Virus record (IMG/VR): IMGVR_UViG_3300032561_000099
Coordinates: 1-28,739 of that record
Length of the DNA stretch: 28,739 bases
Reading direction: 5' to 3' (one strand)
DNA from: a virus
The first letter of the stretch is position 1. Every line of letters starts with the position of its first letter. A model generated the notes under the pieces. The model did not search any database. It had not been told where the DNA came from and was given only the letters and a program-made list of their open reading frames with translations. Positions 1 to 28,739 of the stretch are shown here, piece after piece. The translations under genes and the position numbers were made by a program.

Positions 1-2
1 TA

Positions 3-167
3 ATTCCAGTAGACGAAGAATTCACACCCAAACTTAATTTTGAACATCGTGGCTTTTGCTGGGTAGCATTAGAGGATCATCCTAAACCTTTACATCCTGG
101 TGTTTGGCGTACTATTAATTTTGATGCGGTAAGTGCAAAGATTAAGACATTAGAATCAGTCTTATAA
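3..167 (+). CDS. Nudix hydrolase, C-terminal fragment (5' end outside window)
   Basis: An open plus-strand frame runs from the window edge to a TAA at 165-167 and gives about 54 residues. It contains FTPKLNFEHRGFCWV followed by PLHPGVWRT, a pattern I recognise from the C-terminal part of phage Nudix (MutT-like) hydrolases, which have an LN-x-EH-x-G-[FY]-x-W and a PLHPG stretch. The catalytic Nudix box would lie upstream and is not visible, so activity cannot be judged. The stop overlaps the stop of the convergent minus-strand gene at 162: TTA and TAA are adjacent, so the two coding regions overlap by 6 nt. Family assignment rests on this short tail only. Confidence 0.6.
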   Translation: MPVDEEFTPKLNFEHRGFCWVALEDHPKPLHPGVWRTINFDAVSAKIKTLESVL

Positions 168-896
168 GTCAGCTTCTACTACGAAATCTCTAAATGATAT
201 TTGACGTAAATTTTGGCAAGGTTTCCAGCAGTCTGGTACTGTGCTGGTACCACGGTTGGTAACCCAAGCGAAATCAACATCATCATAGACTGTGAATAAT
301 TGTGTGAGATTGTTTGTCCATTTATCACTACCTACATCAGATTCTTCAGCGTCATAGGCATTGGTTCCAGAATAGACATTAAAGTTTATTCCTGGTGTAT
401 CCTGTCCATGGAAGCCTAATAGATAGATTTTTTTGTGTCCATCAAATGCAGCTATGTAGGCAGCAGTTGTACCACTGTCAGCATAAGGATTGTATGGAAT
501 AAGATAAAATGTATTTGGATATGCTAATAAATTTATAGCATTGGTATAGACGATATTATTTCTTGGATAAGAGCTTTTGGCCAACTCATCAACCATGTCG
601 TTACCTTGTGCTACTAGAAAATCAGGTGTAAAATCTCTATATAGCGCATTACACCCATAGGTTTGTAAAGTATTAGCACCTAACAAACCGCTGGCATGTT
701 TTAGATTGTTTAAATCAAAATCTAACCTAGTTGGACTATTACCAATGATAACAGCACGATTTGAAATTTGATTGTTGGTAACAGCATTAGGCACTGTTTC
801 AACAGTTTCACTCCACATGCGATTTTCATGCTTGCGTTCAGTGATTATGTCCTCACCAGTGTAGTTCGTACGATACTGTTTTGAAATGTTTAACAT
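162..896 (-). CDS. DUF115/MptE-like protein, putative glycosyltransferase-type
   Basis: This 244-residue protein has a Rossmann-like pattern. VIIGNSPTRLDF (49-60) resembles the GNGPSL-type N-terminal motif. GCNALYRDFTPDFLV (81-95) follows, then SGTTAAYIAAFDG (141-153) leading into KIYLLGFHG (156-164). This order matches the DUF115/MptE-like fold, also seen in MAF-type glycosyltransferases and pterin pyrophosphokinase relatives and often carried by T4-like phages as a host-like accessory gene. Substrate unknown; sugar transfer to virion or cell surface is only an inference. The start ATG at 896 is preceded by AAAGG at good spacing, and only 9 nt separate it from the large fibre gene upstream, so the two probably share the late transcript starting near 4564. 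The last residues lie in a 6-nt overlap with the convergent Nudix gene. Confidence 0.55.
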   Translation of the reverse strand: MLNISKQYRTNYTGEDIITERKHENRMWSETVETVPNAVTNNQISNRAVIIGNSPTRLDFDLNNLKHASGLLGANTLQTYGCNALYRDFTPDFLVAQGNDMVDELAKSSYPRNNIVYTNAINLLAYPNTFYLIPYNPYADSGTTAAYIAAFDGHKKIYLLGFHGQDTPGINFNVYSGTNAYDAEESDVGSDKWTNNLTQLFTVYDDVDFAWVTNRGTSTVPDCWKPCQNLRQISFRDFVVEADL

Positions 897-905
897 TGTT
901 TACCT

Positions 906-3900
906 TTATACAATGTAAGTACCAAATGCTTTAACGTTAGCCTGTGCTATAGTTGATGTGTAGTAAACGTTCACATTACCACTGACCACGTTAGCACTAA
1001 TTGTACCAAATGAAGTACCGTTATTAATAATACCGTAGGTAGTAATATAAGCATTACCTGCACCATCAGTTATTACACGAGCCTCATATGACTCAAAGTT
1101 CGTTACGCCAACTTTAGCTTGGATTAAGTATTTGCTACTGCTATAACTGCTTTGACTGAATGTATCAATCACAACTGGGCTAGCTGTAGTAGGAACGTTA
1201 GTTGGTGCTTGTGTATAAGTAATGTGATTTTGATTGAGGAAATTAAAATTACCTGCTGGGTCAATTAATACTTGTTCTACTGTAGAGGTTGTTCCAGTAT
1301 AAAAGCTAACACCAGTATTATCAGCTACTAACTGATTTACACCGTTACCGTTGGCAATTGAGCTAACTGTTGCTGTTGTGGTTAATACACGAACGTCAAT
1401 GACATCACCTGGTGCTGGTGGTTCTGTAAATGTCAGTGTTGAACCGCTTACTGAGTAAGCCAGTGTTGGGAACTGCATCACACCGTTGATAGCAACTAAT
1501 GTACCTGATGTTGTTGCATTAGATTGTATAGTAAACGTTGTGTTAGTACCGTCAACGTTACCATAACCACCACCTACGTTACCTTGGAATTGGCGATCGC
1601 TGATGACTGTAAATGTGCTACCAGCAACTTGCCATACACTACCGTCATAATATTCTAGCAAGTTAGATGTACTATTGAAACGTATCATACCTGCTACGTC
1701 AACACCACCTTGGCTACTTGGTCGAGCAGCTTGTGGACCAACTGGTAACATCATTGATGTTTGGCCATTGACTTTCAATATTACACCAGTTTGTACTGCT
1801 AGGTTACTACCACCAATGATCACAGTTTCTGTAGTTGATGTTCCAGCAGTGCCTACTACGTTGGCAAATATCGCTACGTTACCTGAAGTAGAACTCTTAA
1901 CTGTAAATGTTTCAATGCTGTTGTCGCTGTTGATTGTCACACCACGACCAACATATAAATTGGCTTTAGTACTGATGCCACCAACTGATGTCAATGCACC
2001 AGTGGTGCTTGATGTTGCGGCTGTTGAATACTGCACACCAACGTTACTGTATTGGCTGCTGATTCTTACACCAACTTGACTTATACCATTGGCTGCTAAA
2101 ACTAAATCTTTTCTTATTGCACTAGATATTACTAAATTACCTGCTGATGTGTATGTGTATCCATCTAACGGTTTAATGATATTTAAACCATTGGTACTGC
2201 TAGAAATACCAGTGCTGATATAGCTATTAATATTAGATCCAATATCAGCGATAGCTTGGAATTCTGATGTTGCAAAAGTTCCATTGTTAAGATTCTGTAT
2301 TGAAATTCTATTTGCTACATTAGCGTTTGAAACTATTTGGACAACATTTTCTGGATAAACAACGTTGCTGTTCCAGTCAGCGCCAAGTGTTATGTAGTTA
2401 CTTCTAGATAAGTTTAAGTTACCATTGATACCTACACCGCCACCTACTACCACTGCTCCTGCTCTATACGTTGCGCCGTTAGTAGCTGAATTAAATGTTG
2501 TTGTACCAGTTGCGGCACCTACGCTGATGGTAGTTGCGGCACCAGCAAAGTTTAGTGTTGTTACATTAGCATTGAATAAGTTCAATGATGCTTGTACACT
2601 GTTGATATTTGGGTTACGGATAGTAAAGTCACCAGCTGCTGCACCGTAGAATATCGTCGTAGCGGCTGAGAGATTATTAGCCGTTGTTGGTGTTGGCATA
2701 TTGATAAAGTTGCTAGAACTTGAATCGTGATACGCACCACTTTGGAATATGTTGCCACCAATACCAGCACCACCACCTACTATTAACGCACCTGTTGTTG
2801 TACTTGTACTGTCTGTAGTAACTGTTAGTTGCAAGTTACCAGCTTTGATTGGATCGTAGACAGTAGTACCATCAATAGTGATATAACTTGCACTGGGTTC
2901 TGCAAGGTTACTTACGAAATTCCATGTGTTATTTAACGGATTACGGAAAACAGCAGTATGTTGATATTGATTTATCGTGCCTAATCCTGTGCCAGTGAAT
3001 GCACTGTAGAAACCAATATCATAATTGTATACACTTACGTTAGAATTTCTTAGGTACAATAACGGATCTGTCACTGTGATGATGTTAGCTTGAACACCTA
3101 TAATGTTGCTGACAAATAAGTTACCACCAATCCAAACATCTTGTGTGAAGCTAGCGCCGCCTGCTACTTGTAATGCGCCAGTTGATTGTCCAGTTGCATT
3201 CGTAGTATTAGTGATTGAAGTTACGCCACCAACACCTAGTGTGCTGTTAATTTGTGTTGCACCACCAATCACTGTTGCGCCAGCGATATTAGCTGTGCCG
3301 CCTACACTGATACCACCAGTTGGTACTACAATAGCACCAATACCTTGGTTTTGTTGTGTAGAGCCTGCACTTGAGTTAGCCCAGAATGTACCTGTGGCTG
3401 ATAATGCACTTCTAGCAGTAACCACACCGCTAGTAGCACCAATGAACACTGAAGTTGCTGAACCGTATTCGTTAACGGTTGTGACTACAGTGTTAGCAAA
3501 TGTTAAACTACTACCACCAACGGCAATATTAGTAGCAGATGGAAGATAGATAGCTTGGTTATTGATTGTAGCAATACTACCGCCGGCACCACTACCTAAG
3601 TTAAGGTTACCTGCAGCACCAAATGCGTTAACTGTTGTGGCTAGAGTATTCCATAAATTTTGTGTGGTATTATAACCAACTACTGTTGGATTGTTCAGTT
3701 GGAATGTACCAGTTGTAGCACCAACATTGGCTGTAGAAGCCAACTGTCCAAGATTTAATGTGGTAGCTGAATTAAATGCGTTGACTGTGGTAGCATTGGC
3801 ATTGAATACATTTTGTGTTGTTTGTGTGCCAACTATCGTTGGATTATTAACTACGACTGTACCAGATGTAGCACCTAGATAGATTGCTGTTGCAGCACCG

Positions 3901-4481
3901 TACTCATTTACAGTAGTAGCAGCAGTGTTAAATACGCTGATAGTAGCTTGGCTGGTAGTTAAGTAAGGTCCGTTTAACCCAACATTACCTGCAAACGTCG
4001 CTCCAAACGCACCAGTACCACGTTGGTTGATATTACCGTCAGTGTTATTTGTACCGCTGGTATAAAAATTCTTTACGCTTAAATTAGCTAGGTCTGAGGC
4101 GTTTACGTTACCGTAGGTTGTACCCGTTTCTGAGGTAGCAATAACACGGAATTCTTTAAATGTTTCGCTCCAAATAAATGCTTGGTTAGTTGCTGAGCCA
4201 CGATTAAATATCAAACCTTCATCATAGGTATTGGTGCCAGCGAATCCATTGTTTAATGTTAGCAATGGATCGTTAACATAGGTATTGGTACTGGAAATCG
4301 TAGTTTGTATGCTGTTACCTAGAACGAACAAGTTACCTGCAATTAACAAGTCACCTGGGACTGTTACATTACTGGCAAATAATGAGCCTACGATAGATCC
4401 TGGTTGGATCTTTTGGCTAGCTATAATCGTTTGATTATAGATCTGATTGTTAAGAATTCTGGTTAATGAACCGCTTGACAT
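906..4481 (-). CDS. Large repetitive tail-fibre/virion structural protein
   Basis: The protein has 1191 residues, rich in Thr, Asn, Gly, Ala and Val, and is built of repeated fibre modules. (1) A GNLFVLGN...DPLLTL...FNRG...W module lies near the N-terminus and again near residue 450. (2) ATTVNAFG-type repeats fill about residues 180-350. (3) Several STTGALxVxGGxGIxGN units follow. (4) An RFNSTSNLLEYYDGSVWQ module and an adhesin-like unit (AINGVMQFP...YSVSG...FTEPPAPGD) lie near residues 930-1050. A C-terminal domain of about 130 residues is free of repeats. These modules are typical of T4-like cyanophage structural proteins; the exact position in the virion is unknown. An in-frame TTG at 4496 lies upstream, but the ATG at 4481 has GGAG 7 nt before it, so I place the start there. 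A perfect TATAAATA late box sits at 4570-4577. Confidence 0.75.
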   Translation of the reverse strand: MSSGSLTRILNNQIYNQTIIASQKIQPGSIVGSLFASNVTVPGDLLIAGNLFVLGNSIQTTISSTNTYVNDPLLTLNNGFAGTNTYDEGLIFNRGSATNQAFIWSETFKEFRVIATSETGTTYGNVNASDLANLSVKNFYTSGTNNTDGNINQRGTGAFGATFAGNVGLNGPYLTTSQATISVFNTAATTVNEYGAATAIYLGATSGTVVVNNPTIVGTQTTQNVFNANATTVNAFNSATTLNLGQLASTANVGATTGTFQLNNPTVVGYNTTQNLWNTLATTVNAFGAAGNLNLGSGAGGSIATINNQAIYLPSATNIAVGGSSLTFANTVVTTVNEYGSATSVFIGATSGVVTARSALSATGTFWANSSAGSTQQNQGIGAIVVPTGGISVGGTANIAGATVIGGATQINSTLGVGGVTSITNTTNATGQSTGALQVAGGASFTQDVWIGGNLFVSNIIGVQANIITVTDPLLYLRNSNVSVYNYDIGFYSAFTGTGLGTINQYQHTAVFRNPLNNTWNFVSNLAEPSASYITIDGTTVYDPIKAGNLQLTVTTDSTSTTTGALIVGGGAGIGGNIFQSGAYHDSSSSNFINMPTPTTANNLSAATTIFYGAAAGDFTIRNPNINSVQASLNLFNANVTTLNFAGAATTISVGAATGTTTFNSATNGATYRAGAVVVGGGVGINGNLNLSRSNYITLGADWNSNVVYPENVVQIVSNANVANRISIQNLNNGTFATSEFQAIADIGSNINSYISTGISSSTNGLNIIKPLDGYTYTSAGNLVISSAIRKDLVLAANGISQVGVRISSQYSNVGVQYSTAATSSTTGALTSVGGISTKANLYVGRGVTINSDNSIETFTVKSSTSGNVAIFANVVGTAGTSTTETVIIGGSNLAVQTGVILKVNGQTSMMLPVGPQAARPSSQGGVDVAGMIRFNSTSNLLEYYDGSVWQVAGSTFTVISDRQFQGNVGGGYGNVDGTNTTFTIQSNATTSGTLVAINGVMQFPTLAYSVSGSTLTFTEPPAPGDVIDVRVLTTTATVSSIANGNGVNQLVADNTGVSFYTGTTSTVEQVLIDPAGNFNFLNQNHITYTQAPTNVPTTASPVVIDTFSQSSYSSSKYLIQAKVGVTNFESYEARVITDGAGNAYITTYGIINNGTSFGTISANVVSGNVNVYYTSTIAQANVKAFGTYIV

Positions 4482-4569
4482 GGGTTTGCTCCGCAATAAT
4501 AATTATTACACTATTGTTACAGCCTGCGGTTCCATATTCCCCTGGGGCTTAGACGTGTGTTGTTAGTAG

Positions 4570-4577
4570 TATTTATA
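4570..4577 (-). promoter_or_regulatory. T4-type late promoter box (TATAAATA)
   Basis: Read on the minus strand this is exactly TATAAATA, the T4 late consensus, continuing as CTACTAAC. Initiation would fall near 4564, leaving a leader of about 80 nt before the fibre start at 4481. The element TTTGGCTATC lies just upstream (4581-4590) and recurs before another late box at 19367-19374. Confidence 0.75.
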
Positions 4578-4597
4578 CGAGATAGCCAAAAAAAAAT

Positions 4598-4627
4598 TTG
4601 ACATAATATAGTGATTTATAGTATAAT
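4598..4627 (+). promoter_or_regulatory. Sigma70-type promoter, TTGACA-18-TATAAT, probably leaderless
   Basis: A perfect -35 (TTGACA, 4598-4603) and a perfect -10 (TATAAT, 4622-4627) are separated by 18 bp. Transcription would begin at about 4633-4635, which is the ATG of the next gene; no room remains for a Shine-Dalgarno site. The promoter is back to back with the late promoter of the fibre gene. It suggests expression by the unmodified host polymerase, in contrast to the ATAAATA boxes on the other strand. Confidence 0.65.
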
Positions 4628-4632
4628 AAACT

Positions 4633-5175
4633 ATGAAAGAATATACAGTTGATTTGGGTAAGAAAATCGTCGTATACGACGATGTTTTTGACCTACACTA
4701 TAGAGAATTTCTATATGACGCGGTAACTAAGGCTAAATTTAGTATTGGGTGGACTGATGGAGATAGTATAGAACGTCAACAGCACAAATATCTATATTCT
4801 GAATTTAATCAAGCAGATTTAGATTATTTGAAATTATTAGAAAAAATTGCAAGGTCTCCCGTTCAACAAGAAATAAATGATTACAAAATCAGCAAGGTAG
4901 TATTAAATCTCTCCACCCCAAGCGACACACACTTTGTTCACACTCACCCAGAAGACAAAGTTGTGCTATACTATGCTAATCTACATTGGAATAACTGCTG
5001 GTATGGCGAAACACTGTTTTTTGATGAAACAGAAAAAAATATTGTGTTAGCTACCCCATATACTCCAGGTCGTATCACTGTGTTTGATGCTACGATTCCG
5101 CACACTATACGCCCGCAATCACATACTGCACCACATTATAGATTTACTTTGGCCATGGTGTTTAATAAATGTTAG
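4633..5175 (+). CDS. 2-oxoglutarate/Fe(II)-dependent oxygenase-like protein
   Basis: The protein has 180 residues. The core shows HFVHTHPEDKVVLYYAN (100-116), where H103/H105 supply the proximal metal ligands. A strand with GETLFFD (125-131) follows, then the distal His in IPHTIRP (H157), and an Arg (R170) in the last strand, expected to bind the 2OG carboxylate. This is the double-stranded beta-helix pattern of prolyl-4-hydroxylase-type phage oxygenases, though the first motif is HxH/HxE-like rather than the classic HxD. The substrate is unknown; such phage enzymes are usually suspected of hydroxylating proteins. The gene is one of only two complete plus-strand genes here. It overlaps the next oxygenase by 7 nt (ATGTTAG), so they form a two-gene operon behind the 4598 promoter. 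There is no ribosome binding site before the ATG. Confidence 0.7.
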   Translation: MKEYTVDLGKKIVVYDDVFDLHYREFLYDAVTKAKFSIGWTDGDSIERQQHKYLYSEFNQADLDYLKLLEKIARSPVQQEINDYKISKVVLNLSTPSDTHFVHTHPEDKVVLYYANLHWNNCWYGETLFFDETEKNIVLATPYTPGRITVFDATIPHTIRPQSHTAPHYRFTLAMVFNKC

Positions 5176-5609
5176 TGGTTTTAGATAATGTATTATCTGA
5201 CAACGACAATCAAAAAGTCTTAGATTATATTCAAACTGATGGCTGGGTTGAAGGCAGTAGTCCGTTACAGCCATTATTAGCTATTGCTGGTCAATATATT
5301 GATTTATCTAGTATGATTGGCTATGAGTATTGGTGTAATAGTAATCAACAGGGATTAGATTGGCACACAGACAAAGACGAAAAATTATTTCATACATCAG
5401 GCCAGTTAGAATTACCGTTGTGCAGTATGGTCTATTATGCTAAAATACAAGACCTAGCAGGGGGAGAATTTATTTCAAATAGCGAAATAATACGCCCAGT
5501 GGAAAATAGATTGGTATTGTTTAGTGCAGGGTTAATGCACAAAGTTGACCCATACACAGGAACCCGCATTGCGGTCAGTATTAATCCTTGGGCTAGACGC
5601 TTAGAATAG
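5169..5609 (+). CDS. 2-oxoglutarate/Fe(II)-dependent oxygenase
   Basis: The protein has 146 residues and a complete facial triad: DWHTDKD (H66 and D68), the distal His in GLMHKVDP (H124), and R133 in TGTRIAVSINPW for the 2OG carboxylate. GGEFISNSE (98-106) precedes the distal motif, as in prolyl-4-hydroxylase-like enzymes. It is short for the family and is essentially just the catalytic beta-helix. It starts within the stop of the preceding oxygenase, which implies translational coupling. Its 3' end overlaps the 3' end of the convergent radical SAM gene by 17 nt. The position next to the rSAM/Cys-Asn peptide cassette makes a role in protein modification attractive, but this is inference; a nucleotide or lipid substrate cannot be excluded. 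Confidence 0.75.
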   Translation: MLVVLDNVLSDNDNQKVLDYIQTDGWVEGSSPLQPLLAIAGQYIDLSSMIGYEYWCNSNQQGLDWHTDKDEKLFHTSGQLELPLCSMVYYAKIQDLAGGEFISNSEIIRPVENRLVLFSAGLMHKVDPYTGTRIAVSINPWARRLE

Positions 5610-6942
5610 GAATAACTTTCTTTTTAGGTACACCATTAACAGCACCAATGATGTCTTTGCGTGCATCTGCTTGTGGGCCATCAATATAGTAGGGAATAGT
5701 TCCTGTTAATATTTCCCAAGCACTCATAAAGAATGGAATATTGTCGCTATATGAGTTATCACAAGCTAGTTCCCACATGTCGCCTGCTAAAAACATACAA
5801 CTACCGTGACAAAGTTGTAGCACAGGGCAGTTAGGGCATTCAGCTCTATGACTCCAATGTGTTGATGTGGTAAGTTTAATATTGTCAAAGTCAGCTACAT
5901 TACCTATTAGATGACTAGCACCGTTAAAACTAGTAGCTACAGCTGATACATTTTGACAGGTCAGCACTTGTCCTTTTAAATCTACAGCAATATTGTCCGC
6001 ACGATCCATACCACATTTTTGTCCTAGTGCCGTAGCGGGACGACGTGTTACTATACTTTTGATAAAATCATTAATCTTACGGTTAACTGCGTCTATATGA
6101 CTGGCTTGTCCTTTGCGCAGTTCACCAAAACTAGCACTACGATAATTAATATGATCCGCAGCTTCAGTCATACAAACACTAGCACCACCTTCATCGTATG
6201 GGTCAATAAACCCACCTTCGCCAATGGGCACGTCAAATCCTAGTCGTTGTTTAAACCACTCAACTATAGCACCGCGACTAGCGTTATTTTTGTGTATCAT
6301 AGCATTAAAACTCATACGCCCTTGGGAGCCTAACCTATGCCACAGATCTAAAATCATCTCAAGCTGTTCTGGGTTATCAAACGGATCTAACCCTCTGGCA
6401 TGGTATCCAGGGCCATCGTGACTGATGCCCACTGTAAATCCTAGTTCGTCTAACCAAGCATTCTTTTCTAAATCTAATACTGTGCCATTGGTAACTATGC
6501 CAAATCTAGCAGTGGGATATCTGGCACGAATACCTTCTGCCAATGGTTTAAGGGTTTTCCAATAGACGAAAGGTTCTCCTCCCCAAAATTCTACTTTGAC
6601 ATCATCTGTAGGGTGGAACCAATTTGGTAATTCTTCTAGGAAAGGGCCTACATCATCTTTATTGGTTTCATCAGCACGCGGCACAAATCTCTGACTACAG
6701 TAAACGCACTCATAGTTACAACTAAGTCCTAGTTGTATTTTTAACACTTTAATATCTTTTGTTTTACCTGCTGGAGTTGCTTGGCTTGTAGCAAACACAG
6801 CATTGTAATTAGGTTGTTCATCACTTTTAACTTTGATTAAATTGCCCTGTTCATCAAATATTTCAGATGTTAGATTATCATAGACAAATGTGTGTTCTTC
6901 GTTAGTGATAGGTTTAACTGCACGGATAGTAAACTTAGCCAT
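5593..6942 (-). CDS. Radical SAM/SPASM domain protein, candidate RiPP maturase
   Basis: The protein has 449 residues. The radical SAM cluster motif CX3CX2C is intact (C75, C79, C82), followed by WGGEP (120-124), which helps bind SAM, and VTNGT (150-154). The C-terminal SPASM domain has all seven expected cysteines: C310, then GX4C (G324, C329), then CX2CX5CX3C (C369, C372, C378, C382) and C394. It should therefore hold two auxiliary Fe-S clusters, as in anaerobic sulfatase maturases and many peptide-modifying enzymes (sactisynthases, ranthipeptide and quinohemoprotein maturases). The N-terminal 65 residues look beta-rich and precede the barrel. The start ATG shares a base with the stop of the upstream oxygenase (TAATG), so they are coupled. 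Three Cys-Asn-tailed small proteins lie 1.4-2.4 kb upstream in the same direction and are the obvious candidate substrates. Chemistry on them is inferred, not shown. Confidence 0.88.
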   Translation of the reverse strand: MAKFTIRAVKPITNEEHTFVYDNLTSEIFDEQGNLIKVKSDEQPNYNAVFATSQATPAGKTKDIKVLKIQLGLSCNYECVYCSQRFVPRADETNKDDVGPFLEELPNWFHPTDDVKVEFWGGEPFVYWKTLKPLAEGIRARYPTARFGIVTNGTVLDLEKNAWLDELGFTVGISHDGPGYHARGLDPFDNPEQLEMILDLWHRLGSQGRMSFNAMIHKNNASRGAIVEWFKQRLGFDVPIGEGGFIDPYDEGGASVCMTEAADHINYRSASFGELRKGQASHIDAVNRKINDFIKSIVTRRPATALGQKCGMDRADNIAVDLKGQVLTCQNVSAVATSFNGASHLIGNVADFDNIKLTTSTHWSHRAECPNCPVLQLCHGSCMFLAGDMWELACDNSYSDNIPFFMSAWEILTGTIPYYIDGPQADARKDIIGAVNGVPKKKVIPILSV

Positions 6943-7580
6943 TATAAGGTTACATAGTTCCTAGCTGGATCAACAACTTTAATGTTAGTAGCCAATGCTA
7001 TAGTATCAACTGAACCTAGATTAGCTTCTGTGGTATGGAATGTTGATGCTGGGTGTATCAGCAGTGTACCAGCACGTGGGCTGATGGGAAACAACATGGT
7101 ATGGTTTAAGAAACGACTGCGTGAGGGCATTGGATCAATTAAATGTAAACGATTACCCGTCATTCGTTGATGTGTGTTGTTATTTGGTGGGTCTGTGTCT
7201 TCTAAGGCTATCCACAACACTGCCACATAGTCAACACTGCGATGATTGTGTGGTTTGGCATATTCTCCTGGCGCAAACTTACGCAGGCTAGTTACTGCTT
7301 CAAACGCTACACTGTTTAAAAATCCTTCTGCTCTTGCTAGGTCTAGCATACGTGACTTTAGCATCTGTTTAAATAGTTGACATGCTGGGCGAGGATCTGC
7401 TAATAAGTTGTAAACGTTTTCTTTGTTCGTGCGCATGGCCGCTGGCACATGTGCTTCTGGATGAGCTGCTTCATACTCTTCGCCAATGGCTAAGATTTCA
7501 GATAAAAATTCCTGTGTAGCTTCAGGTGCTTGTGCTTCATAAAGAACATTAGTCGGCCATAGTGAAACTATGTTATTCAA
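6942..7580 (-). CDS. Putative 2OG-Fe(II) oxygenase (2OG-FeII_Oxy_5-like)
   Basis: The protein has 212 residues. It opens with SLWPTNVLYEA, as in the 2OG-FeII_Oxy_5 group, which starts with F-P-T-x-V-type strands. It has YAKPHNHRSVDYVAVLWI (107-124; H111 and H113), then GTLLIHPASTFHTTEAN (171-187), where H182 is the expected distal ligand. The Arg normally found in the last strand (RxSxxFN) is not visible: the segment reads SVDTIALATNI. 2OG binding may therefore differ, or the protein may not be a standard oxygenase. The start must be TTG at 7580: the frame has a TGA three codons upstream and no ATG or GTG nearby, and GGTG lies 8 nt before it. It overlaps the upstream gene by 8 nt and the rSAM gene by 1 nt, so these are tightly coupled. 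Confidence 0.6.
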   Translation of the reverse strand: MNNIVSLWPTNVLYEAQAPEATQEFLSEILAIGEEYEAAHPEAHVPAAMRTNKENVYNLLADPRPACQLFKQMLKSRMLDLARAEGFLNSVAFEAVTSLRKFAPGEYAKPHNHRSVDYVAVLWIALEDTDPPNNNTHQRMTGNRLHLIDPMPSRSRFLNHTMLFPISPRAGTLLIHPASTFHTTEANLGSVDTIALATNIKVVDPARNYVTL

Positions 7581-8337
7581 GTGTGATCACCATTTTAGTC
7601 ACACCGCTCCAATACTTGTAACCAGCTTTGATAGTCACAGTTTCTCCAGCTTCAAGACCAGTAGTATCCAATTGGAATGTTTTGCTTTCTGTAACACGAC
7701 TACGATTAATTACACCAATGTCTGTAGACAAATACACTGTGGTGTTAGCTGTGCCTGTAACTGTATAAGTAGCCGTTGATCCTGCTGTGATTGTTGCAGC
7801 ACCTGTGATAGTAATTGGTAACCAATTGTGTAGGAATGCATGTGTTGACTCTATAGTGTCTATAGGTGATATGGTAGATCCATTCATTACTACATTAGCA
7901 TTGGCAGCTCTGTAAATAACCGTACAATCATCTACTGAACAAGTTGCTGTTGGGGTTAAGATATAAACATATCCGTATGAACGATATCTACTGTCAATAA
8001 CACTATAAGGACTACCAGCATAGTTTTTACCAGGAGTGGTTTGATATGATGTGTAACTGTCCCCTGGAGTAGCACGTTCTGGATAACTTAATTGTGTAGT
8101 TTCTATAATCATCATTCTAGCATTAGCCTGCATACCTTGTGGAATTATAGCTATACATCCATGGTCTTGGGCATAATCTGTTACCAAACTACTCAGACTA
8201 AAACTATCACTGGTACTAGTATTACCAAATATATTGGCCATAGTAGAATCAACAATGTTGATGGTTAATGTATCTCCAGTGATGGTGATGTCATTTGTTG
8301 GTAAATCTCTATTTGTGGTTAATGCATAAAAATCCAT
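7573..8337 (-). CDS. Unrecognised protein with Ig-like C-terminal domain, in rSAM cassette
   Basis: The protein has 254 residues and I do not recognise the family. The N-terminal two thirds contain a Ser/Thr/Tyr-rich stretch (SYQTTPGKNYAGSPYS) and a CSVDDC pair. The last 80 or so residues (from PITITGAATITAG) read like a bacterial Ig-like or adhesin beta-sandwich: alternating Thr/Val strands, LEAGETVTIKAGYKYWSG and a final MVITLE. Such domains decorate phage virions. No signal peptide or membrane segment is seen. The ATG at 8337 has AAAGGA upstream, and an AT-rich gap of 52 nt separates it from the first Cys-Asn gene. Its place between the candidate precursors and the maturation genes suggests it is a carrier, partner or virion component of that system, but this is only context. 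Confidence 0.6.
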   Translation of the reverse strand: MDFYALTTNRDLPTNDITITGDTLTINIVDSTMANIFGNTSTSDSFSLSSLVTDYAQDHGCIAIIPQGMQANARMMIIETTQLSYPERATPGDSYTSYQTTPGKNYAGSPYSVIDSRYRSYGYVYILTPTATCSVDDCTVIYRAANANVVMNGSTISPIDTIESTHAFLHNWLPITITGAATITAGSTATYTVTGTANTTVYLSTDIGVINRSRVTESKTFQLDTTGLEAGETVTIKAGYKYWSGVTKMVITLE

Positions 8338-8389
8338 ACTACAAGTCCTTTAATATATATATATCTTATTGTTAAGATGTACCTATTTT

Positions 8390-8719
8390 TTAACAGTTAC
8401 AAGCACAATTACAATTATAACAGGCCAGCTTGATAAGATTGCTATTCCATTCAAGCCCCCAACTACCGCTGGTCAAGTGACCTATACCGCCACGACCACT
8501 GCCACAGGCATTAATGGCTCCGTTGGGATTGTCGTAATATCCTGGGCTACCTTGTTGTATATTAGCAATAGTTATAAAATTGCCGTAGTTACCTAGGTCA
8601 TTGGTAAATTGGCTTAACTGTGTTGGTTTATTGGTTAAATTAGTCCAAGGGACGATGGCACTGCTCATCGTAGTCCCGTCACCAAATGTAATACTGCCAT
8701 TGCCTAATATTTCTGACAT
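8390..8719 (-). CDS. Small Cys-Asn-tailed protein 1, candidate modified peptide precursor
   Basis: The protein has 109 residues. Residues 4-16 (ILGNGSITFGDGT) and 28-46 (NLTNKPTQLSQFTNDLGNY) are shared with the two neighbouring genes. The middle is variable and Gly/Asn-rich (NPNGAINACGSGRGG). The C-terminus is CYNCNCACNC (100-109), so C100, C103, C105, C107 and C109, plus one more at C72. A conserved leader-like half followed by a short Cys-rich end is what RiPP precursors look like. The motif KPTxLSxFTND is also seen in fibre proteins, so this may be a miniature tail-fibre-type protein whose tip is modified. It is the last of three tandem paralogs; the gap to the next is 8 nt and contains GGATAG as a weak ribosome binding site. 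Confidence 0.75.
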   Translation of the reverse strand: MSEILGNGSITFGDGTTMSSAIVPWTNLTNKPTQLSQFTNDLGNYGNFITIANIQQGSPGYYDNPNGAINACGSGRGGIGHLTSGSWGLEWNSNLIKLACYNCNCACNC

Positions 8720-9027
8720 GCTCTATCCTAACAGTTACAATTACAATTACAGTTACTGGCTGTTATCTGTAATTGACTTCCGTTCCAATATAAAAATCTT
8801 GGGCCATACTCACCACCTCCAGCATTGCCTGACTTTGTAGCACTGAAATAAGTGCTGTCAAAGAACCCACCATAGTTACCTAGATTATTAGTAAAACTGC
8901 TGAGGTTCGTTGGCACTCCACTTACATTAGCCAGCTGGATCTGTGAACTGTGTAAGCTAGTTCCATCTCCAAAAGTTACTATCCCATTACCTAATGTAGT
9001 TGACATTATTGTTCCTAACAGTTACAA
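8391..9027 (-). repeat. Repeated 3' ends of the three Cys-Asn genes
   Basis: The 12-mer TAACAGTTACAA (plus-strand reading) occurs at 8391-8402, 8729-8740 and 9016-9027, in each case covering the stop and the last Cys-Asn codons. Two of the three copies extend further through GCACAATTACAATTA. Every Cys in the tails uses TGT, while Asn uses both AAC and AAT. This is a dispersed coding repeat of tandem paralogs, not a mobile element. Confidence 0.8.
8728..9006 (-). CDS. Small Cys-Asn-tailed protein 2, candidate modified peptide precursor
   Basis: The protein has 92 residues. The N-terminal half (TLGNGIVTFGDGT at 4-16, and VPTNLSSFTNNLGNYG at 31-46) is nearly that of the third paralog. The middle differs (STYFSATKSGNAGGGEYGPR). 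The tail is NCNCNCNC (85-92), a perfect alternation with cysteines at 86, 88, 90 and 92; there are no other cysteines in the protein. In an extended strand all four Cys would point to one face and all Asn to the other. It lies in tandem with 8-nt gaps on both sides and is co-directional with the rSAM/SPASM gene. A thioether-forming or Asn-modifying step is an inference; disulphides or metal binding at a fibre tip are alternatives. Confidence 0.78.
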   Translation of the reverse strand: MSTTLGNGIVTFGDGTSLHSSQIQLANVSGVPTNLSSFTNNLGNYGGFFDSTYFSATKSGNAGGGEYGPRFLYWNGSQLQITASNCNCNCNC

Positions 9028-9302
9028 GCACAATTACAATTACAGTTATCTTGATTTAGAGTTAGCGTAGCACTAGAACCTGTGCCTACTACTGTCAACC
9101 ATAAATCTGCATACGCACCCGTGCTGACTGGGGTCGTGTTGATAGTTGCTCCAGTCACCCAACTACCATAATTACCTAAATCATTGGTAAATTGACTGAG
9201 ATTGGTTTTAGGGTTAGTGATATTACCATAAGCGATATTAGCGGATCCCAGCCGGGTTCCGTCTCCAAATGTTACTATACCGTTGCCTATCGTTGTTGCC
9301 AT
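9015..9302 (-). CDS. Small Cys-Asn-tailed protein 3, candidate modified peptide precursor
   Basis: The protein has 95 residues and is the first of the three tandem paralogs to be translated. Conserved blocks are TIGNGIVTFGDGT (4-16) and NPKTNLSQFTNDLGNYG (30-46). The middle (49-80) is different again and Thr/Gly/Ala-rich. The tail is NCNCNCACNC (86-95), with cysteines at 87, 89, 91, 93 and 95. The ATG at 9302 is preceded by AGGAG with good spacing, the strongest ribosome binding site of the three. The 23-nt gap to the upstream oxygenase gene also holds an AATAAATA box. The pattern of constant first half, variable middle and constant Cys-Asn end suggests repeated duplication followed by divergence of the centre. 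Confidence 0.78.
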   Translation of the reverse strand: MATTIGNGIVTFGDGTRLGSANIAYGNITNPKTNLSQFTNDLGNYGSWVTGATINTTPVSTGAYADLWLTVVGTGSSATLTLNQDNCNCNCACNC

Positions 9303-9317
9303 TTCAGTCTCCTACCT

Positions 9318-9325
9318 TATTTATT
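9318..9325 (-). promoter_or_regulatory. Possible late promoter box (AATAAATA) before the Cys-Asn genes
   Basis: The minus strand reads AATAAATA, one base off TATAAATA, 16 nt before the ATG at 9302. Initiation would fall around 9312, inside the AGGAG site, which would leave almost no leader. It could give the peptide-rSAM genes extra expression, but the match may be chance in AT-rich DNA. Confidence 0.3.
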
Positions 9326-9886
9326 TTAAGCTAGGTCCAGGTTGATAACACAGCGAACATTGTTTTTTGGTTGTTCTGCTGTGTGGTACAAGCCGCCATC
9401 AAATAACACAGCACGCCCTTGTTTAGGTGTGACACGTGCTATGATAGTATGATCTTCAACCTCAAAACTATCACAGTGGGTGCTGTCAGTTAACAGTGTA
9501 TCTCCATCTGAATCTATAACATAATACAGCACTACTAAATGTGTAGTCTGTGTATCAATGTGTAAAGGATCAATACCTGCGGTTAAAAATGTTTCACTTA
9601 ATGGTAGTTGTAAGAATGCGCGAGCTTGTAGGATATTTTTGTATTGTATACCTGCTGTTATTGCACCAGTGTAGGCTAATGTTGCTATGTCTGATGCTAT
9701 ATTATCATTTGGATTGAACAAGTAGCTAAATCCAGGATTCCTACGATCCATCGGAGCATCAGCATCATATGTCACGTCTACATTGTAGTACCAGGCAAAT
9801 TTTGATCCCAGCAGTGTTGACTTTATTTGTTCTTGTAATGATAAAGGTATGAAATTGTCTATGACTTTGAATTGATCAAAAGTCAT
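9326..9886 (-). CDS. 2-oxoglutarate/Fe(II)-dependent oxygenase
   Basis: The protein has 186 residues from the chosen start. The N-terminus TFDQFKVIDNFIP is typical of phage 2OG oxygenases. The triad is complete: PLHIDTQ (H109 and D111), the distal His in GGLYHTAEQP (H168), and R178 in NNVRCVINLDL. A frame-extending ATG exists at 9916, but it would overlap the S74 gene by 29 nt. The ATG at 9886 has GGTGG 5 nt upstream, lying across the S74 stop, so it is preferred. The gene directly precedes the three Cys-Asn genes and follows the S74 fibre gene. Its substrate could be the fibre, the Cys-Asn tails (for example Asn hydroxylation), or something unrelated; the sequence does not decide. Confidence 0.75.
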   Translation of the reverse strand: MTFDQFKVIDNFIPLSLQEQIKSTLLGSKFAWYYNVDVTYDADAPMDRRNPGFSYLFNPNDNIASDIATLAYTGAITAGIQYKNILQARAFLQLPLSETFLTAGIDPLHIDTQTTHLVVLYYVIDSDGDTLLTDSTHCDSFEVEDHTIIARVTPKQGRAVLFDGGLYHTAEQPKNNVRCVINLDLA

Positions 9887-9887
9887 T

Positions 9888-10700
9888 TTATCCACCAAGC
9901 TGTTTTTTAATAGCATTAACTTCTTGATGTAATTCTTTGATCGCTTGAATTAACAATGGTGCTAGTCTTTCATAACGCACTGTTAAATATCGCTCATCAA
10001 TTGGAGCTTGTGTTACCACTTCTGGTAACACAGCTTGTATTTCCTGCGCACTTACACCAACTTCACGTGTTTTAGAAAACCCTAAACTTAATGCTAGATC
10101 GTTAGCTTCATGATAGAATCCACTGATTTGATCTACTTTGTCTAGGGCATTTTCAATATTACCTAAACGTGTTTTTAGTCGTTCATCTGAGTAGTATGAT
10201 GTGATAGCATTAGTAGCACGTATTTCACCTTGGGTCTGTGAGGGAGTGGTTCCTACACCCAATGAATATATTTGTATATTAGCTAATGTGGTGATATTAG
10301 GTTGATTACCTTGTAATTGGGTACCTACAAAATAAGTAGCATTCACATTACCAGCTGTGATATTACCTGTAATGGTTGCTGACGTTGAAATTAAATTACT
10401 AAACGTAGCAGTGTTAGAATTTATACTACCTCCAGTACTGTTGATGTTACCTGTGATGTTACCAAACAGAGATCCTGCCACATACAAATTGCCACCTATG
10501 CCTGCACCACCTGTGACTATCAGTGCCCCTGATGTTGAAGATATAGAGATAGCATTTGATGTTAATGTCATGCTATTAGCAGTGAGATTAGCACCTGTGG
10601 TGCTGGCTCTCAACCAAGCAGTCTTAGCACTGTTATAGGTATAGGTAATACCATTTACTGTTGCTACATTACCATTGAGTGGATTAAGTGGAAATCCCAT
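9888..10700 (-). CDS. Fibre protein with C-terminal peptidase S74 chaperone domain
   Basis: The protein has 270 residues. An N-terminal domain (PLNGNVATVNGITYTYN...TAWLRA) and a GALIVTGGAGIGGNLYVAG fibre unit (58-76) lead to a short stalk. The S74 intramolecular chaperone domain starts near residue 169: S171-D-E-R-L-K176, then GFYHEAND, GVSAQEIQAVLPEVV (215-229) and YLTVRYERLAPLLIQAIKEL (238-257), ending in a helix. In this family the Ser of SDERLK and the nearby Lys perform self-cleavage after the domain has trimerised the preceding beta-helical fibre, so release of about 100 residues is expected. The start ATG shares one base with the stop of the upstream gene. The protein is short for an S74 fibre and may be an adaptor or a tip. 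Confidence 0.85.
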   Translation of the reverse strand: MGFPLNPLNGNVATVNGITYTYNSAKTAWLRASTTGANLTANSMTLTSNAISISSTSGALIVTGGAGIGGNLYVAGSLFGNITGNINSTGGSINSNTATFSNLISTSATITGNITAGNVNATYFVGTQLQGNQPNITTLANIQIYSLGVGTTPSQTQGEIRATNAITSYYSDERLKTRLGNIENALDKVDQISGFYHEANDLALSLGFSKTREVGVSAQEIQAVLPEVVTQAPIDERYLTVRYERLAPLLIQAIKELHQEVNAIKKQLGG

Positions 10701-11665
10701 TAGTCTCTCCCTACTGCAACTTCAATAGTCGCTATTTGATCGTCAATGATCGTTTCTAAACTCTTACCTATAACGCATCCTGGTTTCCATAAAGTAGGAT
10801 CTAATCGCTGTGCCACTCCTGGAATGTCGCTGGTAACTACCAGTTCACCTTTGCAAATTGGGCCTTTTACAGAACAATGTACTCGTCCTTGTAGTGCTAC
10901 TGCTGCGCCTGCAGATGCTGTATTCATTAAATAAGCTGGATTAGTAGATACTACACCTGCTACCGCTGAGTCGTGATTAGCTGTGCTGATAGTGACCTCA
11001 GCCGGGCCTCCAAAAACCACTACAGTACCAGATGGATATGGTTTATCGCCAGAGTAAATTTCAGCTAAGTCAGCGTATTGTGCAGTTGTGGCTTTGGCAA
11101 ATACAGTATTAAATGTTGTGCCCACTGAACCAATATTTCCAACTCCGCTTGTGCCACTGTTGATGATGGCTGTTGGATTATTACTATTGATAGTAAGGCT
11201 ACCAACTGTTAATCCGTTGGTGATTGTACCATTGCCTGTAATGCTGAGGGTGGTGCCTAATATAGTGGCTACATTGGTATTCATAGCCACTGATGATACA
11301 TCTACCCAAACGTTACTGGTACCAGTATTCTCATATTGGAATAAGATATCAGTACTGATATCATACCATTGATCACCTACTGCGGCTGATGCAGGTACAG
11401 TATTGCTGACATATTGATTAATACCTCCAGCTTGTACTGCACCTGCGATGACTGTACCTGTGACTGTGATGTTTGATAAAGTTATATTACTGGACCAAAT
11501 ACGTTGTCCATAGATATTTGTTGTTAATACATTACCATTACCACTGTAGCCAAGGTTAGGCTCTGCTTGGCTAAGTCCTAGATATGTGTAACGATCAGAT
11601 GTAACGCTAGTTGGCGCAACTACCGGAACACGACCGCTGACTAAATGGGTAGTAACTATTGCCAT
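10700..11665 (-). CDS. Tail-fibre-type virion protein with ADLAE/GRV C-terminal domain
   Basis: The protein has 321 residues. The N-terminal half is stalk-like, with ITVTGTVIAG and AVGDQWYDISTDILFQY, a variant of the short G-x-x-W-x-x-x-x-x-x-x-x-Y module found in the neighbouring proteins. From about residue 195 comes a compact C-terminal domain: ADLAEIYSGDKPYPSGTVVVF, AGVVSTNPAYLMN, VALQGRVHCSVKGPICKGELV and SDIPGVAQ. This domain is often found next to S74 domains in bacterial and phage tail-fibre proteins. No enzymatic motif is evident. It is coupled at both ends: 1 nt overlap with the S74 gene downstream and 1 nt gap after the upstream gene. It probably belongs to the same distal tail structure. 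Confidence 0.7.
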   Translation of the reverse strand: MAIVTTHLVSGRVPVVAPTSVTSDRYTYLGLSQAEPNLGYSGNGNVLTTNIYGQRIWSSNITLSNITVTGTVIAGAVQAGGINQYVSNTVPASAAVGDQWYDISTDILFQYENTGTSNVWVDVSSVAMNTNVATILGTTLSITGNGTITNGLTVGSLTINSNNPTAIINSGTSGVGNIGSVGTTFNTVFAKATTAQYADLAEIYSGDKPYPSGTVVVFGGPAEVTISTANHDSAVAGVVSTNPAYLMNTASAGAAVALQGRVHCSVKGPICKGELVVTSDIPGVAQRLDPTLWKPGCVIGKSLETIIDDQIATIEVAVGRD

Positions 11666-11666
11666 A

Positions 11667-11999
11667 TTATGATGTGCTGGTCTCTAGAATGCTTAATAGT
11701 AATTGTGCACCAGTATTAACGTTGGCACTGAATTGTAGACTGTCACCATAGATCATAACCAATCTACCTGTCAGCATACTCACAGCGTCATTGACTGGCA
11801 CCGGATAATTTTGTAATAGTGCTGTAGGGGTACCTGATCTTAAATGATACCCACTGGTCGCTATGGCATTATTACTAATATTACTAATTTGGCATAGCAA
11901 TATCACCGATGAATATCCAACAGGTGTACTGTAAACTGAAGCTATGTTAGCTGTCAGATTAGCTGTCACTGTGGTAAAATTATTGATTGCAGCTGCCAT
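11667..11999 (-). CDS. Small conserved virion structural protein
   Basis: The protein has 110 residues. The pattern is an initial TTVTANLTANIASVYSTPVGYSSVILLCQISN, then LVMIYGDSLQFSANVN, ending LLLSILET. This is the small beta-sandwich type seen repeatedly in T4-like cyanophage structural clusters (a YxxPxGxxxVxxxCxxxN opening and a GDxLxxxAN middle). The protein at 17786-18097 looks like a relative with the same layout. I infer a tail or fibre accessory role; no catalytic feature is seen. The start ATG at 11999 has AAGGA upstream within a 30-nt AT-rich gap. Confidence 0.6.
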   Translation of the reverse strand: MAAAINNFTTVTANLTANIASVYSTPVGYSSVILLCQISNISNNAIATSGYHLRSGTPTALLQNYPVPVNDAVSMLTGRLVMIYGDSLQFSANVNTGAQLLLSILETSTS

Positions 12000-12029
12000 A
12001 TTTTATTTCCTTATTAATTACTTATTTTA

Positions 12030-14378
12030 TTATGTTTCCAACGCTAAAATGTATGGTGTCATTAATGCAAATAAACTCTTACTAAATGCCGCACCGCTGA
12101 TCGTACCTGTTGCCTGATTAATAACTAAATTAGGTCCAATCCAAAATTGTCCTTTTTCATCTGTGGCTGTATAGGTTACACTGCCACCTCCTGTGGTAAT
12201 AACATTTAGATTAGCATTTGGTATGCCACCATATTGTGGTAGTGCGTTGGCTGCGATAATACCTGCACCTACATATTCAAATGTATGTGCGCTGGCTACT
12301 ACTTCACTGCGATTATAAAATGCAATGTTAGTGTTAGGTGCTAGATTGCCTAAATATGTTTGTTGAATTGTGATAGTGTAAGTAGTAGCATCTACTTTAT
12401 TAATCTTGTCAATGCTATAATAAGCCGGATCACCGTTGATGATCATCACTGTGTTGACATGTGGTTGGGCTATAGGATTTTTTATTGTAAACGAACCAAA
12501 AGTGCTATATCCGTATGAGTTGCCGTAACTTTGCAGTGTTCCATATCCATCAGCACGCAGTCCAATATTACCAATACTGTTATCTGATCCGTTTAAGGTA
12601 CAGAAGCTACCTGAATCACTCCAAATACCAACATTAGCGCCAATAGTGTAAATATTAACTAACTGTGCATAAGCACCATTGCTTAATCGCACACCAACAC
12701 CGCCTTGGTTGATAATAGTAAAGAACCCTACAATCATTGCTTTGGTACTGATACTGCTGGTGTTGTTACCGTCAACATAAACTGCGGTGCCTGTTGTGGT
12801 ACTAGATGTTACGTTTTGTATATAAGGACTAACAAATACATTTTGGCTACTGGTCGCTGAACTATAACTAAATCCGTTGGCTAGATAGTTTTTAATTGTA
12901 ATACCCCAAACGTAAGTGCCATTAGTCATGTAGAATAAATCAGCATTAGGTGTGTTTGGTATGACTGTAATATTACGTATGTTATCACCCATCAATGCTA
13001 CGTTTTGTGGGATAGTTATTGGATTGTTTTCGTAATATATTCCGGGAGCGACGTGTACACTGACTCCAGCGGTTGAGGATATATTTGCCGCCACTGCCAT
13101 CGCTGCATTGATCGTTAATAATGGCGCATTAATAGTGCCATCGTAGCTATCACTGCCATTTTTTCCTACATAAATTACGTTGGCTGACGTTGGAATATGA
13201 GTAACACCAGTTTGTAGTGTTCCAGAAGTGATATTTCCAACCACTTGTAGTACACCTTCAACATTTAGTGATGTGGCATTTACAGTAACATTGGCTGTGT
13301 CTAAGACTACTGTGGTATTACCAAACTGTAGTGAACTTGAAGTAATTACAGATTCACCTTGGATCAAGTGGCGAACTTCAACTGTATCTGAAACTAAAGG
13401 AATTTCAGCAAATGTTATACTAGTGCCAGATACAGTATATGCAGTAAATGGTTGTTGTAAAGTACCATTGATGCTGACTAGCACGCCTTCTGTGGTTCCA
13501 CTGGTACTTAAAGTGAAAGTATTGCCAGTACCATTTGGGTTGATGATTTCTGAAATGATCGTAGCAGTACCAGGTATGAGCCAGGCATTACCAGTCCAAA
13601 ACTCAATATCTGATGCATCAGTATTATATCGCAAATACCCAGTAGTTGGATTTGCTGGTCGTTGGAAATTATTACCAAAAGGAATACCTACTGCATTACT
13701 ACCAGATATCTGTACTATGCCAGTGCCTGTAGCTGTTAGGTAAATGTTAGCATTGGTTGTGGCTGTAGATATTGTTGTATTATTAATTGTAAGATTGCCT
13801 AATACAGCGGAAGTGTTTGATAACCCAAATGCACCTGAATAAACACCACCGCTGATGTAGACAGCGTTACCAGCAAAGCTGATAGGGCTGGCACCACTGT
13901 ATGGTGTGTTGTTGCTGTTGAAGTTTAAGATACCCGCTTTGTAGTCAAAGAACCATTCATCATTATTACCTGAACCTGTGGCAAATACCTGTGTGCCTTT
14001 GGTAGTGACGTTGGCAGCTTGTCCTGCTGGCGCGATATAAACCTTTACCTGATATGTTGATCCAAACTCTGGTGGAATCCAGTTAGTAACTCCCGTGACC
14101 CAGGTTAGCTGTGGAGTAGGAATACCTGCGTCATTGGTACACTGTATTGGGAACGTAGTAGGATATACTGTAACCACACTGCTATTACTTGCTGGCAATA
14201 CCGCAGGAATCGTTCCTGACTGTTGCCACATAGTATCAGCACGAATTAACAATGGACTAGCATAGGGTTCTTGTGTGGCGTCAATGTTGCCAGCTATGTC
14301 AGTCTTGGCGACCCCATAACCTAACTTTTTCCAAAGGTAGTCAATTTTTTGATTATCTGGTGAATTCTGTATTGCCAT
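12030..14378 (-). CDS. Virion protein with pectate-lyase-like beta-helix
   Basis: The protein has 782 residues. Modules in order: an N-terminal region starting NSPDNQKIDYLWKKLGYGVAKTD; a GYLRYNTDASDIEFWTGNAW unit (247-266); an adhesin-like unit with VSINGTLQQP...YTVSGTSITFAEIP (301-327); then a right-handed beta-helix of about residues 400-625, opening YVGKNGSDSYDG (403-414) and continuing TINAAM, VHVAPGIYYENNP, ALMGDNI and many VGVRLSNGAYAQLVNIYT-type coils. Such helices form adhesin or depolymerase shafts, and the xGxDxxDGTxxxP opening is common in phage pectin-lyase-fold proteins. I see no clear catalytic residues, so polysaccharide cleavage is not claimed. The stop of the upstream 980-residue gene shares a base with its ATG. 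Confidence 0.78.
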   Translation of the reverse strand: MAIQNSPDNQKIDYLWKKLGYGVAKTDIAGNIDATQEPYASPLLIRADTMWQQSGTIPAVLPASNSSVVTVYPTTFPIQCTNDAGIPTPQLTWVTGVTNWIPPEFGSTYQVKVYIAPAGQAANVTTKGTQVFATGSGNNDEWFFDYKAGILNFNSNNTPYSGASPISFAGNAVYISGGVYSGAFGLSNTSAVLGNLTINNTTISTATTNANIYLTATGTGIVQISGSNAVGIPFGNNFQRPANPTTGYLRYNTDASDIEFWTGNAWLIPGTATIISEIINPNGTGNTFTLSTSGTTEGVLVSINGTLQQPFTAYTVSGTSITFAEIPLVSDTVEVRHLIQGESVITSSSLQFGNTTVVLDTANVTVNATSLNVEGVLQVVGNITSGTLQTGVTHIPTSANVIYVGKNGSDSYDGTINAPLLTINAAMAVAANISSTAGVSVHVAPGIYYENNPITIPQNVALMGDNIRNITVIPNTPNADLFYMTNGTYVWGITIKNYLANGFSYSSATSSQNVFVSPYIQNVTSSTTTGTAVYVDGNNTSSISTKAMIVGFFTIINQGGVGVRLSNGAYAQLVNIYTIGANVGIWSDSGSFCTLNGSDNSIGNIGLRADGYGTLQSYGNSYGYSTFGSFTIKNPIAQPHVNTVMIINGDPAYYSIDKINKVDATTYTITIQQTYLGNLAPNTNIAFYNRSEVVASAHTFEYVGAGIIAANALPQYGGIPNANLNVITTGGGSVTYTATDEKGQFWIGPNLVINQATGTISGAAFSKSLFALMTPYILALET

Positions 14379-17320
14379 TATGACACCGCCAATGTGGAAA
14401 CTGTTTGTCCACTTGCTAGAGCTATTCTAATTAGTGCTACGTTGTTAGTAGCGTTAGTCAAGCTAACGTTACCTAAGGTTATCGTATATGCCGCATTAAG
14501 AGCCACGTTGGCTGCTATCAATGCTCCACTGCCACAACCATTTGATCCATTACCACCTGCACCAGTATTTGATCCTGGACGTCCACTACCAGCATAACTG
14601 ACTGTGGCATCTAACCAACCATTGAGTCCGCTGGTTTGATCGATATAGGTTCCTGGTGCCGCTACCCATACACCAACGACACCCGCTGGTGCTACGATAT
14701 TTAGGTTAAATGATGAAATACCTACACGTTGTACACCCATGGTAAAGTATTGATTATTAGCACCATCACCTGAACGATTAGGACCAATTGGTAAGTAACC
14801 AGTGCTGTAGTTGTTAGCAGAAAATTTTAGTACACCCATACGTATGGTTGCTTCACGTGTGCCTGCTACACCTGGATCTGCTGATTCATTGTAGGTGTTT
14901 GCTGTAGACATAAAGTTAGTTGAACTAACATACGCTGGCGTATTAGTAGTGTTGGCTAGGAAATATGTGCTGCGCACCGCTGGGTTGGTGTTGGCACTGG
15001 TGTTAGCTGAGATAGCGATTTCACTGATACCACTCTGTGCTGCTGTGTGTACTTGTATGTTAGCATTGGCACCAATGGTGTAGACAAATGCTGTTGAATT
15101 AGTACAGTTAGTCACATACATTAAAAGGTTAGCTACGCTACGCACTGAGCTTGCGGTGATTGACAATGTTAGGTTGGCTACGGTATATGGTGAATATGCG
15201 CCTGTGTTAGCAATTGGTACGCCACCACTGAGCATGACGTTGGCTGCGTTGTTCAGGCTAGAATAATTATAACCAGTGTTGGTAATCACTGCTGACGCAG
15301 TACCTTCTTGGTTCTGTCCTGAGTTAATCTGTACTGGATTTGTTGCACCAGTGTAGGTTTGTCCAATCCAATTTGGGCCAATGGTTATTCCTGATATGGT
15401 CAGTGTTGGACTACCTGTGTTAAAGTATGGTATACCTGAGATATAACGATAAGTGCCAGGTGTACCTATAGCGATATTTCCCCAGGTAAATGTTGGTGTT
15501 GTAATGATATTATCAACTACGAATTCTACATTGCTGGTCGCACCTGTGGTTGTATGATTGATACCAAATCTGTTTATACCAACTGGTAACTTGCTGCCAG
15601 TGGCTGTGACGTTGGCTGTAAATCCGTAGCCCCAACCTGGATAGTATATTGAGCTGGCAAAAGTTGTGCCTGCACCTGATTGAGCAAATAGATTATAATC
15701 ACTGAGTGAAGTAATCCAAAGATTACCTGTCAATCCTGTCGTCTGAGGCGTAGCTAAGTTTACATTGCCAGCATTGGTACCATTAACAATAGCACTTAAT
15801 ACACCAGTGTTACCATTATAGGTTAATGTATTAGTTATAGTACCTGCATTGGCATTGATAACGCCTTGATTGTACGTAGCACGATTAACTGTAGCACCTG
15901 CTGTTAGTGTTGTTCCGCCTGTGTTGTCTGTGGCACTGGCAGCTAGATACGGGCTATTACCTACGCTAGTACCATAGGTCAATGATCTTGTAGACACACC
16001 AAATGGCACTGGTGGAGTAGGACTGTATACTTTAAGATTAGTCGCGGTATATAGTGGAAGGATGCTGGGGTTGGCGATATTGTCTGACAACAGTGCTAGG
16101 TTAACTGCGAATGTGCTGGCACCTGAATTTGATGAATATGTGTGATTAGCATAAGGACCCAACACACCACCTGATGATGTGTTATTGGGCACGTTGGCAT
16201 AAGTACCATCACCCCAATTGATACTCCAAGTCACTGTTGAAGTGTTGGTATTGGTTGTGGTATTTTGTAGATAAATCACATTACCTTGCACACTGTATAA
16301 ACTATTACCACTTAGTGGTGTGCCGCTGACGTTGGCACTAAACATGCTAAAGCCCATCACTGGGTTAGCACCATAGATTTGTATATAGTTAGTGCGCACA
16401 GCATTGGCTACGTTGCTTGGACTAGCACCATTGGTATTACTTGCCTGCACTATGATAGTAAATGGTGTACCAACGTTAGTAGTGTATGTATGTGTAGCAG
16501 TTGTAGAACTGGTGGTTGTGTTGGCTGTGCCATCACCCCATTGTATGACATATTGGTTGACATTACCTTGTGGTACCATAGTCAACAATATAGTCTGTCC
16601 TGCACCACCTGCTGTGACATTGCTTGAGAATGACACAGTGCGTACAAATGTATTGGTAAATAGGTTTTCAGTTACTGAGTTTAATATGTCAATGGCATCT
16701 GTCACTGTGGTACTGGTTGTAAATCCTAGGTAAGCTGCATTGTTGTCAGCTAGATTACCGTCTGTTGGAGTACCTAAAGGAATTAAATTACCTTTGCTTC
16801 CTCCAGCTATTTGTGCATCAACATAACCTTTGGTTGCGGCATCTGTGCTTTGGATTGGTGAACCCACCCAGATAATTTGATTATTGGCAGCATTTAAATT
16901 ACCTGTGGTATTCGTAATCGTCTGACCGCCAACTGTTAGATTACCTAGGACATTTAAGTTAGTGATGTTACCAACAGTGGTAATATTTGGTTGTGTAGCG
17001 GTTTGTATTGTGCCGTAGAGATTGTTAGCCCAAACGTTGTTCCATTGATTGGTGACGTTACCTAGGTCATGCTGTAGATTGCCAGTGGTTAATACACCGC
17101 CACCGTTGGATAAGATATTACCTGTGACTACTAGGCTTTGATTATATCGATAAGGATTAGGTTCATTGATACCGATGGTCCAATTAGCATAATCAAAATA
17201 TAATAAAGTAGAACCGGTACCATTTGGGTTCGTGTTGGTGGTACTAACAAACGAAAGATCTGTACCTTGACGATCTAATGTTGTTAATAACGCATACCCT
17301 GGGACCTGACTGATTGCCAT
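14378..17320 (-). CDS. Large fibre protein with two PKD-like domains
   Basis: The protein has 980 residues. The N-terminal 170 residues carry fibre units (LVVTGNILSNGGG; LNVLGNLTVGG) and the ATKGYVDAQ motif (162-170) common in phage tail fibres. Two PKD-like beta-sandwiches follow, each with the signature WGDGT and a later HTY: 261-265 with 277-279, and 369-373 with 393-395. PKD domains are surface, protein-binding or glycan-binding modules. The remaining 550 residues are long Thr/Asn-rich repetitive beta structure ending in a Gly-rich patch (GSGRPGSNTGAGGNGSNGCGSG). It probably forms a major adhesin. The ATG at 17320 has AAGGAT upstream. Confidence 0.75.
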   Translation of the reverse strand: MAISQVPGYALLTTLDRQGTDLSFVSTTNTNPNGTGSTLLYFDYANWTIGINEPNPYRYNQSLVVTGNILSNGGGVLTTGNLQHDLGNVTNQWNNVWANNLYGTIQTATQPNITTVGNITNLNVLGNLTVGGQTITNTTGNLNAANNQIIWVGSPIQSTDAATKGYVDAQIAGGSKGNLIPLGTPTDGNLADNNAAYLGFTTSTTVTDAIDILNSVTENLFTNTFVRTVSFSSNVTAGGAGQTILLTMVPQGNVNQYVIQWGDGTANTTTSSTTATHTYTTNVGTPFTIIVQASNTNGASPSNVANAVRTNYIQIYGANPVMGFSMFSANVSGTPLSGNSLYSVQGNVIYLQNTTTNTNTSTVTWSINWGDGTYANVPNNTSSGGVLGPYANHTYSSNSGASTFAVNLALLSDNIANPSILPLYTATNLKVYSPTPPVPFGVSTRSLTYGTSVGNSPYLAASATDNTGGTTLTAGATVNRATYNQGVINANAGTITNTLTYNGNTGVLSAIVNGTNAGNVNLATPQTTGLTGNLWITSLSDYNLFAQSGAGTTFASSIYYPGWGYGFTANVTATGSKLPVGINRFGINHTTTGATSNVEFVVDNIITTPTFTWGNIAIGTPGTYRYISGIPYFNTGSPTLTISGITIGPNWIGQTYTGATNPVQINSGQNQEGTASAVITNTGYNYSSLNNAANVMLSGGVPIANTGAYSPYTVANLTLSITASSVRSVANLLMYVTNCTNSTAFVYTIGANANIQVHTAAQSGISEIAISANTSANTNPAVRSTYFLANTTNTPAYVSSTNFMSTANTYNESADPGVAGTREATIRMGVLKFSANNYSTGYLPIGPNRSGDGANNQYFTMGVQRVGISSFNLNIVAPAGVVGVWVAAPGTYIDQTSGLNGWLDATVSYAGSGRPGSNTGAGGNGSNGCGSGALIAANVALNAAYTITLGNVSLTNATNNVALIRIALASGQTVSTLAVS

Positions 17321-17345
17321 CTACGAATCCTTAATTTACAAAAGA

Positions 17346-17783
17346 TTAGACAGCACTCGTGCTTCCTAACCCCTCAACTATAGCGATAGTTGCACCACTA
17401 TAACTACTTAAACTACCGGCTTGGAAAGCGATATTAGCTGTACCATTACATGTGTAATTGGTGTTAGGAATTTGATAAACACCTGCTAGATGCACTAATA
17501 ATCTTTTTTCTTGACCTGCTGTATAGGTCGTACTCAATGGTCCATAAGACAATTGATTGACATTACTCACTGTAAATGTTGATACAATAAGATTAGCAAA
17601 TCCTTCATGTGCTGTTGCCTGCCAAACATTACCAGTACTGTAATATTCAAAACGGCTTGTAGTTGTATTCCAGCGTGTTTGCCCTACTACAGGACTATCT
17701 GGACCAATGGCACTGGTACCAATTGGTAAGGCAAAAGCATGGCTGGCTGTTTTTGGGCCTGCGTTTTTAATAAAGCGTCCCAT
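17346..17783 (-). CDS. Small virion structural protein with W-N-T/Y-Y module
   Basis: The protein has 145 residues. It starts MGRFIKNAGPKTASHAFALP and contains VGQTRWNTTTSRFEYYSTGNVWQ (34-56), the same module found inside the larger fibre proteins at 906-4481 and 12030-14378. The C-terminal 80 residues resemble the adhesin-like unit of those proteins (LLVHLAGVYQIPNTNYT...IAFQAGSL). It therefore looks like a stand-alone combination of two fibre modules. No catalytic motif. It is separated by only 2 nt from the upstream gene. Confidence 0.65.
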   Translation of the reverse strand: MGRFIKNAGPKTASHAFALPIGTSAIGPDSPVVGQTRWNTTTSRFEYYSTGNVWQATAHEGFANLIVSTFTVSNVNQLSYGPLSTTYTAGQEKRLLVHLAGVYQIPNTNYTCNGTANIAFQAGSLSSYSGATIAIVEGLGSTSAV

Positions 17784-17785
17784 CG

Positions 17786-18097
17786 TTAGATTCCTACGTA
17801 AGTGATTGTAGCATTTACTACATTGGCTATACCAACACTAGCACGGATTTGATCACCAGGGCCTAATACTAGTTTTTCCCAATCTGCAACGTAAGTGTCA
17901 TTTGATGCTAATTGTATGTTAGCATAAATTTGTGTGGTTACATTAGCAATGCTATTTGGTGCTGAAATTAAATAAACGTTTAGATTTACAGCGGAAGTGT
18001 AGGTATTGCAGAAATACATAGTGCTAACCACTGTGTTGCCAGAGCTAACATAGATGTTGCTAGGTGTTGTTGTTAATAGTGTAGACTGAATTGACAT
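17786..18097 (-). CDS. Small conserved virion structural protein
   Basis: The protein has 103 residues. The layout is LLTTTPSNIYVSSGNTVVSTMYFCNTYTSAVNLNVYL, then a middle with YVADWEKLVLGPGDQIRAS, then IVNATITYVGI-like strands at the end. It is a small all-beta protein of the kind found several times in T4-like phage structural clusters, similar in plan to the 110-residue protein at 11667-11999. It has no enzymatic residues. It sits 8 nt after the 218-residue fibre protein and 2 nt before the next, so it is part of the long late operon. Confidence 0.6.
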   Translation of the reverse strand: MSIQSTLLTTTPSNIYVSSGNTVVSTMYFCNTYTSAVNLNVYLISAPNSIANVTTQIYANIQLASNDTYVADWEKLVLGPGDQIRASVGIANVVNATITYVGI

Positions 18098-18105
18098 GTT
18101 TGTTC

Positions 18106-18762
18106 CTATAATAATAATGAAAAGCCCAGGGCGCGAGCTTTGGTAACTAATTCTTGGTTAGCAGCTTGGCTGTTTAATACATAAATGCCTGAAGTACCTG
18201 ATGAAGGTGTACTTGCATAAACTATGGTGGCATTGATAACTGCTACGTTTGGTGTAGTTGCTGGATTAATTAATAATAAATTTGCACCAAAGTTTACTGT
18301 GGCGTTTGCGTAGATAGTGAATCCATTGGCATTTAAGTTGCCACCTAGTACTGGTGCTTTGTCATCAAATACCACAGTACCACCTGTACTAGATGTTGCT
18401 AGGTTTGAAAACAGCGTACCATCACCTGGGCTTCCGCTAGTAATTCCACTGACTTGCCAAACCTTTAATGGCTCGTTCCATTGTAGTTTAACGTTGCCAC
18501 CAGGTGCTGTGCCGCGATCAATTATAAGTCCTGATGTTGTTCCGAGGATGCTAACACCATTACCATTTTCACCTGCATTTAATGTTACAAAATTATCTGT
18601 GATACTAGTAACGTTTGATTCTACTTGTGTACTATTACCTAGCACAGTTAAATTACCAGTAATGATCACACCAAGAGGTGATGTGGTTGCCAGCGTGATA
18701 GTATCGCTATTGTTGGTAGTTGTTATGGTATAAGGTGCACCAAGTTTTTTAACGATTGCCAT
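18106..18762 (-). CDS. Tail-fibre-type virion protein
   Basis: The protein has 218 residues and is the first gene of the long fibre operon. The N-terminal half is a version of the same module as in the 1191-residue fibre: GNLTVLGNSTQV (34-45), SITDNFVTLNAGENG, GLIIDRGTAPGG and LQWNEPLKVWQV. The middle contains the VFDDKAPVLGGNLNANGFTI segment common in phage fibres. The C-terminus reads YVLNSQAANQELVTKARALGF. The ATG at 18762 has GGAAG 6 nt upstream, and a GATAAATA late box lies at 18783-18790, so it has a short leader of about 15 nt. Assembly role unknown. Confidence 0.65.
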   Translation of the reverse strand: MAIVKKLGAPYTITTTNNSDTITLATTSPLGVIITGNLTVLGNSTQVESNVTSITDNFVTLNAGENGNGVSILGTTSGLIIDRGTAPGGNVKLQWNEPLKVWQVSGITSGSPGDGTLFSNLATSSTGGTVVFDDKAPVLGGNLNANGFTIYANATVNFGANLLLINPATTPNVAVINATIVYASTPSSGTSGIYVLNSQAANQELVTKARALGFSLLL

Positions 18763-18782
18763 TTAAATCTTCCAGTTTCTAT

Positions 18783-18790
18783 TATTTATC
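18783..18790 (-). promoter_or_regulatory. T4-type late promoter box (GATAAATA)
   Basis: Minus-strand GATAAATAATAG lies 21 nt before the ATG at 18762. It sits directly downstream of the terminator at 18812-18842, so it restarts transcription for the fibre operon, which runs without a further clear break to 5593. Confidence 0.75.
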
Positions 18791-18811
18791 AGTTTTATTC
18801 AACACTAGAGA

Positions 18812-18842
18812 CAAAAAAATAGCACCCTAAGGTGCTATTTTC
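18812..18842 (-). terminator. Intrinsic terminator after the 143-residue virion protein gene
   Basis: A perfect 9-bp stem, AATAGCACC (18818-18826) with GGTGCTATT (18831-18839), has a CTAA loop. On the minus strand it is followed by a run of seven T. It lies 15 nt after the stop of the gene at 18857-19288. Confidence 0.85.
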
Positions 18843-18856
18843 TTAACTAAATTAAA

Positions 18857-19288
18857 TTAGTTAGTAGCAACGTTTGCCCAGTTAGCTGTTGCTACTACGT
18901 TAAGTCCAGATTTGTAAACATATCTGTTGCCATTCCAGTCTTTAACCCAATGGTCTGTGATACGTTTAGCATAGAAAGCTACATTGCTTGTGTTGTAGCA
19001 TAATACTGCCGCTGTATTAGCAGCCATATTTGCAAAACCACTTGTTGGGTTTACTAGATAAACTGATGTAGTTTGACCGCCGGCCGCATTAGCAACTGTA
19101 AATTTTTGTGCGCCTTTTTGTGCTGATGCATAACCGTTCGTGACTAATACATTACCAGCTGTTTTGTAATTGAAAGCGATAGTATAAACGCTTGTAATAG
19201 CATGGCCTGCACCAATAGTGCCACCATAACCGTTGTTGTAACCTTTGTCAATTGAACTGCTTTGTGTTAATTTAATTGGACGTCCCAT
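18857..19288 (-). CDS. Small probable virion protein between gp23 and the fibre operon
   Basis: The protein has 143 residues and starts MGRPIKLTQSSSIDKGYNNGYGGTI. The later part is beta-rich with VTNGYASAQKGAQKFTVAN and a closing HWVKDWNGNRYVYKSG. I recognise the MGRPIK-type opening from small T4-like cyanophage structural proteins but cannot give a function; a head decoration or tail accessory is possible. An upstream ATG at 19339 is in frame, but AAGGAG lies 7 nt before the ATG at 19288, so the shorter form is chosen. It is a monocistronic unit with its own late promoter (19367-19374) and terminator (18812-18842), which suggests a product needed in its own amount. Confidence 0.65.
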   Translation of the reverse strand: MGRPIKLTQSSSIDKGYNNGYGGTIGAGHAITSVYTIAFNYKTAGNVLVTNGYASAQKGAQKFTVANAAGGQTTSVYLVNPTSGFANMAANTAAVLCYNTSNVAFYAKRITDHWVKDWNGNRYVYKSGLNVVATANWANVATN

Positions 19289-19366
19289 TTGTTTTCTCCT
19301 TAATAAATGGCGTTCTAGGCCTACGCAGTGGGTCTGCATAAACTCTCCGTTAAGAGTGAACAGTAT

Positions 19367-19374
19367 TATTTATC
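19367..19374 (-). promoter_or_regulatory. T4-type late promoter box (GATAAATA)
   Basis: Minus-strand GATAAATAATACTG gives a leader of about 72 nt before the ATG at 19288. The leader contains a small ACTCT/AGAGT inverted repeat. TTTGGCTATC lies immediately upstream (19377-19386), as before the 4570 box. Confidence 0.75.
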
Positions 19375-19385
19375 GCGATAGCCAA

Positions 19386-19414
19386 AGAAAAAGCCCCATA
19401 TAGGGGCTTTTTGG
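19386..19414 (-). terminator. Intrinsic terminator after the tail-anchored protein gene
   Basis: A perfect 10-bp stem, AAAAAGCCCC (19388-19397) with GGGGCTTTTT (19403-19412), has an ATATA loop. It lies 11 nt after the stop at 19426. The A and T runs on both sides would let it work in either direction. Confidence 0.85.
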
Positions 19415-19425
19415 ACTGTTGCGGC

Positions 19426-19851
19426 TTATAAAAATTTAACTACAGCAAAACCAATCGCGGCTAGCGCGATAACAACTAGCACGATTTTAAGTTTGTGTTC
19501 CGCAGCATAACCGTGGACTCGTTTCTCAGCGGCGACTACATCTTCGCCTGCTGTGACTAAATCTGTATGTAAATCATTGATTCCTTTTTTAACATCTGTG
19601 ACTACAGCTAACAGAGCTTTGTGTCTAGCTAATTCAGCATTAACATAATCAATCACTGAACTACTGTGTGTTACTAAATCAGGATGTACTGCTTGATCAT
19701 CTGCTGTTGCTACTGTTGCTGGTGTTGCTGGTGTTGATGGAGCCGGTGTCGGATCTGGAGCCGCGGCAGCTAACTGCGCTGGTGTTGGCGTTGGATCTGG
19801 TGTTGCTGGTGTTGCTGGTGTTGCTGGTGTTGATACTTGTTCATCTGCCAT
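19426..19851 (-). CDS. Pro/Ala/Thr-rich tail-anchored membrane protein
   Basis: The protein has 141 residues. Residues 8-47 are a low-complexity Pro/Ala/Thr stretch (TPATPATPATPDPTPTP and similar). A helical segment of about 60-115 looks amphipathic or coiled-coil. The C-terminus is a single hydrophobic helix, IVLVVIALAAIGFAVV (123-138), preceded by HKLK and followed by KFL. A cytoplasmic protein anchored by its tail in the host membrane is the direct reading. A holin-like or other lysis-related role, or a membrane site for head assembly, are possibilities I cannot choose between. It has TAGGAG 8 nt before the ATG, its own late promoter (19888-19895) and its own terminator, directly after gp23. 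Confidence 0.65.
   Translation of the reverse strand: MADEQVSTPATPATPATPDPTPTPAQLAAAAPDPTPAPSTPATPATVATADDQAVHPDLVTHSSSVIDYVNAELARHKALLAVVTDVKKGINDLHTDLVTAGEDVVAAEKRVHGYAAEHKLKIVLVVIALAAIGFAVVKFL
19801..19827 (-). repeat. 9-bp tandem repeat in the Pro/Ala/Thr region
   Basis: TGTTGCTGG is repeated three times without error and a fourth time with changes. It encodes the ATP-ATP-ATP run of the tail-anchored protein, and a degenerate version recurs near 19712-19736. Length variation by slippage is likely. Confidence 0.8.
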
Positions 19852-19887
19852 TTTGATTTCTCCTAGGAAACACTACTATAGTAACAG

Positions 19888-19895
19888 TATTTATG
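19888..19895 (-). promoter_or_regulatory. T4-type late promoter box (CATAAATA)
   Basis: Minus-strand CATAAATACTG is 7 of 8 to the consensus, with a leader of about 31 nt to the ATG at 19851. A TTGGCTAT element lies further upstream (19907-19914), between this box and the gp23 terminator. Confidence 0.65.
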
Positions 19896-19913
19896 GAGTA
19901 TGTCAAATAGCCA

Positions 19914-19944
19914 ATAAAAAACCCCACATAAAGCGGGGTTTTTC
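19914..19944 (-). terminator. Intrinsic terminator after gp23
   Basis: A 9-bp stem, AAAAACCCC (19917-19925) with GGGGTTTTT (19935-19943), has a 9-nt loop. It lies about 35 nt after the gp23 stop and ends the head transcript. Confidence 0.85.
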
Positions 19945-19977
19945 ATTTTGAGTTTTACTACCTCTTGCAAACCAATA

Positions 19978-21156
19978 TTATTGGAATGAAAGATTAGAAA
20001 TACCAATCGTTTCTAAGTAGTCAGCCGCATTGCCTAAGCTAGATGCGGTGTTAGTGAGCTCAGCATAACCGTAACGTGTCATAAAGCCTACTACTGGTTC
20101 AAATGTGCTAGGATCTAACACAACACCAGAACTCATTAAAGGAATATAAGGGCAATAAAACGCAGCTGCATCAGCTTCGCTAGAACCTTTATAACCTAAT
20201 AACACTGAAGTACCAGTAGCAGCATAGCTGTTTACATAGATCTTCATAGCGTTGTTTAATGTACCAACAAATTTATTGTTTGTTGGAGCTTCAAATGTAC
20301 CTTCTGTACTACGAGCAAAAGCTGAAGTAGTTGCAGATTGTAACACTGTTAAAGCTTCTGGACTTACAACTGCCCAGTTACCAGCACCACGTCTTGTACG
20401 TTGTGCGATCAAGTTTGCTGAACGATTGATAAGAACAGCTAAAGCAGCATGTTCATCACCAACGAATGTAGCAGTACCTGATACAGTAGCTTGGTTGTAG
20501 TTGTATGTGTTTGGTGCTAAAGCTAACAAGCTGTTTAAAATCTCTTGGTCGATTTCAACAGTGATTTCTTGTGCTAAAGCAGCCATGATTTCAGCTTCAA
20601 CGTCTAAACCGTGCATAGATTGTGCATCTTGCGCAGCTTCAAATGTCCAACGAGCTGATAGTTTGCGAGTTTTCGCTTCAACAACTTGTTTTAAAATTTG
20701 AACGTTGATTCTGTTACCTGGTGTACCTTCAAGTGAGCTTGTAGAAGCTGCTAAGCCAGTTGATGTTTGGCTTGAGTAAGCTACAGCAATCTTGAATGGT
20801 GATAGTGCTTCATCGCCTGGAACTGCAGCGTCACCACCAATTGAACCAGCAGCTTGTTGATCAGCATATCGTACACGTAGTGTGTGGATTTGTGCAACTG
20901 GGCCAGTCATTGGTTGAACGCCAATAATTTCATTAGCGATAACAGTTGGCATAACTCGACGAATCACTGGAAGAATCACGCGGTTTAGTGTAGCAACGTT
21001 ACCTACTGCTGTTGCACCACTAGTAGCAGTTTCCATCAAGTGCTTCTTAGTGTTTTCCAAAATAATTGCCATTGAGGTTCTTTTAGAACCTTGTAGACCT
21101 TCTAACAGGGCGTCTTTGGTCTCATTCCAACGGCCTTCTAATAGTTGGGTTGTCAT
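19978..21156 (-). CDS. 23: Major capsid protein (T4 gp23 type)
   Basis: The protein has 392 residues and forms the hexamers of the phage head. The N-terminal block LNRVILPVIRRVMPTVIANEI (58-78) and GVQPMTGPVAQIHTLRVRY (79-97) are the clear gp23 signature. Later segments FTHE-like spacing, TRRGAGNWAVVSPEALTVL and YVNSYA...LLGYKGSS also fit. A gp21-type cleavage site ([LI]-x-E) is visible at L40-M41-E42, which would remove about 42 residues on maturation. The protein is clearly shorter than T4 gp23 (about 520 residues). AAGGA precedes the ATG at 21156. It follows the scaffold gene by 28 nt and is ended by the terminator at 19914-19944. Confidence 0.95.
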   Translation of the reverse strand: MTTQLLEGRWNETKDALLEGLQGSKRTSMAIILENTKKHLMETATSGATAVGNVATLNRVILPVIRRVMPTVIANEIIGVQPMTGPVAQIHTLRVRYADQQAAGSIGGDAAVPGDEALSPFKIAVAYSSQTSTGLAASTSSLEGTPGNRINVQILKQVVEAKTRKLSARWTFEAAQDAQSMHGLDVEAEIMAALAQEITVEIDQEILNSLLALAPNTYNYNQATVSGTATFVGDEHAALAVLINRSANLIAQRTRRGAGNWAVVSPEALTVLQSATTSAFARSTEGTFEAPTNNKFVGTLNNAMKIYVNSYAATGTSVLLGYKGSSEADAAAFYCPYIPLMSSGVVLDPSTFEPVVGFMTRYGYAELTNTASSLGNAADYLETIGISNLSFQ

Positions 21157-21184
21157 TTCTTTTTTCCTTATAAAAATTTTACTA

Positions 21185-22279
21185 CTATTTTAGCCCTGCT
21201 AAACGTTTGATGTCAACTACATTAGTAGCAACTTCTACGTCTGTTTTAGCAGATTTATCACCTGTCACTTCTACACGACTCTCAGCTAATACAGCTTTTT
21301 CAGCTTTAACAGCTGGAGTGTTGTTTAGAACTGCTGGTAGATACTTTTCATATGCAGACTGAAGACGTTCAGTTTGCACACTTTCGAGAAGACTGCTCAT
21401 TACTTCAGCTTTCTCTTTGTTTAACGGTTTGAGCAACTCATTCAATGCCTCTTTACGAGCCACTGAGTCTTTGATTACTCGAACTTCTTTTTCTTTTGAC
21501 TCAACTAACACTTCTTTTTCAGCGATTGCTTTTTTGCTTTCAGCAATAATCGTTTCTTTTTCTGCGATTTCTGCTTTAAGTTTTGCGAATTCAGCATTTT
21601 CACTTAGGTGTGTAACTGCGAATTCTTGGGCAAATGCTTCAAATAAGCGACGGCCAAACATGTTCTCGCGAGCTGCTTGGATGTCTTCTTTGAGTTGAGC
21701 TAATTCTGAGCCTAGATTGTTTGCCACTGCTTCCTTAACAAGTTTAGCACTGCGTTTAACAAAAGCACCTTGTAGTTCAGCTAGTTTTGATTTAGCTTCT
21801 GCAACAAGTTTAACTTTAGTTTCTACAACAGCTTGCTTGTCTTGGTCAAACTCTTTGATCTCTTCAGCTAGTGCATGGATAACAAACTTTTCTAACTTAG
21901 CGATAGCTTCAGTTTGAACTTTCTTATCTTGACGTAACTCTTTGATCTCTTCTGCAAGTTTAGTAACCATAAAGTCATTAAACTTACCAGCAGATTCAAC
22001 CATGTGACGTTTGAATTTCACGCGGTCTTCTACTAGAGCTTGTTTCTCTTCGGCGAACTCTTTGAGTTCAGCGGAGAGTGATTCAGTGACCATTTTGTCT
22101 AGAGCTTCAACCATTACTTGTTTATCGTGTGTATAGCGTTGTGCGAACTCTTCACGCAATTCAGCGCGAACAGTTTCACGTGCTTCATTAACTTGTTTTT
22201 CCCAAGCTTCTGTAATAGCTGCTTGAGTATCTTCGTTAATGATGCCACTATCCAACAATGGTTTGATAGCTTCTAACAT
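21185..22279 (-). CDS. 22: Prohead scaffolding core protein (T4 gp22 type)
   Basis: The protein has 364 residues, almost entirely charged helix with heptad-like spacing (blocks such as LAEEIKELRQDKK and ALAEEIKEFDQDKQ repeat several times), as expected for the internal scaffold around which gp23 assembles. It begins MLEAIKPLLDSGIINEDTQ, a recognisable gp22 opening, and ends VVDIKRLAGLK. Several [LI]-x-E sites would allow destruction by gp21 after assembly. The ATG has AGGAG 7 nt upstream. It lies between gp21 and gp23, the standard T4 order. Confidence 0.9.
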   Translation of the reverse strand: MLEAIKPLLDSGIINEDTQAAITEAWEKQVNEARETVRAELREEFAQRYTHDKQVMVEALDKMVTESLSAELKEFAEEKQALVEDRVKFKRHMVESAGKFNDFMVTKLAEEIKELRQDKKVQTEAIAKLEKFVIHALAEEIKEFDQDKQAVVETKVKLVAEAKSKLAELQGAFVKRSAKLVKEAVANNLGSELAQLKEDIQAARENMFGRRLFEAFAQEFAVTHLSENAEFAKLKAEIAEKETIIAESKKAIAEKEVLVESKEKEVRVIKDSVARKEALNELLKPLNKEKAEVMSSLLESVQTERLQSAYEKYLPAVLNNTPAVKAEKAVLAESRVEVTGDKSAKTDVEVATNVVDIKRLAGLK

Positions 22280-22288
22280 GCTGATCTC

Positions 22289-22930
22289 CTATTTAATTTT
22301 CAAATCTTTGATTAGGCCTGTAACAGCTTGCTTCAAATATTTTTGCACTTTTTGATCTGCGCCGGCTTCTTTTGCCATTTCGAATACCTTACTGCCACCG
22401 CGCATATTCATCAACCCCTCGTAAATCGCTGTTGGATATGCGTTAGGTGCGCTTGGTTGCGCAACTACATCTACTGTGACTATTTCAAAGTCACTTACTT
22501 TGCCGTCTCCCTCGTTCACGTTGCCGCTACCACGAGATGAAACACCAAGTTTTACTCCTGATTCCAACATTGTTGTTACCAACAAACCCATTGGAGTAGG
22601 AAGAATCTTTAATTTACCAAAACCATTAGGACCATCCATCCACATATCTGTAATCATATGTGAAACACGATCTAAATTAATTTTCAAATCATCAGGGTGA
22701 TCAACTTCGCCTAAGACTGAGTAACCACCCTTGATCTGTTCATTTAGTGTGCTAACGGCTTTTTCAATCTCATTTACTGGGTAAACTCGCTCATTGTGGT
22801 TTTTAACGCCACCTTGAATGAAAATACCTTTCATATAAAGATTCTTACCTTTGCCGTCAGCCGTAGCTTCAGTAAGGACTTCCATCCTTGCTGCGTCAAA
22901 AGTTAAGTTTTCTTTAAGATAAAATGCCAT
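22289..22930 (-). CDS. 21: Prohead core protease (T4 gp21 type)
   Basis: The protein has 213 residues. It matures the head by cleaving the scaffold, core proteins and gp23. Family motifs are visible: NHNERVYP (44-51), LGEVDHPDD (73-81, with the candidate catalytic His78), a Ser in GVSSRGSGN (129-137; S131 or S132), and DFEIVTVDVVAQPSAP (147-162). The length is close to T4 gp21. The C-terminal 40 residues are helical and may be trimmed on activation. The start ATG has AGGA upstream. Order and direction match the T4 head cluster. Confidence 0.93.
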   Translation of the reverse strand: MAFYLKENLTFDAARMEVLTEATADGKGKNLYMKGIFIQGGVKNHNERVYPVNEIEKAVSTLNEQIKGGYSVLGEVDHPDDLKINLDRVSHMITDMWMDGPNGFGKLKILPTPMGLLVTTMLESGVKLGVSSRGSGNVNEGDGKVSDFEIVTVDVVAQPSAPNAYPTAIYEGLMNMRGGSKVFEMAKEAGADQKVQKYLKQAVTGLIKDLKIK

Positions 22931-22943
22931 TATAGTTTCCTAA

Positions 22944-23933
22944 TTATCTTGGTGTTGTACTGATAACTGGTTTCTTGCCTTGAGCAATACGACCATCATT
23001 ACCTGCTAATTTACCGTCTTTGTCGCCTACTTTCTCAGCGCCATGACCGCCTTCGCCGCCACCGTCCCATACTTTTTTCTTGCCTGGAACGTTTTTAAAG
23101 CTGCCTGCGTGTGGTAAATTGCCTTCACCTTTTTTGTATTGGTTTGGAGCACCTTCTTTAGCTGGAGCATTGCCGTCTGGATTGCCATTAGCTTTACCAG
23201 TTGCGATATTCTTAGCTGAACCGCCCATGTCGTTCTTAGATGCTACAGGGTCTTTAGTATTAGGTGCAGCTTTGAAGCTGTTACCTGTACCAACTGTTTT
23301 ACCTTCTTTACCATCTAATTCACCTTTGTATGGTGTACCAACATTGTCAACGTATTCTTTAACGACTTTTTTAGACTCTTCTAAATCTTCTTCGTCATCG
23401 TCTTCTTCATCGTCTTCTTCATCGTCTTCTTCATCGTCTTCTTCTTTAGCTTCGTACATCATGCCTTCCATTTCGTCTTCTGAACCTTCTTCACTGTGGA
23501 AATCAGGATCATCAATACCGTCATGGTGTTCTGGCTCATGTGCTTCGTCAGCCATCAAAGCATCAAATTCAGCTTTAAGTTCGTCAAGTGCTGATTCTAA
23601 GTCAACAACGCGATCTTCTAATTCTTCTTCACCAGCTTCTTCACCAGCTTCGTCGTGATCAAACGCACCGTCTTCTTCTTCAGCGTCTTCTTCAGCGTCT
23701 TCTTCACCGTATTCTTCTTCTTCTTCTGAAATGCCTTCTTCGTCCATTTGAACGTCTTTTACCAGGCCTTCAACTTCGTTACCACCCATTACTTCATCTA
23801 GGTCTTCTTCTTCAACTAGACTTTCATAGATATCACGTGATTTTTCCACAACGATTTGGTGGAACAATTCACGAGCTTTGTCTGTTTCATCGTTGATGAT
23901 GAATTCGACTAATTGTTCGTATTTGTTGCTCAT
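22944..23933 (-). CDS. Acidic prohead core protein (gp68 position)
   Basis: The protein has 329 residues. An N-terminal helical domain, SNKYEQLVEFIINDETDKAR and FHQIVVEKSRDIYESLV (to about 41), matches what T4-like cyanophages encode in the prohead-core position. It is followed by an extraordinary Glu/Asp-rich region (about 42-190) containing repeated EEDD units, and a basic/Gly-rich end with GNGNPDG-type segments. Acidic core proteins fill the prohead and are degraded by gp21. Homology to T4 gp67/gp68 is by position and N-terminal pattern only; the protein is much longer than either. AAGGAG lies before the ATG. Confidence 0.7.
   Translation of the reverse strand: MSNKYEQLVEFIINDETDKARELFHQIVVEKSRDIYESLVEEEDLDEVMGGNEVEGLVKDVQMDEEGISEEEEEYGEEDAEEDAEEEDGAFDHDEAGEEAGEEELEDRVVDLESALDELKAEFDALMADEAHEPEHHDGIDDPDFHSEEGSEDEMEGMMYEAKEEDDEEDDEEDDEEDDDEEDLEESKKVVKEYVDNVGTPYKGELDGKEGKTVGTGNSFKAAPNTKDPVASKNDMGGSAKNIATGKANGNPDGNAPAKEGAPNQYKKGEGNLPHAGSFKNVPGKKKVWDGGGEGGHGAEKVGDKDGKLAGNDGRIAQGKKPVISTTPR
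23397..23444 (-). repeat. 12-bp tandem repeat encoding EEDD units
   Basis: ATCGTCTTCTTC is repeated four times without error. On the minus strand it encodes Glu-Glu-Asp-Asp units in the acidic core protein. Multiples of 12 bp keep the frame, so the copy number can change freely. Confidence 0.9.
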
Positions 23934-23993
23934 TTAAGAACTCCTTAAAAATTAATATTAAATCCGGACTAATACTTGAGAGTAAATGTATTA

Positions 23994-24001
23994 TGTTTAT
24001 A
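23994..24001 (-). promoter_or_regulatory. Possible late promoter box (TATAAACA)
   Basis: Minus-strand TATAAACA, one base off the consensus, lies about 60 nt before the acidic core gene within the 132-nt AT-rich gap 23934-24065. The downstream extension differs from the other boxes, so this is weak. Confidence 0.3.
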
Positions 24002-24065
24002 TATTTACTTTAGATTACAGAAAAGGGGGTTAAATGCTAGTTTTTTGATTGATTTTGGAGGATAA

Positions 24066-24290
24066 TTACAGCGTTGGGGCTGCGGCAGGTGGTGCTTTAT
24101 ACTGCTTTTGTACACCTGTGAGCTTTTGTTCATGTTCTAACTTACGCACATCATTCATGACGCGTAGGCGATTAATCTGTTTTAGAGTCAGTTTGGTTTT
24201 ACGCAAGTCGTGTAGTTTTAGCTCTGTATGATCTTCTTTTTCAGAGCGATAGCCAGTTGGATCTTGGTCAAATACTTCAAGTAGGTTCAT
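24066..24290 (-). CDS. Small conserved head-cluster protein (gp67 position)
   Basis: The protein has 74 residues: MNLLEVFDQDPTGYRSEKED, then LRKTKLTLKQINRLRVMNDVRKLEHEQ and a Pro/Ala tail. Similar small proteins lie just downstream of gp20 in T4-like cyanophages; a prohead core role like T4 gp67 is inferred from position. An in-frame ATG five codons upstream (24305) lies inside the late promoter box, so the ATG at 24290 is the likely start. The box at 24296-24303 puts the first transcribed base at or next to this ATG, and no Shine-Dalgarno site is seen, so this transcript may be leaderless. Confidence 0.65.
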   Translation of the reverse strand: MNLLEVFDQDPTGYRSEKEDHTELKLHDLRKTKLTLKQINRLRVMNDVRKLEHEQKLTGVQKQYKAPPAAAPTL

Positions 24291-24295
24291 GTTAT

Positions 24296-24303
24296 TATTT
24301 ATC
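24296..24303 (-). promoter_or_regulatory. T4-type late promoter box (GATAAATA), leaderless layout
   Basis: Minus-strand GATAAATAATAAC is followed at once by ATG. With T4-like spacing (start 5-7 nt after the box) initiation falls on the ATG at 24290. The box restarts transcription of the head cluster after the inserted gene upstream. Confidence 0.6.
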
Positions 24304-24356
24304 AAAAAGACTGTAAACTGAATCCATCAGCGGCCCTACCAGCAAAAAATATGTGA

Positions 24357-25196
24357 TTATTTAACTTCATATAAATTAAAAAAATCTTCTGTTGATGTAG
24401 GTAATTCTTTTATTAATTTTATCTGTTTAGGACTTTCTATATTATAAGATTTCATAAGCAGAGCGTGTATTATTGCTGTTTCAAAAAAGGTTAAATTAAT
24501 ACCTCTGACTATTTTGTTAATTACTTCCAAATAAATCGATTGGCAATTAGATATTATATCATAATAGGGTTTATTAAAATACAATACTTTCTGACAAAAA
24601 ATTTTAACTTTTTCTTTTTTTGGAGTCCATCCGCAAGCTATGATAGTTTCAATTATTTTTTCATATTCATTGTTATAAAACCATAGTACGTCAATAAAAT
24701 AGGTAGGATATTTGTGGGTGTGAAACTTAAAAAAATCACAGGTTAAAACATCAAACAAAGTAAAAGCTACTACTTCTATTTTATCACCAAAACTAGTACA
24801 TCTTGAATAATCAAAAAAATAATCATCTGGTGGTAATTTTTTGTTCCAACATTTTCCTATGCTCATTGACAAAATTAATAATCTGCCAAGGTCATTATTT
24901 GCGATTGGTGCGAGAGTTTCATCAGCAGCTGAAATAAAATTCCAATCAAATATTTGTTTTTTTATTATTGGTTTTTTTTCATGAAGATTAGCATACATAA
25001 CCATATCGGAAACCGGGTGTAAGTAAGATATATAAAAATTATCGACTTTTTTATGAATTACCGCATGAGTATGGAGATTATCACCTGGAATAAATTTAGG
25101 ATATCCAGGCAATCCTCCTTCTTCAGTACAATAATCTAATAATGCCGATACAAGGTGTGCTCCAGCACCGCCGCGGGAAATTAAACTAATTGTCAT
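24357..25196 (-). CDS. Unrecognised A+T-rich gene inserted in the head cluster
   Basis: The protein has 279 residues and I do not recognise the family. It opens MTISLISRGGAGAHLVSALL, a beta-strand, Gly-loop, helix pattern reminiscent of nucleotide-binding or sulfotransferase-like folds, but no proper Walker A (GxxxxGK[ST]) is present. It has His- and aromatic-rich stretches (FFKFHTHKYPTYFIDVLWFY) and six scattered Cys. It is visibly richer in A and T (Lys, Asn, Ile, Phe, Tyr) than the head genes on both sides. It separates gp20 from the gp67-position gene, which are usually adjacent. No Shine-Dalgarno site is evident before the ATG at 25196; TATTATAA lies 6 nt upstream. It looks like a recently acquired cargo gene (moron). 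Confidence 0.6.
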   Translation of the reverse strand: MTISLISRGGAGAHLVSALLDYCTEEGGLPGYPKFIPGDNLHTHAVIHKKVDNFYISYLHPVSDMVMYANLHEKKPIIKKQIFDWNFISAADETLAPIANNDLGRLLILSMSIGKCWNKKLPPDDYFFDYSRCTSFGDKIEVVAFTLFDVLTCDFFKFHTHKYPTYFIDVLWFYNNEYEKIIETIIACGWTPKKEKVKIFCQKVLYFNKPYYDIISNCQSIYLEVINKIVRGINLTFFETAIIHALLMKSYNIESPKQIKLIKELPTSTEDFFNLYEVK

Positions 25197-25219
25197 CTGT
25201 TTTATAATATCTCATACAT

Positions 25220-25235
25220 ATATAATTAATTATAT
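25220..25235. repeat. 16-bp perfect AT palindrome upstream of the inserted gene
   Basis: ATATAATTAATTATAT reads the same on both strands. It sits in the 107-nt gap between gp20 and the inserted gene. It might be an operator or a border of the insertion, or only AT-rich chance. The rest of the gap shows no terminator. Confidence 0.6.
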
Positions 25236-25303
25236 GACTCAACTATTCGTGGTGGGCTTTATTAGATAAAGTTTGATCCGACGAGAAGTATTTGTTAAAA
25301 TGC

Positions 25304-27031
25304 TTATAAACCTAATCCACCGGCTGGAGCACCTGCACCACCGGTAGGTGCACTGGCTGCCGCACCAGCTTCTTCAGGCCCGCCAGGAACTGCGCCTGCG
25401 GGTATCTCACCTATGGGTGCTGGTGTTAGTGTTTCTAAGTCCTGCTGTATACCTGCATTACTTACCCCAACGCTACGTAAGCCAGCATCTGGAGCGGTAG
25501 TATCTTCAACAGTACCATTTTCTTGCGCCCAAAGTTCATCGTTGCGTGTCATTTCTTCTTCACTTAGATCTAAGTAACGTTCTAGCAAGAATCGTTTGCT
25601 GAGATAAGGGATAGGTTCTAGCTGTGTAAATGTAGCGATACGTGTTTGATCCACTTCTGCTTGGCGATATTTGGCAAAGTTCTGTGGTTCGTTAAAGCGT
25701 AGTTCAAACAAGCTGTTGTCAATGTTTACCCCTCTCCAACGCATGAACATCTTGAATTCCATGTCTAGTTTTTCAACGATCAAGCGTTGTAAGCGCATAC
25801 AGTATTGATTAAATCGCCATTCTTGGATCAATGCTGTGGTTGTTTTACCATCACTGTAAGTACGTTCGCTTTCATCAATACCATTTGGCAAATACGAACT
25901 AGGAATACGTAAGCCACGGAACATCTTGTTAGTAAAGTAACGTAAGTCTGTGATTTCACCAAGATTTTGTCCACCTGGGAATACTTCTACAGTACTACCA
26001 CGGCCATCTGCTGTGGTTGGAAAAAAGTAGTCTTCGTTGGTTGACAATGGATTATAAGTAGCATCCATCATGTTTTGTCCACCTTCTGTTTGTGTAGGAA
26101 TACGACGTTGATGGATTTCATTTTTGATACGGTCAACATAGGCCATGGCCATGTGTGTGGGCATGTTACCTACGTCAATCTTAAAGATTCTGCGTTCTGG
26201 TGCACGTTGTATACGATAGATGATGATAGCATCTTCTAATAATTCTTTCTGTTTGAAAATCTTAAAGATACTTTCTAGCACTGAATTACCAAATGGCCAG
26301 TTTAAGTCTAAGCCTTCTGTTAGACTTAGGTGTACTACGTGTTCTGCATCAATAACAGCTTCATTTTTAGCATGGCTAAAACGTGATCCGCCACTGTAAG
26401 GTGTTTGTGGTTGTACATAACTACCACTTGGCCCGCCTACCTGTGGGTGGTTGATGAATGTATCGCTTGAGCTTAGTGCTGTAGCTGTCAAGTTCATAAA
26501 GTTGATGTTTAGATCTTTGATAACATACTGTTCTGGTTTCTTACCTTCAGCTTCGTTAACGATAACTTTGGTAACTTTGAACATTTCTGTCCAGAACAGT
26601 TTAAATGTTTCTGGGTCACGTAGGAATACTTGATCACCATATTTGATCACATTGCGTACCAGTTTGAATAATCTCTTGTTTAATTCGTTAAGACTGACCC
26701 ATTGTTGTAATTGGTCTTTTAGTATCTTAACTTCGTTGTCTGTGGGATCTTCTTTGAAGAATAGATCAAAACCTGTGCCATTTTCAATATTTGGCTGTGT
26801 CATGAATTCAGCTAGGATGTCTAAGGCTGCATTGACTTCACTGTCCATGTCCATCTGTTCATATTGATTGTAGCGTTCTGTGCGATTTGGATGTCCAATA
26901 TAGACTTCTGGTAATTGGCTGGCAAAGTTGCTGTATTTGACATCTGGTAAATTACCACCGTTGCCAATTGGGCTCATTAAACCACTAGAATTTGGGTTTG
27001 CTGCTTTAAAATATTTTTTCCATCCAGCCAT
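25304..27031 (-). CDS. 20: Portal vertex protein (T4 gp20 type)
   Basis: The protein has 575 residues. The dodecameric portal sits at one vertex, starts head assembly and is the channel for DNA packaging. Recognisable gp20 segments are YNQYEQMDMDSEVNAALDILAEF (cut here only by function: the conserved MD-x-DSE-x-x-x-ALD core), LNKRLFKLVRNVIKYGDQVF, AIIIYRIQRAPERRIFKIDV, and EVFPGGQNLGEI followed by FRGLRIPSSYLP. The length is close to T4 gp20 plus a Pro/Gly/Ala-rich tail from about residue 530. The ATG at 27031 has AGGAG 6 nt upstream in a leader of about 25 nt from the late box at 27056-27063. Confidence 0.95.
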   Translation of the reverse strand: MAGWKKYFKAANPNSSGLMSPIGNGGNLPDVKYSNFASQLPEVYIGHPNRTERYNQYEQMDMDSEVNAALDILAEFMTQPNIENGTGFDLFFKEDPTDNEVKILKDQLQQWVSLNELNKRLFKLVRNVIKYGDQVFLRDPETFKLFWTEMFKVTKVIVNEAEGKKPEQYVIKDLNINFMNLTATALSSSDTFINHPQVGGPSGSYVQPQTPYSGGSRFSHAKNEAVIDAEHVVHLSLTEGLDLNWPFGNSVLESIFKIFKQKELLEDAIIIYRIQRAPERRIFKIDVGNMPTHMAMAYVDRIKNEIHQRRIPTQTEGGQNMMDATYNPLSTNEDYFFPTTADGRGSTVEVFPGGQNLGEITDLRYFTNKMFRGLRIPSSYLPNGIDESERTYSDGKTTTALIQEWRFNQYCMRLQRLIVEKLDMEFKMFMRWRGVNIDNSLFELRFNEPQNFAKYRQAEVDQTRIATFTQLEPIPYLSKRFLLERYLDLSEEEMTRNDELWAQENGTVEDTTAPDAGLRSVGVSNAGIQQDLETLTPAPIGEIPAGAVPGGPEEAGAAASAPTGGAGAPAGGLGL

Positions 27032-27055
27032 GACGGGCTCCTATTAACGATACAG

Positions 27056-27063
27056 TATTTATC
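27056..27063 (-). promoter_or_regulatory. T4-type late promoter box (GATAAATA) for gp20
   Basis: Minus-strand GATAAATACTG is followed by a leader of about 19-25 nt with AGGAG at 27038-27042. It lies 4 nt beyond the stop of the tape-measure-like gene. Confidence 0.75.
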
Positions 27064-27066
27064 GTC

Positions 27067-28739
27067 TTAGCTAGCCAGCTGGACTAATTGTGATGAGTAA
27101 CTTGCTGTTGTTTTGGCGTGACGTACCAATTCATTCATCGCTTGGATAGTTGATTGATGTCCGTTTTTAAGCTCATTTAACATGTCTGACATGAGTTTAG
27201 TATCCATGTTTGGGCCAACCTGACGTGTTTCCACAGGAATAGTTTTACCATCTGGTAGCGGAACTACTGCTTCTGTACCATGTAGTTCTGCGGCGAACCC
27301 GCTAACTGGTCCTGATGCTATGCCACCTGCATCATATTGTCCTGTGACAGCTTCATATATACCGCTAAGACCACCTACCACTGCTCCACTAACAGCGCCT
27401 ACGCCACCTCCAATGATAGCACCAGGAACAGCACCTACGCCACCAGCAGTCAATCCACCAACAGCACCAGCGGCTCCGCCAAATTCACCACCAGTTAATG
27501 CTCCACTGCCTGCTGATCCTAACACATGCATTAGACCACCACCAAATCCATGACCAGTGACTGCGCCCACGGCTTTATGTACAGCACCAAGCACTTCATC
27601 AGCTACCTTGGCAAATTTTTTCATTGTAGGTGTAAGTTCATCTTGGATGACCATTTTTAAACTTTGTGCTTGTACTTCAACGCCCATGAGTTCATCTTGT
27701 AATCCCCCGTGTGCGCCTGATAATTTGTCAGCGTCTTTTATTGCTTTGTCTACGTTTGCAGAATTTACTTTAAATGAATCTGCATATTGATCACTGTAGG
27801 CTTTGTTTAAGTCAGTATTTGCTCCAATGGCAATAGCCGATGCGCTTAACGCACGACCCATTTCATCAGTTCCAGACTGTAATCTATCATTTAAGCGTGT
27901 AGTACCAGCTGTTAAATCTTGTATTGATGTTTTACCTGATTCTAAACTACCAGCAAAGGTTCTAGCCGCATCACCGCCATCCATAAGTAATGCGCCTGTG
28001 TCTGTGACTGCACCACTTAACACTGTAGCTTGTATTGCGGCATTACGTTGTGATTCAGACATCAACGCCAATGATTGCTGTACTTTCATTGGCAGTGTAG
28101 GATCACCATATTTTTTAGCTAGTTCATTTATTTTGGCTGCAAACGCATACTGTGCGGCCTGTTGTTTAGCAGCTTCTTGGCGATTCTTGGCTTCTTCACC
28201 CATGATGTCTGCCATGGCTTTGGTATTCTTAGCCATTTCAACCGTGGCTGTAGCTAATTCTTTATTAGTAGCAGTCATGCCAGCACGTTTATATCCTACC
28301 ATAACCTGTGCTACTAAGTCAGCTTGTTCTTGGAATCCTACTCCAAGATTTAACATTTCACGTTGTAAGGTTAGTCCACTTTTGCCTGTGTCTTTAGCCA
28401 GTCTACTACTAACATCAGCAACGGCTCTTGCACCCATTTCTACAGTTAATCCACTATCTGCTAAGGCTTGACTGTTATTTTTAATTACTTCACTAAATTG
28501 ATCAACTGTTAGTCCTGCACGAGTAGCATATTTTCTAACATCGTCCATACCTTTACCTAGCAGTGCTCCTGCGGCAGCGGTATTGTTAAATGCTTTGATA
28601 GTTTTATCTGCTTCTGCGGCTAATAATTGCACACCTTCTTTAGCTGCATTTGTAACTGCTTGTGTAAATGTACCTAGTATGTCAGATGCTATAGATAAAC
28701 CAACACCAATCTTTTTGAGCGGCCCTGGTAGAAACATCA
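27067..28739 (-). CDS. Tape-measure-like tail protein, C-terminal part (5' end outside window)
   Basis: At least 556 residues are visible; the frame stays open to the window edge, and the Met at 28737 has no visible upstream signal, so the gene probably continues. Residues 25-385 are long Ala/Lys-rich helices with coiled-coil character, fitting a tail-length or tail-lumen protein. A glycine-zipper region (about 397-466: GGAAGAVGG, GAIIGGGVGAVSGAVVGG) could insert into a membrane during DNA delivery. Then comes GGIASGPVSGFAAELHG (471-487) with TEAVVPLPDGKTIPV (488-502), a motif I associate with the C-termini of tape measure proteins. It sits where T4 has tail tube gp19 next to gp20. In T4 itself the tape measure gene (29) lies elsewhere, so the assignment is tentative. 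Confidence 0.6.
   Translation of the reverse strand, partial: MFLPGPLKKIGVGLSIASDILGTFTQAVTNAAKEGVQLLAAEADKTIKAFNNTAAAGALLGKGMDDVRKYATRAGLTVDQFSEVIKNNSQALADSGLTVEMGARAVADVSSRLAKDTGKSGLTLQREMLNLGVGFQEQADLVAQVMVGYKRAGMTATNKELATATVEMAKNTKAMADIMGEEAKNRQEAAKQQAAQYAFAAKINELAKKYGDPTLPMKVQQSLALMSESQRNAAIQATVLSGAVTDTGALLMDGGDAARTFAGSLESGKTSIQDLTAGTTRLNDRLQSGTDEMGRALSASAIAIGANTDLNKAYSDQYADSFKVNSANVDKAIKDADKLSGAHGGLQDELMGVEVQAQSLKMVIQDELTPTMKKFAKVADEVLGAVHKAVGAVTGHGFGGGLMHVLGSAGSGALTGGEFGGAAGAVGGLTAGGVGAVPGAIIGGGVGAVSGAVVGGLSGIYEAVTGQYDAGGIASGPVSGFAAELHGTEAVVPLPDGKTIPVETRQVGPNMDTKLMSDMLNELKNGHQSTIQAMNELVRHAKTTASYSSQLVQLAS

Follow-up and report, generated by a model that had tools for sequence, protein, structure and literature searches.

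A candidate travelling cargo gene inserted between the portal and gp67-position genes of a large T4-like phage

Introduction

Excerpts of published work describe cargo between core genes as well known in T4-like phages (PMC2984593, PMC3037559, PMC2993671), and those from PMC2993671 describe such junctions as typically lacking the signature of known mobile elements, with ectopic insertion and homing enzymes discussed as agents. As far as these excerpts go, the closest described systems are the hypervariable (hyperplastic) regions of T4-like cyanophages, which hold enzyme-rich accessory cargo between conserved modules, between g15 and g18 (PMC2984593, PMC3037559), and the free-standing homing endonucleases of T4-like phages, which sit as lone genes at core-gene junctions (PMC2993671).

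Here we analysed a window of 28,739 nucleotides (positions 1 to 28,739 of the IMG/VR virus record IMGVR_UViG_3300032561_000099) in which a lone gene likewise stands at a core-gene junction. Whereas the cyanophage cargo lies between g15 and g18, the window has a single gene between the portal and gp67-position genes, with kin at the gp32-uvsX and gp46-segE junctions of other large phages; unlike the free-standing homing endonucleases, its family has no nuclease signature.

Results

The portal-gp67 junction in relatives

Relatives were drawn from a portal-protein scan of IMG/VR, of which we took the best 80 of 599 confirmed stretches; 79 of these read on beyond the portal gene and are informative, and the other (L049) ends at it. 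Throughout the 79 informative relatives (best 80 of 599 portal matches) the portal and gp67-position genes are adjacent, the frame of the latter starting, when extrapolated to the first aligned residue, from 2 nt upstream to 13 nt downstream of the portal stop, and no portal-relative locus (best 80 of 599) holds a match to the focal protein. By this comparison the junction appears to be normally invariant; in the window it is split by a 279-codon minus-strand ORF (Table 1). Relative L007 has an empty junction with 94% DNA identity on both flanks, the named phages Atu_ph07, Phosso, PA5oct, Hallingskeid and PBECO4 (5/5) carry a small gene directly 3' of the portal gene and no insert, and a 329-kb phage record has a family member between gp32 and uvsX with its portal junction empty. 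A sequence-only reading of this DNA had proposed inserted cargo rather than a core head gene, and had named presence or absence in related phages as the comparison that could refute it; the absence of the gene from 79/79 informative relatives (best 80 of 599) and from the five named phages rules out a core head gene, and we regard the focal gene as an insertion.

Table 1. Coordinates of the insert, its edges and the adjoining genes in the window.
Feature	Position	Strand	Basis
Portal gene (gp20-like)	25304..27031	-	Portal_T4 E 1.2e-99; 25304-26078 diverges abruptly from L007
Left copy of portal-gp67 spacer, box altered to CAAATA	25284..25303	-	15/20 identical to L011, L039, L040
16-bp AT palindrome, upstream of focal gene	25220..25235	.	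Weak mark
Focal gene, 279 aa, putative new protein family	24357..25196	-	ORF with ATG; closest homologue; 13-protein family
Inserted DNA between two spacer copies, largest estimate	24311..25283	-	Absent in L007 and in 79/79 relatives (best 80 of 599)
Decayed second copy of portal gene 3' end	24311..24344	-	26/34 identical to L016, 23/34 to L007, in register
Right spacer copy, intact TAAATA late box	24291..24310	-	Continuous with L007 spacer
gp67-position gene, 74 aa from ATG (24290)	24066..24290	-	phrog_13986 E 2.4e-8

Composition, coding status and upstream marks of the focal gene

The focal gene is A+T-rich and unlike its neighbours, as the sequence-only reading had it: its GC content is 28.6% against 39.3-42.3% in six adjacent head genes, its third codon positions have 19% GC, and 500-nt windows go down to 27% GC at the insert and span 34-49% elsewhere. 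Compared with the closest homologue, identity at codon positions 1, 2 and 3 is 0.565, 0.736 and 0.449 (276 codons), as selection on a coding sequence would leave it, and the ORF is a real gene. Among the marks noted upstream, TATTATAA is present immediately before the focal ATG, and the 16-bp palindrome is genuine, a Markov copy of the insert being expected to hold 0.06, but it is a weak mark because the whole window holds three. We likewise found no usable Shine-Dalgarno site at the focal gene, an absence shared by the gp67-position gene; AGGA, GGAG or AGGAG was found for 16 of the 26 genes listed in the window.

Edges of the insert

Two spacer copies bound the insert at its largest estimate, and the distance of the left copy to the spacer of L011, L039 and L040 was reached by 0.25% of 2000 shuffles. 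At the other end, compared with the last 34 nt of the portal gene, positions 24311-24344 are closest to L016 among the relatives (best 80 of 599), and the L007 score was reached by 0.12% of 5000 shuffles. The last 21 nt of this copy are 16/21 identical to L007, with 0/20000 shuffles as good, and the median relative reaches only 9/21 (best 80 of 599) because portal 3' ends vary. The doubled spacer and the portal match together show that part of the portal 3' end is duplicated along with the spacer, the right-hand copy being the decayed one.

Along the portal gene, 575 nt match L007 without a difference, and 100-nt blocks of the last 775 nt are 83-96% identical, the drop being abrupt and lying about 775 nt before the insert; beyond the right edge, identity is 96, 91 and 86% in the three nearest blocks and 92-100% in the following ones, with one block at 86%. 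The 3' half of the portal gene is about 7x as divergent as the 5' half in L007, compared with 1.2-2x in nine other relatives. The insertion point is thus a mosaic site, and we infer that recombination introduced a donor segment carrying both the cargo and a portal 3' end; the perfect tract of L007 could itself be the exchanged one, and either lineage may have been the recipient.

Moron-type insertions combine an extra gene with unlike composition, an own promoter and an own intrinsic terminator. In the window the extra gene separates genes that are adjacent in relatives (79/79 empty, best 80 of 599) and has the deviating composition given above; a sigma-70 scan found 7 promoters versus 7.6 expected from shuffles, the left late box is degenerate, and a simple consensus scan of 23900-25500 for intrinsic terminators found 0. 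Since no terminator was found, we call the insert moron-like cargo and not a moron in the strict sense. Of the proposed inserted moron the insertion is upheld, and the partly duplicated portal 3' end accounts for its edge better than a moron carrying its own signals would.

Late box and expression

The late box described as following the gene is real (24296-24301), but it is the spacer element resident at the site, as a spacer with TAAATA occurs in 79/79 empty sites (best 80 of 599); it belongs to the site and need not have arrived with the insert. TAAATA occurs 13 times on the head-gene strand, with 8 copies intergenic and just upstream of a gene, and 10 times on the opposite strand, always intragenic, as expected of a T4-type late box. 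This pattern suggests that the insert sits in a late operon of this phage, its homologues lying among replication and recombination genes, and the focal gene is probably expressed late. Separately, only about 5 nt part the late box from the ATG of the gp67-position gene in L007 and in the window (24288-24310). No Shine-Dalgarno site is present there, a hint that the late mRNA of that gene is nearly leaderless.

A family of 13 phage proteins

The focal protein has no significant match in Pfam, PHROGs, NCBIfam, PADLOC, named phages, plasmids or PDB sequences, the PDB sequence searches giving weak matches only (best E 0.78, 0.28 and 0.16), and a search of 36 portal-relative records gave one weak match, in the 329-kb phage between gp32 and uvsX (E 0.001). 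From a uvsX scan we took at least 80 further loci (L119-L198). Clear homologues were present in 6/80 of the uvsX loci listed, namely L122 (E 2e-23) and L162 (1e-23), homologous to the focal protein, and L123, L126, L151 and L174, homologous to the L083 protein; profile iteration confirmed this set, and a final scan, using three members as queries, contributed L208, L209, L213, L214 and L215 together with copies of L122 and L162. Alignment A4 holds 13 proteins, from environmental contigs, and its profile finds the known members at E 1e-81 or better with nothing else passing E 0.5 among the ORFs of 100 aa or longer from every locus collected up to that point except L001 and L002. The closest homologue, in L214/L215, also has 279 aa and is 46% identical over 277 columns, and phylogenetic analysis joins the focal protein to L214 and L215 with 95/97 support, long branches being present elsewhere in the tree. 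Ten positions after the first Met are invariant in the 13-row A4 (G10, L107, K115, P122, E141, N208, Y211, D213, L235, E239). No title naming this family was found in the literature searched, and the family appears to be undescribed in the libraries and literature covered.

Other candidates were rejected. Judged by eye, the Lachnospiraceae match L002 falls by chance within a radical SAM-like protein, and neither of the 2 loci from a glycine-loop motif pattern scan has a fitting ORF. A C-terminal motif pattern scan gave 24 stretches, with 4 on contigs already known for the L083-type gene and the other 20 not relatives (best E 0.058 among 8 scored, 12 without a 60-aa frame), and a scan with the two-row alignment A1 gave 227 stretches and no relative; L091, matched by the A1 profile, has no fitting ORF. 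ORFs of L155 and L197 joined early clustering or profile rounds and were dropped, having no match to the final profile at E 10.

Junctions occupied by family members

Among the 80 uvsX loci listed, gp32 is in view in 64, and the gp32-uvsX gap is empty (53-73 nt) in 23/64, of 93-296 nt in 3/64 and longer than 300 nt in 38/64. Across L119-L198 this is a strongly variable cargo junction with up to six genes, among them radical SAM enzymes above the Pfam cut-off, SDR-like proteins below it and proteins whose resemblance to sulfotransferases, SGNH hydrolases, 2OG oxygenases and formyltransferases was judged by eye alone. When 50 records were searched with the profile, members turned up in 7, all 7 between gp32 and uvsX, a count that is biased because the uvsX scan itself picks that junction; the 19 portal-relative records within the 50 gave one member only, in the 329-kb phage.

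The closest homologue (L214/L215) follows SDR and radical SAM genes between gp46 (SbcC-like) and the SegE GIY-YIG gene; every other member with a visible junction sits between gp32 and uvsX. Both gp46 and segE are in view in 16 loci, some of which overlap the same contig or are near copies: the gap is 215-446 nt in 11 and 911-3024 nt in 5, and 4 of these 5 wide gaps contain a radical SAM match. The gp46-segE junction is thus a further cargo site. Every gp32-uvsX member compared (8/8) lies at least 5 points of GC below both adjoining gp32 and uvsX, whereas the L214 homologue, at 34.6% GC, does not differ from its neighbours at 34.9 and 33.1%. The window's own radical SAM protein was considered as close kin of the one beside the L214 homologue and is not close.

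Further observations concern the surrounding cargo. Proteins of 175 and 204 aa, with no Pfam match and no clear PHROG match, follow the member as a fixed trio in L122:3837-4980, L162:770-1913, L207-L209, L211 and L212. In L083, L123, L126, L151 and L174 the cargo gene extends at its 3' end 13-20 nt into the start of uvsX, so that the cargo there is closely fitted to its site. The window has a second cargo-like block near its tail-fibre genes (4633-5175 and 5169-5609 on the plus strand, 5593-6942 and 6942-7580 on the minus strand), in which two genes match endonuclease V / 2OG-Fe(II) oxygenase PHROGs, another encodes a radical SAM protein (phrog_1802, E 8e-65) and the remaining one is 2OG-oxygenase-like by eye.

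Predicted structure

The 13-row AlphaFold model has a pLDDT of 74.1 and a pTM of 0.76, with residues 43-91 unreliable; a first model from 2 rows (pLDDT 33.7) was discarded. The 13-row model opens with a strand at residues 3-6 that leads through a glycine-rich loop into a helix at 11-23; further strand-helix units come next, and the C-terminus is helical. The ligand-binding loop suggested earlier is plausible on this model, as the glycine-rich start is conserved in the family and takes a strand-loop-helix form. Structure prediction and profile-profile comparison had been proposed as checks: the former modelled the N-terminal glycine loop, but Foldseek against the PDB gave no significant match (E above 1 for all chains), and profile comparison gave no link to the glycine-loop cargo families A5, A6 and A7 of gp32-uvsX. 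A6 and A7 (L156:2358-3200, L145:4125-4955 and relatives) are two unnamed cargo families whose N-termini likewise have a glycine-rich loop, and they may be related to each other (E 6e-4).

In VIA-align (81 chains) four sulfotransferase-fold chains came out on top (Z 5.8, 5.5, 4.7 and 4.3), followed by guanylate kinase (Z 3.9) and Stf0 (Z 3.7), values below 8 that can reflect a common arrangement. SULT2A1 (1ov4), SULT7A1 (5x2b) and Stf0 (1tex) have a weak fold resemblance to the model over residues 1-254 (Z 5.8, 5.5 and 3.7) and share a glycine-containing loop after the first strand; unlike them, the focal protein, at 6-9% identity, has no recognisable 3'-phosphate-binding motif. No curated sulfotransferase profile in Pfam matched the focal protein or the other members scanned, and Sulfotransfer_3 is not in this record at E 10. 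Because this profile test failed, sulfotransferase family membership is not claimed. Foldseek against a library of predicted viral structures returned uncharacterised proteins of uncultured phages, the closest being the uncultured Caudovirales proteins A0A6J5QRD1, A0A6J5P8Z8, A0A6J5LJT5 and A0A6J5R281 (E 6e-4 to 1e-2, probability 1.00), which differ from the focal protein in being only 10-14% identical (TM 0.36-0.51); a Pithovirus sulfotransferase in that library scored E 3.2. We consider it about an even bet that the protein is an enzyme that binds a nucleotide cofactor and transfers a group, our first guess for its chemistry being sulfotransferase-like.

Discussion

We favour, at a probability of roughly 0.55, the reading that the focal gene is horizontally acquired travelling cargo of a new family in large T4-like phages, probably expressed late and predicted to encode a nucleotide-cofactor transferase-like enzyme. 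Recombination would have brought in a donor portal 3' end together with the cargo and fused them to the resident one, after which the cargo gene would be transcribed late with the head genes. Less certain are the steps in which the enzyme may bind a nucleotide-type cofactor through its N-terminal glycine loop and may transfer a group, tentatively in a sulfotransferase-like manner, to a host or virion metabolite or glycan as an accessory function. Counted in favour of this reading were the empty relatives, the L007 flanks, the low GC, the 13-member family at three junctions, the portal 3' copy with mosaic identity, the model N-terminus, the VIA-align list and the L214 homologue beside SDR and radical SAM enzymes. 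Counted against it were the missing Pfam sulfotransferase match, Foldseek E above 1 and Z below 8, the failed profile comparison with three other gp32-uvsX cargo families, the lack of a partner gene in the insert and the L214 homologue whose GC is not lower than that of its neighbours.

The best-surviving alternative, which we hold to be unlikely yet worth weighing, keeps the inserted gene and makes its product a host-takeover, anti-defence or superinfection-exclusion factor instead of a metabolic transferase. Single-gene, A+T-rich cargo scattered among relatives is the usual behaviour of such factors, and the focal gene behaves in this way; however, enzymes such as radical SAM and SDR proteins stand beside its homologues, and PADLOC, a library of defence and not of anti-defence proteins, gave no match. 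Still less probable is a homing element of the free-standing type, in which a nuclease-like gene would spread itself into core-gene junctions and co-convert their flanks. Lone genes at core-gene junctions that are empty in relatives, the mosaic flank with partial target duplication and the homologues near gp32 and beside a SegE gene would all suit it, and homing genes are described in the excerpts of PMC2993671 as colonising T4-like core genes; against it, neither Pfam, PHROGs nor NCBIfam gave a nuclease family match, and the fold matches are not nucleases. Slightly less credible again, on the three core-gene junctions and the mosaic tract with a duplicated target end at a near-identical empty site, is a family of travelling genes with their own means of site-directed spread, transferase-like and without a known nuclease; if true, a transferase-like protein would pair cargo benefit with site-directed spread.

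An accessory head protein, acquired for its place in the head operon, is improbable: the gene does lie within the head cluster on the same strand, but it is absent in 79/79 informative relatives (best 80 of 599) and its homologues are found among replication and recombination genes. An assembly chimera is the least credible of all. The DNA comes from a single metagenomic record, and the searches, which may leave out records near the window, found no other with these junctions; against a chimera, two false joins would be required and the diverged portal 3' copy at the right join points to age.

Under the favoured reading of horizontally acquired cargo, an orphan ORF becomes part of a defined family of 13 phage proteins with a closely related empty site beside it, a site that makes the origin, timing and effect of the focal gene directly testable. 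Portal-gp67 and gp46-segE would be added to the junctions at which large T4-like phages accept cargo. The decayed target copy and the mosaic flank would form a readable trace of one cargo insertion event, and the focal gene may thereby show how cargo moves among large T4-like phages.
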